This document shows positions 1-64,000 of a stretch of DNA of 64,000 bases, in pieces. Origin of the DNA: Vulgatibacter incomptus (GTDB lineage: Bacteria > Myxococcota > Myxococcia > Myxococcales > Vulgatibacteraceae); the NCBI RefSeq assembly GCF_001263175.1, contig NZ_CP012332.1:3163501-3227500 (forward strand), written 5' to 3'. A program made the translations under genes and the position numbers. Every line of letters starts with the position of its first letter. Position 1 is the stretch's first letter. Below the pieces are notes generated by a model that searched no databases, was not told the origin of the DNA, and saw only the letters and a program-made list of their open reading frames with translations.

Positions 1-12
1 GCGAGGTCGTGG

Positions 13-2142
13 ATGTCTGCCGGATCGCCGAGCGGATGGGCTCTCGCCCTCGTTCTCGGCATGTCCACATCGCTGATCGCCTTCCCCCTCGTGGCGCACG
101 CGCGCGACGACGGCGCAGCCGTGGCCGATTCGGCGCCCGAAGCCACTTCCAGCGTCGAAACTACCAGCGGATCCGAGCCCACTCTCATTTCTGCAGCCGA
201 TTCCGCGCAGGCTCCCGCCGGAACCGCCGACGACGCACCGGCTTCCGCCCGGGGCGCAGCGGCACCCGGTATCGAGCTCGACGAGATCGAGGTGCGCGGT
301 GAGCGCCCCGCCCGGGCCCGTTCGATGCCTTCGCCGGACGAGGGCTCCACCTCCTTCGGGACCGTGATCGAGGCCGGCGACTTCGCCGGGCAGCGCCTCG
401 AGACCGCGGAGCTGCTGCTGCAGGCGCCGGGGACACGGGTCCGGAGGACGCCCGCCGGCGCGACGCTGATGCTCCGCGGCACCTCGGCGGACCAGACCCT
501 CGTTTTCCTGGACGGGATCCGGCTGAACACGTCGGTGGGCGGCGGCGTCGATCTGCGCACGCTTCCCCAGGGCCTCATCGATCGGATCACGGTGCTACGC
601 GGGAACGAGGGTGCGCGCTACGGCGCCGGCGCCCTCGGCGGGGTCGCCTTGATCTCCACCGCCGCGCCGGAAGGGGGCGACGCAAAGGGGAGCTTCTCGC
701 TCTCGGGCGGATCGTTCGGGACCTACGGCCTCGACGCTTCGGTGACCGGCGGGAGCGCGAAGCTCCAGGGGATCGCGGCCCTCTCGCTGCAGCAGAGCGC
801 AGGCGACTTCCCCGCGCCCTTCAACCCCACGCCGTCGAACCCCAACGCCGAGCTCCAGCGCGAGATCGTCTCGAACAACGACTCCAAGAGCGCAGGCCTC
901 CTGCTCAAGGGCTCGGCTCGGGTCGGCGCCACGAGGCTCCACGCCCTGACGCAGGGGTCCGTCGGCGAGCGCGGGATCCCGGGGACGCTCTACTGGCGCG
1001 ACACCCAGCGGCGCGGCGAGAGGCGTCTGCTCGCGGCGCTGCGCGCGGAGCCGGCCGAGCGCGGCGACCACGCGGTCTTCGGTGGACTCGAGCTGCGCCA
1101 CGACGAGATCGCGGTCTGGGGAGGCGATATCCGCGGGGTGACCGCCCAGCCCTCCACCGACGAGCCGGGCACGCCCTGGCAGCGCGAGAACGCTCTCGAT
1201 GCCACGGTCGGCGCCGAGACCGCGCCGCTGTCGTGGACGCTGATCCGCGTGGAGGCCCGCGCCGGCGGCGAGTGGCTCGACTCGCCGTATCGGGACGCGG
1301 TCTCCCGCGAGCGCCTCGCCGCCAGCGTCGCCGACGAGCTCTACCTGGGCCGCGTCGTCACCATCGCGCCGTCGGTCCGCTACGACCGCATCGGCGCTTT
1401 CGACGGCCTCTCGCCCAAGCTCGGCGTCTCGCTCCGCCCGCTCCGCTTCCTCGAGCTCCGGGGCAACGCCGGCCGCACCTTCCGCGCGCCGAGCATCGGC
1501 GAGCTCTACCTGGAGCAGGGACCCCTCAAGGCGAACCCCGGGCTGCGGCCGGAGCACGGCTACACCGTGGACGGCGGCGCCGTCGTCCGGACGAGCCGCC
1601 TGCTCGTGCAGGTCTCCGCCTTCTACTCGCGGGTCACGGACCTGATCTCGTACGAGGTGGTGAGCAACGGGATCAGCAAGCCGTTCAACTTCCTGGAGGC
1701 GGAGGTGACGGGCGGCGAGGCGGAGGCGGCGGGCACGCCCCTCCCCTGGCTCACGCTCTCGGCGAGCTACAGCCTGGCGCGTACCCGGAACCTGCGCGAC
1801 GACCCCCGCTTCTTCGGCAAGGAGCTCCCCTTCCGGCCCTCGCAGCGGCTCCAGGGACGCGCCGCGGCCGGGCCCGACGGCTACGAGGCCTTCGTCGAGG
1901 GGAGCTGGCAGTCCGCGCAGTTCGTGAACCGGTCCAACGCCGGCGAGCTCCCCTCCCAGCTCTCCTTTCGCGCCGGGGGCGGGGCCCGCCTCTGGCACGG
2001 CAGCTACGACGGCTGGCTCTCGGGCCAGATCGAGAACGCCTTCGACACGGAGCTGGTCGACCAGCTCGGCTTCCCCCAGCCCGGAAGGGCCTTCTTCCTC
2101 ACGCTCCGCGTCGTCCCGTTCGGCGCCGCGGGCTCCACCTAG
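13..2142 (+). CDS. TonB-dependent outer-membrane receptor (BtuB-like), N-terminus possibly cut by window edge
   Basis: Outer-membrane gated channel for active uptake, powered by TonB-ExbB-ExbD. The 709-residue product begins with a signal-like segment (hydrophobic residues about 10-30, ending AHA), a low-complexity linker, a plug domain about residues 105-220 (APGTRVRR, LRGTSADQTLVFLDGIRL, GALGGVALIST) and a beta barrel to the C-terminus; FRAPSIGELYLEQG and LKANPGLRPEHGYTVDGG are typical barrel motifs. The frame is open to base 1, so the true start may lie upstream. It is followed by a lipoprotein, a periplasmic binding protein and a FecCD permease, which suggests a corrinoid or other iron/cobalt chelate as substrate. 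Receptor class is clear; the substrate is inferred only from context. Confidence 0.9.
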   Translation: MSAGSPSGWALALVLGMSTSLIAFPLVAHARDDGAAVADSAPEATSSVETTSGSEPTLISAADSAQAPAGTADDAPASARGAAAPGIELDEIEVRGERPARARSMPSPDEGSTSFGTVIEAGDFAGQRLETAELLLQAPGTRVRRTPAGATLMLRGTSADQTLVFLDGIRLNTSVGGGVDLRTLPQGLIDRITVLRGNEGARYGAGALGGVALISTAAPEGGDAKGSFSLSGGSFGTYGLDASVTGGSAKLQGIAALSLQQSAGDFPAPFNPTPSNPNAELQREIVSNNDSKSAGLLLKGSARVGATRLHALTQGSVGERGIPGTLYWRDTQRRGERRLLAALRAEPAERGDHAVFGGLELRHDEIAVWGGDIRGVTAQPSTDEPGTPWQRENALDATVGAETAPLSWTLIRVEARAGGEWLDSPYRDAVSRERLAASVADELYLGRVVTIAPSVRYDRIGAFDGLSPKLGVSLRPLRFLELRGNAGRTFRAPSIGELYLEQGPLKANPGLRPEHGYTVDGGAVVRTSRLLVQVSAFYSRVTDLISYEVVSNGISKPFNFLEAEVTGGEAEAAGTPLPWLTLSASYSLARTRNLRDDPRFFGKELPFRPSQRLQGRAAAGPDGYEAFVEGSWQSAQFVNRSNAGELPSQLSFRAGGGARLWHGSYDGWLSGQIENAFDTELVDQLGFPQPGRAFFLTLRVVPFGAAGST

Positions 2143-2151
2143 AAAGATTCG

Positions 2152-3648
2152 ATGAACACTTCGACCCGAACGCTCTTTTTCCTTTCGGCGCTGGCCGCGG
2201 CCCTGGCCGTCGCCGGCTGCTCCGACGGCGCCGCGGTTTGCAAGGCGCCGGACCTGGTCTGCGGCGACACCTGCGTGGACCCCAACGTCGATCCGAACAA
2301 CTGCGGCGGTTGCGGCATCGCCTGCGGCGGAAACTTCGTCTGCTCCGATGGCGCCTGCGTCTGCCCGTCGGGTAAGACCGACTGCGAGGGCCGCTGCGTG
2401 GACACGCGGAGCGACTCGCGGAACTGCGGCGGCTGCGGCGTCGTCTGCGAGGCCGGCACCTTCTGCCTCGACGGCGCCTGCGGCTGCAGCGGCGACGACT
2501 GCGCCTGCGATGGCGACGACTGCGCCTGCGAAGGCGACGACTGTGGCTGCCCGGGCGAGATCTGCGGCGACGTCTGCACCAACACCTCGTCCGACGAGCT
2601 CAACTGCGGTGGCTGCGGGATCGCCTGCGGCAACGGCCAGCACTGCCTCGCCGGGATCTGCGCGAGCGGCAACCTCTACGCGGCGTGCTTCCACACCGGC
2701 CAGGTGGTCCCCTTCCTCAAGGACACGAACCAGCGCAGCGGCGGCGTCGCCCAGGGGATCGGTGGGCCGCAGAGCCTGGCGCTCCTCGGCGATCGCTACG
2801 TCGTTTCGGTTGGATCCAGCGACTCGAAACTCTACGTCTTCGACCGTGCGACGATGCACCTGATGAGCTCGATGCTCCTCGCCGAGACCGGGAGCCAGAT
2901 GCCCGACCAGGTGATCATGAAGGGGAACCGCGCCGTCGTCGTGAACTCCGGCGTGAACACCGTGCAGGTGGTCGATCTCTCGAACCCGGCAGCGCCGAAG
3001 AGCGTGTACGAGGTCTCGACCGGCGAGGGCACCAACCCGATCGCCGCCGCCTTCGACGAGAAGGGCACGCTCTGGGTGACGCTCTGGCTCACGGGCGAGG
3101 TGATCCCGGTGGAGCTCGGCCAGAACGCCGGCGTCGCCGGCACGCCGATCGCGCTGCCGAAGCCGGAGGGCAACGCCTTCCCGTCGGGCGTCGCCGTCGT
3201 CGGCGACACGGTCTACGCCGCGCTCAACAACTTGGGCGGCGACTGGAACCCGGCGGGCAACGGCCGCCTCGCCACCGTCTCGATCGCGACCGGAGAGACC
3301 GGCATGATCGACCTCGGCCCCACCTGCACCAACGCGGGCTTCGCCGTCGTGGACGGCCACAAGGTCCTCGTCGCCTGCACCGGGACCTACGGACAGGCCA
3401 ACGGCGAGGTGGCGGTCTACGACACCGACGCCGGCACGGTGGAGCACCTGCCCACCGGCGGCGCGCCGGCGCGGCTCTCGGTCGATCCCCACAAGCCCGG
3501 CTTCTTCTACGTCGCCGACTCCGCCGGCCTGAGCTACCTCGCCTTCGACGCGGACAAGGAGATGGCGGCGATCCAGGCTTGCGTCGAGTTCTGCCCGTGG
3601 GACGAAGTGTCCTGCGAGTTCGTCGCCGACGTCCTCGTGGCGCCCTGA
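2152..3648 (+). CDS. Cys-rich surface lipoprotein with YVTN/beta-propeller-like domain
   Basis: The 498-residue product has a lipoprotein signal (lipobox LAVAGC, Cys about 23). Next comes a cysteine-rich part to about residue 170 with three NCGGCG-type units and a short DDCAC repeat. A repetitive beta-rich domain fills the rest (segments such as VVNSGVNTVQVVDLSNP and SGVAVVGDTVYAALNN), resembling YVTN/LVIVD propellers. It lies 9 nt after the receptor gene and 1 nt before the binding-protein gene, so it belongs to the uptake operon. In Bacteroidota the lipoprotein BtuG, a beta propeller, caps BtuB and captures B12; an analogous role here is inference. It could instead be an unrelated myxobacterial Cys-rich lipoprotein. 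Confidence 0.82.
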   Translation: MNTSTRTLFFLSALAAALAVAGCSDGAAVCKAPDLVCGDTCVDPNVDPNNCGGCGIACGGNFVCSDGACVCPSGKTDCEGRCVDTRSDSRNCGGCGVVCEAGTFCLDGACGCSGDDCACDGDDCACEGDDCGCPGEICGDVCTNTSSDELNCGGCGIACGNGQHCLAGICASGNLYAACFHTGQVVPFLKDTNQRSGGVAQGIGGPQSLALLGDRYVVSVGSSDSKLYVFDRATMHLMSSMLLAETGSQMPDQVIMKGNRAVVVNSGVNTVQVVDLSNPAAPKSVYEVSTGEGTNPIAAAFDEKGTLWVTLWLTGEVIPVELGQNAGVAGTPIALPKPEGNAFPSGVAVVGDTVYAALNNLGGDWNPAGNGRLATVSIATGETGMIDLGPTCTNAGFAVVDGHKVLVACTGTYGQANGEVAVYDTDAGTVEHLPTGGAPARLSVDPHKPGFFYVADSAGLSYLAFDADKEMAAIQACVEFCPWDEVSCEFVADVLVAP

Positions 3649-3649
3649 G

Positions 3650-4597
3650 ATGAAGAGCGATCCCGCCATCCTGCCTCGAATCCCCGGGGACTCGCCTCGC
3701 GGGCTCCCGATCCGCACCTTCGGACTCGAGGCGATCCGGGTGGCGGCGATCGCCCTCGCCTTGCTCTTCGCGGCCTTCATTCCGACGAAGGCCGCGCGCG
3801 CGGACGAGCCCTACCGGCTCGGTGAGCCGGGGCGCGCAAAGCCCGTGCGCGTCGTCACCCTCGCCCCGTCGATCACCGAGATCGCCCTCGATCTCGGCGA
3901 AGGCGGGGCGCTCGTGGGCGTCTCCCGCTACGACGACGCCCCCGAGGTCGCGGCGCTGCCGCGGGTGGGCGGCTTCGTGGATCCGGCGCCGGAAGCGATT
4001 CTGGCCCTGAAGCCGGATCTCCTCGTGGTGCAGCCGGCGCCAGGAAATCGCGGGCCGGTGGAGCGCCTCGCACAGCTGGGCGTGCCGGTGCTCGTGCTCC
4101 CGCTCCACACCGTGGACGAGGTGCTGGCCTCGGTGCGCGCCCTCGGGGCCGCGCTGGGCTCTCCCGAGAAGGGGGAGGCCCTCGCGCGGCGGATCGTCTC
4201 GGACCTGGACGAGGTCCGCGCGAAGGCGGCGCGCCTCCCTCGCAAGCGCGCGCTGATCGTCTACGGCTGGCAGCCGCTGGTCGTCGCCGGCCCCGGCTCC
4301 TTCGCCGACGCGCTCCTGACAGCGGCAGGCGGAGAGAACGTGGCCGCCCGCGCGTCCGGCGCGTATCCCACCCTCTCCGCGGAGGCGGCCCTCGCCGCCG
4401 ATCCCGAGGTGGTCGTGGACGCATCGGGAGGCCACGGCGCCGGCGCTCCCCTCCCCGGCCTCTCGGCCCGGATCGGCCGTCCGCGGTCATCCGCGCTCTT
4501 CCGCCCGGGGCCGCGCATGATGGAGGCCGCCCGGGAGCTCTTCCGCCTGCTCCACGGCGATGCGCTCCCCGGCGCGAAGGATCCGCAGCGTGGCTGA
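3650..4597 (+). CDS. Periplasmic substrate-binding protein, BtuF/FecB-like
   Basis: Type III periplasmic binding protein that would hand a corrinoid or siderophore to the inner-membrane ABC transporter. The 315-residue product has a long n-region, a hydrophobic signal segment (about residues 30-50, ending ARA) and the family core: RVVTLAPSITEIALDLG, LVGVSRYDDAP, GGFVDPAPEAILALKPDLLV and an AGGENVAA motif in the C-lobe. The start codon lies 1 nt after the preceding stop, so translation is probably coupled. BtuF is favoured over heme HmuT because of the SITE and YDD.P motifs, but this is not decisive. Confidence 0.85.
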   Translation: MKSDPAILPRIPGDSPRGLPIRTFGLEAIRVAAIALALLFAAFIPTKAARADEPYRLGEPGRAKPVRVVTLAPSITEIALDLGEGGALVGVSRYDDAPEVAALPRVGGFVDPAPEAILALKPDLLVVQPAPGNRGPVERLAQLGVPVLVLPLHTVDEVLASVRALGAALGSPEKGEALARRIVSDLDEVRAKAARLPRKRALIVYGWQPLVVAGPGSFADALLTAAGGENVAARASGAYPTLSAEAALAADPEVVVDASGGHGAGAPLPGLSARIGRPRSSALFRPGPRMMEAARELFRLLHGDALPGAKDPQRG

Positions 4598-5636
4598 CTC
4601 GCCGCTCGGGATTCCGATGCACGCCAACGGGCGGTTCTCGCCCGCGCGGCTGGCGGTGGCCCTCGCCGTGCTCTCGGCGATCTCGGCGGCCGCCTTCGTA
4701 GCAGGCGCGCTCTTCGGCGCCGAAAAGGTCGACCTCACGTCGGCCCTCTCGCAGCCCGACTCCCTGGACGGGCGAATCCTCTTCGGCCTGCGCCTCCCTC
4801 GGCTGGTGCTGGCGGCGATCGCGGGCGCCGGCCTCTCGGCAGCCGGCGCCGCCTACCAGGGCCTCCTCCGCAATCCGCTGGCGGATCCCTTCGTCCTCGG
4901 TGTCTCCGGAGGCGCGGCCCTGGGCGGCACCCTCGCGCTGGCTGCGAGCGGCCTGATCGCGGCGATGGGAATCGCTTCCGGCGTCTGGGTCTCGGGGACG
5001 GCCTTCTTCGGCGCGATGCTCGCCACCTGGCTCGCGTTCGCCGCCGGGCGGACCGAAGGAGGCCTCGACGCCACCCGCACCCTCCTCGCGGGCGTGATCT
5101 TCAACAGCTTCGCCGCCGCCGGGATCACGCTGCTCAAGACCGCCGTTTCCCCCGAGAAGGCGCAGGAGCTCCTCTTCTGGCTCACGGGCTCCCTCGGATA
5201 CGAGTCCTGGTCCACCCTGGCCGCGGCCGCCGCGGCGACGGGCGTGTCGATCGCGGTCCTCGTCCGCCAATCCCACGCCCTGAACCTCCTCGTCCTCGGG
5301 GACGACGGCGCCGCCGCCCTCGGCGTCGAGGTGGCTCGCGTCCGGCTCTCCGTCTTCCTCGCGGCCTCGCTCGCGGTGGCGGTGGCGGTCTCGCTCACCG
5401 GCCTGGTCGCCTTCGTCGGCCTGATCGTTCCTCACCTCGCGCGCCTCGCCCTCGGCCCCGACCAGCGCCTGCTGGTGCCGGCATCCGCGCTGGGAGGCGC
5501 CGCCTTCCTGCTCGCGGCGGACCTCGGGGCCCGGCTCCTCTTCGTTCCGCTGGGCACCGAGCTGCCAGCTGGAGCGCTCACGGCGCTCGCCGGCGGCCCC
5601 TTCTTTCTCCTGCTGCTGAGGCGCAAGACGACGTGA
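4590..5636 (+). CDS. FecCD/BtuC-family ABC transporter permease
   Basis: Inner-membrane permease for corrinoid or siderophore import. About ten hydrophobic helices are present, with the family signature LRLPRLVLAAIAGAGLSAAG followed by YQGLLRNPLADPFVLGVSGG, and near the C-terminus GLVAFVGLIVPHLAR. I chose GTG 4590 because AAGGAT sits 7 nt upstream and the codon overlaps the stop of the binding-protein gene. An ATG at 4560 would overlap further, and ATG 4617 is also possible. The matching ATPase does not follow here; it lies 5.2 kb downstream at 10857. Confidence 0.9.
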   Translation: MADSPLGIPMHANGRFSPARLAVALAVLSAISAAAFVAGALFGAEKVDLTSALSQPDSLDGRILFGLRLPRLVLAAIAGAGLSAAGAAYQGLLRNPLADPFVLGVSGGAALGGTLALAASGLIAAMGIASGVWVSGTAFFGAMLATWLAFAAGRTEGGLDATRTLLAGVIFNSFAAAGITLLKTAVSPEKAQELLFWLTGSLGYESWSTLAAAAAATGVSIAVLVRQSHALNLLVLGDDGAAALGVEVARVRLSVFLAASLAVAVAVSLTGLVAFVGLIVPHLARLALGPDQRLLVPASALGGAAFLLAADLGARLLFVPLGTELPAGALTALAGGPFFLLLLRRKTT

Positions 5637-5649
5637 GCTGTCGTCTTCT

Positions 5650-5678
5650 TTGACACGCTACGCACCTGCTCCTACGAT
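5650..5678 (+). promoter_or_regulatory. Sigma70-type promoter upstream of cyclase-kinase operon
   Basis: TTGACA (5650-5655), a 17-nt spacer and TACGAT (5673-5678) lie about 110 nt upstream of the FHA-cyclase start. This is the best housekeeping-type promoter match in the left third of the window. It implies that the cyclase, kinase, PEGA and ATPase genes can be transcribed separately from the uptake genes before them. Confidence 0.6.
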
Positions 5679-5787
5679 CCCGGCGTTCACGAGTCGATAG
5701 CGCGCTGGTCCGTCCGAACGGCCCGACCTACACGCGCAAACCCCCTGCCGAGAGATGCGACTTCGGCAAAGAGGACCGGGATCTCGG

Positions 5788-7428
5788 ATGTGGCAGATCG
5801 TCCTCAACGGCCCGGGCTACCTCGACGCCCGCTACGAGCTGCCGATCGGCGAGACCCGGCTCGGCCGCGCGTGGGACAACGACATCGTGCTCACGGGGGA
5901 TCTGGTCTCGCGGCACCACGCTCGCCTCGTCGTCGAGGGAGGCTCGCTCCGCCTCCTGGATCCCGGCTCCCGGAACGGTACCTTCCTGAACGGACGCCCT
6001 GCCGGCAGCTCCAGCGAGGTCCGCGCCGGCGATCGGATCGAGATCGGCGCCTACCGCATCTTCGTCGAGGCGCTGCACCTCCTGTCGGGAGCGACCACGG
6101 TGGTGCTGCGGCGCCGGCTCGAGGAGATGCCCGCCCTCGCAAGGCTGGAGGAGGCACGCCATCTCCGCGGGAGCGAAGCGCTCCTGGCGACGGTGGAGAT
6201 CGAGTCCCTCGCCCTCCTCTCGCAGGTGTCGGAGAGGCTCGCGAACGCGCCGACCCTCGGAGTCTTCCTCGCCGACGTCGCACAGCTGGTCCTGGACGTC
6301 GCCGGCGCCTCGACGGTCGCGATCCTGCTGCGGCAGGACGGCTCGACCTCCGACGGCGCAGTTACCTTGAGTGACGGAAGATGCTACAAGCCCGCCGCGA
6401 TCCGGCACACGGGCGATCTCACCGCGGGCGAGGTCCCGATCAGCCGGACCATCGTGGAGCAGTGTGTGGTCGAGCGTGTGGCGATGTGCGTGGCGGACGC
6501 AGGGATGGATCCACGCTTTGCCGATCGCGAGAGCGTGCTCCTCCACGAGGTCCGCCAAGCGATCTGCGCGCCGCTCGTGCGCGGCGACGAGGTGGTGGGC
6601 GCGCTCTACGTGAACCGCCGGGGCGAGGAGGAGGAGCTCTCCCGCCTGGTGGAGTCCCTCACCGCCATCGCCCATCTCGCGGCGTCGGGCATCGAGCGGC
6701 AGGCCCTGCGCGAGCGGGCCGAGCAGGAGACCCGGGCTCGCCGCAGGCTGGAGCGCTTCCTCGCGCCGGAGATCCTCGATCAGGTCGAGGCCCTCGGCGA
6801 CGAGGGGCTCCGGATGGAGGAGCGGGTCGCCACCGTGGTCTTCGCCGACATCTCGGGCTTCACGAGCCTGGCGGAGCAGGTGGAGGCGCGCCGCCTGGTG
6901 GCGCTGCTCGACGCCTTCTACCGTCGGATGGCCGCGATCGTCTTCGAGCACCGCGGCACGGTCGACAAGTTCATCGGCGACGCGGTGATGGCGATCTTCG
7001 GCGCCCCCTGCTCGCGGGAGGACGACGCCGAGCTCGCCCTCTCCGCCGCGCTGGAGATGCGCGCCGCCTTCGACGAGCTGATGTCTGCCTGGCCCCGCGA
7101 GGAGCGCCGGGCCCTCAAGGTGGGCCTCGCCACCGGCCCTCTCCTGGCGGGCACGGTGGGCGGTGATCGCCTGGACTACACGGCCGTGGGCGACACCGTG
7201 AACGTGGCCTCGCGCCTGGTGGCCGCCGCGGAACCGGGGCAGATCCTCGCCTCGGGCGCCACGATCGAAGCGGGCGGCGGTGCGTTCCAGACCGTGGCGC
7301 TCGGCGAGCGCACCCTGCGCGGCCGCCGGCTCCAGGTGTCGATCTTCGAGCTCGCGGGACGAGTCGATCCCGCGCACAACACGAGAGAAGCGCGTGCCGT
7401 CACCGTGGCCCGCGGAGGCGCCGCATGA
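5788..7428 (+). CDS. FHA-GAF-class III adenylate cyclase
   Basis: Signalling enzyme predicted to make cAMP. In order: an FHA phosphothreonine-binding domain (about residues 5-95; LGRAWDNDIVL, SRHHARL, RNGTFLNG), a GAF-like sensory domain (about 150-300) and a class III cyclase domain (about 345-520). Catalytic features are visible: two metal-binding Asp (FADISGFTS and KFIGDAVMAIFG), Lys in VDKFIGD and Asp in DYTAVGDTVNVASRL, the Lys/Asp pair that specifies ATP, and the transition-state Asn/Arg in the same motif. The start at ATG 5788 puts FHA at the N-terminus; an in-frame ATG lies at 5755. The last codon overlaps the kinase start (ATGA), and an FHA domain beside a Ser/Thr kinase suggests phospho-dependent pairing. 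Confidence 0.9.
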   Translation: MWQIVLNGPGYLDARYELPIGETRLGRAWDNDIVLTGDLVSRHHARLVVEGGSLRLLDPGSRNGTFLNGRPAGSSSEVRAGDRIEIGAYRIFVEALHLLSGATTVVLRRRLEEMPALARLEEARHLRGSEALLATVEIESLALLSQVSERLANAPTLGVFLADVAQLVLDVAGASTVAILLRQDGSTSDGAVTLSDGRCYKPAAIRHTGDLTAGEVPISRTIVEQCVVERVAMCVADAGMDPRFADRESVLLHEVRQAICAPLVRGDEVVGALYVNRRGEEEELSRLVESLTAIAHLAASGIERQALRERAEQETRARRRLERFLAPEILDQVEALGDEGLRMEERVATVVFADISGFTSLAEQVEARRLVALLDAFYRRMAAIVFEHRGTVDKFIGDAVMAIFGAPCSREDDAELALSAALEMRAAFDELMSAWPREERRALKVGLATGPLLAGTVGGDRLDYTAVGDTVNVASRLVAAAEPGQILASGATIEAGGGAFQTVALGERTLRGRRLQVSIFELAGRVDPAHNTREARAVTVARGGAA

Positions 7429-9692
7429 GCGTCCCCGAAAGCAGCCCGCGGCTGGGCCTGCGCCCGTTCACGCCCACCTCGTTCGGGCGGTTCACCCTGC
7501 TCTCGCCGCTGGCGGCGGGAGGCATGGGCGAGATCTTCCTCGCGCGATCGACCTTCCAGGGCGGCCTCGACAAGCTCTGCGTGATCAAGAAGGTCCTCCC
7601 GCAGCTCGCGAAGGATCCCGAGTTCGTCGAGCGCTTCCAGGACGAGGCGCGCACGCTGATCCAGCTCCAGCACGGCTCGATCGCCCAGGTCTACGACACG
7701 GGCGTCTTCGACGGCGACTACTGGATCGCCCTCGAGTTCGTGGACGGCAAGGATCTGCGCAGGCTCCTGCAGCGGGTGCGCTCGAGCGACGGGCGGATCC
7801 CGGTGGTGCTCGCGCTCTACATCACGTCGAAGGTCCTCGAGGCCCTCGCCTACGCGCACCGCAAGAAGGACGAGAACGGCCACGACCTCGGCCTCGTGCA
7901 CCGCGACGTCTCGCCGCAGAACATCCTCGTCTCGTACGATGGCGAGGTGAAGGTGATCGACTTCGGCCTCGCGCGGTCGAAGCTCACCATGGGGCGCAAC
8001 CAGCCGCAGGTGGTGCTGGGCAAGCTCTACTACATGCCCCCCGAGCAGGCGCGCGGCGAGGCGGTGGACCGGCGATCGGATCTCTACGCCGTCGGGATCG
8101 TGCTCTACGAGCTCCTCTCCGGGCGCAACCCCTTCGAGGACGAGAGCGCGGAGCCGCTGATCTCGCGGGTGCGGAAGCCGAAGATCACGCCGATCGAGCA
8201 GGTGGTGCAGGGCCTGCCGGCGCCGGTCTGCGACGTGGTGTTCAAGGCCCTCGCGCCGGATCCGGCGGAGCGCTTCGCCACCGCCGAGCAGATGCGGGCG
8301 CGGGTGGCGGCCTGCCTCGCCGAGATCGCCCCCGACGCCGGTCCCGAGAAGCTCGCTTCGTATGTGGCGACGCTCTTCGCCGAGGAGCACGAGCGGGAGC
8401 GCTCTCTCATCGCACGGCTGATGCAGAGGGGAGAGGCCGGCAGAATCACCTTCGACGCGCCGGTCCTGGAGACCTCGGACGAGACCCGGCTCCTCGACGA
8501 CGCGGCGCCGGGCTTCGGCACAGAGGCCGCGGGAGCGCCTCGTTCCCGGCAGGAAGGCCGGCATCTTCGGGCCGTCACCGCGCGCTTCGACGCGGGCTCG
8601 CCGGAGCCCGAGCCCGGGATCGGCGACGCGGCGTACGCGCCGGAGGGTTCGGCGGGACCGTTCGACCAGGCTCCCCACCTCTCTACCGCGACCCTCGTGG
8701 GACAGCCCGGCGCCGATCTCCCTTGGGAGCGAAAGCCCAGCGCCACGCGCCTCGCGCCGGCGCGCATTCATCGGGCCGGGACGGGCTCCGAGCCCGTTCC
8801 TTCGGCAGCGTCGGGCTCCCGTAAGCGCGACGCGCTGAACTCCAAGGCCGGCGAGCAGAAGGTCGCGGTGGCGGCGTCGCCGACGGTATCCGGACGTGAG
8901 CCCGCAATAGCCGGAAAGCCTACGCGGCGTATCCCGGTCGTGGCCATCCTGGCGGTCCTGCTCGTCGCCGGCGGCGGCTCGGTCTTCGTGCTCGGGCGAA
9001 CGCCTCGAGGCGTCGAGGGGGTCGAAGGCCGCTCCGCGCCGAACGCTGCCATCGTGCGTGGCGGCGATCCGCGAAATGGCGACGCGCCGGCTGCCGGTGC
9101 TGACGGCGCGGCGAAACCCGCGCCCCGAGGCGGAGAAGCGGTGGCCGAAGGCGCACCCGAGAACGCGCCTCGAGCCGGAGATGCCGTTGCCGATGCCGAA
9201 CCTGGGAACGCGATCCACGCGGACGACGCCCTCGCGGCCGCCGGCGCCAACAAGGCAGGGTCCCGAGGCGCAGGGACTCGGCGGAAGTCTCCCGCGGCAG
9301 GTCCCGCCGCTCGAGTTGGCGGAGCGACCGGAGCCGCGTCGAGCGCCCTCGCCTCTACCGCGGCCGCGCCCGTAGGGAGCGGCCCTGCCTCCCCGGCGCC
9401 GGACATCTCGCGGACCGACGCGCCGACCCGTGGAGCGCCGCCGCCGGCCACTGCCCAGGCAGCCCGGAAGCGGATCCTCGAGCTCCGCCACGCCGCGATG
9501 CAGGATCGCTTCGACGGCCTGGTCCGGAGGTACGGCGCCGACCGGCTCGGAAACATCGTCGTCGGGCTCAAGCGCGCGCTCGACGGCAGCTTCGCCCGCT
9601 TCATCGAGACGCCGGAGCAGTACGACCTGCTCGAACGCCAGCTCGGCGAGCTTGAGCGAATCCTCGACGAGCGGGAGGCGGCGATTCGTTGA
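7425..9692 (+). CDS. Pkn-type membrane Ser/Thr protein kinase
   Basis: Eukaryotic-like kinase of 755 residues. The kinase domain spans about residues 20-290: a glycine loop (LAAGGMGEIFLARS), catalytic Lys in CVIKKVLP, HRDVSPQNILV (about 159) and DFGLARS (about 179). A long Ala/Pro/Arg-rich linker is broken by one transmembrane helix at about 500-525 (PVVAILAVLLVAGGGSVFVLG). A short charged helical C-terminal domain is predicted (about 685-755, AARKRILELRHAAMQDRF onward) on the far side of the membrane. The ATG overlaps the cyclase stop by 4 nt. Likely partners are the FHA-cyclase before it and the PEGA protein after it; no substrate is evident. Confidence 0.92.
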   Translation: MSVPESSPRLGLRPFTPTSFGRFTLLSPLAAGGMGEIFLARSTFQGGLDKLCVIKKVLPQLAKDPEFVERFQDEARTLIQLQHGSIAQVYDTGVFDGDYWIALEFVDGKDLRRLLQRVRSSDGRIPVVLALYITSKVLEALAYAHRKKDENGHDLGLVHRDVSPQNILVSYDGEVKVIDFGLARSKLTMGRNQPQVVLGKLYYMPPEQARGEAVDRRSDLYAVGIVLYELLSGRNPFEDESAEPLISRVRKPKITPIEQVVQGLPAPVCDVVFKALAPDPAERFATAEQMRARVAACLAEIAPDAGPEKLASYVATLFAEEHERERSLIARLMQRGEAGRITFDAPVLETSDETRLLDDAAPGFGTEAAGAPRSRQEGRHLRAVTARFDAGSPEPEPGIGDAAYAPEGSAGPFDQAPHLSTATLVGQPGADLPWERKPSATRLAPARIHRAGTGSEPVPSAASGSRKRDALNSKAGEQKVAVAASPTVSGREPAIAGKPTRRIPVVAILAVLLVAGGGSVFVLGRTPRGVEGVEGRSAPNAAIVRGGDPRNGDAPAAGADGAAKPAPRGGEAVAEGAPENAPRAGDAVADAEPGNAIHADDALAAAGANKAGSRGAGTRRKSPAAGPAARVGGATGAASSALASTAAAPVGSGPASPAPDISRTDAPTRGAPPPATAQAARKRILELRHAAMQDRFDGLVRRYGADRLGNIVVGLKRALDGSFARFIETPEQYDLLERQLGELERILDEREAAIR

Positions 9693-9807
9693 CCGCCGCC
9701 ATCCCCTCGCGGTCCGGGCCGGTTCATGGTAGCGGCAAGGAAGTCGCGCTCGGGTGGAGCCCTCCGGTCGGGGAAGAGCGACGCGGAACGTGCAGCGGGA
9801 GACGCCC

Positions 9808-10860
9808 TTGAGTAGACACCACCTGCCGAACATCGCGGAGACGGGCCTCATCGTCTCCGCATCCCGTGCCGGGCGCGTTCGCTTCGCGGCGGCCAGCGCG
9901 CTGTCGGTCCTCTTCGCCCTCGCCACGGCCTCTCCGGCCAGCGCCGCCCCCGTCGTTCGGGAGCGCGCCGCCGTCGTGGTCACGCAGGCGATCGGCGTTG
10001 GCACGCTGGCCGACCGCCTGGGCAACATCGCCGCCGATCTCGTGGCCGCCGGCCCGATGAACGCGATCGCCCCCGGCGAGGCGATCCGCCTCCTGCGCGC
10101 CAAGGGCGGCCCGGATCCGATGAGCTGCGGCACCGAGCGAGCCTGCCTCGCCGACGCCGCGAGAGTCCTCGGCGTGCGCTGGCTGATCACGGTGGGGATC
10201 GGCAGCTTCGGACAGATGTACAGCCTCGAGCTCGGCGCTCTCGACCTCGCGGCGGACGCGCCGCCGGCCACCACCTCCGCGACCTATGCAGCGCCGGGAC
10301 CGGAGTGGGAGCAGGCCGTCCGCGAGCGCCTCGGCAAGGTGCTCCCTCCCGCGCTACTCGCCCCTCCCTCGAAGCTGGTGGTTACGAGCGAGATCCACGG
10401 CGCGGAGCTCTACGTGGATGGCGCGCGGATCGCGACCACGCCGGTGGACGGGCCGATCGTCGTCGCCGCCGGCCCGCGGGTCGTCGAGCTGCGCAAGGAC
10501 GGCTACCTCCCGTCCCGCACGCGGGTCGAAGCCGTCTCCGGCTCCCAGCATCCGGTCGACCTTCGCCTCCTGCCTGCATCGTCTCCCTCCCACGGCGGAT
10601 CGCTGCGGACCTGGAGCTACGTGGCGGGCGGCGGTGCAGCGGCCGCGCTCGTCGGCGCCATCGCCTTCCACGCCACCGCGTCGAGCACCATGGACGAGGC
10701 TCGGCTGCGCAAGGACCAGGGGCTCCCCTTCGCCGACCGGCGCTCCGACGCGCTCTCGCAGGTCGGCACCGCCCGGGTCCTCTACGGAGTGGCCGGCGCC
10801 GCCCTCGCCGGGGCCGTCGTGCTCTGGTTCCTCGACGAGCCGGCCGCGGCGACTCGATGA
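9808..10860 (+). CDS. PEGA-domain membrane/periplasmic protein
   Basis: Product of about 350 residues with an N-terminal signal-like hydrophobic segment ending in PASAAP and a mixed alpha/beta domain resembling TolB-N-like sensor regions common in myxobacteria. A PEGA domain follows at about residues 188-245 (LVVTSEIHGAELYVDGARI, VELRKDGYLPS), then two hydrophobic helices at about 269-291 and 324-343. No ATG is available. TTG 9808 has GGGAG 7 nt upstream and is preferred; GTG 9754 is the alternative. The gene follows the kinase by about 115 nt and its last codon overlaps the ATPase start. PEGA proteins often accompany surface and kinase systems; the precise role is unknown. Confidence 0.75.
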   Translation: MSRHHLPNIAETGLIVSASRAGRVRFAAASALSVLFALATASPASAAPVVRERAAVVVTQAIGVGTLADRLGNIAADLVAAGPMNAIAPGEAIRLLRAKGGPDPMSCGTERACLADAARVLGVRWLITVGIGSFGQMYSLELGALDLAADAPPATTSATYAAPGPEWEQAVRERLGKVLPPALLAPPSKLVVTSEIHGAELYVDGARIATTPVDGPIVVAAGPRVVELRKDGYLPSRTRVEAVSGSQHPVDLRLLPASSPSHGGSLRTWSYVAGGGAAAALVGAIAFHATASSTMDEARLRKDQGLPFADRRSDALSQVGTARVLYGVAGAALAGAVVLWFLDEPAAATR

Positions 10861-11741
10861 GCCGCTCCCAGGGCGTGCTCGGTCCCGACTCGCGCCCGGG
10901 GGGCGACGAGGCGCACGACACACATGGGAACCCGTGTTCCGACGCGCCCCCGTCGTTGGAGGCACGTGGGCTCGAGATCGACCTGGGCGGCCCGGCCCCC
11001 GTGTTGCACGGCGTGGATCTCGAGCTGCGCCGCGGCGAGCTCCTGGGGCTCCTCGGCCCGAACGGCGCGGGAAAGAGCACGCTGGCCCGTGCGCTCGCCG
11101 GGCTGATCCCCGCTGCGCGCGGCACGATCCGCATCGAGGGCGCGGATGCGCGGACGCTCGGGCGGAGGGAGATCGCCCGGAAGGTCGCGTGGCTCCCGCA
11201 GGATCTGCCATCCGGCCTGCCCTTCACCGCCGCCGAGGTGGTGCTCATGGGCCGCCGGCCGCACCTGAGCGGCGCGCTGGGCCTGGACGGTCCCATCGAT
11301 CGCGATGCGGCAGCCGCCGCCCTCGCGAAGGTCGACGCCGCACACCTCGCCTCGCGGCCCCTGGACGCGCTCTCCGGCGGAGAGCGGCGCCGGATCCTGC
11401 TGGCCAAGCTCCTCGCCCAGGCGGCCCCAATCTGGATCCTCGACGAGCCCACGGCGCACCTGGACCTCGCACACCAGCACTCGACCCTCGCCCTCGCCAG
11501 GGCCCACGCCGACGCAGGCGGATCGGTGCTCTGCGTGCTGCACGATCTCACCCACGCGGCGCAGGCATGCGACCGCGTCGCCGTGCTCTCGGCCGGGAGG
11601 ATCGTGGCCGTGGGTCCGCCTGCGGAGGTCCTGCAGCCGGCGCTGCTGACCGGGATCTTCCACGTGCCGTTCGTGACGATCCGCCACCCCGAGACCGGCG
11701 AGGCCACGGTGGTCCCCGATCCACGCTTGCGCGCCAGGTGA
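10857..11741 (+). CDS. ABC transporter ATP-binding protein, BtuD/FecE/HmuV-like
   Basis: ATPase of a chelate or corrinoid importer, predicted to pair with the permease at 4590-5636. The 294-residue product has Walker A (GPNGAGKST, about residue 68), a Q-loop (WLPQD), the signature motif LSGGERRR (about 171), Walker B (IWILDEPT) and an H-loop His in VLHDLTHA. The first 35 residues are a nonhomologous extension. ATG 10857 overlaps the PEGA stop as ATGA, so translation is coupled to the signalling genes and not to the permease, which is unusual. No other permease lies nearby. Confidence 0.88.
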   Translation: MSRSQGVLGPDSRPGGDEAHDTHGNPCSDAPPSLEARGLEIDLGGPAPVLHGVDLELRRGELLGLLGPNGAGKSTLARALAGLIPAARGTIRIEGADARTLGRREIARKVAWLPQDLPSGLPFTAAEVVLMGRRPHLSGALGLDGPIDRDAAAAALAKVDAAHLASRPLDALSGGERRRILLAKLLAQAAPIWILDEPTAHLDLAHQHSTLALARAHADAGGSVLCVLHDLTHAAQACDRVAVLSAGRIVAVGPPAEVLQPALLTGIFHVPFVTIRHPETGEATVVPDPRLRAR

Positions 11742-11764
11742 CGGCGCCGCGAGGGATGGATCGC

Positions 11765-12640
11765 CTAAGGTAGCGAGAACCGGATCGGCAGCGACGAGAT
11801 GCAGCCGGCCGGAGCCGGAAGCGGCGCTGCGCCCTTCAGCACGCACTCGATGGCGGCCTGGTCGAGGAGCTCCGATCCGCTCCTCCGCACCAAACGGATC
11901 GCCGCCGGACCACCGGCCTCGTCGATACAGAAGGCGAGCGAGACGACCCCTTCGATGGATCGCCTCTCGGCGGCGCGTGGATAGCATCGCGCCGCCCGGC
12001 TCCGAAGGTGGGCCTCGAGAGCGCCATAGTCCATCTGGCCGATTGCGCCTCGGCCGCCTCCGGCCGCGCCTGCGCCAGGTCCGCCACCGATCGACGCGCC
12101 GTGTCCCGAGCCCGCGGGACCTCCCGCCCCCCGGCCATCGGACGCGGTTCCGCCGCTCACCGAGAGCGAGTTCGATTCGCCGAGGCTGGCTCCGTCCAAG
12201 GCAATCCCTTCATTCTTCGCGGTCACGCCGGCGTGCTCGCCGTCCTGGGTCGGGACCGGCGCGTCGTCCGCGGGAGCCGGCGGGCTGCTAGGGGCCACTT
12301 CAGGCTCTGTGACCGGCAACGAAGCGCCGGTTCCGCTGGAGCGGATCGTGTCGCCCCGAGCGTCGGATATCGGCCTGGCGACCGGGGATGCCGCGGGTCC
12401 GGGCGACGCGTCCCTCTGGCGGTCCGCAATCGCCGACCGGGTGGATCGTTCGACGCCGTCGCCACTTCCCTCCCAGCCCGCAATCGTCTCGAAGTCGATC
12501 GGCACCCCGGTCGAAACGGCTCGAGATGGGATGCGCCGCGGCTCGCTGCCTCGTCCAGACCACACCAGCGCGACGATCGCGGCGTGGACAATCGCGCTCA
12601 GGGCGAACGCAAGCAGGAGGCGGCGGCTCACGGCGCGCAA
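11765..12640 (-). CDS. TonB-family protein with Gly/Ser/Ala-rich linker
   Basis: Product of 291 residues: one N-terminal transmembrane helix (about 8-28, ending VALVWSG), a long linker rich in Gly, Ser and Ala instead of the usual Pro-Glu/Pro-Lys, and a TonB C-terminal-like domain from about 205 (MDYGALEAHLRSRAARCYP, GVVSLAFCIDEAGGPAAIRLV, LLDQAAIECVLKGAAPLP). Four Cys lie in the C-terminal domain, compatible with periplasmic disulfides. The start is TTG 12640, with GTG 12631 also possible. It is convergent with the uptake ATPase and could energise the receptor at 13-2142, which is inference. It resembles AgmX/TonB-type proteins of myxobacteria. Confidence 0.7.
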   Translation of the reverse strand: MRAVSRRLLLAFALSAIVHAAIVALVWSGRGSEPRRIPSRAVSTGVPIDFETIAGWEGSGDGVERSTRSAIADRQRDASPGPAASPVARPISDARGDTIRSSGTGASLPVTEPEVAPSSPPAPADDAPVPTQDGEHAGVTAKNEGIALDGASLGESNSLSVSGGTASDGRGAGGPAGSGHGASIGGGPGAGAAGGGRGAIGQMDYGALEAHLRSRAARCYPRAAERRSIEGVVSLAFCIDEAGGPAAIRLVRRSGSELLDQAAIECVLKGAAPLPAPAGCISSLPIRFSLP

Positions 12641-12700
12641 GCTAACCCGCAGCCTGCCACAGATCCAACGCGCGTGCGCGCTGCTCCGAAGGTCCGCTCC

Positions 12701-12750
12701 GAGCGTATGAAGAAATCGGTCCCGCAGAAGCGCGGGCTACGTCCCGACCG
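12701..12750 (+). repeat. Degenerate copy of dispersed hairpin repeat
   Basis: The sequence GAGCGTATGAAGAAATCG at 12701-12718 matches the start of the fuller repeat copies at 44076 and 57291 (GAGCGTGTGAAGAAATCG). It is followed by a short CCCGC...GCGGG hairpin (12721-12736). It sits over the 3' end of the epimerase-like gene. Only the first arm is well conserved, so this looks like a decayed or partial copy. Confidence 0.5.
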
Positions 12751-13654
12751 GGCCCTTCGCCATTCCCGCGAGGACCTCGTCGAGCGCGGTCGGCGCGAGG
12801 CCGAACGTGCGCTCCGTGGCCGACGAGTCCACGACGAACGGGTGCTCGAACTGGTACCAGGTGGTCCGCAGCTCGCGGAAGAGCGGAGACGCGAGGCCCG
12901 CGGTCCACAGCACGCCATATGGGATCGCCGTGAGCTTGGGCGGCGGCGCGCCGACGGCCTTTGCCAGACGCTCGGCGAGCTGGCGCATCGTCAGTGGTGG
13001 GTGCGTGGGGACCAGCCAGGCCTTGCCCCAGGCGCGCTCGTCGGTCGCAACGGCGACGAGCGTCCGCGCCACGTCGCGGATCGAGGTCCAGCTGTGCGGC
13101 ACGTCGAGCGGCGACGGGACGAAGGCGCGCTTCCCGGCGAGCAGCGGCTGCGCGACCGCAAGGCTGAAGACGGAGTTGGCCTCGGGGTAGTCGCTCCCGC
13201 GGACCTCTGTGGCGCGGACCCGCCCCGCCCGATGCGCGGCGAGGGCGTCACGCCAGATGTCTGCGCGGAGCTTCAGCTTGGGGTGCGTGGCCGCCAGGGG
13301 CGTCTCGTTCGTGATCGGCCCCTGGACGCGCCCGTGGCCGTACAGGTTGCTGGCCGTCGCGAGGACCGCGCCGCTGCGCTCCGCCGCGGCCAGGAGCGAG
13401 GACGCGAGGGGAGGCCAGTCGGTGAGCCAGCGGTGGTACTGCGGGCTGGCGCAGTTGAAGAGGGTCGAGGCGCCGCGGACGAGCGACGCCAACTTCTCCG
13501 CATCGGCTGCGTCGGCGGCGATCCGCTCGACGGACGGATGCGCAAGGCCCGTCCCGTGGCGGGTGACGACGCGCACCTGGTCCCCGCGCTCGACCAGGAG
13601 CCTTGCGACGCCGGCGCCCACGGGGCCCGCGCCGACGATCACGTGAAGCGACAT
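12737..13654 (-). CDS. NAD(P)-binding epimerase/dehydratase-like protein
   Basis: Rossmann-fold protein of 305 residues (extended/atypical SDR type). It starts with the nucleotide-binding motif VIVGAGPVGAGVARLL (GxGxxG), then has FNCASPQYHRWL and ATASNLYGHG, where Tyr of NLYGHG matches the SDR catalytic Tyr region but the usual YxxxK is not obvious. The rest resembles NAD-dependent epimerases (WTSIRDVARTLV, WLVPTHPPLTMRQLAERL). AAGGAGG lies just upstream of ATG 13654. It follows the D-aminoacyl-tRNA deacylase gene on the same strand by 142 nt. The substrate is unknown. Confidence 0.8.
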   Translation of the reverse strand: MSLHVIVGAGPVGAGVARLLVERGDQVRVVTRHGTGLAHPSVERIAADAADAEKLASLVRGASTLFNCASPQYHRWLTDWPPLASSLLAAAERSGAVLATASNLYGHGRVQGPITNETPLAATHPKLKLRADIWRDALAAHRAGRVRATEVRGSDYPEANSVFSLAVAQPLLAGKRAFVPSPLDVPHSWTSIRDVARTLVAVATDERAWGKAWLVPTHPPLTMRQLAERLAKAVGAPPPKLTAIPYGVLWTAGLASPLFRELRTTWYQFEHPFVVDSSATERTFGLAPTALDEVLAGMAKGPVGT

Positions 13655-13796
13655 AGAACGGATCCTCCTTCGCCTTGGTCACGCTAAACCCTCTCGATGG
13701 CGATTCGATGACAAGGCGGCATTTCCTCCATTGCGTGGTCCGTGCACCTGTGGAAACGCCAAGATGTCCGCCTGTGCGTGAACTCTCCACGAGCTC

Positions 13797-14246
13797 TCAG
13801 AACGCCTTGCGCGTATCGAGGAGGATCGTCACCGGCCCGTCGTTGACGAGCTCGACCTCCATCGAGGCGCGAAAACGTCCCGTCTCCACGCGGGCGCCGA
13901 GCTCTCGGCAGCGCGCGCAGAAGCGCTCAAAGAGCTCGTTCGCCCGAGCCGGCTCCATCGCGTCGACGAAGCTCGGGCGCTTGCCCTTTCGCACGTCGCC
14001 GAGGAGGGTGAACTGGGAGACGGCCAGGATCGAGCCGCCGGACTCCAGCAGGCCGAGGTTCATCTTCCCGCCCTCGTCCTCGAAGATGCGGAGCCCCACG
14101 ACCTTCTCCGCGAGGAGATCCGCGTCGGGCTCCGAGTCCCCGCCGGCGACGCCGACGAGCACACAGGAGCCGGCGTCGATCCGCCCAATGAGCTCCTCGC
14201 CGACCCGGACCTGCGCCCTCGTCACCCGCTGCACCACCGCCCGCAT
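13797..14246 (-). CDS. dtd: D-aminoacyl-tRNA deacylase (DTD)
   Basis: Proofreading enzyme that releases D-amino acids (and glycine from mischarged tRNA-Ala) from tRNA. At 149 residues it matches the family length. It begins MRAVVQRVTRAQVRVG and carries both signature motifs, SQFTLLGDVRKGKRPSF and the Gly-cisPro motif as NDGPVTILLDTR near the C-terminus. The frame extends upstream to 14495, but homology begins at ATG 14246, so I use that start. It is the first gene of a minus-strand group leading into the epimerase-like gene. Confidence 0.95.
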   Translation of the reverse strand: MRAVVQRVTRAQVRVGEELIGRIDAGSCVLVGVAGGDSEPDADLLAEKVVGLRIFEDEGGKMNLGLLESGGSILAVSQFTLLGDVRKGKRPSFVDAMEPARANELFERFCARCRELGARVETGRFRASMEVELVNDGPVTILLDTRKAF

Positions 14247-14518
14247 CCCTGCTGCCTCCACGCCCCAACGAACGGCGGGCTCGCTCGAGACGACCTTCGC
14301 CCCCCAAGAGGAGGGAGCCGCCCTGCCTTCCGCCCGCTGGAAGAAGTCGCGCAATCGTAGGCCGGAAGCGCCGAAAATGCTGGAAATCGGGCCGTTCCCT
14401 GCCGAGGCCCGGGAGGCCTGACGCTGGCCGCCCCTCGGAAGTGTGGTAGGTTCGTGGCACCCTCGCGCCGCCAACTGGATCTCGGGCGCGCGCACGTCGT
14501 TCCCCTGGACGAACCACG

Positions 14519-15898
14519 ATGACCTTCGATCTCCTCAGCGCGGCCCGCGACCTGATCGCCGCCGACTCGGTATCCGCACGCGGCAACCTCCGGGCGGTGG
14601 AAGTGCTGGAGAAGGTGGCCCACAGCCTCGGGCTGGAGACCTACCGCCAGGAAGCCGAGGCCCTCGGCACCGCCCAGGCGAACCTCGTGGTCCACCCGCG
14701 CGGGGCGCCCCCCACGGACGGCTCTCTCCTCCTGGTGACCCACACGGACACGGTGGGTTCAGGCCCCCTCGAGCTCTGGACCAAGACCAACCCGTGGGTC
14801 CTCGCCCAGGACGAAGACACCCTCTACGGCCTGGGCGTGGCGGACGTGAAGCTCGACGCGCTCGCGAAGCTGCAAGCGCTCGCGAGCGCGCCCCCGGAGG
14901 CCGCCGGCAAGGTCGCCTTTCTGGGCACCTTCGCCGAGGAGGTGGGCTGCCTCGGCGCCAAGCACTTCGTCCGCTACGGCAGGTTTCGGCCGGCGTGGGC
15001 GTCCTGCGGCGAGCCCTCCGAGCTGCGGATCATCGACGCGCACAAGGGCTACCTCGTGGCCAACGTCGAGCTCATCGATCCCGGCGCGCCCGACGCGAGC
15101 GCCGAGCGGCTCCGTCTCACCTTCGGTGGCCAGGCGGCTCACAGCTCCACCCCGCACCTCGGCGTGAACGCGATCGATCGCGCCTTCGCCTTCTGCAGCC
15201 ACCACGGTGTGGAGATCGAGTGGGCGGAGGGCGGCGACCTCGCGAACAAGGTCCCCGCCCGCTGCGTGGTGGAGGTCCCCGCCCTCCCCGGCCTCGATGC
15301 GGCCGCCATCGCCGAGGGCGTCGCGGTCGAGAAAGTGCGGGATCCCAAGCGCTCGATCGCGCGGGCCCTCGAGGTGGGCCGCCGGATCTCCGGGGAGCTC
15401 CGGAAGGCGGTGCTCGAGTCGCCTCCGAAGGAGGACTCCCGCTTCGATCCCGCCACCGCCGTCTTCAACAACGGAGTCGTCCGCTCGGACGGGAACCGCC
15501 TCGAGTTCACCTGCGATGCGCGGCTCCTGCCGGGCCACGATCCCGTCGCGATCTTCGACCGAATCGAGGCCGCCGGCGGACAGCTCGCCCGCACCTTCGG
15601 GCTCACCATGCGGATCGACCGGGCCCGGGCCAACCCCGCGATGGCGCTCCCTGCGAAGTCGAGGCTGCGCGACGCCGCGATGGAGACGTCGCGCGCGCTC
15701 GGGCTGAACCCTTCACCCCAAGCGAAACCAACCAACACCGAAGGAGGCGTCTTCGTCTCGGCGGGGATCGAAGCGATCGTCTTCGGCCCCGGCCGCTCGA
15801 CGGGGAACGCCCACACCGCCAACGAGTGGCAGAGCCTCTCACAGCTCCAGGACGCCGCCCGCTGGTACGCGCAGCTCGTCCGCAACCTCTGCGCATGA
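14519..15898 (+). CDS. M20-family amidohydrolase/deacylase (ArgE/DapE-like)
   Basis: Zinc-dependent hydrolase of 459 residues removing acyl groups from N-acylated amino acids. Visible motifs: LVTHTDTV (first metal His/Asp, about residue 75), LGVADVK (bridging Asp, about 107), FAEEVGCLG (catalytic and metal Glu, about 140), AHSSTPHLGVNAI in the dimerisation domain and GPGRSTGNAHTANE at the C-terminus with the last metal His. It is 25 nt upstream of an AstA-like succinyltransferase, so it may act on N-acetyl- or N-succinyl-arginine/ornithine. ArgE is the simplest call, since argB and argC lie 5 kb away, but the acyl specificity cannot be read from the sequence. Confidence 0.85.
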   Translation: MTFDLLSAARDLIAADSVSARGNLRAVEVLEKVAHSLGLETYRQEAEALGTAQANLVVHPRGAPPTDGSLLLVTHTDTVGSGPLELWTKTNPWVLAQDEDTLYGLGVADVKLDALAKLQALASAPPEAAGKVAFLGTFAEEVGCLGAKHFVRYGRFRPAWASCGEPSELRIIDAHKGYLVANVELIDPGAPDASAERLRLTFGGQAAHSSTPHLGVNAIDRAFAFCSHHGVEIEWAEGGDLANKVPARCVVEVPALPGLDAAAIAEGVAVEKVRDPKRSIARALEVGRRISGELRKAVLESPPKEDSRFDPATAVFNNGVVRSDGNRLEFTCDARLLPGHDPVAIFDRIEAAGGQLARTFGLTMRIDRARANPAMALPAKSRLRDAAMETSRALGLNPSPQAKPTNTEGGVFVSAGIEAIVFGPGRSTGNAHTANEWQSLSQLQDAARWYAQLVRNLCA

Positions 15899-15923
15899 GA
15901 TTCGGTTCCCGATAGAGAAGGAT

Positions 15924-16952
15924 ATGCACCTGCTCCGCGACGTCGCACCCTCGGACCTGCCAGGCCTGAAGCGCCTGGCCGAGGTGCTGAACACGGTCAA
16001 CCTCCCCAACGACGAGGAGGCGCTGCAATCCATCATCGACAAGTCCGTCCGCTCGTTTGGCGGACGGATCCGCGATCCCCTCCAACGCGAATACCTCTTC
16101 GTCCTCGAGGAGACCCGGACCGGACGGCTGGTCGGCACCTCGATGGTGATCGCCCAGCACGGCACCTTCGAAGCGCCCCACGTCTTCTTCGAGGTCTCGC
16201 AGCGCCAGAGCTACTCGTCGACGATCGAACGCCACTTCCAGCACACGGTGCTCTCGATCGCCTACCACTACGAGGGCCCCACCGAGATCGGCGGGCTGGT
16301 GGTGGATCCGGAGCTGCGCGGGCAGAACAAACCCGGCAAGCAGCTCTCCTACGTGCGCTTCCTCTTCATCGGCATGCACCGGCCGTGGTTCCGCGATCAC
16401 GTGCTGGCCGAGCTGCTCCCGCCCCTCCTCCCGGACGGCCGATCGCTGTTGTGGGAGACGCTGGGGAAGAAGTTCACCGGGCTGAGCTACATGGAGGCCG
16501 ACCGCCTCAGCCGGCAGAACAAAGAGTTCATCAAGGAGCTCTTTCCCCAGTCGGACATCTACGCGACGCTCTTCCCGGAGCGGGTGCAGAAGGTGATCGG
16601 CCGGGTGGGCCCCAACACCGAGGGCGTGAAGAAGATGCTCGAGCGGATCGGCTTTCGCTACATGGAGCGGATCGATCCCTTCGACGGCGGCCCCCACTTC
16701 GAGGCGCGCACGAGTGACGTCTCCCTGATCCGCTCGCTCCGCCGCTGCAAGGTCCTGGACGAGGACCTGCTCCGGGAGGACGACCACGAATGCGTGCTCG
16801 TCGCCGCCGAGCACAAGGATCCCAACAACCGGTTCCGGGCGGTGAAGAGCCCCGCCCGCGTCGAGGGCGATCAGATCTGCCTGCCCGGCTGGGCCCGGGA
16901 TCTCCTCGGCGTATCCGCCGGCGACAAGGTGGCCTCCATCCCGTTCGAGTGA
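15924..16952 (+). CDS. astA: Arginine N-succinyltransferase-like protein (AstA)
   Basis: GNAT-superfamily enzyme; AstA transfers succinyl from succinyl-CoA to arginine in the first step of the AST catabolic pathway. The 342 residues match the family length, with typical blocks LRDVAPSDLPGL, LVGTSMVIAQHG, GGLVVDPELRGQ and YMEADRLSRQNKEFIKELFP. GAGAAGGAT precedes ATG 15924. None of the other AST genes (astB, astC, astD, astE) lies in the window; the only neighbour is the M20 deacylase just upstream, which suggests a succinylated intermediate handled differently from the Escherichia coli pathway. Confidence 0.88.
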   Translation: MHLLRDVAPSDLPGLKRLAEVLNTVNLPNDEEALQSIIDKSVRSFGGRIRDPLQREYLFVLEETRTGRLVGTSMVIAQHGTFEAPHVFFEVSQRQSYSSTIERHFQHTVLSIAYHYEGPTEIGGLVVDPELRGQNKPGKQLSYVRFLFIGMHRPWFRDHVLAELLPPLLPDGRSLLWETLGKKFTGLSYMEADRLSRQNKEFIKELFPQSDIYATLFPERVQKVIGRVGPNTEGVKKMLERIGFRYMERIDPFDGGPHFEARTSDVSLIRSLRRCKVLDEDLLREDDHECVLVAAEHKDPNNRFRAVKSPARVEGDQICLPGWARDLLGVSAGDKVASIPFE

Positions 16953-17091
16953 CGGCCGCCCCGAGGGGCCCTGGCTTCCCTTTTTTCCCGTTCTCGGCGA
17001 TCTGGCGCGTGCCCGGGTGACACGTCTGCGAGTCCGCGGTGTTCTACCCGGACGAACGCGGAGGCACTGGCCGCGGGAGAGGGAGAGAGGC

Positions 17092-17574
17092 TTGGCCGTC
17101 GACGTCGAGGAGCTCTACGAGCGCTACGGGCCCATGGTCCTGCGCAGGTGCCGCTCGCTGTTGCGGGACGACGACCGCGCGCTCGACGCGATGCAGGACG
17201 TCTTCGTGCAGGTGCTGCGCCACGAAGCGCGGCTCTCCGCGGAGGCGCCTGCCGGGCTCCTCCTGCGGATGGCGACCAACGTCTGCCTGAACCTGATCCG
17301 GAGAAACCGCCGCAAGCCGGAGGATCCGAAGGAGGAGCTCCTGCTCCGGATCGCCTCGGACGATCGGCTGGAGTCCCGATCGATCGCGCGGGCGGCGCTC
17401 TCGAGGCTCTTCGGCAAGGAGCAGGAGAGCACGCGGACGATGGCGGTGATGCATCTGGTCGACGGTTTGACGCTGGAGGAGGTCGCCCGAGAGGTGGGCC
17501 TCTCCGTCTCCGGCGTGCGCAAGCGGCTGCGAACGCTCAAGGAGCGGGCTGTCGCGATGGAAGAGGCGGCGTGA
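17092..17574 (+). CDS. ECF-type RNA polymerase sigma factor
   Basis: Sigma70-family extracytoplasmic-function factor of about 160 residues. Region 2 is visible as LYERYGPMVLRRCRSLLRDD, then ALDAMQDVFVQVLRH and MATNVCLNLIRRNRRKP. Region 4 is the C-terminal helix-turn-helix LTLEEVAREVGLSVSGVRKRLRTLKERA. I place the start at TTG 17092, directly after a GAGAGAGG stretch, because the frame upstream (to 17017) encodes nonhomologous Arg-rich sequence. The stop overlaps the next gene by one base. It is first in a three-gene operon with a membrane anti-sigma-like protein and a caspase-fold outer-membrane protein. Confidence 0.88.
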   Translation: MAVDVEELYERYGPMVLRRCRSLLRDDDRALDAMQDVFVQVLRHEARLSAEAPAGLLLRMATNVCLNLIRRNRRKPEDPKEELLLRIASDDRLESRSIARAALSRLFGKEQESTRTMAVMHLVDGLTLEEVAREVGLSVSGVRKRLRTLKERAVAMEEAA

Positions 17575-18395
17575 TGGAAAGACGCGTTCCCGACTGGCTC
17601 CTGGAAAAACTGGCCCTCGGCGAGCTCGGCCGCGACGAGGCCGCCGGAGTCCGCAGGCGCCTCGAGGCGGAGGATGGCGGCGAGGCGAGGTTGAAGTCGC
17701 TTCACGCCTCCAATCGCGAGCTCCTCGAGCGATACCCCGCAGCTCCCATGGCCCGCGCCATCCGGCAGAAGGTCGATGGACGACGAGGGGCCTTCGCGCC
17801 AGCGAGCTCCGCACCCGCGCGCTCAGCCTCGCGGCAGCCGGCCTTCGGCCGCCGCCTCGTCCTGGGCGTGGCGGCAGCGGCGCCCGTCGCCTTGGCGGCG
17901 GTCCTTCTGATCGCGGACGGCTCCCCGGCGCCGATCGTCGATCCGCGCGGCCCCGAGACCACCCGATCCAAAGGGCTGTCGCCGCTCCTCCAGGTCCATC
18001 GCCAGGGCGCAGAGGCCGCCGAGCTACTGGCGGACGGCGCGGACGTTCGCGCCCACGAGATCCTCCAGCTCAGCTACATCGCCGCCGGATCGGCCTACGG
18101 GGTCATCCTCTCGATCGACGGCAGCGCGAGCGTGACCCGTCACCTCCCCGAAGCGGGGGAGGCCGCCAGCCTCCTCGAGTCGAGCGGCGCAGTCGCCCTC
18201 CCCCACGCCTTCGAGCTCGACGACGCCCCGGGTTTCGAACGCTTCGTCTTCGTGACCGCACCCGAGCCCTTCGCCGTCGAGCCCGTGATCGCCGCGGCGC
18301 GACGGGTCGCCTCGGATCCCGCCGCCGATCGCGTCCCCCTCGCCCTCCCGGCAGGCCTCGAGCAGGCCTCGTTCCTCGTGAGGAAGCCCCGATGA
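17574..18395 (+). CDS. Membrane anti-sigma-factor-like protein
   Basis: Product of 273 residues encoded directly after the ECF sigma factor, sharing one base (TGATG). The N-terminal 70 residues are charged and helical (DWLLEKLALGELGRDEAAGV), like anti-sigma domains without a clear zinc motif. One transmembrane helix lies at about 100-117 (VLGVAAAAPVALAAVLLIA) and a periplasmic beta-rich domain of about 150 residues follows (ILQLSYIAAGSAYGVILSIDG). The layout suggests that it holds the sigma factor at the membrane and senses an envelope signal. GTG 17571 could also serve as start. Function is inferred from position and topology; the family is not recognised from sequence. Confidence 0.75.
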   Translation: MERRVPDWLLEKLALGELGRDEAAGVRRRLEAEDGGEARLKSLHASNRELLERYPAAPMARAIRQKVDGRRGAFAPASSAPARSASRQPAFGRRLVLGVAAAAPVALAAVLLIADGSPAPIVDPRGPETTRSKGLSPLLQVHRQGAEAAELLADGADVRAHEILQLSYIAAGSAYGVILSIDGSASVTRHLPEAGEAASLLESSGAVALPHAFELDDAPGFERFVFVTAPEPFAVEPVIAAARRVASDPAADRVPLALPAGLEQASFLVRKPR

Positions 18396-20875
18396 AATCC
18401 GTTCTTTCCGCCCTGCTGCTCCTGAACCTCGCGATCGCCCCGACGGCCTCGGCGGAACATCCTCAGCCGACCCGGCGCTTCAGCCTGATCGTCGGCGCGA
18501 ACGACGGCGGCGCGGGTCGCGTCCGCCTCCGCTACGCGGGCTCCGACGCCGACGCCGTCGCGCGGCTCTTCGTCGAGCTCGGAGGGATCTCCCGCGGCGA
18601 CCAGGTCGTCCTCCTCGATCCCGACCGGGCTGCGCTCCAGCGGGGCCTCGAGGAAGTGCGAAAGCGGCTCGCCCGTGCCCCGGCAGAGGGATCGCGACCC
18701 GAGCTCTTCTTCTACTACTCCGGCCATTCCGATGAGGAGGGCCTCCTCCTCGGTGGCGAGCGCTTCGGCTACGCGGAGCTCCGCCACGCCCTCGACGAGA
18801 TGCCGGCGGACGTGCGCGTCGCCATCCTCGACTCCTGCGCGTCGGGCGCCCTCACCCGCCGCAAGGGGGGCGTGGCGCGGCCGTCGTTCCTGGTCGACGC
18901 CTCCACTGCGGTGAAGGGCCACGCCTTCCTCACGGCCAGCTCCGCCGACGAGGCGGCGCAGGAGTCCGACCGCCTCGGCGCCTCCTTCTTCACCCACCAC
19001 CTCGTCTCGGGCCTCCGCGGCGCCGCCGACTCCACGGGGAGCGGCAAGGTCACGCTCACCGAGGCCTACCGCTACGCCTTCCGCGAGACCCTGGCCCAGA
19101 CCGAGCGCACCACCGGCGGCGCCCAGCACCCTGGCTACGAGATGCAGCTCGTCGGCTCCGGCGATCTGGTGATGACCGACCTGCGCGCCACCTCCGCCGG
19201 GCTGGTCGTGGGCGACGACGTCGAAGGCCGCATCTACGTCCGCGACGTCGCGGGCAGCCTCGTGGTGGAGGTGCGCAAGCTGCCGGCCGCGCCGCTCGAG
19301 CTCGGTCTGGCGCCGGGGGACTACACCCTCACCCTCGAGGAGAGGGGCTCCCTCTACGAATCCCGGATCGTCCTCACCGAGGGCAGGCGTACCCGGCTCG
19401 ACCGCGCGCAGCTCCGCGAGGTCCAGGGCGAGGCAACGGTGCGGCGAGGCGGCGACGATGCCCCCGGCGTCGACGGATCCGCGAAAGATTACGAGGTCAT
19501 CCCCTTCAGCGCCGCCGTCTTCCCCGAGATCGGCTCCTCCCGCCGCACGATCAATCACTTCGGGCTCCACCTGATTGGAGGCCGCGCCACCCGCCTCGAC
19601 GGGACCCAGATCAGCCTCGGCTTCAACATGGTCGACGAGCTCGCCGACGGCGCGCAGGTCACCTCTGGCGCGAACTTCGCCGGCGGCGGACTCAGCGGGA
19701 CCCAGGTCGCAGTCGGCGCCAACTTCTCGGGTGGCCGCGTGGGCGGCTCCCAGGTCTCCATCGGCGCCAACGTCGCCGATGGGGAGCTGAGCGGAGCACA
19801 GGTCTCCGTCGGCGCGAACCATGCCGGCGGCCGCATGGAAGGCGCGCAGGTGTCCGTGGGCGCGAACTTCGCAGGAGGCGACGCGAGCGGATCCCAGATC
19901 TCCGTCGGCACGAACTTCGCGGGTGGGAACCTGGACGGAGCTCAGATCGGCGTCGGGGTGAACGGCACGCCCGGGCGCGTCGACGGCTACCAGGCCTCGG
20001 TAGGGGGAAACTACGCCGGAGGCGACGTCGTGGGCGCCCAGCTCGGCGTCGGGGCCAACTTCGCGCGCGGCGACTTCAACGGGCTCCAGGCGGCGGTCGG
20101 CGCGAACGTCGTCACCGGCTCCTTCGTGGGCGCCCAGCTCGGCGTAGGCGCGAGCGTCATCGGAGGTGACTTCCGGGGCCTCCAGACCTCGGTCGGCGCC
20201 AGCGTCGTCGGCGAGCGGATGTCCGGGCTCCAGACCGGTGTCCTCGGCTACGCCCGCAGCCTCGACGGCCTCCAGCTCTCCCTCGTCAACGTGGCGGGCG
20301 AGGTCTCGGGCTCGCAGATCGGCCTCGTAAACATCTCCGGCGGCTCGACCGACTTCCAGCTCGGCCTCGTCAACTACGCCGACGACTCCGACGCGGCCAT
20401 TGGCGTCGTGAACGTCTCGCGGAAGGGCCGCAAGGATCTCGAGCTCTTCGCGACCGACGTGAACTACGTCAACCTCGCCGCCAAGCTCGGCTCGCGCTAC
20501 ACCTACGGGATCCTCACCGCCGGCGTCTCGCCGGGCCGCGAGGAGCCCGGCACCCGATGGAGCTTCGGCGCCGGCGTTGGCACCCGCCTCGACCTCGGCT
20601 GGACCGTCGACTTCCTCGACCTCGACCTCACCGCCCACAACGTCCACCGAGGCTGGAACTTCGATTCCAGCACCCTCCTCAACGTGCTGCGCATGGGCGC
20701 GGGCTTCCGCTTCGCCGAGAGGTTCGCGGTGGTCCTCGGCCCCACGCTGAACCTCAACCTGGACTTCTACGCGACGGATCGCTCCAAGATCGGCCTCGTC
20801 CCCGGCCTGCACCACGCGGGGAAGAACGTCGACCTCCGCTTCTGGCCCGGCGTGTTCGCGGGCGTCCAGATCTGA
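18392..20875 (+). CDS. Secreted caspase-fold (C14) protein fused to 16-residue repeats and an outer-membrane barrel
   Basis: Product of 827 residues starting with a signal peptide (about 1-22, ending TASAE). The caspase-like domain spans about 25-270 with catalytic His in FFYYSGHSDEEG and Cys in VAILDSCASGAL. After a beta-rich linker come 13 consecutive 16-residue units from residue 406 (QVSVGANFAGGDASGS type), then four units of 14-15 residues (QLSLVNVAGEVSGS). These resemble the surface repeats of Leptospira LA_2272-type proteins and should form a beta solenoid. The last 130 residues look like an outer-membrane barrel (VDFLDLDLTAHNVHRGWNF, FWPGVFAGVQI). ATG overlaps the anti-sigma stop. A protease anchored in the outer membrane is inferred. 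Confidence 0.85.
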   Translation: MKSVLSALLLLNLAIAPTASAEHPQPTRRFSLIVGANDGGAGRVRLRYAGSDADAVARLFVELGGISRGDQVVLLDPDRAALQRGLEEVRKRLARAPAEGSRPELFFYYSGHSDEEGLLLGGERFGYAELRHALDEMPADVRVAILDSCASGALTRRKGGVARPSFLVDASTAVKGHAFLTASSADEAAQESDRLGASFFTHHLVSGLRGAADSTGSGKVTLTEAYRYAFRETLAQTERTTGGAQHPGYEMQLVGSGDLVMTDLRATSAGLVVGDDVEGRIYVRDVAGSLVVEVRKLPAAPLELGLAPGDYTLTLEERGSLYESRIVLTEGRRTRLDRAQLREVQGEATVRRGGDDAPGVDGSAKDYEVIPFSAAVFPEIGSSRRTINHFGLHLIGGRATRLDGTQISLGFNMVDELADGAQVTSGANFAGGGLSGTQVAVGANFSGGRVGGSQVSIGANVADGELSGAQVSVGANHAGGRMEGAQVSVGANFAGGDASGSQISVGTNFAGGNLDGAQIGVGVNGTPGRVDGYQASVGGNYAGGDVVGAQLGVGANFARGDFNGLQAAVGANVVTGSFVGAQLGVGASVIGGDFRGLQTSVGASVVGERMSGLQTGVLGYARSLDGLQLSLVNVAGEVSGSQIGLVNISGGSTDFQLGLVNYADDSDAAIGVVNVSRKGRKDLELFATDVNYVNLAAKLGSRYTYGILTAGVSPGREEPGTRWSFGAGVGTRLDLGWTVDFLDLDLTAHNVHRGWNFDSSTLLNVLRMGAGFRFAERFAVVLGPTLNLNLDFYATDRSKIGLVPGLHHAGKNVDLRFWPGVFAGVQI

Positions 20876-20892
20876 GCTCTCGCCAGGCGTAG

Positions 20893-20929
20893 GAAGGAAT
20901 CGGCCCCGCAGGACGGGGCCGATTCCTTC
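20893..20929. terminator. Perfect bidirectional hairpin terminator
   Basis: Arms GAAGGAATCGGCCCC (20893-20907) and GGGGCCGATTCCTTC (20915-20929) pair perfectly over 15 bp around a 7-nt loop. It sits 17 nt after the caspase-fold gene and 6 nt from the end of convergent argB, so it probably terminates both. There is no long T-run on either side. Confidence 0.75.
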
Positions 20930-20935
20930 ACGAGC

Positions 20936-21772
20936 TCACGCCGCGGCGAAGACGGTACCGGAAGAGCCGGGCTCGGCGGCCTCGGCGAGGAGCTGGCCCG
21001 GGCCGGCGCCACAGACGTGGACCGCCTCGATTCCTGCGGCGAGGCCGCCCAGGGCCTCCTGCACCTTCGGGATCATCCCGCCGGTGATCACGCCGTCGGC
21101 GATGAGGCGGTCGGACTCGGCGGGCGTGAGGCGGGGGAGCCTCGTGGCGGGATCCTTGGCATCGCGGAGGACGCCGGGAACACCGGCGACCAGCAGGAGC
21201 TTGGCAGCGCGCAGCTCGGCGGCCACGCGCGTGGCCACGGTGTCGGCGTTGATGTTGTAGACGTTGCCCTTCGCGTCGCCCGAGAGCGAGGAGATCGCCG
21301 GGACGTAGCCGGCAGCGGCGAGCGTCTCGAGCAGCGCGCAGTTCACGCCGACCACGTCGCCGACCCAGCCGAGATCGACGGGCTCGGGCGGGCCGCCGGT
21401 GATCACCCGCGGCGGCCGCTTGACCGCGTCGACGAGGCCCGCGGAGACGCCGGCCAGGCCGACGACGTTCACGCCGTGCGAGCGGAGCTGGGCGGCGAGA
21501 TCTACGCTGGCTTCTCCTGCGAGGGCCTGCTTCATCACGCGGAGCACGGCTTCGTCGGTGACGCGGCGGCCGCCGATCTGCTTGGGCTCCAGGCCGAGGC
21601 GACGGGTGAGCTCGTTGGCCTGGGGGCCGCCACCGTGGACTATGGCGACTCGCACGCCGGCCTCGCGGAAGGCGTGGATCGCCTCCGCGACGCCGGCGAG
21701 CTTGCCGGGCGCCAGCAGCTCGCCGCCGAGCTTGATCACGAACCATCGACCGCGATGAGCCGAGAGCGTCAT
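20936..21772 (-). CDS. argB: Acetylglutamate kinase
   Basis: Second step of arginine biosynthesis, phosphorylating N-acetylglutamate. The 278-residue amino-acid-kinase fold shows FVIKLGGELLAPG (phosphate loop Lys), VAIVHGGGPQANELTRRLGL, NVYNINADTVATRVAAEL and GVITGGMIPKVQEAL. I prefer ATG 21772, which has TGGAGG 8 nt upstream, over ATG 21787. It follows argC by about 60 nt on the same strand, so the two form an argCB operon read toward the shared terminator. Confidence 0.95.
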   Translation of the reverse strand: MTLSAHRGRWFVIKLGGELLAPGKLAGVAEAIHAFREAGVRVAIVHGGGPQANELTRRLGLEPKQIGGRRVTDEAVLRVMKQALAGEASVDLAAQLRSHGVNVVGLAGVSAGLVDAVKRPPRVITGGPPEPVDLGWVGDVVGVNCALLETLAAAGYVPAISSLSGDAKGNVYNINADTVATRVAAELRAAKLLLVAGVPGVLRDAKDPATRLPRLTPAESDRLIADGVITGGMIPKVQEALGGLAAGIEAVHVCGAGPGQLLAEAAEPGSSGTVFAAA

Positions 21773-21834
21773 GGATGTGGCCTCCATCTACCCGCGAAGC
21801 ACGTCACTTGAAGTGAGAAGAACGAGCACTCGAC

Positions 21835-22887
<1,053 letters not shown>

Positions 22888-22981
22888 CTTCGATTCCCTT
22901 TCGCGAAAAGCTCCGGCGGGACTCTAACCGAGCCCAAGCCCTCCCGCAGCTCGTCCTGCGCGTGGACTATTTGTAGATTAA

Positions 22982-23010
22982 TTGACTGTACGCCGCGGCT
23001 GGAATAGGCA
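22982..23010 (+). promoter_or_regulatory. Possible sigma70 promoter for small outer-membrane protein
   Basis: TTGACT (22982-22987), 17 nt and TAGGCA (23005-23010) lie about 50 nt upstream of the barrel-protein start, in a locally AT-rich stretch of the argC divergent region. The -10 match is weak. Confidence 0.4.
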
Positions 23011-23060
23011 TGGCACCGTTGGCCCGATCTCCAAAGAACCTTTCGGGCTCGGAGTAATCC

Positions 23061-23639
23061 ATGCGCATTCGTCTGCTTCCCCTTGCCGCCGCGGCCCTCC
23101 TCGCGATCCCCGCGGCCGCGTCTGCGAAGACCTCCTCGACCAGCGTCATCTCGCCCGGTGAGCTCAGCGTCGGCGCCGAGCTCTTCCAGGAGTTCAACCT
23201 GGCCCGCGGGACGGGCCTTGAATCCAGCGGGCTCACCGAGTTCTCGCCGTCCGCGGGCTTCGTGGTCCGGTACGGCCTCGCCCAGGACGTCGCACTGTTG
23301 GGAACCCTCGGCTTCCTGCACCGCATCCGGGACGGCGAGGATCCCGCGACCTTCTACTCCATCGGCGCGGGCGTCCAGTGGGACTTCATCAACAGCAAGT
23401 ATGCGTCCGTGCTCCTTCGCGCCGGCGCGCAGTTCCTCCCGCGGTTGAGCCGGAAGGACAACGAGCTGCACCAGACCCTGGGCGTGCGCTTCTACGCGGG
23501 CCCCGGCGTCGAGGCCCGGGTGACCGAGGCGCTCTCGCTCCAGTTCTCGACGGCGCTCCTCGACCTGCAGGTCGGCGGCGAGAGCACGGACGTCGACATC
23601 GGCTTCCTGCCGGCCGTCTCCGCGTTCCTCTACTTCTGA
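23061..23639 (+). CDS. Small outer-membrane beta-barrel protein
   Basis: Product of 192 residues with a clear signal peptide (RLLPLAAAALLAIPAAASA) and then alternating beta strands (ELSVGAELFQEFNLA, DVALLGTLGFLHRIRDG, GVQWDFINSKYASVLLRAG) ending in a terminal Phe (AFLYF), the usual signal for BAM-dependent barrel assembly. GGAG lies 8 nt upstream of ATG. It is a single-gene unit with a hairpin after it. It resembles OmpW/OprF-N-sized barrels, but no named family is recognised. Confidence 0.75.
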   Translation: MRIRLLPLAAAALLAIPAAASAKTSSTSVISPGELSVGAELFQEFNLARGTGLESSGLTEFSPSAGFVVRYGLAQDVALLGTLGFLHRIRDGEDPATFYSIGAGVQWDFINSKYASVLLRAGAQFLPRLSRKDNELHQTLGVRFYAGPGVEARVTEALSLQFSTALLDLQVGGESTDVDIGFLPAVSAFLYF

Positions 23640-23649
23640 GAACCCGAGG

Positions 23650-23677
23650 AGGCGCGCTTCCTTTGGGAGGCGCGCCT
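23650..23677. terminator. GC-rich hairpin after outer-membrane protein gene
   Basis: AGGCGCGC (23650-23657) and GCGCGCCT (23670-23677) pair over 8 bp around a 12-nt loop, between two convergent genes. It lacks a strong T-run, so it is a plausible rather than certain terminator. Confidence 0.45.
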
Positions 23678-23703
23678 TCTCCCGCGCTCGCTGCGCGGGG
23701 TCG

Positions 23704-24396
23704 TTACCAGGCGTCGACAATCCAGAAGACGCCGACCGCAAACGAGGCCGCGCCCACGAGGCCCCGGACGGTCCGGGCGCCGGGGCGCAGCCCGGCCCTT
23801 CCGCCCAGCCAGGCCGCTCCAGCGCCGGCAAGGGCGGCAATCACCATCGACACGACCACGCCCACGCCGAAGGCCAGCACGGAGCCGCCTAGCACGACCG
23901 GCGAGCGCTGAGCGGCAGCCGGCACCAGGGCCAGCAGCCCCCGCAGGCCGGACACCGCCATGAGCGCGCCCACCAGCGTGGCGCCGTGGCGGTGACCGTG
24001 GCCGGCGTGGCGATGCTCCATCCCCACATGGACATGCGGATGGGCGTGCTCGTCGTGCACGCCGTGCGCGTGGCTGTGGATCCGGACGACGCCGGTGGCC
24101 TCGATCACCGCCAGCGCGCCGAGGAGCGCGACCACGCCGCCGCCCGAGATCTCCGCCACCCGCTCGAACGCCTCGGGGATCGCGAGGCCCAGGAGCAGAC
24201 AGAGGCCGGCACCGACGGCCAGCACGCCGGCATGGCCCGCCCCGAAGCGCAGCGCGACCAGGAGCGCTTCCCTGAGGCTGCCGCGCTTCGCGGCGATGGT
24301 GCCGAGCGCCGCCAGGTGGTCGGCGCCCACGCCGTGGAGGACGCCGAGGCCGAAGAGGCCGGCGATGGCGAGGATCGGGTGCGGCTGGATATCCAT
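23704..24396 (-). CDS. Nickel/cobalt transporter, NicO/UreH-like
   Basis: Integral membrane protein of about 230 residues with six hydrophobic segments. The first helix carries HGVGADH, an H-x4-D-H motif as in NiCoT/NicO metal transporters. A cytoplasmic or periplasmic loop is extremely His-rich (HSHAHGVHDEHAHPHVHVG and HRHAGHGHRHG), which favours Ni2+ or Co2+. The start is ambiguous: ATG 24396 (used here) or ATG 24426. Whether it imports or exports metal cannot be decided from sequence. A cobalt role would fit the putative corrinoid uptake genes 20 kb away only loosely. Confidence 0.75.
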   Translation of the reverse strand: MDIQPHPILAIAGLFGLGVLHGVGADHLAALGTIAAKRGSLREALLVALRFGAGHAGVLAVGAGLCLLLGLAIPEAFERVAEISGGGVVALLGALAVIEATGVVRIHSHAHGVHDEHAHPHVHVGMEHRHAGHGHRHGATLVGALMAVSGLRGLLALVPAAAQRSPVVLGGSVLAFGVGVVVSMVIAALAGAGAAWLGGRAGLRPGARTVRGLVGAASFAVGVFWIVDAW

Positions 24397-24551
24397 GGGC
24401 TTCGTTCCGTCGTGTGCGAGCGCCATCGGCGCTCGGAGACCGCGTGGCGACGTTCGGCGTAGCCATAGCAGAATGGGCGGCTCGCGGCCCGGGCGGGAGG
24501 CCGGATCGCGACGGATCTTCTCGATTCCGCACAGTGCGCGTCGCGCACCTT

Positions 24552-24885
24552 CTACGGGACAGCGCCGCCGGTACCGCCCACTCCGACGCCGTCGCCGCCC
24601 GCTCCACCGGTCCCGGGATTCCCGATCGGAACCCCGAGGACCCTTTCGCAATCGAGGGAGCAGCCGCCCTTCGAGATCGTCTTGCACGAGGCTCCGTGGA
24701 GGCAATCGCCGCAGTTTCGGGCGAGGTCGGCGTTCTCGTCGTGCACCTTGCCGCACCTCTCGGAGCAGACCTGCCGGCTGATGTCGGGGAGCTGCTGGCA
24801 GAACTCGAGCTTCCCGCACGCGACGTCACAGTCGCTTGCACACGCATCGAGGCCGATCACGGCGACTGCCGCGGCGACGAAGACC

Positions 24886-24905
<20 letters not shown>
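24552..24905 (-). CDS. Small Cys-rich lipoprotein
   Basis: Product of 117 residues starting at GTG 24905, which overlaps the end of the DUF255 gene by 20 nt. A hydrophobic segment ends in a lipobox-like IGLDAC. The next 75 residues contain about ten Cys in CxxxC-type spacing ([26 protein letters not shown]). The tail is a Gly-rich stretch ([17 protein letters not shown]). The function is unknown. The overlap with a thioredoxin-like protein gene hints at a disulfide or thiol connection. Confidence 0.6.
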
Positions 24906-26964
<2,059 letters not shown>

Positions 26965-27040
26965 GGTTCACCTCCACGCACGATCGTGGATGTAGGGATC
27001 GAGCTTCCTGTATGCCAGCCGGCCAGGGGATCGGGGAGAA

Positions 27041-28018
27041 TTAGGCTCCGGCCAGGCCCGGAATCCCATGGAGGGTCCGGGCCGCCTTGACCCCGCGCGC
27101 GATCGCCTCGGCTACCACCTCGATCGCGGCCATGCCCACCTCGGCGAGGACGAGGTCGTCCGCGCGGATGCGATCGCGCGGCGCGGTCGACGCGGTGAAG
27201 ACCACGTCGCCATCGAAGGGCGTATGGGCCGGGCGGATCGCGAGGGCGAGGCCGTCGTGGGCCATCCGGGCCAGGTGGCAGAGCTGGTTCCGATCGAAGG
27301 GCGCGTCCGTACAGACGACGACGAGGGTGGTGTTCTCGCCGGAGCCCGGGAGGCCCGCCTTGGCGGGAGCGGCCTCGGCCGCCGCCTCCGGAGCAGGGCG
27401 CCGCCAGCCCCGACCGGGTCCCCGCGCCACGGCGAGCGGCGCTCCCGAGCTCGGATCGACGACGTCGCCGAGGGCGTTCACCGCGGCGAGCGCGCCCACC
27501 CGGAAGCCTCCCGCCTCTGCGGCGAAGCTGCCCAGGCCGCCCTTCCACGCGAGCTCGTAGCCGAGCCGCTTCGCCACCGTGCAGCCGGTGCCCGCCCCGA
27601 CGTTCCCCTCCTGCACCGGATCGCGGCTCGCCGCCACACACGCGGCGTAGCCCATCCCCGCGTCGGGCCTCACGTCCCTCGAGCCGATGCCGAGGTCGAA
27701 GAGGACCGCTGTGGGAACGGTGGGGATCCTCGCCACCGTCGCGGGGAAGCCGACGCCGCGCTCCTCGAGGAAGGCCATGCAGCCGCCGGCGGCATCCATG
27801 CCGAAGGCGGAGCCGCCGGTGAGCAGGAAACCGTGCACCTGGTTCACCCTGCCGCCCGGCCGGAGCGAATCGGCCTGGCGAAGCGAGGCGTAGCCTCCGC
27901 CGATGTCGATCCCGCCGAGGGCGGGCTCGTCGAAGAGCACGACGGTGCAGCCGGTGGCGGCGTCCCGGTCGGTTGCGTGTCCCACGCGGACACCGGCGAG
28001 ATCCGTGATCGAGGGCAA
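27041..28018 (-). CDS. P1-family (DmpA-type) Ntn-hydrolase/aminopeptidase
   Basis: Product of 325 residues of the self-processing P1/S58 family. Conserved blocks are ITDLAGVRVGHATDRDAATG, GFLLTGGSAFGMDAAGGCMA, GTGCTVAKRLG and GENTTLVVVCTD, where a Thr of ENTT is the likely N-terminal nucleophile exposed by autocleavage. The start appears to be TTG 28018. It is divergent from the NtrC-like regulator across a 276-nt gap. The physiological substrate (beta-peptides, D-amino-acid amides or pantetheine-like amides in relatives) cannot be predicted. Confidence 0.88.
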   Translation of the reverse strand: MPSITDLAGVRVGHATDRDAATGCTVVLFDEPALGGIDIGGGYASLRQADSLRPGGRVNQVHGFLLTGGSAFGMDAAGGCMAFLEERGVGFPATVARIPTVPTAVLFDLGIGSRDVRPDAGMGYAACVAASRDPVQEGNVGAGTGCTVAKRLGYELAWKGGLGSFAAEAGGFRVGALAAVNALGDVVDPSSGAPLAVARGPGRGWRRPAPEAAAEAAPAKAGLPGSGENTTLVVVCTDAPFDRNQLCHLARMAHDGLALAIRPAHTPFDGDVVFTASTAPRDRIRADDLVLAEVGMAAIEVVAEAIARGVKAARTLHGIPGLAGA

Positions 28019-28294
28019 GGGGAAGGCCTTGGTTCGGAAGAATCGATCCTAGCAGACGAAGCGCACGGCCGGAGGCGTCCCGCGGCGGATCGATCCGCCC
28101 AGCTCCGGCGAGGAACGGCACCGCATTCGGGGGCATTCCCGACACCCTCTCGAAAACGAGCTCCGCGATTCCGAAATCGAACCATTCGCGCAGGACGGAA
28201 GCGATTTCGCTCGGGGTGTGCACTTGGCGTGGGAAGGCAGGTGCATAGCTTTGGCGGGATCCTGCCCACTCCGTGAAACAAAGGAGGCCGTGCA

Positions 28295-29740
28295 ATGGCC
28301 GCCCATCGAATCCTCGCCGTCGACGACGACGCCGTCGCCCTCGAAGCCGTCGTGGAGCTCCTCCGGGGGGAGGGGCACGTCGTGGACGGCGCCTCCAGCC
28401 CCGCCGAGGCCGACGAGCTCTTGCGCACCGAGCGGTACAACCTCGTGATCACGGATCTGGTGATGCCGGGGCGAAGCGGAATCGAGCTCACCCGCTCCGT
28501 GCGCGAGACGCTCCCCGACGCCGCGGTCCTGGTGGTCACGGGCCACGCCACCGCACAATCGGCCATCGCCGCGCTGAAGGCGGGCGCCCTCGACTATCTG
28601 ACCAAGCCCCTCGAGCCCGGCCTGCTCCGATCCGTGGTCTCCACCGCGCTCCACGACCGGGCCGCGATGGCCAACGGATTCCGACCGGCGCGCTCGGCCA
28701 CCGCCCACTCGGGCCACGACGGCCTCCTCTCGCGGGCGCCGGCGATGCATGCGGTCTTCGAGCGGATCGCGCTGGCGGCGAGCTCCGATGCCACGGTCCT
28801 CATCCGGGGCGAGAGCGGCTCCGGCAAGGAGAGCTGCGCCCGGGCGATCCACAAGCGCTCGTCTCGATCCGAGGCTCCGTTCCTTCCCCTGCACGTGGCG
28901 GCGATCTCCCACGAGCGCCTCGCCGCCGAGCTCTTCGGCGGCGGCTCCGGCCAGAGCAAGTTCCAGCAGGCGGAGGGCGGCACGATCTTCCTCGACGAGG
29001 TCGACGCCCTCGATCCGCGATCGCAGCTCGTCCTCTATCGCTTCCTCGAATCCGGGAACCTCGCGAGCGCCGACGGCTCGAGCGAGCGCAAGGCCGACGT
29101 GCGGGTGATCGCCGCCACCGGGCGTGACCTCGGCGAGCTCGTGCGCCTGGGGCGCTTCCGCGAGGATCTCTTCTACCGCCTGGACGTCTTCCCCCTCACC
29201 CTGCCTCCGCTGCGCGATCGCAAGGAGGACATCCCCCTCCTCGTCTCGTCGTTCATCGAGACCTTCTCCGATCGCTACCGGAAGCCCGTCGTCACCGCCA
29301 CCGACGAGACGCTCTCGCTGCTCGCCCGGTATCCGTGGCCCGGCAACGTCCGCGAGCTGCGCAACGTCGTCGAGCACGCGGTGATCCTCTGCACCGGCAC
29401 CCTGCTCACGCCCGACTTCCTTCCGCGCGTGATCTACCGGGACGAAGGCGATCTCGCCGCGATCCGAATCCCCATCGGGACGCCGATGCGGGAGATCGAG
29501 CGTGCCGTGATCGCCCGCACCCTCGACGCCTACGGCTGGAACAAGAACAAGACGGCCAAGGTGCTCGGGATCAGCCGGCGCTCGCTCTACAACAAGCTGG
29601 AGCGCTACCGGATCGCCCGCGGCCACGCCGCGCCCCTCGACGCCGCCGCGGAATCGGGTCCCTTCGACCGGCCCGCGCCTCGTTCGGCCGAACCGCGGCA
29701 CCTCGTGCAGCCGCCAGCAGCAGCAGAGGCCGAGCGCTGA
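28295..29740 (+). CDS. NtrC-type response regulator lacking the GAFTGA loop
   Basis: Response regulator of 481 residues: receiver domain (about 4-120) with phospho-acceptor Asp54 in VITDLVMPG and Lys in LTKPLEP, AAA+ domain (about 148-380) with Walker A GESGSGKE and Walker B GGTIFLDEVD, and a FIS-type helix-turn-helix (about 405-445, NKNKTAKVLGISRRSLYNKL). The stretch between ELFG and GGTIFLDE is only 12 residues (GGSGQSKFQQAE) where sigma54 activators have about 21 including GAFTGA. That loop contacts sigma54, so this protein probably controls transcription without sigma54, as TyrR or Rhodobacter NtrC do. AAGGAGG precedes ATG. No sensor kinase is adjacent. Confidence 0.9.
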   Translation: MAAHRILAVDDDAVALEAVVELLRGEGHVVDGASSPAEADELLRTERYNLVITDLVMPGRSGIELTRSVRETLPDAAVLVVTGHATAQSAIAALKAGALDYLTKPLEPGLLRSVVSTALHDRAAMANGFRPARSATAHSGHDGLLSRAPAMHAVFERIALAASSDATVLIRGESGSGKESCARAIHKRSSRSEAPFLPLHVAAISHERLAAELFGGGSGQSKFQQAEGGTIFLDEVDALDPRSQLVLYRFLESGNLASADGSSERKADVRVIAATGRDLGELVRLGRFREDLFYRLDVFPLTLPPLRDRKEDIPLLVSSFIETFSDRYRKPVVTATDETLSLLARYPWPGNVRELRNVVEHAVILCTGTLLTPDFLPRVIYRDEGDLAAIRIPIGTPMREIERAVIARTLDAYGWNKNKTAKVLGISRRSLYNKLERYRIARGHAAPLDAAAESGPFDRPAPRSAEPRHLVQPPAAAEAER

Positions 29741-29832
29741 GCTCGCCGTCCGCATGGCCAATCGCCAATTGACTGCGAACCATCCCGCACCTACCCGTAC
29801 GGAGGGACCAGCTACAGGCACGGGACGGCGCC

Positions 29833-31530
29833 ATGAAAGAGACTGTCGGCAACTTCCTATTGCGTCGCCTCGAAGAGGCAGGCGTCCGACACATCTTCGG
29901 AGTTCCGGGCGATTACAACCTCGAGCTTCTGCAGCAGCTGGAGGACCGGGGAAGCCCGTCCTGGGTCGGGAACTGCAACGAGCTGAACGGCTCGTACGCC
30001 GCGGACGGCTACGCACGCATCAACGGCCTCGGCGCGCTCATCGTCACGAATGGCGTCGGAGCGCTGAGCGCGATCAACGGAATCGCCGGCGCGTACTGCG
30101 AGCACGTCCCGGTCGTGTGCATCTGCGGCACGATTCCGGCGAGGGCCGTTCAACGCGGCGACCTGATGCATCACACGCTCGCGGACCGGGAGAAGGGCAA
30201 CTTCTACCGCGCGTTCGCCGAGGTCACCACCGCACAGGCCGTGCTGTCCGTCGAGAACGCCGCGGCCGAGATCGATCGCCTGATTCAGACCGCGTGGCGC
30301 CGAAAGCTGCCGGTCTACATGGAGCTACCGTCGGACCTCGCCTGCCTCGAGATCGAAGTACCCGAGCGGCCGCTCGATCTCACCATGCCGGCGAGTGACC
30401 CAGAGCGTCTCGAGGCTTGCACGACGATGATCCTCGACCGGGTCGGAGCGGCCAAGTCCCCTGCCTTCCTGCTCGATCTCGACGCAGATCGCTTCGGGCT
30501 CTCGCAGTCGATCGCCGAGCTCGCGAACCGGTTCCAGATGCAGGTGGCCACCCTGAGCACGTCGAAGGGCGTCTTCCCCGAGACGTCGCCCTTGTTCGCT
30601 GGAGGCTATGCGGGGATCGCCAGCACACCAGAGACGCGAGAAGCGGTGGAGAAGAGCGATTGCCTGATCGCCATCGGATATCGTCGAGTCGAGTTGGTGT
30701 CCGGCTTCTTCACGGACGAGCTGCCACCGACCACGATCTATCTGAACGCCGACTCGGTCGCTGACGGCGAGCACGATTTCCAGGGAGTCCAGCTCGAGGA
30801 GCTCATGGATTCGCTCGTGCGGTCGTCCCAGTCCGTGCCCAGGAAGGAGCCCGCTCCGGCGGAAGCGCCCTCGCGAGCCGCGGCCGGAGCTCCATCGGAC
30901 GGCGCGCTGACGCAGGCTGGATATTGGAAGGCCATGCAAGGCTTCCTGCGCCCTGGGGATGTGATCCTCGTCGAGGACGGGACCTCGATCGTCGGCGCCG
31001 GAGCGCTCGATCTGCCGGAGGGCTGCACCTACATCTCGCAGGCCGTGTGGGGCTCGATCGGCTACACCGTCGGCGCTCTACTCGGCGCCATGCTGGCCGC
31101 CCCGGACCGCCGCCACATCCTGTTCGTGGGCGAAGGCTCCTTCCAACTCACGGCACAGGAGCTCTCGACCATCCTGCGTCACGGTCTCAAGCCGTTCATC
31201 TTCCTCATCAACAACGGGGGATACACGGTCGAACGAACGATCCTGGGCAAGGACGCGGCGTACAACGACGTCGCGAACTGGCGATACTCCGACCTTCCCA
31301 AGGTATTTCGCCGGGACAGCAAGGCGGAGACCTACGTGGTCGAGACGGTCGACGAGCTCGACGACGTGCTCGGGGCCGAGCACGTCGACCTCGTGTTCGT
31401 GGAGTCCGTCATGGACAAGCACGACGCTCCCATCGATGTCATTCGCGGCGGCCACGCCTTCGCCAACTCGGACTACGGTCCACGCGGACCCCAATTCGCG
31501 CCGGATGCGCAGGTGCCGCTGCCCAGCTAG
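29833..31530 (+). CDS. Thiamine-diphosphate 2-oxoacid decarboxylase (pyruvate/indolepyruvate decarboxylase)
   Basis: Product of 565 residues that decarboxylates a 2-oxoacid to an aldehyde. The ThDP enzyme features are present: cofactor-activating Glu50 in NCNELNGSYAADGYAR, the HH pair at about 113-114 in LMHHTLAD, and the magnesium/ThDP motif from about 433 (GEGSFQLTAQELST, then FLINNGGYTVE) with the catalytic Glu after GYTV. The motif begins GEG instead of the usual GDG, a conservative change. No cofactor or aldehyde-handling gene is adjacent. Pyruvate, phenylpyruvate and indolepyruvate cannot be separated by eye. It ends 5 nt from convergent tamB. Confidence 0.88.
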   Translation: MKETVGNFLLRRLEEAGVRHIFGVPGDYNLELLQQLEDRGSPSWVGNCNELNGSYAADGYARINGLGALIVTNGVGALSAINGIAGAYCEHVPVVCICGTIPARAVQRGDLMHHTLADREKGNFYRAFAEVTTAQAVLSVENAAAEIDRLIQTAWRRKLPVYMELPSDLACLEIEVPERPLDLTMPASDPERLEACTTMILDRVGAAKSPAFLLDLDADRFGLSQSIAELANRFQMQVATLSTSKGVFPETSPLFAGGYAGIASTPETREAVEKSDCLIAIGYRRVELVSGFFTDELPPTTIYLNADSVADGEHDFQGVQLEELMDSLVRSSQSVPRKEPAPAEAPSRAAAGAPSDGALTQAGYWKAMQGFLRPGDVILVEDGTSIVGAGALDLPEGCTYISQAVWGSIGYTVGALLGAMLAAPDRRHILFVGEGSFQLTAQELSTILRHGLKPFIFLINNGGYTVERTILGKDAAYNDVANWRYSDLPKVFRRDSKAETYVVETVDELDDVLGAEHVDLVFVESVMDKHDAPIDVIRGGHAFANSDYGPRGPQFAPDAQVPLPS

Positions 31531-31535
31531 GCGCG

Positions 31536-34500
31536 TCAGAAATCCCGCGTCCAGAACAGATCAGCGCCGCCGGCGCTCTTGTCGCCGTAGGTGACTTCAA
31601 GGGTCCAGCGAGGCGTGAGCTGGTATTCGACGCGGACCTCGTTGATGTTCCGCCGATCGGTGTCGGCGACCCCGAAGTTCCGCGAGTAGCCGACGAAGAT
31701 GCGGTCCGTGACGTAGCTCCCGGCCTCGAGGCTGCCGCTGTCGAGGCCGTCCTCGCCCGCCTGGAAGGAGATCACGTCGACCGGGAGCTTGGTGGCGAGG
31801 CCGCGCTTGAGCTGGGAGGTGACCACGGCCCCGAGCGCGGAGGCGGCGCCGGAGGCCTCGCTCATGCCGCCGGCGCCACGCTTGAGCTGGGGCCGGCCGG
31901 TGGCGAGGAGCGTGGCGATCTCGGCCTCGCTCATGGGCGGGTTCGAGCGCAGATCCGCGGTGAAGCGCTGGGCCGTCCCTCCGATGGTGACGATCACCTT
32001 GGCGTAGGGCGACTCCTGGACCGCGACGACGTCCAGGCGTGGATCGGAGAGCGCCTCGGATCCGGTGAAGATCACCCGGCCCCTCGAGAGCTCGAAGCGG
32101 CGGCCCATCACGATCACCCCGCCCTTCACGGTCTCGATCGTCCCCGCCAGGGAGGCGCTGCTTCCTTCGTAGTTCAGCCGGAGCGCCGCGTTCGCCTCGA
32201 GGGCCAGGTCGATGCCGCGCAAGGTCGCAGGCCGCGTCGTGGCGATGTCGAGGTGGACCTGGAGCGGACCCTTCTCACGACGGGCAGCTGCCTGCTTCTC
32301 GGCAACGGGGGCGTCGCCGAAGTGGAAGTCCGGGTGGCCCTCGAGCTCCTGGACGTTCTTTCCGGGAGTGTTCGGGAGATCTACAGACGTAGAGGAGAGC
32401 TCCAGCCTGCCGTCCAGGACGCCGCCGGAGAACGAGGCGCGCAGCTTGCCATCTGCGTCGACGATGGCGCGGACGAGATCGTTCGACACGACGCCGAAGC
32501 GGCGGGCCTCGATCGTGCCCTCGATCGCGAAGGGCTCGCCGGGCGCCTTCCGGGTGGCGAGTCCGCTCGCCTTCAGCAGGCCCGACGAGCGCGCCTGCAG
32601 GTGCCGGAGGATCGCGCGATCCGGGTGGAGCTCGAGGTCGAGCTCGACGTCGCGCAGATCGCCCAGGCCCGTGTAGCTCAAGCGGCCGCTCCGCAGCGAA
32701 ACGACGCCCTCGACCGAGCCACGTCCCGCACCGAGCTCGCCAGCGGTGCCGCGGATCTCGAGGTCCGCGTCGAGACGGCCGGCGATCTGCCGCAGGTCGG
32801 GCGAAAGTACGGAGGCGAACGTGAGGTCGAGTCCCGCCGCGCGCAAGCGGGCCTCGATCGGCGCGTCCATGAGCTCGTGGAGCTCGCCCTGCCACGAGGC
32901 GTCGAGGGTCGCGCTGCCGCCGCCCGCGCCGGCGAGCCGCGCCGAGGCGTCGAGGCGGCCCGACGCGTAGCGGCCGTCGATCGCCAGCGAGCCCACGGTG
33001 GCACCACCCCAGCCCAGCTTCGCTCCCTTGGCGTGCAGGGTCGCCTCGGGGCTCGCGAGGGTTCCCGAGACCTGCAGCGACGCCTCCAGGCGCCCCTCCG
33101 CTCCTCCGCGCCTGCGGCCACCGCGGTGGCCCAGGGCGTGGACGACCGACGGAAGATCGATCGCGGATCCGCTGAACGCGGCCCGAAGGGGCAGGTTCTT
33201 CCAATCTCCCAGCCGCTCGATGGGCCCGCCGAGGCTCGCCTCTCCGTCGACGAAGCGCCGGCCCAGGAGCGACGACGAGAGGGTCACGCGCACCTCCTCG
33301 GCGGTGGCGTCGACGGCGAGCTCCCCGTCGAGAGGACCGACCTCGTCGTCCCAGAGATCGCTGGCCCTCAGCACGGTCTTCACGCGCGGGGCCCGCGCGG
33401 ACCCGGCGACACCCAGGGTGAGATCCACCTTCCCACGGAGACCGGCGGGCAGGCCGAAGCGCCCCGCGAACGCGCCGACTTCGAGGGCGTCCACCGAGGC
33501 CTCGCCTTCGATCGGCGCTGCGAGCGCGCGCTCGATCTCGGCGGAGGGGGCCCGCAGGAGCCGGCCGAGATCGAGGGAGCCGGCGCCCTGCGCATGGAGC
33601 GCGGTCGGTCCGGTCCACGCATCGAGGGAGAGCTCCACGCGATCGGGCTTCCGGCCCTTGGCGCCTTCTGCCGAAGGCCAGCTCGCGTCGGCGCGAAGAC
33701 CCAGGTTTCGAACGCCGTAGCCCCTGAGGTCACGGCCCTCCAGGCGGATCGATCCGAGCGGCGACTCGAGCGGGCCCTCGAGATGGATCCTCGCGTCGAG
33801 GAGGCCGACAAGGGGCTCCCCGAGGCCCGAGAGCTTCGCCAGCCCGTCCGCGCCCAACGACGAGAGCGTGGCGTCCGCGAGGATCACGCCCTTCTCGAGG
33901 CGGAGAACGAGGCCGAGCTTTCCGGCGAGCCGCGCCTCCGGAGGCACGAGCCCTGGAGGAAGGGCGCCGAGGTCCAGGCCCGCTCCTTCGAGCTCGACCT
34001 CCGGCCGGCCGTCCCGGCCCACCTCGAACCTCGCCGCGAGCGTGCCGCCGTCGTCGCTGGTGAAGCGCATCGGCTCGGCGCGCAGCCGGGGCGCGAGGGT
34101 GAGCCTCGCCGGCGCGTCCAGCTTCCAGCTGGCGCCAGGCCAGCCCAGCTCCAGCGCGTCGAAGCGCAGGGAGGAGAAGTCGTCTGCGACCCCGGCGTCG
34201 AGCGTGGCGTGGACCCTGCCGAAGGGGCTGCGTCCCTCGACCTGCCCCTTGGCCCGACCGCGGGAGAGGGCGAGGTCCGCGCGCACGTCGGCGATCGCCG
34301 TCCCCGTGGTCTCGAACCGGCCAATCGTCCCCTTGAACGAAGCGGCAGGCTTTCCAGGGAGGCCGGAGAGGCTTCCGTCCGCGGCGACGTCTGTGAAGGT
34401 GGCCTCACCCCAGGTGAACGATGAGGATCGGAGCCTTGCGTCGATCCGCGGCGTGTCGAGCCGGCCCTGGATCGTGCCGCTCGCGGCCACGGCGCCGGTC

Positions 34501-35807
34501 ACCGCCGGGAGCTCGAGGCGGCCGAGCCCGGCGGCTTCGTAGAGCTTCGACACCGCCGCGAGGAAGCGGCCCGCCGCCCTCGCATCGAGCTCGAAGCGCA
34601 GAGAGGCCGCGCCGCCCTCGACCCAGCCCCGAGCGCCGATCCGCCCACCCGGAAACGCAGCCGAGAGCTTCTCCACGTCGATCCGTTCGCCCTGCAGCGC
34701 CACCTCGAGCTCGATCGGCTCGACGACGGTCGTGCCCGAAGCCACGCGGCCTCCGGTGACCCGGCCAGAGAGATCGTCGAGCCAGCGGCCGGTCGCCTCG
34801 ATGCGCCCGGCGAAGGTCAAGTTCGGGAGGCCCGGATCCACCAGGCGCGGATCGAGCGAAACGGCGGTGGCGACGGCCGTCCATCGGCCGCTCGCGAGGG
34901 CGAGATCGCCGACCAGGTCCAGGCTCCCCTCCCCTTGTCCGGCGCGCAGCTCCGCGTGAACGGAGCCCTTGCTCAGAGAAGCGTCTCCCGACACCTTCAC
35001 CGGAGCGGACACGTTCACGCCGAGCGAAGCGAGGTCGGCAGGCGCGACGGACGCCTCGAGCGAACGCAGCGTCACGTCGCCTTCGCCCAGGTCCGCTTCG
35101 CCGTGCATCGACAGCGAGGAAGCCCCTCGCCTCGCGGCGAGGCGAGAGAGCGCGAGCGTGCGGAAGTCCTCCCCCAGGGCGGCGTCGAGCTCGAGCTCCA
35201 ACTCGCCCAACGACGGCTCCTGAAGCCTGCCCCTCGCGGTCCCGGCGATCTGGGCGCCGCGCCCGTCCACCCGTCCACTCACGTCGAGCCCTACGTCCGT
35301 GGCAGTGAAGACCGGCTCGTCCTTTGCGCCGCGTACCACGACCGATGCGCGCTCGATCACCAGTCGATCGATCTGCAGCCAGAACGACGAATCCGACGAA
35401 CCGCCCGAGAGAGACGACGCCGGGGGCTCGAAGGCCTGCAGCAGGCCGATCCCTCCGTCCGCCGACGGCGCGGCGAGGATCCGCGCGCCCACGACGCGCA
35501 CTTCGCCGAGGCGCACGCCGCCAGGCGCGAGGTTCCGGATCGAGACCTCGAGCTCCTCGGCGTCGGCGACGCGGCTGCCGTCCGGCGCGAGGATCTCCAC
35601 GCCTTCGAGCCGAACGGAGCCGAAGCCGATCCCGAGGGATGCGGCGCGGACCTCGCCACGGATCTGGCCGTTGAGGAGCGAGGTCGCCCTGCCGGCGATC
35701 CACGCCTTCCCCGCCGGCGTGATCGCCGCGATGGTCCCGAACAGGAGGGGGATCAGCGGCAAGGACAAGGCCCAGACGGCCCGTCCCTTCCACGAACGGA
35801 GGCGCAT
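31536..35807 (-). CDS. tamB: TamB-like translocation and assembly module protein
   Basis: Large envelope protein (1423 residues) that bridges inner and outer membranes and is linked to outer-membrane protein assembly and phospholipid transport. It has one N-terminal transmembrane helix (WALSLPLIPLLFGTIAAI), a very long region of repetitive beta strands expected to form a groove, and the C-terminal DUF490 domain (VIVTIGGTAQRFTADLRSNP, PMSEAEIATLLATGRPQL, DRIFVGYSRNFG, VEYQLTPRWTLEVTYGDKS) ending in Phe. The ATG shares one base with the tamA stop, so the two are translationally coupled. Confidence 0.93.
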   Translation of the reverse strand: MRLRSWKGRAVWALSLPLIPLLFGTIAAITPAGKAWIAGRATSLLNGQIRGEVRAASLGIGFGSVRLEGVEILAPDGSRVADAEELEVSIRNLAPGGVRLGEVRVVGARILAAPSADGGIGLLQAFEPPASSLSGGSSDSSFWLQIDRLVIERASVVVRGAKDEPVFTATDVGLDVSGRVDGRGAQIAGTARGRLQEPSLGELELELDAALGEDFRTLALSRLAARRGASSLSMHGEADLGEGDVTLRSLEASVAPADLASLGVNVSAPVKVSGDASLSKGSVHAELRAGQGEGSLDLVGDLALASGRWTAVATAVSLDPRLVDPGLPNLTFAGRIEATGRWLDDLSGRVTGGRVASGTTVVEPIELEVALQGERIDVEKLSAAFPGGRIGARGWVEGGAASLRFELDARAAGRFLAAVSKLYEAAGLGRLELPAVTGAVAASGTIQGRLDTPRIDARLRSSSFTWGEATFTDVAADGSLSGLPGKPAASFKGTIGRFETTGTAIADVRADLALSRGRAKGQVEGRSPFGRVHATLDAGVADDFSSLRFDALELGWPGASWKLDAPARLTLAPRLRAEPMRFTSDDGGTLAARFEVGRDGRPEVELEGAGLDLGALPPGLVPPEARLAGKLGLVLRLEKGVILADATLSSLGADGLAKLSGLGEPLVGLLDARIHLEGPLESPLGSIRLEGRDLRGYGVRNLGLRADASWPSAEGAKGRKPDRVELSLDAWTGPTALHAQGAGSLDLGRLLRAPSAEIERALAAPIEGEASVDALEVGAFAGRFGLPAGLRGKVDLTLGVAGSARAPRVKTVLRASDLWDDEVGPLDGELAVDATAEEVRVTLSSSLLGRRFVDGEASLGGPIERLGDWKNLPLRAAFSGSAIDLPSVVHALGHRGGRRRGGAEGRLEASLQVSGTLASPEATLHAKGAKLGWGGATVGSLAIDGRYASGRLDASARLAGAGGGSATLDASWQGELHELMDAPIEARLRAAGLDLTFASVLSPDLRQIAGRLDADLEIRGTAGELGAGRGSVEGVVSLRSGRLSYTGLGDLRDVELDLELHPDRAILRHLQARSSGLLKASGLATRKAPGEPFAIEGTIEARRFGVVSNDLVRAIVDADGKLRASFSGGVLDGRLELSSTSVDLPNTPGKNVQELEGHPDFHFGDAPVAEKQAAARREKGPLQVHLDIATTRPATLRGIDLALEANAALRLNYEGSSASLAGTIETVKGGVIVMGRRFELSRGRVIFTGSEALSDPRLDVVAVQESPYAKVIVTIGGTAQRFTADLRSNPPMSEAEIATLLATGRPQLKRGAGGMSEASGAASALGAVVTSQLKRGLATKLPVDVISFQAGEDGLDSGSLEAGSYVTDRIFVGYSRNFGVADTDRRNINEVRVEYQLTPRWTLEVTYGDKSAGGADLFWTRDF

Positions 35808-37786
35808 CAGAACGCCTCCCCGATCGAGAAATGCAGCGAGAACGGAGTCTCGGGGACGGCGACGGTGGTCAGGGTCTCGTCCGGCGCGACGAGGCGGGGC
35901 AATACGGTGAGCACACGATAGCCCGCGTCGAGGCGGATCGGCCCGAAGGGCGTCCGGTAGCGAAGGCCGAGGCCCACCGCCACGTTCGGAGAGAACACGT
36001 TCGAGTCCTGCAGCGTATGGCCGACGTTTCCGGCGTCCACGAAGGCGGCGAGGCCGAGGTCGCCGGCGATGGGGAAGCGGAGCTCGGCGGACGCGTCGAG
36101 GAGCGTATCGCCTCCGACCGGCACCGCGTCCGAGGTCTGGAGCGGGCGCAGCGTTCCGTTCTCCACGACCTGGCCGTCGGGGCCGAGCGAGCGGCCCTCG
36201 CGCAGCTTCTGCGGCGCGAGGCGCCTGGTGCCGAAGGCGCGCAGGCTGCTGCCGCCTCCAGCGTAGAAGCGCTCCATGATGGGCGAGACCTCGCCGGAGG
36301 CGGGAAGGATCGCGCCGCCCTCGAGCTTGAGCGCCAGGACCATGGCTCGAGGGAGGGGCAGGAAGTACCGCGCTTCGCCGAGGACGCGGTTGTACGAGGC
36401 CCTGCCACCGAGGAATCCGCCTCCCTGCTGCAGCGCGATCGAGGCGAGCCAGCCGGACGTCGTCTCGAGGGGGTTGTCGCGCCGATCCCAGGTGAGCCGC
36501 TCCTCGAGGAAGGAGAGGACGCAGTTTCCGCGCTCGTCCACGCAGGAATAGGTGCTCGTCGAGCCGCCGGTCTCGGTGAAGGGCTGGAGGGCGAAGAACT
36601 GGAGGTTGTAACTGGTTGTGAAGACGAGACTCCGGTGCAGACGGACGGGGAAGCCCACCCGGCCTCGCACCGAGTCGAAGAGGTAGGCGGACTCCAGACC
36701 GTGCTCGTACTCGAGGCGGAAGTTTCCGTCCACGTGGCGGAAGAGCTCGGGCTGCAGGAGGTCCAGCGCGCTGGAGCCGACCACGCCCTGTTCCGTCGGG
36801 TTGAGCTGGATCGCTCCCTCGCCGACGAAGGCGTAGCCGAGCCGGTTGTCGAAGCGGAGGGTGCGGAGGCCGCCCAGGAAGTTGCGGTTCGTGTACTGCG
36901 CGATGGCGCGGCCCTCCACCCGCTCCTTGTCCACGCCGAAGCCGCCGCCGGCCCGCAGCGTCTGGAAGGGCGCCTCGCGGACGGAGACGATCAGGGGCAC
37001 CGTCCGCGTGGACGCGTCGGTGGGGCCGCGCGAAACGCGCACGCCACCGAAGACGCCCATGTCGAAGAGCCGGGCCTGGGCGTCGGCCATCCGCGTCTCG
37101 CTGAAGCTCCGGCCCTCCGGGATCACCTCGCGGACGCGCTCGAGGATCGTCTGCCGCGGGACCTGCACCGCGCCCGTGATCACCACGCGGCCGAAGCGCA
37201 GGGGAGGTCCTGGCGCCACCAGGAGCCGCACGTCGGCGGCGTTCTGCGCGGCATCGATCCCCACCGATCCCGAGACCGTGGCGTCGGCGTAGCCCTGGTT
37301 GCGGAGCCGCTGGATCAGCTCTCCCTTGGCGGCGTCGTAATCGACCTCACGGATCCTCGCCTCCTCCCGGATCGGGAGCGGCTGCTCGAGCACCCGATCC
37401 CGCACCTCGTCGGGCAACCCGTCGATGCGGAGCGTCCGGATGCGCGTGGGCGCACCCTCCTCCACCAAGAAGGTGACGTCGACCGCGGCTCCGGTCCTCG
37501 AGACGCGAGAACGAACCTTCGCCTGGTGGAAGCCCTCGGCCTGGTAGTAGCGGACGAGGCGGCGCCGATCGCCGACGAGGGTCCCGGCGTCGAAGTACTG
37601 GCGATCCGCCCAGGGCCAGATCGGCGTCTCGGCAAGGGCCAGCCGCGGCTCGAGGTCGCCGGGGGAGAGGGCCTCGTTGCCCTCGAAGCGGAGGGAGCCG
37701 AGGATCTCCCGCTCCCGATCCACGTGGGCGCAGGCGCCCAAGCAGAGGAGGCCGAGGAGGCCAAGGAGTCCCGAACGCGCGATCAC
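35807..37786 (-). CDS. tamA: TamA/Omp85-family outer-membrane protein with lipoprotein signal
   Basis: Omp85 insertase partner of TamB: POTRA domains (about 30-300; ILGSLRFEGNEALSPGDLEP, RRLVRYYQAEGFHQAKVRSR, RLRNQGYADATVSGSVGID) followed by a 16-strand-type barrel with the FYAGGGSSLRAFGTRRL loop motif and GLGLRYRTPFGPIRLDAGY near the end. GTG 37786 has GGAG 8 nt upstream and gives a compact 19-residue lipoprotein signal ending LCLGAC; upstream starts at 37804 or 37864 are possible. A lipidated TamA matches the TamL variant described in Bacteroidota and is unusual for a classical TamA. Confidence 0.9.
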   Translation of the reverse strand: MIARSGLLGLLGLLCLGACAHVDREREILGSLRFEGNEALSPGDLEPRLALAETPIWPWADRQYFDAGTLVGDRRRLVRYYQAEGFHQAKVRSRVSRTGAAVDVTFLVEEGAPTRIRTLRIDGLPDEVRDRVLEQPLPIREEARIREVDYDAAKGELIQRLRNQGYADATVSGSVGIDAAQNAADVRLLVAPGPPLRFGRVVITGAVQVPRQTILERVREVIPEGRSFSETRMADAQARLFDMGVFGGVRVSRGPTDASTRTVPLIVSVREAPFQTLRAGGGFGVDKERVEGRAIAQYTNRNFLGGLRTLRFDNRLGYAFVGEGAIQLNPTEQGVVGSSALDLLQPELFRHVDGNFRLEYEHGLESAYLFDSVRGRVGFPVRLHRSLVFTTSYNLQFFALQPFTETGGSTSTYSCVDERGNCVLSFLEERLTWDRRDNPLETTSGWLASIALQQGGGFLGGRASYNRVLGEARYFLPLPRAMVLALKLEGGAILPASGEVSPIMERFYAGGGSSLRAFGTRRLAPQKLREGRSLGPDGQVVENGTLRPLQTSDAVPVGGDTLLDASAELRFPIAGDLGLAAFVDAGNVGHTLQDSNVFSPNVAVGLGLRYRTPFGPIRLDAGYRVLTVLPRLVAPDETLTTVAVPETPFSLHFSIGEAF

Positions 37787-37937
37787 CCTCTGGACTCCTA
37801 CCACGCCGATCCGCCCGAATCCCCGGCATCCGACCACCTGCGCCGAGCGAGCGAAAGAACGCACGAAGCGGACGAATATTCAGGGAGTCCGGCGCCCGAC
37901 CCGGCGCTGCGTGATGCTGCGAGAGCTCGAGGGCGGC

Positions 37938-38789
37938 TCAGGCGAGGAGATCGTCGGGGTCGAAGGTCCGCTGGCGGCGGCCATGGCGGCCCAGCAGGAG
38001 GCCGAGGTTCTCGCGCTCCCAGGCGAGCGCCCGCTCGAAGTCGGGGTAGGCCGACTCGCAGGCGCGAAACTCCGGGGAGTGGGCGACGCGGCGGCCGCCA
38101 ATGAGCTGGGGCGGCACCGCCTGGTGCAGCATCTCGTGGAAGATCACGAAGCGCACGAAGTAGGCGGGGACCTCCTCGCGATCGAGCGCCGGGTGGATCC
38201 GGATCACGCGCGACTCGTGGAAGTAGGTGCCCATCTTGATGGACCGCCGACGCCTGTCGGGGGCTTCGCGCCCCCAACCGATCCGCGCGTCGACCCGCCC
38301 GGCGAAGTAGCGGGCGTTGAGCTTGTCGAACATCTCCTTCAGATCGTGCACGCGACCGAACGGGTCGAGGCCCTGGGCCTGCCGGCGCACCCGCGCCCGG
38401 CGGACCCGGGACTCGTTCCGCTTCACGAAGTCGTCGATCACCTGCCCCGCGTGGCTGGGCCGCCGGGAGGCGTAGTCGGCGAGGGCCTGGACGACGTTCG
38501 CCGGCGCGTCGAGGAACATCTGGTGGACGCGGATGGCCACCAGGCTCCGGCTCCGCCGAAACGAGATCATCGTGGAGGTGTTGTCGGTGATCGTGAGGCG
38601 GACCCGCTCGTCGAGGAGGGTCGACAACCGATCGGCGAGGGCGGCGGCGCGCTCCAGCTTCTCCGAATGGGCTGCGGCACCGCGCCCCACGTCGGCCGCA
38701 GAGGCGGCGGCCTGGCGGGCGGACGCCTGGCGCCTGGACGTAGAATGCTGGTTCGGCAGCGCAAGCTGGCGAGCGGTCCGGGTTGCCAT
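37938..38789 (-). CDS. SprT-like zinc metallopeptidase
   Basis: Product of 283 residues with the HExxH zinc motif in FVIFHEMLH (about 218-222) and a further His in RVAHSPEFRACESAYP as likely third ligand, the arrangement of SprT/M48-like proteins. The preceding segment KEMFDKLNARYFAGRVDARIG is typical of SprT-like domains. The N-terminal 60 residues are Arg/Ala-rich and probably disordered. It lies 134 nt or more upstream of tamA on the same strand. SprT relatives in eukaryotes (Spartan) digest DNA-protein crosslinks; the bacterial role is not known. Confidence 0.8.
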   Translation of the reverse strand: MATRTARQLALPNQHSTSRRQASARQAAASAADVGRGAAAHSEKLERAAALADRLSTLLDERVRLTITDNTSTMISFRRSRSLVAIRVHQMFLDAPANVVQALADYASRRPSHAGQVIDDFVKRNESRVRRARVRRQAQGLDPFGRVHDLKEMFDKLNARYFAGRVDARIGWGREAPDRRRRSIKMGTYFHESRVIRIHPALDREEVPAYFVRFVIFHEMLHQAVPPQLIGGRRVAHSPEFRACESAYPDFERALAWERENLGLLLGRHGRRQRTFDPDDLLA

Positions 38790-38840
38790 CGGTGCCGCAA
38801 TCGTATCGGAGGTCCGGCCTTCGCCTCAAGGGCCATGTAC

Positions 38841-38860
38841 CGCCCCCCACTTTGGGGGCG
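38841..38860. terminator. Possible hairpin terminator after NFACT gene
   Basis: CGCCCCC (38841-38847) and GGGGGCG (38854-38860) form a 7-bp stem with a 6-nt loop, 50-70 nt past the end of the NFACT gene. There is no T-run, so the assignment is weak. Confidence 0.35.
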
Positions 38861-38909
38861 CGGCCGACCCCAACCGTCTCGACCGCCGATTTCCCGACAC
38901 TTCGGGCGG

Positions 38910-40364
38910 TCAGTCGGGCTCCTGCGTAAGGAGGCGCGCGAGCCTCTCCGGATCGTGGCGGTAGGGCAGCGCCTTCTCCTGGACGTAGAGCACGGCCCCG
39001 GGCGCGCTGCCCTTCGGCTTGCGCACGTGGCGCACGCGGGTGTGAGCGATTTCGGCCACCGCCTCCCCGCGTGCGTTGCTGAAGTGCGTGGCGAGGGCGC
39101 AGGCATCGAGGAGCGTCTGCTCGTCCGGCGCCGCGCTCTTGCCGAGGGGGACCACCACGTGGGCGCCCGGCACGCCGCGGGCGTGGAGCCAGAGGTCGTT
39201 GCCGCGGGCGACGTGGAAGGTGAGCTCGTCGTTCGCCTTGGCGCCCCGCCCCACCCAGATCGGCCGCCCGCTGGCAGAGACGTAGCCACGGTAGGGCGGC
39301 CGCTTCTCCTCGCGCTCCTTGCGCCCCTTCGCCCGCGGCCGCGCGCCCGCCGCCGCGGCCTCCCGGGAGAGCTCGTCGATGAGCGACTCGCTCTCGGCGG
39401 CGGCGAGCCTCTCGGCGAGGGCGCCGAGGTGGAGCACGCGCTCGGAGAGCTCCTCCCGCCTCGCCGCGATCCGCTCCCGCGCGCCCTTCATTCGGCGGTA
39501 TTCCTTGTAGTAGCGGTCGACATTGTCGCGTGGGGAGAGCTCCGGCCTCAGCGGCACGTGCACCTCGACCGGGCCCTCTTCGGTGTAATCCGTACACGCG
39601 AAGCTCCGGGCGCCGCGAGGGATCCGGGACGCGACGGGAAGCAGGAGATCGCCGAGGTGGCGCAGCTCGTCCGCGCCCTTCGCGCGCTTCTCCTCCGACT
39701 CGATCTTGACGAGGGCGCCCTCGAGGCGCTTGCGCGCGGCGTAGATCGCGCGAGACGCCTCCCGGCGCCGGTCGACGAGGAGGCGCTCCCGCGCAACCGG
39801 GCCGTAGTGGTCCTCGATCGCCAGGGAGAGCGAGAAGGGACCCTTGGAGGGGTCGGCCTGGAAGCGATCGGGAGGAGCGCGCCGAGCCGGATGCGGCGGT
39901 GGCGGCTCGTACGGCTGGCCGGGGAGGATCGCGCGGGTCGACGACGCGCTCGGCACCGCGACGCCGGCGATTCGGCCATCGGCGCCGACGAGGATCAGAT
40001 TGCCGTGGCGGCCGGTGAGCTCCGCCTCGAGGTGCATCTCGCCGCCCGGCGTCTCGAAGCGCAGCCGCGCGATGCGCTCGTCCGGAACGGCCTCGATCGC
40101 GACGAGGCGGGAAGGGAGCAGGCGGGCGCGCAGGAGGTTCTGGATCGGCAGCGGCGACGCCGGCGAGGGAGGCCTGTCGAGCACCCCATGCAGCCGGGTC
40201 TCGTCCGGATCGGCGCTGACGAGGAGCTGGTGGGTCTCGCCGGGGACGCGGAGCTCGAAGACGACGGTACGAGGCGTAGCCGCCCAGATCTTCTGAATGG
40301 TGCCGCCGGCGAAGGGCTGGAGCTCGGCGACGACCGCCGCCAGCTCGGACGCGGAGAGAGACAT
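38910..40364 (-). CDS. NFACT/RqcH-like ribosome quality-control protein
   Basis: Product of 484 residues of the NFACT family (RqcH/Rqc2/NEMF), which bind stalled 50S-peptidyl-tRNA and add C-terminal alanine tails to nascent chains. NFACT-N is visible in LSASELAAVVAELQPFAGG and AELTGRHGNLILVG. A coiled-coil middle follows (YYKEYRRMKGARERIAARRE), then the NFACT-R domain (YRGYVSASGRPIWVGRGAKA, NDELTFHVARGNDLWLHARG, PGAHVVVP). It is about 80-90 residues shorter than Bacillus RqcH. Whether it tails chains or only rescues ribosomes is not visible from sequence. Confidence 0.88.
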   Translation of the reverse strand: MSLSASELAAVVAELQPFAGGTIQKIWAATPRTVVFELRVPGETHQLLVSADPDETRLHGVLDRPPSPASPLPIQNLLRARLLPSRLVAIEAVPDERIARLRFETPGGEMHLEAELTGRHGNLILVGADGRIAGVAVPSASSTRAILPGQPYEPPPPHPARRAPPDRFQADPSKGPFSLSLAIEDHYGPVARERLLVDRRREASRAIYAARKRLEGALVKIESEEKRAKGADELRHLGDLLLPVASRIPRGARSFACTDYTEEGPVEVHVPLRPELSPRDNVDRYYKEYRRMKGARERIAARREELSERVLHLGALAERLAAAESESLIDELSREAAAAGARPRAKGRKEREEKRPPYRGYVSASGRPIWVGRGAKANDELTFHVARGNDLWLHARGVPGAHVVVPLGKSAAPDEQTLLDACALATHFSNARGEAVAEIAHTRVRHVRKPKGSAPGAVLYVQEKALPYRHDPERLARLLTQEPD

Positions 40365-40487
40365 TCCGCCACGCTACGGCGCCGACGCGGCGCAGGCCAG
40401 CGTCCGGTGCATCCTCTCGCGATTACGGATGTCGGTGCGGCAGCTCGCGTCGCCTTCGAGGCGCTGCGGACGCTTCGCGCCAAGGCG

Positions 40488-40549
40488 AAAAAAAGCGCCG
40501 CGCGTCGGCTCGCGTCGCCCTCGAGCGATGCGGAAGCTTCGCGCGGCGC
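40488..40549 (-). terminator. Rho-independent-type terminator of histone-H1-like gene
   Basis: On the minus strand GCGCCGCGCG (40549-40540) pairs perfectly with CGCGCGGCGC (40504-40495) and is followed at once by seven T (40494-40488). The loop is long (35 nt) and may fold further. It lies about 50 nt after the gene's stop, making it the most convincing intrinsic terminator in the window. Confidence 0.75.
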
Positions 40550-40597
40550 CCAGGCGGGATCCATTCGCCGTCGAGACGGCGAGGGTCCGGCCTCGAA

Positions 40598-41182
40598 TCA
40601 GATCGCCGGGGTCGGCGTGGGAGCCGGAGCCTTCTTCGCAGCGCGCGGCTTGCGCGGCGCGGTGGCCTTCTTCGCGGCGCTGGCAGGCTTGCGCGCCTTG
40701 GCGCCCGCTTCGGCCTTCACGGCCTTCACGGCCTTCGCGGCCCTCACAGCCTTCACGGCCTTCACGGCGGCGGGCTTGGCAGCGGCCTTGCGCGCAGCCG
40801 GCTTCGCAGCAGCGGCGACCTTGCGGGCGGCGGGCTTCGCAGCAGCGGCAACCTTGCGCGCGGCCGGCTTCGCGGCAGCGGTCACCTTGCGGGCGGCGGG
40901 CTTCGCGGCAGCGGCGGTCTTGCGCGCGGCCGGCTTCGCAGCGGCCGGCTTCGCGGCGGCGGTCTTACGAGCAGCCGGCTTCGCGGCGGCCGCCACCTTG
41001 CGGGCGGCGGGCTTCGCGGCAGCGGCAACCTTGCGCGCAGCCGGCTTCGCGGCGGAAACGGTCTTCGCCGCGGAGGCGGCCTTGACGGCCGTCTTGCGAG
41101 CGGCGGGCTTCTTCTCGCCCGTGGCCTTCGCGGCGGCGGGCTTCTTGGTTGCAGGCTTGCTGCCAACGGTACGGGTAGCCAT
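40598..41182 (-). CDS. Histone-H1-like Lys/Ala/Pro-rich DNA-binding protein
   Basis: Product of 194 residues composed almost only of Ala, Lys, Pro, Arg and Val, resembling eukaryotic H1 tails and bacterial AlgP/HctB-like nucleoid proteins. Most of the middle consists of 11-residue units of the type AAAAKPAARKV, encoded by a near-identical 33-bp tandem repeat (about 40790-41070). There is no globular domain. ATG 41182 has a strong AGGAGG 6 nt upstream. The gene has its own consensus promoter and intrinsic terminator, so it is probably a well expressed single unit. The role (chromosome compaction) is inferred from composition. Confidence 0.88.
   Translation of the reverse strand: MATRTVGSKPATKKPAAAKATGEKKPAARKTAVKAASAAKTVSAAKPAARKVAAAAKPAARKVAAAAKPAARKTAAAKPAAAKPAARKTAAAAKPAARKVTAAAKPAARKVAAAAKPAARKVAAAAKPAARKAAAKPAAVKAVKAVRAAKAVKAVKAEAGAKARKPASAAKKATAPRKPRAAKKAPAPTPTPAI
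40790..41070 (-). repeat. 33-bp tandem repeats within histone-H1-like gene
   Basis: About eight near-identical 33-bp units, each coding for AAAAKPAARK plus Val or Thr, lie within the gene; two units are irregular. Such arrays can change copy number by slippage or recombination, so protein length may vary between strains. Confidence 0.7.
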
Positions 41183-41221
41183 ACGTTCCTCCTGGAGGAT
41201 TTCGGACCACAGACGGCGGCG

Positions 41222-41251
41222 AATGTATCGAACGCGAAAAATATGTGTCAA
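41222..41251 (-). promoter_or_regulatory. Sigma70 promoter of histone-H1-like gene
   Basis: On the minus strand TTGACA (41251-41246), 18 nt, and TACATT (41227-41222) lie about 40 nt upstream of the start codon, in a locally AT-rich stretch. The perfect -35 box suggests a strong constitutive promoter. Confidence 0.65.
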
Positions 41252-41425
41252 GAAAAGCGCGAGAGGATCCCGATAGATCGGCCGATCCGTAGTTACCGCG
41301 GCGCTCGTGCGTCAGACGCGACGCGAGACCGAAACGACATCGTCGGGAACCCGACACGTGCGACGCCACCGCCGGGCGTTCCGAAAATCCAGCATTTCAC
41401 CGCAACAATTCGATTCGTTTTCTCA
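41252..41425. other. Non-coding part of the 41183-41548 intergenic gap
   Basis: This 366-nt gap holds the histone-gene promoter at its left side and a hairpin repeat plus terminator at its right side (listed separately). I see no reading frame or RNA structure of note in the remaining 41252-41425. Confidence 0.5.
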
Positions 41426-41520
41426 GAGCGAGTGAAGAAGTCGGGACCGCTGAAGCGGACCCGACCTCTTCAGCCGCGCTTCGCGCGATCGCGCCTTTTC
41501 TTTGCTCCGCCTTCGGCTTC
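41426..41520 (+). repeat. Copy of dispersed hairpin repeat
   Basis: It begins GAGCGAGTGAAGAAG and forms a 17-bp imperfect stem (41434-41450 with 41455-41471, TGAA loop). The tail GCGCTTCGCGCGATCGCGC followed by TTGCTCCGCCTTCGGCT is almost the same as at 44119-44168. It lies downstream of the minus-strand DUF6918-like gene, in reverse orientation to it. Confidence 0.65.
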
Positions 41521-41522
41521 GC

Positions 41523-41550
41523 GAGAGTCCGTGACTTCTCACGGACTCTC
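41523..41550. terminator. Perfect 12-bp hairpin overlapping stop of DUF6918-like gene
   Basis: GAGAGTCCGTGA (41523-41534), loop CTTC, TCACGGACTCTC (41539-41550) pair perfectly over 12 bp. On the minus strand the stop codon of the DUF6918-like gene (41551-41549) is the first base of the stem. It probably ends that transcript; it directly abuts the dispersed repeat. Confidence 0.65.
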
Positions 41551-41992
41551 ACAGATGCCGGTCGAGGAGGCGCCCGAGCTTGGGGGCCGCCTCCGCGACG
41601 TGGCGCCTGGCAGCGGGCCGCAGCTTCTCGTACGCCGATCGAGCCGCGCCCCGATCCGTCCTCGCCGCACGCTCGTCCGTGATCGCGAGGAGCGCGTCGG
41701 CGACGTCCCCAGCACGCACGGTGAAGAAGCGCTCCATCGGTTCGTTGGTCGCGGTCCGCTGGCGCTCCTCGTAGAGGGGCTCGAGGCGTGACGCGAAGTC
41801 CGGCAGGAGGCGCTCGAGGGTATTGCCGACGAAGTTCTGCTTCGCGGTCGTCACCAGCTTGTACGCCCCCTTGAGCGCGAGACCTCCGAGGCCGCCCTTG
41901 GCGTCGACCTCCTCGTCGATGAGTCGGGCTGCGTCCCGAATCACCTCGTCCTTCTTTCCGGGAGAAAGGAGTGCATCCAACAACCGTCCCAT
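41549..41992 (-). CDS. DUF6918-like protein of unknown function
   Basis: Soluble, helical protein of 147 residues with no signal or membrane segment. Blocks LLDALLSPGKKDEVIRDAAR, IDEEVDAKGGLGGLALKGAY and AYEKLRPAARRHVAEAAPKL recall the DUF6918 family, best known from actinobacteria; I recall that pattern and could not check it. Start ATG 41992 has GAGGAG 7 nt upstream; the frame continues upstream without homology. It is divergent from exbB. Function unknown. Confidence 0.7.
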   Translation of the reverse strand: MGRLLDALLSPGKKDEVIRDAARLIDEEVDAKGGLGGLALKGAYKLVTTAKQNFVGNTLERLLPDFASRLEPLYEERQRTATNEPMERFFTVRAGDVADALLAITDERAARTDRGAARSAYEKLRPAARRHVAEAAPKLGRLLDRHL

Positions 41993-42190
41993 GAATCGCT
42001 CCTCGTTTCGATGGCAGGTCGCGGCAGCGCTCCGCGCGAATTCAGCTCCCACGGCGAGCGCGCGTGAAGGTAGGGTGGCGCTCGCTCGGCCCGCAAGGGG
42101 GCGACGGCGGTCGAAAGCCGGGCACCTGGATCCTACTTTGTCCCGTGTGGCAGAGTGCCGACGCCCAAACTCTTTGGAGGTCCAATCTCG

Positions 42191-42826
42191 ATGAGGCTCA
42201 CCGACGGCGTCTTCCAGCTCTTCACCTCCGTAGGAGCCGAGTGGGTCCTCTGGCTGCTCGCGGGCCTGTCGGTCGCGTCCGTGATGCTCATCATCGAACG
42301 CCTCCTCTTCTTCTCGCGCAACCGGCTCCCCGACGCGGGAGACCTCCTCCCGCTGCTCGCCGCCGGCAAGTTCGACGAGGTCCGGGCCGCAGTCGCGGGT
42401 CGCACGGGCCTCGAGGCCGAGGTCCTCGCCGCAGCGCTCGCCGAAGCCGTCAACGGTCCGGACTCGGTCGAAGAGGTGATCGCCGGCGCGATCATGCGGC
42501 ACCGCCAGCCCTACGAGCGCTACCTCTCGTTCCTCGGCACCCTCGGCAACAACGCGCCCTTCATCGGCCTCTTCGGGACCGTGATCGGCATCATCGACGC
42601 CTTCGCGAAGCTCGCGGTGGGGACCGCCGCCGCCAAGGGAGCGGGCGCGTCCGCGGTGATGTCCGGGATCTCCGAGGCGCTGGTGGCGACGGCGGTCGGC
42701 ATCTTCGTGGCGATCCCCGCCGTGGTGGCCTTCAACGCCTACAACCGCTGGCTCAAGACGATCACCGCCCGCACGAACGCCCTCGGTCACGCCGTGGTGG
42801 CGTACCTCAAGCGGGAGGAGCGGTAG
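42191..42826 (+). CDS. exbB: ExbB/TolQ-family proton channel protein
   Basis: Inner-membrane proton-channel subunit that energises TonB. The 211-residue product has three transmembrane helices: VLWLLAGLSVASVMLIIERL, FLGTLGNNAPFIGLFGTVIG (with the conserved TLGNNAPFIGLFGTV motif) and ALVATAVGIFVAIPAVVAFN. GGAGG lies 10 nt upstream of ATG 42191. It is the first gene of a five-gene run exbB-exbD-tonB-receptor-lipoprotein with almost no spacing. Confidence 0.92.
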   Translation: MRLTDGVFQLFTSVGAEWVLWLLAGLSVASVMLIIERLLFFSRNRLPDAGDLLPLLAAGKFDEVRAAVAGRTGLEAEVLAAALAEAVNGPDSVEEVIAGAIMRHRQPYERYLSFLGTLGNNAPFIGLFGTVIGIIDAFAKLAVGTAAAKGAGASAVMSGISEALVATAVGIFVAIPAVVAFNAYNRWLKTITARTNALGHAVVAYLKREER

Positions 42827-42828
42827 CC

Positions 42829-43257
42829 ATGGCCGGCGGAGCCCAGGATCCCGACGAGGAGATGATCTCGGGGATCAACGTCACGCCCCTCGTCGACATC
42901 ACGCTCGTGCTGCTGATCATCTTCATGGTCACGGCGACCTACATCGTCCGCGAGACGATCGAGGTGGATCTGCCCCGCGCCGCGTCCGGCGGCGAGACCG
43001 TCGGCACCACGCTGAACCTGGTGCTCGACAAGGAGGGCAAGCTCTACGTCGACGGCGCGGAGGCCACCGCCGACGCGGCCCGCGACGCCGTGCGCGCGGC
43101 GGTCGCGAAGGATCCCGACTCGAGGGCGATCATCAGCGCCGACAAGAGCGTGTCCCACGGGCAGGTGGTGGAGCTCATCGACCTGGTCAAGACCCAGGGC
43201 CTGACCAAGTTCGCGATCAACATCGAGAAGGACGCAGCGTCCGAGGCAACACCCTAA
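42829..43257 (+). CDS. exbD: ExbD/TolR-family protein
   Basis: Second proton-channel subunit, 142 residues, with one helix that carries the functional Asp: GINVTPLVDITLVLLIIFMV. The periplasmic domain follows, with the peptidoglycan/TonB-interacting fold (LNLVLDKEGKLYVDG, AIISADKSVSHGQVVELID). ATG is 2 nt after the exbB stop, and the tonB start abuts its stop. Confidence 0.93.
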   Translation: MAGGAQDPDEEMISGINVTPLVDITLVLLIIFMVTATYIVRETIEVDLPRAASGGETVGTTLNLVLDKEGKLYVDGAEATADAARDAVRAAVAKDPDSRAIISADKSVSHGQVVELIDLVKTQGLTKFAINIEKDAASEATP

Positions 43258-44037
43258 GTGAAAAGCGAAAGCGACAAGGGGTCGGGGAGGACCCTTGCCC
43301 TGGCGCTCGCCGTGTCCCTGTTGGGGCATGGCGTGTTGGTCGTCGTGCTCGGGAGCTCCCGCCCGCCGAAGGCGAAACCCGCGAGCGAGCCGGTGGAGTT
43401 CGAGGTGGTGCGCACGGAGCCGCCGCCGCCCCCGCCCGCTCCGGAGCCCGAGCCGGAGCCGCCCCCCGTCCCGGTTCAGCCCAAGCCCGTGCCGAAGCAG
43501 ATCGCACGGGCGGAGCCGACGCCGAAGCCTGCGACGCCACAGCCTCCACCCCCGCCGAACACCCCGCCGCCTCCTGCCGACGCGCCGCCCCAGCCCGTCC
43601 GGATCGGCGTCTCGCTCTCCTCCACTACCGATGGCGGGGGCTTTGCGGTGGGATCCGGCAACAGCCTCTACGGCAAGACCGCCGACAAGGCGGGCGATCC
43701 TGCCCAGGCGCGTCCCCACGGCGGCGGCGAGGGCCCCAAGGCGCCGTTCGTTCCCGCGTCGCAGCTCACCACCCTCCCGGAGATCAAGGGGGCCAGACCG
43801 CAGCCAACCTACCCGGAGCGAGCGCGTCGCGAAGGCATCGAGGGCAAGGTGGTCCTCCAGGTGCGCATCGACGAGACGGGGGCGATTGCGTCGATCCGAG
43901 TGATTAAGTCTCTCGGCGAGGACTTCGATCGTGCGGCGCTCGAGGCCATGCGCAAGGCTCGTTTCTCGCCGGCGCTCTCGCGGGGCGAGCCAGTGGCAAC
44001 CGAGATCCGCTACACGATGACCTTCGAGCTCGAGTGA
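43258..44037 (+). CDS. tonB: TonB energy transducer
   Basis: Product of 259 residues: N-terminal helix LALALAVSLLGHGVLVVVLG with the conserved His, a long Pro-Glu then Pro-Lys/Thr-rich periplasmic spacer (about 45-115), and the TonB C-terminal domain (PTYPERARREGIEGKVVLQV, LGEDFDRAALEAMRKARFSP). GTG 43258 directly abuts the exbD stop. It is expected to contact the receptor encoded next. Confidence 0.93.
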   Translation: MKSESDKGSGRTLALALAVSLLGHGVLVVVLGSSRPPKAKPASEPVEFEVVRTEPPPPPPAPEPEPEPPPVPVQPKPVPKQIARAEPTPKPATPQPPPPPNTPPPPADAPPQPVRIGVSLSSTTDGGGFAVGSGNSLYGKTADKAGDPAQARPHGGGEGPKAPFVPASQLTTLPEIKGARPQPTYPERARREGIEGKVVLQVRIDETGAIASIRVIKSLGEDFDRAALEAMRKARFSPALSRGEPVATEIRYTMTFELE

Positions 44038-44045
44038 GAGCCACG

Positions 44046-46790
44046 ATGATCCCGATCTTCCAGCGGGCTTTGCCCGAGCGTGTGAAGAAATCGCCCCGGC
44101 GGCGCCGGAGCGATTTCTTCAGCTCGCGCTTTGCGCGATCGCGCTTTTCCGTTGCTCCGCCTTCGGCTCCGCGTGCGCGAGAGCGCTCCTTTTCGTTTGC
44201 TCGCCTCCGGCTCGCTAGCCTTCTTCTCCTCTTCATCCCGTCGATCGCGATCGCACAGGGGACGCTGACCAAGGCGCCCGCCCTCGAGGAAATGGTCGAG
44301 GCCGAATACCCGCCCGAGGCGAAGGCCGAGGGGCTCACGGGAGTCGTCGTCCTCGAAGTGGACATCGGCGAGGACGGCGCGGTGATGGACGCGCAGGTGA
44401 CCGAGCCTGCGGGCCACGGCTTCGACGAGGCCGCGCTGGAGGCCGTGCGCAAGTTCCGGTTCTCTCCAGCCGAGATCGACGGGCAGCCCGCCGCGGTGCG
44501 GATCGAGTACCGCTACCATTTCTTCTTCCGGCCGCCGCCCGAGACCCCGGCAGACGCGTCACCGGATGGGGAAGCGGCGCCCGCCGTGGTCAACCTGCAG
44601 GGCCTGGTCCTCGAGCGCGGCACGCGCAAGCCCATCGCCGGCGCTACCGTCGACGTCGCCGACGGCGCGATCGTCGTCTACACGGACGACAAGGGGCACT
44701 TCGAGGCCGCCGGCGTGCCGTTGGGCGAGGTGAAGGTGGTCGTCGTCGAGACGGGACACGAGCGCTTCGAGACCACCGAGAACATCGAGGCCGGCCAGGT
44801 CACCGAGGTGAAGTACTACGTGTACCGCGCCGCCTTGTCGCCCTTCGAGTCGGTGATCACCGGCCGCCGCGAGCGCAAGGAGGTCTCGACCGTCGCGATC
44901 TCGGTGGGCGAGCTCCAGAAGCTCCCGGGCGTGTCGGGCGACGCGGTCAAGGTGGTGCAGAACCTACCCGGCATCGCGCGGGTGCCCTTCGGCAGCGGCC
45001 GCCTGGTGGTGCGCGGCGGCAACCCGAACGACACGCGCACGTACATCGACGGCCAGTACGTCCCCACCCTCTTCCACTTCGGCGGCATCACCAGCGTCTA
45101 CGCAAGCGAGCTCGTCCAGCAGGTGGAGTTCGAGCCGGGGAACTTCGGCGCCCGCTACGGCCGCGCCACGGCGGGCCGCATCGAGCTCGTCACCCGGCCG
45201 GCCTCGCCCGACCGACTGCACCTCCTCGCCGACGTCGATCTCTACAACGCCACCGGCCTCGCCGAAGGGCCCGTCTCCGACGACGTCTCGGTGGCGGTCG
45301 CGGCAAGGCGCTCGTACGTCGACGCGGTGATCGCCGGCGCCGCCAGCGCAGCGCCCAACACCTTCGACGGGATCGGCTTCTCGATCGCGCCCCGCTTCTA
45401 CGATTACCAGGGCAAGATCGACTACAAGCTCGACGAGAGGAACTCGGTCCGCTTCGACGTCTTCGGATCCTCGGACGCGCTCGCGCTCACGGGCATCGAC
45501 ACCGGCGGCGTCGAGGGGATCACCGCAGTGAGCACCACCACCGCATTCACCCGGGTGGGCCTCACCTGGGACCACCGGATCAACTCGCAGACCCGCACCC
45601 GCGTCCAGATCTTCCCGGGCTTCGACCACTTCGACTTCGACCTGGAGCCGATCACCTTCCAGATGGATCAGACCTCCCTCGGCGCCAGGGTCGAGGGATT
45701 CCATGTGCTCGCCCCAAACCTCGAGGCCGGCGTCGGGCTCGACCTGCTCTTCACGCGGAGCGTGCTCTCCGGCCTGCTCCCCAACGAGCCGCCGCCGGGC
45801 CAGATCCCCCCGCCGGACTTCCGGCAGGACCTCGTCCCGCTCCGGTACGACGTCGTCGTCTCCCAGCCGGCGATCTGGACGGAGGCGATCTGGCAGCCCG
45901 TGGAAGGGCTCAAGCTCGTGCCCGGGCTCCGCCTCGACTACGACTCGCTGCTCCAGTCGGGGTGGTTCGATCCACGCTTCGCCGCCCGCTGGGCGGTTGC
46001 GGAGGACACCATCCTGAAGGGTGGCGTCGGCCTCTATCACCAGCCGCCCCAGCCTCAGTTCGTTACAGAGGAGCTCGGGAACCCTGCCGTGAAGGAGGAG
46101 GGCGCGACCCAGTACTCCGTCGGGGTCGAACAGCGCCTTCTCGGTCCCCTCGGCCTGGACCTCCAGATCTACTACAAGGACCTCTTCAACCTGGTGATCC
46201 CGTCGGCACGGGTGATCGAGCGCAACGGCGAGCAGGTGCCGGAGCGCTACGCCAACGAGGGCACCGGCCGCGCCTACGGCGCCGAGCTCCTCCTCCGCTA
46301 CGATTCCGACGGACGGTTCTTCGGGTGGATCGCCTACTCGCTCGCTCGCAGCGTGCGCGACCAGCAGGAAGCGGGCACGAACCTGGGCGAGGTGACGACC
46401 CTCGACCAGCCCCACAACTTCGTGGCGGTGGGATCTCTCGAGCTCCCGGAGATCTGGCGGGGGCTCTCGTTCGGCTTCCGGATGCGCTACACCACCGGCA
46501 ACCCGCGGCGGGAGATCGGGGGCTCCTTCTACGACGCCGACACCGACGACTACCGCCGCTACTCGCTCCCCTTCGGGGACGCGCGATTTCCGGCGTTCTT
46601 CCAGCTCGATCTGCGCCTGGACAAGGCCTGGACCTACGAGGGCTCGGTGCTCACCGCGTACATCGACGTCCAGAACGTGACCAACCGGAAGAACGCCGAA
46701 GCCATCAACTACAACTTCGACTTCAGCCGGTGGGCCTACAGCCCGGGGCTGCCCCTCTTCCCCTCGTTCGGAGTGCGCTATGCGTATTGA
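44046..46790 (+). CDS. TonB-dependent receptor with N-terminal TonB C-terminal-like domain
   Basis: Product of about 914 residues. The first 57 residues include translated dispersed-repeat sequence. A signal-like helix follows (LLLLFIPSIAIAQG), then a TonB C-terminal-type domain (about 75-162; VEAEYPPEAKAEGLTGVVVL, FDEAALEAVRKFRFSPAEID), a carboxypeptidase-regulatory-like domain (about 181-262; RKPIAGATVDVADG), a plug (about 264-392; VVQNLPGIARVPFGSGRLVV, GNFGARYGRATAGRIELVT) and the barrel, ending YAY. The start is uncertain: GTG 44034 overlaps the tonB stop, ATG 44046 is used here. A TonB-like module inside a receptor is unusual. Confidence 0.85.
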   Translation: MIPIFQRALPERVKKSPRRRRSDFFSSRFARSRFSVAPPSAPRARERSFSFARLRLASLLLLFIPSIAIAQGTLTKAPALEEMVEAEYPPEAKAEGLTGVVVLEVDIGEDGAVMDAQVTEPAGHGFDEAALEAVRKFRFSPAEIDGQPAAVRIEYRYHFFFRPPPETPADASPDGEAAPAVVNLQGLVLERGTRKPIAGATVDVADGAIVVYTDDKGHFEAAGVPLGEVKVVVVETGHERFETTENIEAGQVTEVKYYVYRAALSPFESVITGRRERKEVSTVAISVGELQKLPGVSGDAVKVVQNLPGIARVPFGSGRLVVRGGNPNDTRTYIDGQYVPTLFHFGGITSVYASELVQQVEFEPGNFGARYGRATAGRIELVTRPASPDRLHLLADVDLYNATGLAEGPVSDDVSVAVAARRSYVDAVIAGAASAAPNTFDGIGFSIAPRFYDYQGKIDYKLDERNSVRFDVFGSSDALALTGIDTGGVEGITAVSTTTAFTRVGLTWDHRINSQTRTRVQIFPGFDHFDFDLEPITFQMDQTSLGARVEGFHVLAPNLEAGVGLDLLFTRSVLSGLLPNEPPPGQIPPPDFRQDLVPLRYDVVVSQPAIWTEAIWQPVEGLKLVPGLRLDYDSLLQSGWFDPRFAARWAVAEDTILKGGVGLYHQPPQPQFVTEELGNPAVKEEGATQYSVGVEQRLLGPLGLDLQIYYKDLFNLVIPSARVIERNGEQVPERYANEGTGRAYGAELLLRYDSDGRFFGWIAYSLARSVRDQQEAGTNLGEVTTLDQPHNFVAVGSLELPEIWRGLSFGFRMRYTTGNPRREIGGSFYDADTDDYRRYSLPFGDARFPAFFQLDLRLDKAWTYEGSVLTAYIDVQNVTNRKNAEAINYNFDFSRWAYSPGLPLFPSFGVRYAY
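44076..44215 (+). repeat. Full copy of dispersed hairpin repeat, inside receptor coding sequence
   Basis: It starts GAGCGTGTGAAGAAATCG, forms a 37-nt near-palindrome (44084-44120: 11-bp stem, one mismatch, 5-bp stem, GGC loop) and continues with two related tails, one with GCTCCGCCTTCGGCTCCGC and one with GCTCGCCTCCGGCTCGC. It falls just after tonB and is in frame with the receptor, encoding an Arg/Ser-rich N-terminus. Confidence 0.7.
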
Positions 46791-47970
46791 GCACGCCTGC
46801 GGTCTCGCCGTCGGCGCCGCCCTGGCGCTCGCCGGCTGCGGCAAGACGTTCACGCCGGCCTCCTACGTGGACAAGCTCCGGATCCTCGCGATCCGGGCCG
46901 ACCAGCCGGAGCTCGCGCCGCCCGTGCTCGGCGAGGACGGGAAGCCGTTGGAGCCGCAGCCCGCCGGCCATCCGCCGTCGAGCAGCCGGATCCGCACGCT
47001 CGTGGCCGACCCGGCCCAGCTCGACGAGCCCTCGCGCGTGGTGACCCTCCTCGCGATCGGTTGCACGCCCGACCCCGCGAACCCTGCCGCCGCGTCCCTC
47101 TGCAACTCGTTCGCCGCCGTGCAGGATCCGACCGCGATTGCGGCGATGCTCGCGAAGGAAGCCTGTGTCCCCGGAGGCGACTCCCAGGGAAACACCCAAG
47201 GTGTCGGAATCTCCTTCCTCGGGTTGGAGGTCTGCGCCATGGGGAAGCCTTGCGAGCCGGTCTCGCTCCAAACCCCTAGCGGAGCGGTGGAGCTGCCGCA
47301 GCCGGTCTTCGAGATCCCGGAGGCGCTCAGGCTGGAGTCGCTCCCGCCGGGCACCCCGGCTCGCGTCCTCGGCATCCAGGCGAGCGTGACCGAGCTCGCG
47401 ATCGCGGCCTCTCCCGACGAGCTCCTCCTTGGCGCGGATCCGGCCATTCCCTGCTCGATCCCGCTCGCCGTCGCCATCAACCTCGACCGCCTCGGGGACG
47501 AACGCGAGCGCGTCACCGGGCTCAAGCGGCTGCAGATCCGCGGCCCCGACGCTACGGACGAGCCCAACGAGAACCCCGCCATCGACGGCATCGAGGCCGA
47601 GAGGAGGCCGCTCCCCGCCGAGCTCGTCGAGCCCATCCCCGCCGTCGCTCTCTTCCGGCGCGGCGCGGCGACGGGGCTCAGCGCTTCGCTGCCCGAGGGA
47701 GCGAAGCGCCAGCGCTTCTCGCGGTTCGACGTGCAAGGGAACAAGATCCGCGAGGAGGACGAGAGCTGGATGTACTCGTGGTTCATCACTGCCGGGGCGG
47801 TCGGAGATCTTCGTACGCGCGATGCCGGGACCTTCAACGTCTGGACCGCGCCCACCGGCAAGAAGAACGATCCCGTCCCGACGTCGGGCCGCGTCTTCCT
47901 CTACTCCGTGGTGCGGGACGGTCGCGGCGGTTCGGATTGGGCCGTGCGCGAGGTTCGCATCCGGGACTGA
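46780..47970 (+). CDS. Lipoprotein of unknown function, coupled to the receptor
   Basis: Product of 396 residues with a lipoprotein signal (LAVGAALALAGCG, Cys about 20) and a secreted body rich in Pro and Leu that contains six or more Cys, with FRRGAATGLSASLPEGAKRQ and ESWMYSWFITAGAVGDLRTR toward the C-terminus. The start overlaps the receptor gene by 11 nt, so it probably works with that receptor, perhaps as a periplasmic or surface accessory. No known domain is recognised. Confidence 0.75.
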   Translation: MRIEHACGLAVGAALALAGCGKTFTPASYVDKLRILAIRADQPELAPPVLGEDGKPLEPQPAGHPPSSSRIRTLVADPAQLDEPSRVVTLLAIGCTPDPANPAAASLCNSFAAVQDPTAIAAMLAKEACVPGGDSQGNTQGVGISFLGLEVCAMGKPCEPVSLQTPSGAVELPQPVFEIPEALRLESLPPGTPARVLGIQASVTELAIAASPDELLLGADPAIPCSIPLAVAINLDRLGDERERVTGLKRLQIRGPDATDEPNENPAIDGIEAERRPLPAELVEPIPAVALFRRGAATGLSASLPEGAKRQRFSRFDVQGNKIREEDESWMYSWFITAGAVGDLRTRDAGTFNVWTAPTGKKNDPVPTSGRVFLYSVVRDGRGGSDWAVREVRIRD

Positions 47971-47979
47971 AGACGACTC

Positions 47980-48954
47980 TCAGCGCGCTGCGTGGAGCCC
48001 CAGGAGGCCGGCCCCGATCACGCCGGAGTCGTCCCCGAGCGCCGGATCCAGGATCGAGAGCTGCTCCACCTGGGCCTTTCCGCCTGCCCGCAGGATCCAC
48101 TCGCGCACCCGGAGCTTCAGCCCCTTCATCCCCGCGAGCACGCCTCCGCCGAGGATCAGCTTCTGCGGGTTCAGGATCGTCACCGCGTTCGCGATCGCGA
48201 CGCCGAGGAGCTGCGCCACCTCGTCCCGGAGCTCGATCGCCTCCGGATCGCCCTCCTCCGCCGCCTGCTCGAGACAGGGCCCGCCGATCCGATCGGGCTC
48301 GCCCCCGGCGGCCCGGACGATCGCCCGCGCCTTTCCCTCCCGGGCGAGCTCGCGGATCCGCTGCGCGAGGTTGTGGCCGCTGACGTAGGCCTCGAGGCAG
48401 CCGCGCTGCCCGCAGCCGCAGGGCCGTCCGCCGGCCGGGACGACCTTGACGTGCCCGAGCTCTCCGGCGATCCCGCCCGCGCCCTCGTAGAGCTCGCCGC
48501 CCAGGATCATGCCGCTGCCCACGCCGCTCCCGGCGAAGACCAGGAGCACGTGGCTCGCGCCGCGCGCGGCGCCCACCGAGCGCTCGCCCCAGGCGGCGGC
48601 GGAGAGGTCGTTGACGACGCGGGGCCGACGCCCGAAGGCGCGCTCCACCAGCGCGCCGAAGCGCACGTCGGTCCAGCCGAGGTTGGGGCCGACCAGCACG
48701 ATCCCGCTGTCGCCCGCGACCTGCCCGGCGACCCCGACGCCCAAGCCGGAGACGGCGTCGAGGTCCTTGCCCAGGAGCGCCAGGGCCTCCTTCGCGCCGA
48801 AGGCGAGCTCCTCCGCCACCACCGAGGGGGTCCGGTCGTCGAGCTTGCGGCGCACCGACGAGAGCACGGTCCCGCGGGCGTCCACCACCGCCACCCGCAG
48901 GTTCGTCGCGCCCAGATCGCAGCCGAGCGCAAGGCGTTCTCCCGCCTGGGACAT
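47980..48954 (-). CDS. ROK-family sugar kinase (glucokinase-like)
   Basis: Product of 324 residues of the ROK family: ATP-binding LALGCDLGATNLRVAVVD, catalytic Asp region RVVNDLSAAAWGE, and the zinc-binding motif GELGHVKVVPAGG then CGCGQRGCLEAY with His and three Cys. ROK sugar kinases phosphorylate glucose or related sugars at C6. RBS AAGGGGGG precedes ATG 48954. It lies 15 nt after the phosphohexomutase gene on the same strand, so the two probably work together in hexose-phosphate metabolism. It has no DNA-binding domain, unlike NagC-type ROK repressors. Confidence 0.9.
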   Translation of the reverse strand: MSQAGERLALGCDLGATNLRVAVVDARGTVLSSVRRKLDDRTPSVVAEELAFGAKEALALLGKDLDAVSGLGVGVAGQVAGDSGIVLVGPNLGWTDVRFGALVERAFGRRPRVVNDLSAAAWGERSVGAARGASHVLLVFAGSGVGSGMILGGELYEGAGGIAGELGHVKVVPAGGRPCGCGQRGCLEAYVSGHNLAQRIRELAREGKARAIVRAAGGEPDRIGGPCLEQAAEEGDPEAIELRDEVAQLLGVAIANAVTILNPQKLILGGGVLAGMKGLKLRVREWILRAGGKAQVEQLSILDPALGDDSGVIGAGLLGLHAAR

Positions 48955-48969
48955 CCGCCCCCCCTTGGC

Positions 48970-50343
48970 CTAGGCCAGCTCCTGCTCCAGGCGCGCGAGG
49001 GTGTTCTCGAAGAGGCCCTCGATCTCCTCCAGGCGCTCCCGGGTCTTGGCCTCGAAGCGCAGCACCAGGATCGGCTGGGTGTTGGACGCGCGCACCAGGC
49101 CGAAGCCGTCGTCGAAGACGACGCGGACGCCGTCGACGTCGATCACCTTGTTTCCCGCACCGCGGAAGTGCTCGGTGGCCGCCCGCACGAGCGCGAACTT
49201 CCGCTCCTCCGTGCCGGCGTCGCGGCGGATCTCCGGCGACGCGAAGGTCTTGGGGACGTCCGCGAGGAGCTCGGAGAGGGGGCGCGTCTCGTGGCTAAGG
49301 ATCTCCAGCAGGCGCGCACCGGCGTAGACGCCGTCGTCGAAGCCGAACCAGCGGTTCTGGAAGAAGATGTGCCCGCTCATCTCACCGGCGAGGGCGGCGC
49401 GGGTCTCCTTCATCTTCGCCTTGATCAGCGAGTGGCCGGCCTTCCACATCACGGGCTTGCCACCGAGGCGCTCGATCTCGTCGTACATCGTCTGCGAGCA
49501 CTTCACCTCGCCGATGATCGCCGCGCCGGGCTCGGACTTCAGCACCTCGCGGCTGTAGAGGATCATGAGCTGATCGCCCCAGAGGATGCCGCCCTTCTCG
49601 TCCACCACGCCGACCCGATCGGCGTCGCCGTCGAAGGCGATCCCGAGGTCCGCGCCGGTCTCGAGGACCCGCTTGCGCAGGTCGGCGAGGTTGGCTTCGA
49701 CGGTAGGATCCGGATGGTGGTTGGGGAAGTTGCCGTCGGGCTCGAGGAAGAGGCCGTCCACCTCCATGCCCATCGCGCGGTAGAGGGGCGCGCCGACGAA
49801 GCCGCCCACGCCGTTGCCCGCGTCCACCACCACCTTTAGCTTGCGCGGCCCCATGTTCAGGCCACCGAGCACGCGCATGGTGTAGTCGGCCAGCACGTCG
49901 ACCTGCGTGGTCTTGCCCGATCCCGTCGGGAAGTCCCCGGCCTCGACCAGGCGCCGGAGGTCCTGGATCTGCGAGCCATGGAGGGTGGACTTGCCGACGC
50001 CGATCTTGAGGCCGTTATACTCGGGCGGGTTGTGGGAGCCGGTGATCATCACCAGCCCGTCGACGTCCAGCGTGTGGGCGGCGTAGTAGCTGAGCGGCGT
50101 CGGGACCACGCCGATGTCCACCACGTCGACGCCGCAGCCGTTCAGCGCCTCGGCGATGACCGAGCGGAACCGGGTCGAGGAGAGCCGGCTGTCCCTGCCG
50201 AGGACGACCTTGCTCCCGCCTGCATTCCGCAGCATCCGGGCGAAGCCCTTGGCGATCAGCGCCACGCTCTCGTCGTTGAGGTCATCGCCGACGAGACCGC
50301 GGATGTCGTATTCCCTGAAGATGTGCGGCTGAACGCTCCCCAT
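48970..50343 (-). CDS. Phosphomannomutase/phosphoglucomutase
   Basis: Alpha-D-phosphohexomutase of 457 residues converting hexose-6-phosphate to hexose-1-phosphate for glycan precursors. Family landmarks are HIFREYDIRGLVGDDL, active-site phosphoserine loop MITGSHNPPEYNG, magnesium loop AFDGDADRVGVVD, sugar-recognition GEMSGHIFF and phosphate-binding VRASNTQPILVLRFE. I start at ATG 50343, which has GGGAGA upstream and homology from residue 8; the open frame extends to 50421. It forms a pair with the ROK kinase downstream. Confidence 0.93.
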   Translation of the reverse strand: MGSVQPHIFREYDIRGLVGDDLNDESVALIAKGFARMLRNAGGSKVVLGRDSRLSSTRFRSVIAEALNGCGVDVVDIGVVPTPLSYYAAHTLDVDGLVMITGSHNPPEYNGLKIGVGKSTLHGSQIQDLRRLVEAGDFPTGSGKTTQVDVLADYTMRVLGGLNMGPRKLKVVVDAGNGVGGFVGAPLYRAMGMEVDGLFLEPDGNFPNHHPDPTVEANLADLRKRVLETGADLGIAFDGDADRVGVVDEKGGILWGDQLMILYSREVLKSEPGAAIIGEVKCSQTMYDEIERLGGKPVMWKAGHSLIKAKMKETRAALAGEMSGHIFFQNRWFGFDDGVYAGARLLEILSHETRPLSELLADVPKTFASPEIRRDAGTEERKFALVRAATEHFRGAGNKVIDVDGVRVVFDDGFGLVRASNTQPILVLRFEAKTRERLEEIEGLFENTLARLEQELA

Positions 50344-50411
50344 GAACCGTCTCCCTTTCCAGGCCTGGGTCGGCCGATGGTTTGGAGCCGGCAATCTAGT
50401 GGGCGGGCGGC

Positions 50412-50430
50412 GGACGGGCAATCGCCGTCC
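50412..50430. terminator. Possible hairpin between tolC and phosphohexomutase genes
   Basis: GGACGG (50412-50417) pairs with CCGTCC (50425-50430) around a 7-nt loop, just after the tolC stop. There is no T-run, so it may only attenuate or be incidental. Confidence 0.3.
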
Positions 50431-50440
50431 ACCGTCGTTT

Positions 50441-51925
50441 TCAGCGGAACTGCTGGACGCCGAACTTCCCGATCGACCGGGTGAGCTCGAGCGAGGCCAC
50501 CTGGACGTTGAGCTCGTTGGTCACGACCTGGACCTGGGACGCGAAGCGCGCGTTGTAGGCGTCGACGACGTCGAGGTAGGTGGCCGCGCCCGCGTCGTAC
50601 TGCGAGCGGACGAGGTCCGCGTTCTCGGTGGCGAGGCGCACCTGCTCCTCGGCCTTGATCAGGTTGGCGCGGGCGCTCTCGAGGTTCAGGAGCCCGTTCT
50701 GGACGTCCTGCACCACGCTGCGCTCGTTGGATATCGCCTGGGCCTCCGCCTGGCGACGCTGCGAGCGGGCGATCCGCCCGTCCGCGTAGCGGGCACCGCC
50801 ATCGAAGATCTTGATCGACGCGGTGACCTGGGCGAGCCAGCTCGTGTTCTGGCCGGAGAAGCCCCCCGTGTTCGCCCACAGGTACTGACCATTCGCGGAG
50901 ATCACCGGCGCGTACTGCCAGTAGTACGACTTGACCACCCGATTGGCGATGTCCACGGAGGTGCGGCTGGCCGCGAGATCCTGGCGGTTCTCCAGGCCGA
51001 CGCGGATGAGCTCGTCGATGCTCCCGTCAGGTGCCACCACCGGCGCGGGGGTCGTGATGTCGAAGGGCTCGGCCACGCCCGTGAGCTGCTGGAGCGCGAG
51101 CTTGGTGGTCACGTAGGCGTTCTGCGCGCGGACGAGATCCTGCTCGGCCTGAGCGCGGGACACCGCGGCGCGCAGGAAGTTGACCTTCGGGACCTGCCCC
51201 ACGTCGAACTGCGCCTTCGCGACCCGCTCCTGCTCCTTCTGCGTCTGGACCTGGGAGTACGAGACCTCGATCAGACGGCGGCTGGCCACGGCGCCGTAGT
51301 AGGCCTGGGTGATCCCGAGGATGAGCTGGTTCCGAGCGTACGTGATGCTCTGCTCGGTGGCCGTGACGCCGAGGTTCGCCGCCGAGATCCCGAAGTACGC
51401 GGGCATGAGCAGGATCGGCATCGACGCGCTGCCGACTGCGTTCCACTGGTTGAACTTCTGGATCGCGATGTTCAGCGTCTCGTTGGGCGTGAGGCTCGCG
51501 CTGCCGTCCGGATTGGTCCCCTGCGTGAACCCCGCCGCGAAGTTCGGGAAGGGGATGACCGCCTCGTGCTGGTTGCGCGTGTAGGTGACCGCAGCGTTCA
51601 CCTGGGGCAAGAGGACGGACCAGGCGCGGGTCACGCTCTCGTTCGCCTGCACGAGCCGCTCACGCAGGACGACCAGGTCCTGGTTGCCGCCCGTGGCCTC
51701 CGCGCGCTGCAGGAGCTCGTCGAGGGAGATGACCGGCGCGCCCGAGTCGGGGATCACCTCCGGCGGGGTCTCGCCGATGTCGAGGATCGGCGGTGCGCCG
51801 AGCTCTCCCTGAATCTGCGGTGAGCCGGGCTCCTCGTTCCCTACGCGCGAGGGCGGCTCCTGCTGCCCGAAAGCCGACAGTGGCGCGAGGAGCAGGGGTA
51901 CGGCGAGCATTCGAAGCGGATTCAT
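50441..51925 (-). CDS. TolC-family outer-membrane efflux protein
   Basis: Outer-membrane exit duct for the RND pump upstream. The 494-residue product has a signal peptide (LRMLAVPLLLAPLSAFGQ) and two OEP repeats with long coiled coils (LDELLQRAEATGGNQDLVVL; QRRQAEAQAISNERSVVQDV; LVRSQYDAGAATYLDVVDAY). Start ATG 51925 is directly before the signal; the frame extends further without homology. It lies 88 nt after the pump gene and is the third gene of the efflux operon. Confidence 0.92.
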   Translation of the reverse strand: MNPLRMLAVPLLLAPLSAFGQQEPPSRVGNEEPGSPQIQGELGAPPILDIGETPPEVIPDSGAPVISLDELLQRAEATGGNQDLVVLRERLVQANESVTRAWSVLLPQVNAAVTYTRNQHEAVIPFPNFAAGFTQGTNPDGSASLTPNETLNIAIQKFNQWNAVGSASMPILLMPAYFGISAANLGVTATEQSITYARNQLILGITQAYYGAVASRRLIEVSYSQVQTQKEQERVAKAQFDVGQVPKVNFLRAAVSRAQAEQDLVRAQNAYVTTKLALQQLTGVAEPFDITTPAPVVAPDGSIDELIRVGLENRQDLAASRTSVDIANRVVKSYYWQYAPVISANGQYLWANTGGFSGQNTSWLAQVTASIKIFDGGARYADGRIARSQRRQAEAQAISNERSVVQDVQNGLLNLESARANLIKAEEQVRLATENADLVRSQYDAGAATYLDVVDAYNARFASQVQVVTNELNVQVASLELTRSIGKFGVQQFR

Positions 51926-52013
51926 CTGCGTGCTTCTCCGTGTTTCTTGCGATGCGACCGAGCGCGGCGCGTCGGGCCTCTCAGGAGAGCCCGCCCGTGC
52001 CGCGTTGGATGGA

Positions 52014-55000
52014 TCAGGCGGCGAGATCGTGGGGCGCGGCTTCGGCTCCCTTGCCACGCTTGAAGAGCCTGGAGACCCTGGCCTTCGCGCCGTCGAAGAG
52101 CGAGTACACCACCGGAACGACACCGAGCGTCAGCACCGTGGAGGTGATGAGACCGCCGATGATCGCGACGGCCATGCCGTTTCGGGACTCGGCGCCGTCG
52201 CCGCTGGCGATCGCCGGCGGGATCATGCCGAAGATCATCGCGAGCGTGGTCATGAGGATGGGGCGCAACCGGATCGGCCCCGCCTCCATCAGCGCCTCGT
52301 AGGTGCTCTTGCCCTGGGCCCGGAGCTGCTTGGTGAAGTCGACCAGGAGGATGCCGTTCTTGGTCACGAGGCCCATCAGCATGATCATGCCGATCATCGC
52401 GAACATCGACATGAACTGGCCGGTGATGAGCAGGCCGCCCAAGGCGCCGATCACGGCGAAGGGAAGCGCCATCATGATCGTGAAGGGATCCAGCAGGCTC
52501 TCGAACTGCGCCGCGAGGATCATGTAGACGAGGATGATCCCGAGGAGGAGCGCCGTCAGGAAGGAGATCGCCGTCCTGCCGAGCTCCTTGGCGCGACCGT
52601 CGAAGCCGGTGATCACGGACTTCGGCAGCTCGTTCTGGAGGTTCGTCAGGAAGCCCATGCCTTCGCCGAGGGCGTGTCCGTGGGCGAGGTCGGCGAGGAT
52701 GGTGATCTGCCGCTCACGCGCCTGGCGATCGATCTGGGTCGGGCCCTCACCGGGCTGCACCTTGGCGATGTTCCGCACCTCCACCAGGCCGCCGCTCGCG
52801 CCGCGGACGGTGAGGGCCGAGAGCTTGCCTTCGTCGGCGAGCACGTCGGGCGGGAGGCGGATCTTCACCTCGTAGGTCTTCCCCTTCTCCCGGTACTCGG
52901 CGACCTTGTCGCCGCCGAGGAAGGTACGCAGCGCCTGGCCCACGGTGGCCGCGGGGATCCCGAGGTCCGCCGCGCGATCCCGATCGAGCTGGACGTCGAT
53001 CTGCGGCTTGCCGGTGCGGTAGGTCGAGTCCACGTCCACGAACATCCCCGACTCGCGCATGGCCTTCTGCACCTTGTCAGCGGAGGCGAGCACGTCGTCC
53101 CAGTTGGTTCCCCGGATGTTGAACTGGATCTCCTGCGCGGCGCCGCCACCCATCCCGTTGTAGTCCTGCACCGTCATCTTGACGTCCGGCGGGAAGACGA
53201 GGCTCTCTCGGAGGAACTGCTTGATCTCCTCCTGCTTGTAGGAGCGGTCATGGATGGGGACGAGGTTCACCAGGATCTCGCCCTTGTGCACCTGCTCCTG
53301 GGCGCCGCCGCCCACCGAGGCGTAGAGGCTGTCCACGCCCGGCACCTCGCGGATCTGCGCCTCGAGGCCGCGAATCACGTCCTGGGTGCTGTCGAGATCC
53401 GTCCCGATGGGCATCTCGACGGCGACCTTGAAGTAGCCCATGTCCTGGGCGGGGATGAAGGTCGTCTTGATGAAGCGAGCCAATCCGAGCGTCGCCACGA
53501 GGACCACGACGGCGGCGCCGATCACCAGGCCCCGGTGCCGGAGCATGAAGGCGAGGGCCTTGCGATAGAAGGACTCGATCCCCACCAGCACCCGCTCGAT
53601 CGCCAGGGAGATCCGCCCCGGGCTGCCGTGACCCGAGAGGAGGCGCGCCGAGAGCATCGGCGTGAGCGTGAGTGAGATGAAGAAGGAGATCGCTACCGCG
53701 ACCGCGACTGTCACGCCGAACTGGTAGAAGAACTGGCCGACCATGCCGTCCATGAAGGCCACGGGGATGAAGACCGCGACGATCGAGAGCGTCACCGCGA
53801 AGACCGCCAGCGCGATCTCCTTCGTGCCCTCGAGGGCCGCCTTGAACGGTGAGGCGCCCTCCTCGATGTGACGGACGATGTTCTCGATGACCACGATCGC
53901 GTCGTCGATCAGCAGACCGATCGAGAGCGTCAGCGCCAGCATGGTGACGCTGTTGAACGTGAAGTTCAGGGCCTTCATCGCGGCGAAGGTGCCGATCACC
54001 GAGGTGGGCAGCGCGATCGCGGAGATCAGCGTCGAGCGGCCGTTCCGAAGGAAGACCAGCACGATCACCACCGCGAGGAGACCGCCGAGGACCAGGTCCT
54101 CCTGCACGGAGTGGATCGAGGCGCGGATGAACTTCGCGCCGTCCATCACCATATCGACCTGCAGGCCCTCCGGGAGGCGCGACGAGATCTCGGCGAGGGA
54201 GTTCTTCACTTCCTCCGCCACGGCGGTCGTGTTGGCGCCCGACTGCTTGCGGATCACGAGGGCGACGGCGCTCGTGCCGTTGAAGGTGGCGACCGAGCGG
54301 GCCTCCTGCGGGCCGTCGATCACGTTGGCGACGTCCTGGATCCGCACGGGCGAGGCGGTGGGCGCCGGGATGATCAGGTTGCGCAGCTCGTCGACGGTCT
54401 TCACCTGCGAGGTGAGCTTGACCGTGCGCTCCCTTCCGGTCTCCTGCATGCGGCCACCGGGGACGTCCACGTTCTGCGCCTTGAGGGCGCCGGCGACGTC
54501 GGTGACGGCCAGGCCGTAGCTCCGGAGCCGGTCGGGGTTCACCGTCACGGTGATCTCGCGCTCACGACCGCCGACCAGGTCGATCGAGCCCACTCCGTTC
54601 GTCTGCTGGAGCATGGGCTTCACTTCGTCCTTGGCGATCCGGGTCAGCTCCTCCACCGGCAGCGGTCCCGAGAGCGCCAGGGTCATGATCGGCGCGGCGC
54701 CGATGTCGAACTTCTCGACCACCGGAGCCTGGATCTCGGGGGGCAGCTTGGAGAGCTGCGACTGCACCTTGTCGCGGATCTCCTGTGCAGCCACGTCCAC
54801 GTTCTTACCGAGCTCGAACTGGACGACGATCTGGGTGACGCTCTCGACGTTGATCGACTTGAGGGTCTCCAGGCCGGAAAGCGTGTTGATCACCTCCTCG
54901 AGCGGATCCGCGACGTCGCGCTCCATGCTCTCGGGGTCCGCGCCGGGGCGGACCACGGTCACGGTGACCACGGGGAACTCGACGTCCGGATACTGGTCGA

Positions 55001-55100
55001 CGCCGATCTTCGGGAAGGCGAAGAGGCCGAAGACCACCACCGCCATGATCAGCATCGAGGTGAAGATGGGTCGACTGATGAGCGTCTTGATCGGATCCAT
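52014..55100 (-). CDS. RND (HAE1/AcrB-type) efflux pump permease
   Basis: Inner-membrane proton-driven pump of 1028 residues with the 12-helix RND layout and two large periplasmic loops. It begins [20 protein letters not shown] and contains [20 protein letters not shown] (TM4 proton-relay Asp pair) and [20 protein letters not shown] (TM10 Lys). The sequence is of the multidrug/HAE type and not the heavy-metal type, as judged by DD in TM4. A 185-nt gap separates it from the adaptor gene. Confidence 0.95.
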
Positions 55101-55285
55101 GTTCTCGTTCCGAGGCCGTCGGGACTCGCCCCTCGGGCCTCTACAGACACACCGCGGGCCTTGCCTGCACCCGGCGGAGCATTTCGTCCGACGCCCCGAG
55201 GCCCGTAGGGCCCGAGGCGCCGCATTCCAGCAGGAGACCGCCTAGCTACGGCAGGCGCGCCAAGCGCCCGTTCCTGCGGCGCCCT
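55101..55285. other. Gap inside RND operon
   Basis: The adaptor and pump genes are separated by 185 nt with no reading frame. The stretch is GC-rich with imperfect GGGCCC-type inverted repeats (around 55180-55220) that could stabilise or attenuate the transcript. No promoter is obvious. Confidence 0.4.
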
Positions 55286-56389
55286 TTAGCGGACCACCTG
55301 CACCTGCATTCCGTCGGCGAGCTTCAGGCTCCCGTCCGTGACGACCTGCTCGTTCCCGTCGAGGCCCTCCACCACGCGCACCACGCCGGGGGTCAGGCTC
55401 TCCGCCGTCACCGTCTTCTTCGCCACCGCGCCCTCCGCCACCACCCAGACGAACTTCTGCTCGCCGCTCGCGACGACAGACTGCGCCGGGAGGAAGAGGC
55501 CCGTGATCGCCCCGCCCTGCGAGAAGTCGACCTCGACGATCGCATGGGGCCGCATCGCGTCGGTCCGCTTCGCCGAGAGGTTCGCGCGGACCTCCACCGT
55601 GCGGGTGCGGGGATCCACCACCGCGCCCACGATCCGGACCGTGGCGTCGAACGGCTCACCGCTCGGGCTGATCGTGCCGTGGACCACGCTCCCGGGCTTC
55701 ACCGCGCCGATCACCGTCTCCGGCACCGGCAGCACCACCTCGAGGTTGTCCGTGTCCACCAGCGAGAAGATCGGCGAAGGCGGCGCCACCGGCACGTACT
55801 CGCCCAGGTTCTTCATCCGAGCCGTCACCAGGCCGTCGAAGGGCGCACGAAGCGTGTGATCCGAGTACGCCTTCTGTGCAGCCTGCAGCCCGGCGGACGC
55901 CTGCTTCGCCGAGGCCGTGGCCTGCTTGAAGCCCGCCTCCGCCTTGTCGATGCCCGCCTGGGCGATGCCGCCGGACGCGCGGAGCTTCTGCGCCCGGTCG
56001 AAGTCCTGGGTCGCGGACTCCAGCGCCGCCGCGGCCACCGAGCTCGCCGCCCGGGCCTGCTCCACCGTGATCGCGGCGTTGGCCGAGTCGAGGCGGGCAA
56101 GGGGCTGGTCCTTGCGCACCTTCGAGCCCACGTCCACGAGGAGCTCGCGGATCGTGCCGCCCACCTTGGGGCTCACCGACGCCTCGTTCAGCGGGACCAG
56201 GCTGCCCGTGGCCTTCACGAGCTGACCGTCGAGCTGCGTCGTCGGCGCCACCACGCGAACGCCCATCCGGGCGCCGGAGGTCACCGCGGCCGGGAGCGTG
56301 GCCTTGGCGTCCGCCTTACCGCATCCGGAAAGAGTGGCGGCCAGCGCCGACGAGACTAGTAGGGAGGCAAGAATCTTCGAAAGCCGCAT
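55286..56389 (-). CDS. RND periplasmic adaptor (membrane-fusion) lipoprotein
   Basis: Product of 367 residues joining the RND pump to TolC. It has a lipoprotein signal (LASLLVSSALAATLSGCG, Cys 23) and a lipoyl/barrel-sandwich half-motif GGTIRELLVDVGSKVRKDQP. A hairpin of two helices follows (QDFDRAQKLRASGGIAQAGI, FKQATASAKQASAGLQAAQK), then the second lipoyl half LRAPFDGLVTARMKNLGEYV and beta-barrel/membrane-proximal domains. First gene of the efflux operon, with a promoter and a probable TetR operator upstream. Confidence 0.93.
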   Translation of the reverse strand: MRLSKILASLLVSSALAATLSGCGKADAKATLPAAVTSGARMGVRVVAPTTQLDGQLVKATGSLVPLNEASVSPKVGGTIRELLVDVGSKVRKDQPLARLDSANAAITVEQARAASSVAAAALESATQDFDRAQKLRASGGIAQAGIDKAEAGFKQATASAKQASAGLQAAQKAYSDHTLRAPFDGLVTARMKNLGEYVPVAPPSPIFSLVDTDNLEVVLPVPETVIGAVKPGSVVHGTISPSGEPFDATVRIVGAVVDPRTRTVEVRANLSAKRTDAMRPHAIVEVDFSQGGAITGLFLPAQSVVASGEQKFVWVVAEGAVAKKTVTAESLTPGVVRVVEGLDGNEQVVTDGSLKLADGMQVQVVR

Positions 56390-56415
56390 GGGAACATCCG
56401 TTTCCGCCGCCGAAT

Positions 56416-56427
56416 GACCGTTCGGTC
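56416..56427. promoter_or_regulatory. Probable TetR operator at RND operon
   Basis: GACCGTTCGGTC is a perfect 12-bp palindrome between the -10 box (56448-56443) and the adaptor start, where repressor binding would block elongation. The flanking CCGAATG (56410-56416) matches ACCGAATG near the tetR promoter, so both promoters likely bind the same regulator. Confidence 0.55.
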
Positions 56428-56442
56428 CAGGCGAACGCGCGC

Positions 56443-56471
56443 TATATTCTGCGCGCTCGAGTAGTTGTCAA
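56443..56471 (-). promoter_or_regulatory. Sigma70 promoter of RND efflux operon
   Basis: On the minus strand TTGACA (56471-56466), 17 nt, AATATA (56448-56443). A consensus -35 and AT-rich -10 in high-GC DNA make this convincing. The palindrome listed at 56416-56427 lies about 15 nt downstream of the -10. Confidence 0.65.
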
Positions 56472-56497
56472 GCCAAAGGGACTATTTTTTGGGCGTC

Positions 56498-57106
56498 CTA
56501 GGCCGGCGCACCGAGAACACCGTAGAGGACGAGGTCCAGCACCCTCGGTAGGCGATCTTCGAAGCGGGTCGTTTCCCCCGTCTTCATCATGTCGAGATAG
56601 AAGATGAAGGTGACCCCGGCGATGGACAGCGCCGCGTCCCGGGGGTCCCGCCCGTGGAGCTCGGCCGGCGCCGCGTGCTGGCGGATGAAGTTGGCGAAGA
56701 GCTCCACACGGCGCTCGAAGGTCGACATCTCGTCGCCTGGACAGCGGCCGTCCGCGAAGGGCCCGCTGACGTGGAAGAGAGCGATGAGGTCCCTGCGCCG
56801 CATGGCCACCTCGAGCTGGCGCTGGAGCAGCAGCTCGAGCTTCTGCCGGAAGGTCAGCCCCCCCGGGATCGGCGTGTCGAAGACCCCGGTCACCTCTTCA
56901 GCGATGAGCTGGTGCAGCCCCTTGAGGATCTCCTCCTTGCTCGAGAAATAGCCGTATAGAGAGGCGGCCGTGTAACCAGCCTCCTTGGCAATGTCCTGCA
57001 TCGTCGCCGCCTTGAGGCCGCTGTGCACGAAGGCGCGGGCGGCGGCCTCCAGGATGTCCTGGCGGGTACGGGCGATTTCTCTGGCTCGGCGAGGCGTTAC
57101 CTTCAT
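56498..57106 (-). CDS. TetR-family transcriptional regulator
   Basis: Product of 202 residues with the TetR N-terminal domain: ILEAAARAFVHSGLKAATMQ and the helix-turn-helix DIAKEAGYTAASLYGYFSSK. The C-terminal ligand domain is unassigned (FRQKLELLLQRQLEVAMRRR). It lies directly upstream of the RND operon on the same strand, separated by 108 nt with a promoter and palindrome. The simplest reading is a local repressor of the pump that also controls itself. Confidence 0.9.
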   Translation of the reverse strand: MKVTPRRAREIARTRQDILEAAARAFVHSGLKAATMQDIAKEAGYTAASLYGYFSSKEEILKGLHQLIAEEVTGVFDTPIPGGLTFRQKLELLLQRQLEVAMRRRDLIALFHVSGPFADGRCPGDEMSTFERRVELFANFIRQHAAPAELHGRDPRDAALSIAGVTFIFYLDMMKTGETTRFEDRLPRVLDLVLYGVLGAPA

Positions 57107-57119
57107 TCAGCTGAATCCT

Positions 57120-57169
57120 CATTCGGTAGAACCAAATGAGCGTTTATCCGCGACCGAATGGCCTGTCAA
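57120..57169 (-). promoter_or_regulatory. tetR promoter with overlapping repressor-like sites
   Basis: On the minus strand TTGACA (57169-57164), 17 nt, TAAACG (57146-57141). ACCGAATG (57153-57160) lies between -35 and -10. CATTCGGT (57120-57127), AGA, ACCAAATG (57131-57138) forms an inverted repeat with one mismatch between -10 and the start codon. The arms match the motif at the RND promoter, pointing to autoregulation. Confidence 0.55.
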
Positions 57170-57192
57170 GCCGGCCGACCCAGGGCGCGGCT

Positions 57193-57291
57193 GCGAGCCG
57201 GAGGCGAGCAAACGAAAAGGAGCGCCCTCGCGCGAAGCGCGAGCTGAAGAAACCGCTCCCGCGCCGCGGGGGCGATTTCTTCACACGCTCT
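57193..57291 (-). repeat. Copy of dispersed hairpin repeat after histidine kinase gene
   Basis: Read on the minus strand it starts GAGCGTGTGAAGAAATCG, forms a 37-nt hairpin (57282-57246) and ends CTCCTTTTCGTTTGCTCGCC then TCCGGCTCGC, matching 44076-44215 but lacking one of its two tail modules. The histidine-kinase stop codon is the TGA inside GTGTGAAG, so the hairpin begins right at the gene end and may act as its terminator. Confidence 0.7.
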
Positions 57292-58351
57292 GGGCGCTCG
57301 CCAGGGTCACCGTGAACGTCGCGCCCTCCCCTGGCGCGCTCCGGACCCCGATGCGCCCGCCGTGGAGCGAGACGACCTTCTCCGCGAGAGCGAGACCGAG
57401 CCCCGAGCCGCCGGCGTCCCGGTTGCGGCTCGGATCGGCCTTGAAGAAGCGCTCGAAGACCCGGGGCTGATCCTCGAGAGCGATGCCGATCCCCGTGTCG
57501 ACGATCTCCACGACCGCTTCGCCGTCCCGCGTCCACGAGCGGACGAGGACGCGCCCCCCAGCGGGAGTGAACTTCACCGCGTTGTGGACGAGGTTCGTCC
57601 ACACCCGCTCGAGGAGCGCCTCGTCGGCCACGAGGAAGTTCGGCTCGAGCTGCGCCTCCACGTCGAGTCCCTTCGCGACCCACTGCGGCTCGGCGGCGAG
57701 GATCACCCGCTGGAGCTGTGCGTCGAGCCGAAACGGCTCCCTTCGCAGCTCCGGACCCTCGGCCTCGAGGGCGGTGAGGCGCAGCAGGTCGTCGCTCAGC
57801 CTCGAGAGCCGATCCGACTCCAGCGCGATGATGTCGAGGTAGCGGCGGCGATCGTCCGGCGAGAGCTCGTCGTCGCGCACCGCCTTCGCGAAGCCGCCGA
57901 TCGAGGTGAGCGGGCTCTGGAGCTCGTGGGAGACGTCGGAGATGAAGGCCTGCCGCATCTGCTCGAGGCGGCCGAGCTCGGCGGCCATGTCGTTGATGCC
58001 GTCCGCCAGGCCGACGAAGGGATGATGCCGGTTGCGCGCGCCGCCCAGGTCGATGCGCACGCCGAAGTCGCCCTTGCCGATGCGGCGGATCGCGTTGAGC
58101 GCCGCCGTCCAGCGCGCGATCTCGCGAGGCCGATGGACGACGCCCACGACCATCGGCGGGAACATCATCAGCAGCAGGCCTGTGAAGGCGGTGGCGAGCT
58201 GTCGCGTGAGCGGCGCCGGGTCGGCCGCGATCCAATCGAAGGCCCAGGTCGTGAGGTGGAACGCCCCGGTCCAACAGGCCGCGGCGAAGGCGAGGACCGC
58301 CGCCATGCCCAAGAGGCCCTTCACAAAATGTCTCGGTCGTCGACGACTCAC
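57281..58351 (-). CDS. Membrane sensor histidine kinase
   Basis: Product of 356 residues: two transmembrane helices (about 11-35 and 50-72) with a very short periplasmic loop, a HAMP-like linker, HisKA with phospho-acceptor His142 in ISDVSHELQSPLTSIGGF, and an HATPase domain (NLVHNAVKFTPAGGRVLVRS, DTGIGIALEDQPRVFERFFK, GGSGLGLALAEKVVSLHGGR). The GTG start overlaps the response-regulator stop (GTGA). The short loop suggests sensing within the membrane, often seen for kinases linked to ABC exporters of peptide or lipid-active drugs. Confidence 0.93.
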   Translation of the reverse strand: MSRRRPRHFVKGLLGMAAVLAFAAACWTGAFHLTTWAFDWIAADPAPLTRQLATAFTGLLLMMFPPMVVGVVHRPREIARWTAALNAIRRIGKGDFGVRIDLGGARNRHHPFVGLADGINDMAAELGRLEQMRQAFISDVSHELQSPLTSIGGFAKAVRDDELSPDDRRRYLDIIALESDRLSRLSDDLLRLTALEAEGPELRREPFRLDAQLQRVILAAEPQWVAKGLDVEAQLEPNFLVADEALLERVWTNLVHNAVKFTPAGGRVLVRSWTRDGEAVVEIVDTGIGIALEDQPRVFERFFKADPSRNRDAGGSGLGLALAEKVVSLHGGRIGVRSAPGEGATFTVTLASAQSV

Positions 58352-59022
58352 GGGATCTTCTCCAGCCGATATCCGAGGCCGCGGATGGTGCGGATTCGGA
58401 AGCCCGCTTGCTCCTCGGGAAAGCGATCGCGCAGGCGCTTCACGTGGACGTCGACGGTGCGCTCGTCGCCCTCGTAGTCGAAGCCCCAGAGCTGCTCGAT
58501 CAGGTGGTCGCGGGTGAGCGTGCGGCCCGCCTGGCCCGCGAGGTGGAAGAGGAGCTCGAACTCCTTGCGGGGCAGGGTCAGGCGCGCGCCCTCGAACCGG
58601 ACGTCGAAGGCCGCGCGATCGAGGACGAGCCGGCCGACCTCGAGCTCGCTCGAGGTCACGACGCGGTAGCGCCGCAGGATCGCCTTCACGCGCGCGACGA
58701 GCTCCGCGGGCTCGAAGGGCTTCACGAGGTAGTCGTCGGCCCCGAGCCCGAGCCCCCGCACCTTGTCGGCGGTCGCACCGCGCGCCGTCAGCATCAGCAC
58801 CGGAGGGCCGTTCGACTCGCGCAGCTCCCGGCACAGCTCGAAGCCGTCCATCTTCGGCATCATCACGTCCACCACGACCAGGTCCGCCGAGGAGGTCTCG
58901 AGCGCCTCGAGGGCCGCCGCACCATTCGAGGCTTCGCGGACGGCGAAGCCCTCGCGCGAGAGGTTGTGCCTGACGAGCTCCCGCAGGTGCGGGTCGTCGT
59001 CCACCACGAGCACGCGGGTCAC
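58348..59022 (-). CDS. OmpR/PhoB-type response regulator
   Basis: Product of 224 residues: receiver with acidic triad VLVVDDDP and phospho-acceptor Asp52 in LVVVDVMMPKMDG, Lys in DYLVKPFEP, then a winged-helix DNA-binding domain (LTLPRKEFELLFHLAGQAGR, LTRDHLIEQLWGFDYEGDER, TVDVHVKRLRDRF). GTG 59022 overlaps the ABC permease stop as GTGA, and its own stop overlaps the kinase start, so exporter and two-component system are one coupled unit. Confidence 0.94.
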   Translation of the reverse strand: MTRVLVVDDDPHLRELVRHNLSREGFAVREASNGAAALEALETSSADLVVVDVMMPKMDGFELCRELRESNGPPVLMLTARGATADKVRGLGLGADDYLVKPFEPAELVARVKAILRRYRVVTSSELEVGRLVLDRAAFDVRFEGARLTLPRKEFELLFHLAGQAGRTLTRDHLIEQLWGFDYEGDERTVDVHVKRLRDRFPEEQAGFRIRTIRGLGYRLEKIP

Positions 59023-59855
59023 GACGCCATCGCCCTGCGGAAGCGCCCGACGGCGAGGGGCAGGAAGATCGCGACGACGAGCGTGCACCACGCGATCGAG
59101 ACCGGCACCGCGTGCTGCAGGGGCCACGCCGTCTCCGTCTGTGCCACGGCGACGCCGTTGCCGAAGAGCTCTCGGGTCGCCGCGACGAAGGCGCTCGTCG
59201 GGTTCCAGTCAGCGATCGCGCGCAGCCAGGCAGGAAATCCACTCGTCGGCACGAAGGTGTTCGCGAGGAAGGTGAGCGGGAAGATCACGACGAAGCCCAC
59301 GCCCTGCGCCGCTTCCGTCGTCCGCAGGAAGAGCCCGACGTATACGCCGATCCAGCTCAGCGCGAAGGCGATGTAGAGGAGCAGCCCGAACCCGCCCAGG
59401 ACGCTCGCGAGCGGCGTGTGGGCGCGCCAGCCCACGATCAGTCCGCAGATCACCATCACCGTGAGGCCGAGCAGGCTCTCGAGCAGCGAAGAGAACGTGT
59501 GTCCCACGAGCACCGCCGACCGCGAGATCGGCAGAGACCGGAAGCGATCCATCACTCCGGTGCTCATGTCGGTGACGATGCTGCTCATGATCCCCATCGT
59601 CGCGAAGATCACGCTCTGCGTGAAGATGCCGGGCATCAGGAACTCCCGGTAATTCCCGCCCGGGATGACGATGGCGCTCCCGAAGACGTACGCGAAGAGC
59701 AGCACGAACATCACGGGCTGCACCGTGACGTCGGCGAGCTTCTCGGGCATGTGGCGAATGTGCGTGAGGTTGCGCTTCGCGATCGTCCACGCGTCCGCCA
59801 GCGCCCACGAGAGGGCGCTGCCCTCGAGCGGCTCGATCTGGACCATCTTCCACAT
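59019..59855 (-). CDS. ABC-2 type transporter permease (DrrB-like)
   Basis: Inner-membrane permease of 278 residues with about six helices. Family blocks are LADVTVQPVMFVLLFAYVFG, FLMPGIFTQSVIFATMGIMS, STGVMDRFRSLPISRSAVLV and FPLTFLANTFVPTSGFPAWL, typical of daunorubicin-type drug exporters. It overlaps the ATPase gene by one base and the regulator gene by four. Confidence 0.93.
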   Translation of the reverse strand: MWKMVQIEPLEGSALSWALADAWTIAKRNLTHIRHMPEKLADVTVQPVMFVLLFAYVFGSAIVIPGGNYREFLMPGIFTQSVIFATMGIMSSIVTDMSTGVMDRFRSLPISRSAVLVGHTFSSLLESLLGLTVMVICGLIVGWRAHTPLASVLGGFGLLLYIAFALSWIGVYVGLFLRTTEAAQGVGFVVIFPLTFLANTFVPTSGFPAWLRAIADWNPTSAFVAATRELFGNGVAVAQTETAWPLQHAVPVSIAWCTLVVAIFLPLAVGRFRRAMAS

Positions 59856-60841
59856 CAGGCGGCCCTCCCCGGCATGTTCGCCACCGCTGCGTGACCGGTC
59901 AGCTTCATGAACACCTCGTCGAGAGTCGGCCGCCGCAGCGCCAGGTCCTCGACCTGGATGCCCGCCGACTCGAGGGCGCGCGCCACCGCGAGGAGCTGCG
60001 CCACGCCCTCCGGCGCGGGCGCCGTCAGTCGCCTCGCCTCCGCGTCGACGTCCGGCTCCCGGCCTATCGCCCCTCGGAGCAGGCGGCTCGCGCCTGCCAG
60101 CTGGGCCGCATCACGGATCTGCAGATCGATGCGCTCGCCGCCGATCTGGCGCTTGAGCTGCTCCGGCTCGCCCTTGGCCACCACCCGACCGGTGTCGATC
60201 ACCACGATCTCGTCCGCCAGCTGGTCGGCCTCGTCCAGGTACTGCGTCGTGAGGAGCAAGGTGGTCCCGCGGCGGACCAGCTCCTCGATCACCTCCCACA
60301 TCCCCCGCCGGCTGCGAGGATCGAGTCCGGTCGTCGGCTCGTCCAGGAAGAGGATCTCGGGCGCCGCCACGAGGCTCGCCGCCAGGTCCAGCCTGCGGCG
60401 CATGCCGCCCGAGTAGGTCTTCACGATGCGGTGCGCCGAATCGGTGAGCGAGAAGCGCTCGATCAGCTCGTCCGCCCGCCGCCGCGCCACAGCCGCCCCC
60501 AGGTGGTAGAGCCTGCCGATCATCTCCAGGTTCGCGCGGCCGCTGAGGTACTCGTCCACCGCGGCCTGCTGGCCGGCGAGACCGATGCGCCGCCGCACCT
60601 CCTGCGCGTGGGTGGCCACGTCGAAGCCCGCCACCACCGCACGCCCCGCGTCGGGGCGCAGCAGGGTCGTCAATACCCGCACCGTCGTCGTCTTCCCGGC
60701 GCCGTTCGGACCCAGGAGACCCAGAATCGTCCCCCGCTTCACCTCGAGCTCGACGCCTGCGAGCGCGACCGTCGACCCGAATCTCTTCTCGAGCCCCTCC
60801 ACCCGGATCGCCGACTCGCTCTCCCTCACCGCGGTTCTCAT
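59855..60841 (-). CDS. ABC exporter ATP-binding protein (DrrA-like)
   Basis: ATPase of 328 residues with Walker A GPNGAGKTT (about residue 44), Q-loop GLAGQQAAVDEYLSGRANL, signature YSGGMRRRLDLAASLV, Walker B ILFLDEPTTGLDP, and the C-terminal extension typical of DrrA (RRPTLDEVFMKLTGHAA). First gene of the unit ATPase-permease-regulator-kinase. Substrate is unknown; drug or lipid export is the family norm. Confidence 0.94.
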   Translation of the reverse strand: MRTAVRESESAIRVEGLEKRFGSTVALAGVELEVKRGTILGLLGPNGAGKTTTVRVLTTLLRPDAGRAVVAGFDVATHAQEVRRRIGLAGQQAAVDEYLSGRANLEMIGRLYHLGAAVARRRADELIERFSLTDSAHRIVKTYSGGMRRRLDLAASLVAAPEILFLDEPTTGLDPRSRRGMWEVIEELVRRGTTLLLTTQYLDEADQLADEIVVIDTGRVVAKGEPEQLKRQIGGERIDLQIRDAAQLAGASRLLRGAIGREPDVDAEARRLTAPAPEGVAQLLAVARALESAGIQVEDLALRRPTLDEVFMKLTGHAAVANMPGRAA

Positions 60842-61028
60842 CGCCTCGATCTCCTTCGGCCTCCCTTGGCCGGACCGACGCGAGCGAAGATAGAGGCCGA
60901 ATGTGAACGCATTGCGAACTGCGCGCGGGCTGGCGCAGGAGGACGCCTTTCCGCGGCCTCACCCTCTTGGGACGTTCCTAGTTTCCCAGGGACACTCGGC
61001 AGTCCACTTTCGCATTCCACTTCATGAG

Positions 61029-61050
61029 CTACACAGTGTAGAGTGCTCTA
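61029..61050. promoter_or_regulatory. Overlapping palindromes upstream of Cys-rich lipoprotein gene
   Basis: CTACAC-A-GTGTAG (61029-61041) is a perfect inverted repeat and overlaps TAGAG-TG-CTCTA (61039-61050). They lie 24-45 nt upstream of the lipoprotein start, where an operator would be expected. The binding protein is unknown. Confidence 0.4.
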
Positions 61051-61073
61051 ACACAAACGCCTTTGGAGTCACC

Positions 61074-61745
61074 ATGCGCAGATGGTCCCCCATCTTCGGT
61101 ATTCTCCTCGCCGCGCTGGCCACCGCCTGTGGGGGAGATTCTTCCCCGTCCACGTGTGGTGACGATCCCTCCTCGACCGGCTGCGGCGGAGGTTCTCCCT
61201 CGACCGATTGTCGGGACCTCCCGATGGGCCAAAATACGTCCGCGCCGTGTTGCCCGGACCATGGCCCCGATGCATGCGGAGCGGGCTTGTTCTGCGCGGC
61301 CTTCGACGATCGGATCCATCCCACGTGTTACGTCGAACGGTCCCGGGCCGATCGGGCATCGTGCACCGCCGACATTCAGTGCCAGAGCGGCGAGTGCAAC
61401 GTGGACGCGGGCCTCTGCAAGAGTTCCCCAGCATTCGCGTGCGATCGGTCGATCGGATGCGCGTACGGACTCGATGGCGCTCGGTTCGAATGCAGCAGAG
61501 ACAAAGGCAACGCATCGTGCCTCCGGGTCACGGGCAGAGGCGGAGGCGCCTGCACGTCCAGTTCGGACTGTACGGACACCTCTTGCAATCTGGAGTTCCA
61601 ACGTTGCAAGGGCGTGAAGAGCGACTTTTGCGATTGGGACGATGTCTGCGAACGAGGCCTTGCCGTCTGCGAAGTAGGCAATGAGCAGTGCGAGGGGAAC
61701 ATGAGGTGCACCAGCGCCCCGCCGCGCTTCACCTGCGGGCCCTAG
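61074..61745 (+). CDS. Cys-rich lipoprotein (paralog of the broken gene at 62152)
   Basis: Product of 223 residues with a lipoprotein-type signal (FGILLAALATACGG) and about 29 Cys. Motifs include APCCPDHGPDACGAGLFCAA, CTADIQCQSGECNVDAGLC and CTSSSDCTDTSCNLEFQRC, a pattern common in myxobacterial secreted Cys-rich proteins. TTGGAG lies 5 nt upstream of ATG. The downstream frame at 62152 shares the APCC...DACGAxLFCAAFD core, so the two arose by duplication. Function unknown. Confidence 0.75.
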   Translation: MRRWSPIFGILLAALATACGGDSSPSTCGDDPSSTGCGGGSPSTDCRDLPMGQNTSAPCCPDHGPDACGAGLFCAAFDDRIHPTCYVERSRADRASCTADIQCQSGECNVDAGLCKSSPAFACDRSIGCAYGLDGARFECSRDKGNASCLRVTGRGGGACTSSSDCTDTSCNLEFQRCKGVKSDFCDWDDVCERGLAVCEVGNEQCEGNMRCTSAPPRFTCGP

Positions 61746-62151
61746 CAGGCTGCTGAAGAACGCGGCTTTTCAGGGAGCGCTGCTACCAGGACCCCTACTC
61801 GAGCCTCCGTGGATGGGAAGCGAACGGGAGGAATCGTCGAGCGGTGTCGAGGACCACCAGCGCCGGCGCTCCCCTTACCTTGCGGGTCCTCTCCAAGGCT
61901 CGCCAGTCGCACCGGGGCGCGATTCCTGCGCACCAGAGCCCAGTCCGGCTCGTTCTACCCGACCACAGGGCAGACAATCCGTTGATCTCAATCACGAGGT
62001 CATGGCGCTCCATCGTCTTCGAATCGTGTAGCCTTCTAAGGAACAGGGTCGATGTAGTAGCCTGACACCCGCGCACAACGACGTGGTCGATGGTAGCCGG
62101 CTCACTTAACCGCCGCTGGACGAATCGATCAGAGACGCGAGGAGGCATTCG
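61746..62151. other. 406-nt gap between the lipoprotein paralogs
   Basis: It begins with GGCTGCTGAAGAACGCGGC, reminiscent of sequences next to insertion sequences, but no terminal repeats or transposase are seen. A 117-codon minus-strand frame (61795-62148) is present with an ATG start but no recognisable family and unusual composition (ERHDLVIEINGLSALWSGRT). I treat it as probably non-coding or a gene remnant. Confidence 0.35.
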
Positions 62152-63060
62152 ATGAATCGGATGGTACGAATAATCGGCGTGTTGATCGTTCTCGTGTCCT
62201 GCGATGGGACCGGAAGCGGCAACGGCTCGGGCGGGAGCGGAGGAGGAGGGGGCGGCGCATGTGAACTACCCCTCACCCAGCCGCTCTCGGCTCCATGCTG
62301 CGAGGAGCGGGGGGTCGACGCTTGCGGCGCAAGCCTCTTTTGCGCGGCTTTCGACGGCCGTAGCCAGGCGACCTGCTATCCCGAGCGGTAACGACGTGAC
62401 GGTGAGGAATGTGGCGCGGACCGCCACTGCACGAGCGGCGAGTGCAATCTCGAGCGCGCGGCCTGCAAGGCCATTCCGACCGCCGCGTGCACTGTCGAGA
62501 TCGGGTGCGCGAAGGTGCCTACGGGAGATGTCATCGTCTGCGCGCCAGTGGACGGTTCGCGTCGGTGCCTGCCGACCAAAGGCCTGACCGCGGACCCATG
62601 TGAGAGCGACGCCAACTGCGCCTCGCAGCGCTGCGAGACGGGTCGCTGCACATGCGCACCTAACTGCGCCGGTCGCGAGTGCGGCGATGACGGCTGCGGC
62701 GGCTCCTGTGGTTCGTGCGGGCCCGAGGCAAAGTGCTCTACAGCGGGCCAATGCACCTGTTTCGACAATGACCAGATTTTCTGCGGCGGAACGTGCATCA
62801 ACCCCTTCGAGGACCTCAACAACTGCGGCGCCTGTGGGAAAAAATGTACAGGCGACACAGAGTGCACACACTCGCAAACTTACGACCGCGCCGTCTGCCG
62901 CAACAAATCGTTCTATCGCCCCCGGAGCTCAGAAACCACTGCTGATTGCCAAGCGATCTGCAAGCGTCATGGCTTTCCGCGATGCGCGGAAGAACCTACA
63001 TGCCTCATCGATGGTGATGACCTTGGTGATGGCTGTATTTGCGAACGAGACCCAAGTTGA
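62152..63060 (+). pseudogene. Cys-rich lipoprotein gene broken by one in-frame TAA
   Basis: Codons 1-79 encode a lipoprotein signal (IIGVLIVLVSC), a Gly-rich spacer and SAPCCEERGVDACGASLFCA, ending ATCYPER then TAA (62389-62391). The same frame continues without another stop to TGA 63058 and codes for CGADRHCTSGECNLERAAC, CGDDGCGGSCGSCGPEAKC and NNCGACGKKCTGDTEC. Aligned with the paralog at 61074 (CYVERSRADRASC), the TAA replaces a Ser codon, so one base change from TCA explains it. The full product would be about 302 residues. It is either a young pseudogene or encodes only a 79-residue stub. Confidence 0.75.
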
Positions 63061-63435
63061 GTGAAAAGAAACCGAGGGTGCGTCTGACACGGTAGCGGTA
63101 CTCACGGCCGACCTTGTGCTTGATGCCCGCCTGCAGCAGGGCGCGAAGTCGGTCATCGCGCCTGCACGGTGAGATCAAACGCCGGACCTGCGCGACGGGA
63201 TGGTTCCGGATCGGGCTTCGGCGTTCGGCCTGATCGTCTCGGTAGCGATGCGGTTCCCAGCGTCTGGACCGACCGACGGAGTCTGGACACGGACTTGTTC
63301 ATGAAGGAGGAGGCCGCTCCGGCCTGATTTGCCGGAGCGTCCCCAGCGCATCTACTCGACCTCGGGCGCGGGCTTTTTCCGGAAGGCAGCCACGGTCCGT
63401 TTCCCACCGAGTAATCGAGCGCGTCCGTTGACCGG
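63061..63435. other. 375-nt gap with a hairpin
   Basis: No gene is recognised. The only structure seen is a perfect 9-bp hairpin, CGCTCCGGC (63315-63323), CTGATTT loop, GCCGGAGCG (63331-63339). A short minus-strand frame near 63065-63160 (ALLQAGIKHKVGREYRYRVR) might be a gene fragment but matches nothing I know. Confidence 0.4.
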
Positions 63436-64000
63436 GCGTATCCTCTGCCAACGATGACGTTGGCCTTCGCCTGGCCATGTCGAAGGCCCTTGGTCGCCTG
63501 CGCTTCCATGTCGAGGAGGTCTCGAACGGCGAAGAGGCCGCCGAGGCGCTCCGCGCAGGCCGTGCCCGTGGCGCTGCTGGATCTCCAGGTCTCCGATCTC
63601 GACGGCCTCGAAGTGCTCCGCCCCTCTCAAGGGACTCCCACTCGCGTGATTGTCGTCACCGGCTACCGCATCGTCGCCGCCGTCGAGGCCATGCACCTCG
63701 TCGCCGCCAAATTCGTCCAGAAGCCGGTCGACGCCCCTGCCCTCCTCCCGCTCCTCGAGGACGCCGCCGCCAGTCCGCCAGCGGCGAACACGAGGCGACC
63801 ACCGACGCCGCCTCGCTCGGGATGGCCGGCAGGAGCCCCACCCTTGAAAAGCGCGTGGATCGGAAGGCAACGCCCACCGGTGAGAGCGGCCGTCACCGGC
63901 GAGAGCGACGCTGGCAAGAAGCTGATCGCACGGGCGCTCCACCAGGAGAGCACCCGCGGCCTCGGGGCCCTTCGTCGCGATCAACTGCGCGCAGGCCGTC
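63436..64000 (+). pseudogene. Frameshifted NtrC-like response regulator, running off window
   Basis: Three frames together give one regulator. Start RIL at 63436; then frame 3 ANDDVGLRLAMSKALGRLRF and HVEEVSNGEEAAEALRAG (to about 63567). Frame 1 continues VALLDLQVSDLDGLEVLR with the phospho-acceptor-like Asp, VIVVTGY, AKFVQKPVDAPALLP with the receiver Lys, and AAA+ Walker A as VTGESDAGKKLIARALHQES. Frame 2 ends GPFVAINCAQAV, the conserved block after Walker A. At least two frameshifts are needed, and Walker A has DAGKK instead of GTGKE. The gene looks decayed; the rest lies beyond base 64000. Confidence 0.7.

Follow-up and report, generated by a model that had tools for sequence, protein, structure and literature searches.

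A conserved sigma factor, anti-sigma factor and exported caspase operon of Vulgatibacter incomptus with the predicted features of a caspase-gated sigma switch

Results

Operon layout and the sigma factor

The window is the whole stretch of DNA analysed, 64,000 nucleotides of the Vulgatibacter incomptus genome. It contains three genes on the forward strand joined by 4-base stop/start overlaps at both junctions: the ATG of the second gene at 17574 coincides with the end of the first, and the ATG of the third at 18392 lies inside the stop of the second (18395). The features are as follows.

17017..17043, + strand, predicted autoregulatory promoter GTGACAC-N14-GGTGTT (conservation, whole-genome pattern count)
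17092..17574, + strand, ECF sigma factor gene (Sigma70_r2 1.2e-12; TIGR02937 61.5 bits)
17574..18395, + strand, membrane anti-sigma factor gene, 273 residues (topology, AF2 model)
17859..17915, + strand, membrane-spanning segment of the anti-sigma factor, residues ~96–114 (hydropathy; AF2 helix 103–114)
17961..17975, + strand, predicted site-1 cleavage motif T130-R-S-K133 before G134, juxtamembrane linker of the anti-sigma factor (K133/G134 invariant)
18392..20875, + strand, gene for the exported caspase, beta domain, beta-helix and barrel protein, 827 residues
18470..19153, + strand, caspase (C14) domain, residues 27–254 (PF00656; metacaspase-4 Z 19.8)
18725..18727, + strand, catalytic His112 (invariant in 112/112 relatives)
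18836..18838, + strand, catalytic Cys149 (invariant in 112/112 relatives)
18854..18871, + strand, predicted autoprocessing motif T155-R-R-K158 before G159-G, loop after Cys149 (conservation, low pLDDT)
19169..19423, + strand, beta-sandwich domain, residues 260–344 (AF2 model; common to all three paralogues)
19544..20431, + strand, LA_2272-type repeats, predicted beta-helix, residues 385–680 (profile, repeats, fold match)
20429..20869, + strand, C-terminal outer-membrane-type beta-barrel, residues ~680–826 (AF2 strands; weak NspA/PagL matches)

The sigma factor has 160 residues from a TTG start, chosen by homology with relatives. It matches TIGR02937 (61.5 bits, cut-off 42.9) and Sigma70_r2 (E 1e-12), with Sigma70_r4_2 narrowly missing its cut-off (23.8 against 25.7). 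The family profile, together with regions 2 and 4 and the lack of region 3, places it among the ECF sigma factors. The first-pass annotation had described three genes with stop-start overlaps, encoding first a sigma factor and then its likely membrane-anchored inhibitor, and the positions, junctions and profiles agree with this.

Anti-sigma factor

The AF2 model of the second protein (overall pLDDT 86) shows a cytoplasmic helical domain (residues 7–73), one membrane helix and a periplasmic Ig-like beta domain (134–273). The linker just before the cleavage motif has a pLDDT of about 42, and the beta domain begins at 134–138. The N-terminal part matches NF052375 far below its cut-off (NCBIfam, E 2e-5), and DUF4384 is matched in 28 of 57 relatives. 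A comparison with PDB sequences gave no match, and fold searches returned the beta domain and nothing for the N-terminal domain; the sigma-binding domain is therefore proposed from its helices, topology and position. The helices, the single membrane helix and the adjacent gene fit a class I anti-sigma factor, and with the weak NF052375 match and the DUF4384 domains of relatives they suggest a probable inhibitor of the sigma factor.

Caspase protein

The third protein is assigned to the C14 family by fold, family profile (PF00656, 38.6 bits, cut-off 21.4) and His-Cys dyad, His112 in YYSGHSD and Cys149 in DSCASGA. The dyad is kept in all 112 related caspases. The AF2 model of the caspase domain matches metacaspase-4 (6w8r) with a Z of 19.8 (2.7 Å over 206 residues). 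The EACC1-associated caspase family (NF047832) scores 63.6 bits, below its cut-off of 140. The beta-helix matches 3p4g (Z 19.8) and LA_2272_repeat (NF047436, 27.5 bits, cut-off 25), with 13 strict 16-residue repeats at residues 404–596 and degenerate ones on to ~680; the 17 repeats counted at first are thus a fair description. The C-terminal end of the model forms a barrel, which is predicted to anchor the protein in the outer membrane and ends in WPGxxxGxxI in many relatives. The C14 domain, solenoid and barrel of the initial reading are all recovered in the AF2 model, and the intact dyad and predicted export speak against a dead or cytoplasmic caspase. That reading left the caspase facing either the surface or the periplasm. 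We favour the periplasm; surface exposure is less likely because the repeats and barrel follow the domain in the chain and its proposed substrate is at the inner membrane.

Distribution of the triad

The V. incomptus genome has three sigma/anti-sigma/caspase triads. A search of genome contigs with the whole window caspase gave no matches; relatives were found by searching contigs with an alignment of the three paralogues. The layout is shared by about 90 of the 112 related loci, so it is not a product of chance, and the conserved triad contains no other protease gene at these loci. The neighbourhood had been put forward for checking, and all three neighbours are conserved in relatives, with ATGA-type overlaps in Myxococcota, Fibrobacterota, Spirochaetota and other phyla. 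In ten myxobacterial genomes, 43 of 50 anti-sigma matches lie directly 5' of a caspase gene. A search of 195 Myxococcota genomes finds the family in 155; it also extends to several other phyla, and a single genome may hold up to about 10 copies.

A motif shared by the caspase and the anti-sigma factor

Both proteins carry a basic residue followed by glycine. In the anti-sigma factor the motif, mostly R-x-K-G, lies close to the membrane helix, in the disordered linker on its outer side. K133 and G134 are invariant (57/57), while the entropy at linker residues 112–129 is mostly near 3 bits. The motif is found within 42 residues of the membrane helix in 61 of 64 non-redundant sequences, against 4.8% of background windows. 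In the caspase it sits in a disordered loop, 9–10 residues past the catalytic cysteine (R156 in 62/63, K158 and G159 in 63/63), with K-G at C+6 to C+12 in 112/112; residues 158–170 have a pLDDT below 50 in the AF2 model. Caspases self-process in the loop that follows the catalytic cysteine. Non-metazoan C14 proteases cleave after Arg or Lys (PMC5756287), and proteolytic activity with a basic P1 residue is a predicted property of the window caspase. From this apparent cutting site common to both proteins, the caspase probably cuts the anti-sigma factor.

The P1 residue tends to agree between partners. In the clade of the window, K-G in the caspase is paired with K-G in the anti-sigma factor; in a second clade (about 50 non-redundant pairs) both have R-G, except that two pairs are K/K (L274, L275) and two have R-G in the caspase with K-G in the anti-sigma factor (L269, L272), the rest being R/R. 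Read by eye, L272 is a mismatch (caspase ARG, anti-sigma RAKG). Agreement within the R-G clade has p = 0.002, slightly too small since the regular expression scored L272 wrongly, and like all P1-agreement p values it ignores shared ancestry. Taken over both clades, the K/R agreement is mostly a contrast of the two with few independent changes. In one group of anti-sigma factors, [KR]G follows the membrane helix in 9/9 with an adjacent caspase and 1/9 without, a comparison that covers about three lineages; in one of them, L311, R-G is retained with no caspase gene next to it. Five further anti-sigma factors have K-G yet no adjacent caspase (L122, L124, L125, L127, L132). Their genomes carry unlinked caspases, which might act in trans. 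In the anti-sigma factors of L302–L305 the beta domain is kept and the motif is absent.

Two other explanations of the motif were considered and rejected. It is not a general feature of secreted caspases, since two clades differ there: in the R-G clade the caspase loop differs in step with its anti-sigma factors, and the lipoprotein clade (L179–L186) has E-K-G near the lipobox instead. Nor does the beta domain of the anti-sigma factor require it to fold: L302–L305 possess the domain without the motif.

Promoter and predicted regulon

The sigma gene is preceded by the element GTRACA-N15-GTGTT, which is conserved across phyla. In the form GT[GA]ACA-N15-[AGC]GTGT it lies upstream of the sigma gene in 64 of 80 related operons, against a rate of 0.3% after shuffling; in 61 of them the spacer is exactly 15. 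The strict pattern occurs once in the 4.35 Mb genome, before the sigma gene of the window; as this sole match is predicted to drive its own operon, the caspase is the one sure target of the sigma factor. In Myxococcaceae relatives with larger regulons the element precedes genes for exported proteins and lipoproteins. The regulon predicted from three Archangium-type genomes comprises exported hydrolases, DUF2807 adhesins, cytochrome peroxidases and LA_2272 repeat proteins, and suggests that the output in relatives is envelope remodelling, not death. The cell-death role first suggested for the operon is not supported, as these do not look like death genes, and the caspase probably acts in signalling.

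Discussion

Proposed mechanism

We consider a caspase-gated sigma switch the best explanation of the locus, and a probable one. The sigma factor would be held inactive at the inner membrane by the anti-sigma factor. After export, the C-terminal barrel would fix the caspase protein to the outer membrane, and its caspase domain would lie in the periplasm; sensing would likely fall to the beta-helix, the barrel and the beta domain. On an envelope signal, the caspase would cut its own loop at TRRK158/G159 and become active, and would then cut the anti-sigma factor at the matching TRSK133/G134, where the periplasmic domain joins on to the membrane helix (site 1). A housekeeping site-2 protease and cytoplasmic proteases would complete the breakdown and free the sigma factor; genes of the M50 site-2 protease family are present in the genome. 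The freed sigma factor would transcribe its own operon from the GTGACA-N15-GGTGTT promoter, giving positive feedback; where relatives have larger regulons, it would transcribe surface protein and lipoprotein genes as well. Of this picture, the sequences themselves establish the triad with its overlaps and conservation, the intact dyad, the motif in both proteins with its joint loss, and the conserved promoter element; the location of the proteins, the proteolysis at both sites, the site-2 and subsequent steps and the signal are proposed.

The first-pass annotation had put the protease under the control of its own sigma factor. The shared motif suggests that the reverse is likely, with the caspase controlling the sigma factor, or rather a loop. 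Its idea of a self-contained envelope signalling module fits the conserved neighbours, the intact dyad and the predicted export. Against the switch count the few independent K/R changes and the exceptions to the motif pattern. A caspase at the outer membrane would, moreover, have to extend across the periplasm to its inner-membrane substrate, and K-G may serve to cap the first beta strand of the anti-sigma factor as a structural element.

The caspase might instead be the main output of the sigma factor, serving envelope protein turnover, defence or lysis, with the anti-sigma factor inactivated by another protease or a ligand. The sole strict promoter match, before the operon of the caspase itself, would suit this, as would the cell-death setting in which prokaryotic caspases are usually discussed (PMC3501461). 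We think it unlikely, as it leaves unexplained why [K/R]-G is found in both proteins, agrees by clade and is lost where no caspase is adjacent, and in Myxococcaceae the promoter element precedes exported, non-death genes. Less probable still is signalling by contact without caspase cleavage, K-G being a binding or strand-capping element in the anti-sigma factor and having a folding role in the caspase. Catalysis would then be dispensable, and the invariant His and Cys (112/112) would be unexpected; L302–L305, moreover, lose the motif yet keep the beta domain. In favour, G134 is the start of that domain, and a Myxococcus system (L122, L124, L125, L127) consists of a sigma factor, an anti-sigma factor and a barrel-only protein without caspase, whose barrel might act by contact; contact is also the mode of cell-surface signalling, where the receptor in the outer membrane either shields the anti-sigma factor or makes it accessible (PMC11637429). 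Least probable, by a little, is that another periplasmic protease, of trypsin-like or orthocaspase-like specificity, acts at the basic-Gly site of the caspase loop as well as at that of the anti-sigma linker: both motifs would be substrates, and exposed basic-Gly sites may suit many proteases, but the motif tracks the caspase gene beside the anti-sigma factor and the triad is conserved without another protease gene.

On the caspase-gated switch, we think it rather likely that it represents a widespread class of transmembrane signalling, in which a dedicated caspase tethered to the outer membrane acts as the sensor and also as the site-1 protease of an ECF anti-sigma factor, and recognises in this substrate its own activation sequence [K/R]-G. 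The physiological substrates of bacterial caspase homologues, usually viewed as death enzymes, are a long-standing question, and for a widespread family the analysis predicts what the caspase cuts and where, the site at which it is activated, and the promoter and output of the pathway. If true, many 'metacaspases' of Myxococcota, Fibrobacterota and Spirochaetota would be signal transducers and not death enzymes, anti-sigma signalling would gain a new protease class, and the motif would provide a rule to pair caspases with anti-sigma factors. We know of no earlier pathway in which a periplasmic caspase signals through a defined substrate.

Comparison with known systems

The layout resembles RseA/DegS/RseP-type regulated intramembrane proteolysis in its ECF sigma factor and single-pass anti-sigma factor, and in the proposed order of a first cut close to the outer side of the membrane helix and site-2 cleavage after it; a candidate site-1 motif and M50 genes are both found. 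It differs in that the proposed site-1 protease is a caspase of the same operon with the same cut motif, and not DegS (a serine protease) or signal peptidase. FecI/FecR/FecA cell-surface signalling (PMC11637429) likewise is a single module made up of an ECF sigma factor, a membrane anti-sigma factor and a beta-barrel partner in the outer membrane, whereas the partner in the window carries a caspase domain; Pfam and NCBIfam gave no TonB-dependent receptor or FecR domain in the three proteins.

In the CASP system (Cas7-11/Csx29, Csx30, CASP-sigma; PMC10028731), the caspase-clan TPR-CHAT protein Csx29 cuts Csx30, the inhibitor of an ECF-like sigma factor, and frees it. That system is cytoplasmic and RNA-activated, with a CHAT domain, a soluble inhibitor and CRISPR, whereas the triad has an exported C14 caspase, probably anchored in the outer membrane, a membrane-spanning inhibitor and no CRISPR; neither CHAT nor TPR is matched in the three proteins (Pfam, NCBIfam).

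The first-pass annotation knew of no described system with this layout. The gene association itself was noted in a 2012 survey (Asplund-Samuelsson et al. 2012, PMC3501461), in which the metacaspase operons that include sigma-70 genes come from Myxococcus xanthus, Anaeromyxobacter, Haliangium, Sorangium, Ralstonia and Fibrobacter. The passages of the survey drawn on here do not mention an anti-sigma factor, shared cleavage motif, promoter or mechanism, and in the literature searched these appear to be unreported. A caspase-family protein also stands beside an ECF sigma factor in EACC2-caspase systems, where by description an EACC2 domain precedes the caspase and the partner is a DUF1822 TPR protein (PMC8195603), and in ECF54 with CHAT proteins, discussed as lacking an anti-sigma factor (PMC8999054). 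The triad is set apart from both by its conserved membrane anti-sigma factor and its exported caspase.

Gene triad and its distribution

The three genes proposed in the first-pass annotation are real and lie where it placed them, with the stop and start codons sharing four bases at both junctions. The features of the locus are as follows.

17017-17043, predicted sigma promoter element GTGACAC-N14-GGTGTT, upstream of the sigma gene
17092-17574, + strand, ECF sigma factor (family profiles), TTG start by homology
17574-18395, + strand, predicted membrane anti-sigma, 273 residues (AlphaFold2 model)
18392-20875, + strand, exported caspase with N-terminal signal sequence, caspase domain, small beta domain, LA_2272-type repeats and barrel (AlphaFold2)

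The model of the anti-sigma (mean pLDDT 86, built with 57 relatives) runs from four helices (7-73) through a disordered stretch, one membrane helix and a second disordered stretch to an Ig-like beta domain. In the model of the caspase protein (pLDDT 85, pTM 0.50), structure comparison matches residues 27-266 to metacaspase-4 and residues 393-663 to a beta-helical antifreeze protein (Z 19.8 for each). The genome (4.35 Mb, one contig) encodes three C14 proteins, and all three genes sit in sigma-membrane protein-caspase triads with four-base overlaps. The long beta-helix is present only in the window copy; the two paralogues (L004, G000:C1:1834000-1846000, and L005, G000:C1:2118000-2130000) run straight from the upstream part into the C-terminal barrel, and their anti-sigmas carry an HxxxCxxC zinc motif. 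The barrel and beta-helix differ from one paralogue to another but the caspase and linker motif stay the same, which makes the former the likely sensing or anchoring parts.

Relatives were sought with a profile built from the three paralogues. The search detected them in 155 of the 195 Myxococcota genomes covered, many with 3-11 each, and at 447 confirmed loci in a second collection, the best 80 of which include Fibrobacter, Spirochaetota, Candidatus Fermentibacteria and gammaproteobacterial assemblies. A sigma factor and a single-pass membrane protein directly precede the caspase at about 90 of 112 loci, mostly with -4 overlaps; the remainder are ended by a contig or locus boundary or have no detected sigma. 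Approached from the anti-sigma, 43 of 50 matches in ten myxobacterial genomes are followed by a caspase. The catalytic His and Cys are kept in all 112 related caspases. The triad is a real, conserved system. One myxobacterial caspase gene (G137:C1:6172705-6176071) is apparently in two halves about 2.4 kb apart, probably as the result of an insertion.

A Lys-Gly motif shared by protease and anti-sigma

In the anti-sigma, the beta domain starts immediately past the linker that joins it to the membrane helix. This linker is disordered in the model, and its sequence varies (entropy mostly about 3 bits per position) outside the motif positions. Lys133-Gly134 is invariant (57/57), and Arg131 is found in 44 of 57. 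The same Arg-x-Lys-Gly occurs in the caspases nine to ten residues past the catalytic Cys (R156 in 62/63, K158 and G159 each in 63/63), bordering a poorly ordered stretch (158-170) of the modelled caspase domain. In animal caspases, the corresponding loop after the Cys is the self-processing site. K-G follows the catalytic Cys in 112/112 related caspases. Of 64 non-redundant anti-sigmas, 61 have K-G no more than 42 residues from the membrane helix, compared with 4.8% of background windows from the same proteins; in two of the remaining three, a K stands at the extreme end of the 42-residue window. C14 enzymes other than those of metazoans favour Arg or Lys at P1 (PMC5756287).

The divergent triads L203-L216 have K-G in both proteins. 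A second clade of exported caspases, present in 107/195 genomes, has Arg-Gly past the Cys (e.g. DACSSYFLAYGRGPGG); immediately outside the membrane, the anti-sigmas of this clade carry one of Ala-Arg-Gly, Ser-Arg-Gly and Ala-Arg-Ser, even with sigma and anti-sigma transcribed divergently from the caspase. Within this clade, loci L274 and L275 have Lys in both caspase and anti-sigma, and at L269 and L272 the two motifs disagree. In a third group (L179-L186), lipoprotein caspases lie beside sigma/anti-sigma genes; here E-K-G is absent from the post-Cys loop but stands right past the lipobox, where it may be a self-release site, and the anti-sigmas have K-G outside the membrane helix.

Co-loss of the motif and the adjacent caspase is also seen. 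In one Anaeromyxobacteraceae-type anti-sigma group, [K/R]-G is found in 9/9 with an adjacent caspase and 1/9 without (Fisher 4e-4; only about three independent lineages). The L302-L305 anti-sigmas, which have no adjacent caspase, retain the beta domain with a shorter linker and no motif. Fourteen genomes have no close match to the caspase. The anti-sigma is absent as well from 12 of them, and the remaining pair, G032 and G037, have one C14 gene each, elsewhere in the genome. Five window-type anti-sigmas without an adjacent caspase (L122, L124, L125, L127, L132) still have the motif; since these genomes encode caspases of that type at unlinked positions, the anti-sigmas may be acted on in trans. 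At L122, L124, L125 and L127, in Myxococcus-type genomes, the next gene after the sigma/anti-sigma pair encodes a small exported protein of about 203 aa that consists of a barrel only, ends in WPGLQLGMHF and resembles the C-terminus of the caspase protein; no caspase domain is encoded there, and similar caspases are found elsewhere.

Promoter element and candidate regulon

Of 80 operons from several phyla, 64 have GT[GA]ACA-N15-[AGC]GTGT ahead of the sigma gene (61 with spacing 15), compared with 0.3% of shuffles. The operons that lack it belong mostly to other sub-types; the two paralogous triads in the window's genome, which have no GTRACA element, are among them. The window's genome contains the strict pattern a single time, and Myxococcaceae-type genomes up to about 20 times each; a reversed control pattern gives 0-2 in most of the latter. 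At 18 of 20 strict sites in three genomes, an open reading frame begins 9-60 bases downstream. Nearly all products have, by inspection, signal or lipoprotein sequences. Among them are DUF2807 adhesin domains, beta-lactamase-fold hydrolases, MauG-like peroxidases and alpha/beta hydrolases; two others are LA_2272-repeat proteins that lack a caspase. The element thus behaves as the sigma factor's own promoter, with envelope proteins as predicted output. The 'envelope signalling' suggested in the first-pass annotation is supported; its alternative of cell death is not. Such caspase-less repeat proteins among the promoter-matched regulon members of Archangium-type genomes (L355, L366) suggest that LA_2272 repeats serve both in the sensor protease and as output. 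In one Archangium genome, the element directly precedes an anti-sigma/caspase pair without a sigma gene (L036/L128, G062:C1:410513-412381), and a sigma/anti-sigma pair without a caspase (L132) lies elsewhere; this is a split version of the system.

Proposed mechanism and comparison with known systems

The evidence is most simply read as a caspase-gated sigma switch. A signal would trigger self-cleavage of the presumably periplasmic caspase at K158|G159, and the caspase would then cut the anti-sigma at K133|G134. Site-2 and cytoplasmic proteolysis of the anti-sigma would release the sigma factor (M50 genes are present in the genome), leading to positive feedback and envelope remodelling. The sequences themselves show the triad and its conservation, the motifs with their joint loss, and the promoter element; where the proteins sit, both cuts, the later proteolysis and the signal are inferred. 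The proposal is sharp and testable.

In the open-access literature searched, there was no report of a periplasmic caspase with an anti-sigma as its target. A 2012 survey records that, in Myxococcus and five further genera, operons with metacaspases also contain sigma-70 genes (PMC3501461). EACC2 (PMC8195603) and ECF54 (PMC8999054) contexts combine caspase-family proteins with ECF factors but lack an anti-sigma of the triad type. In the CRISPR CASP system, a caspase-clan protease cuts an inhibitor and so frees an ECF-like sigma (PMC10028731); unlike the switch proposed here, CASP is cytoplasmic and RNA-activated. The triad would represent a new form of signalling through anti-sigma proteolysis.
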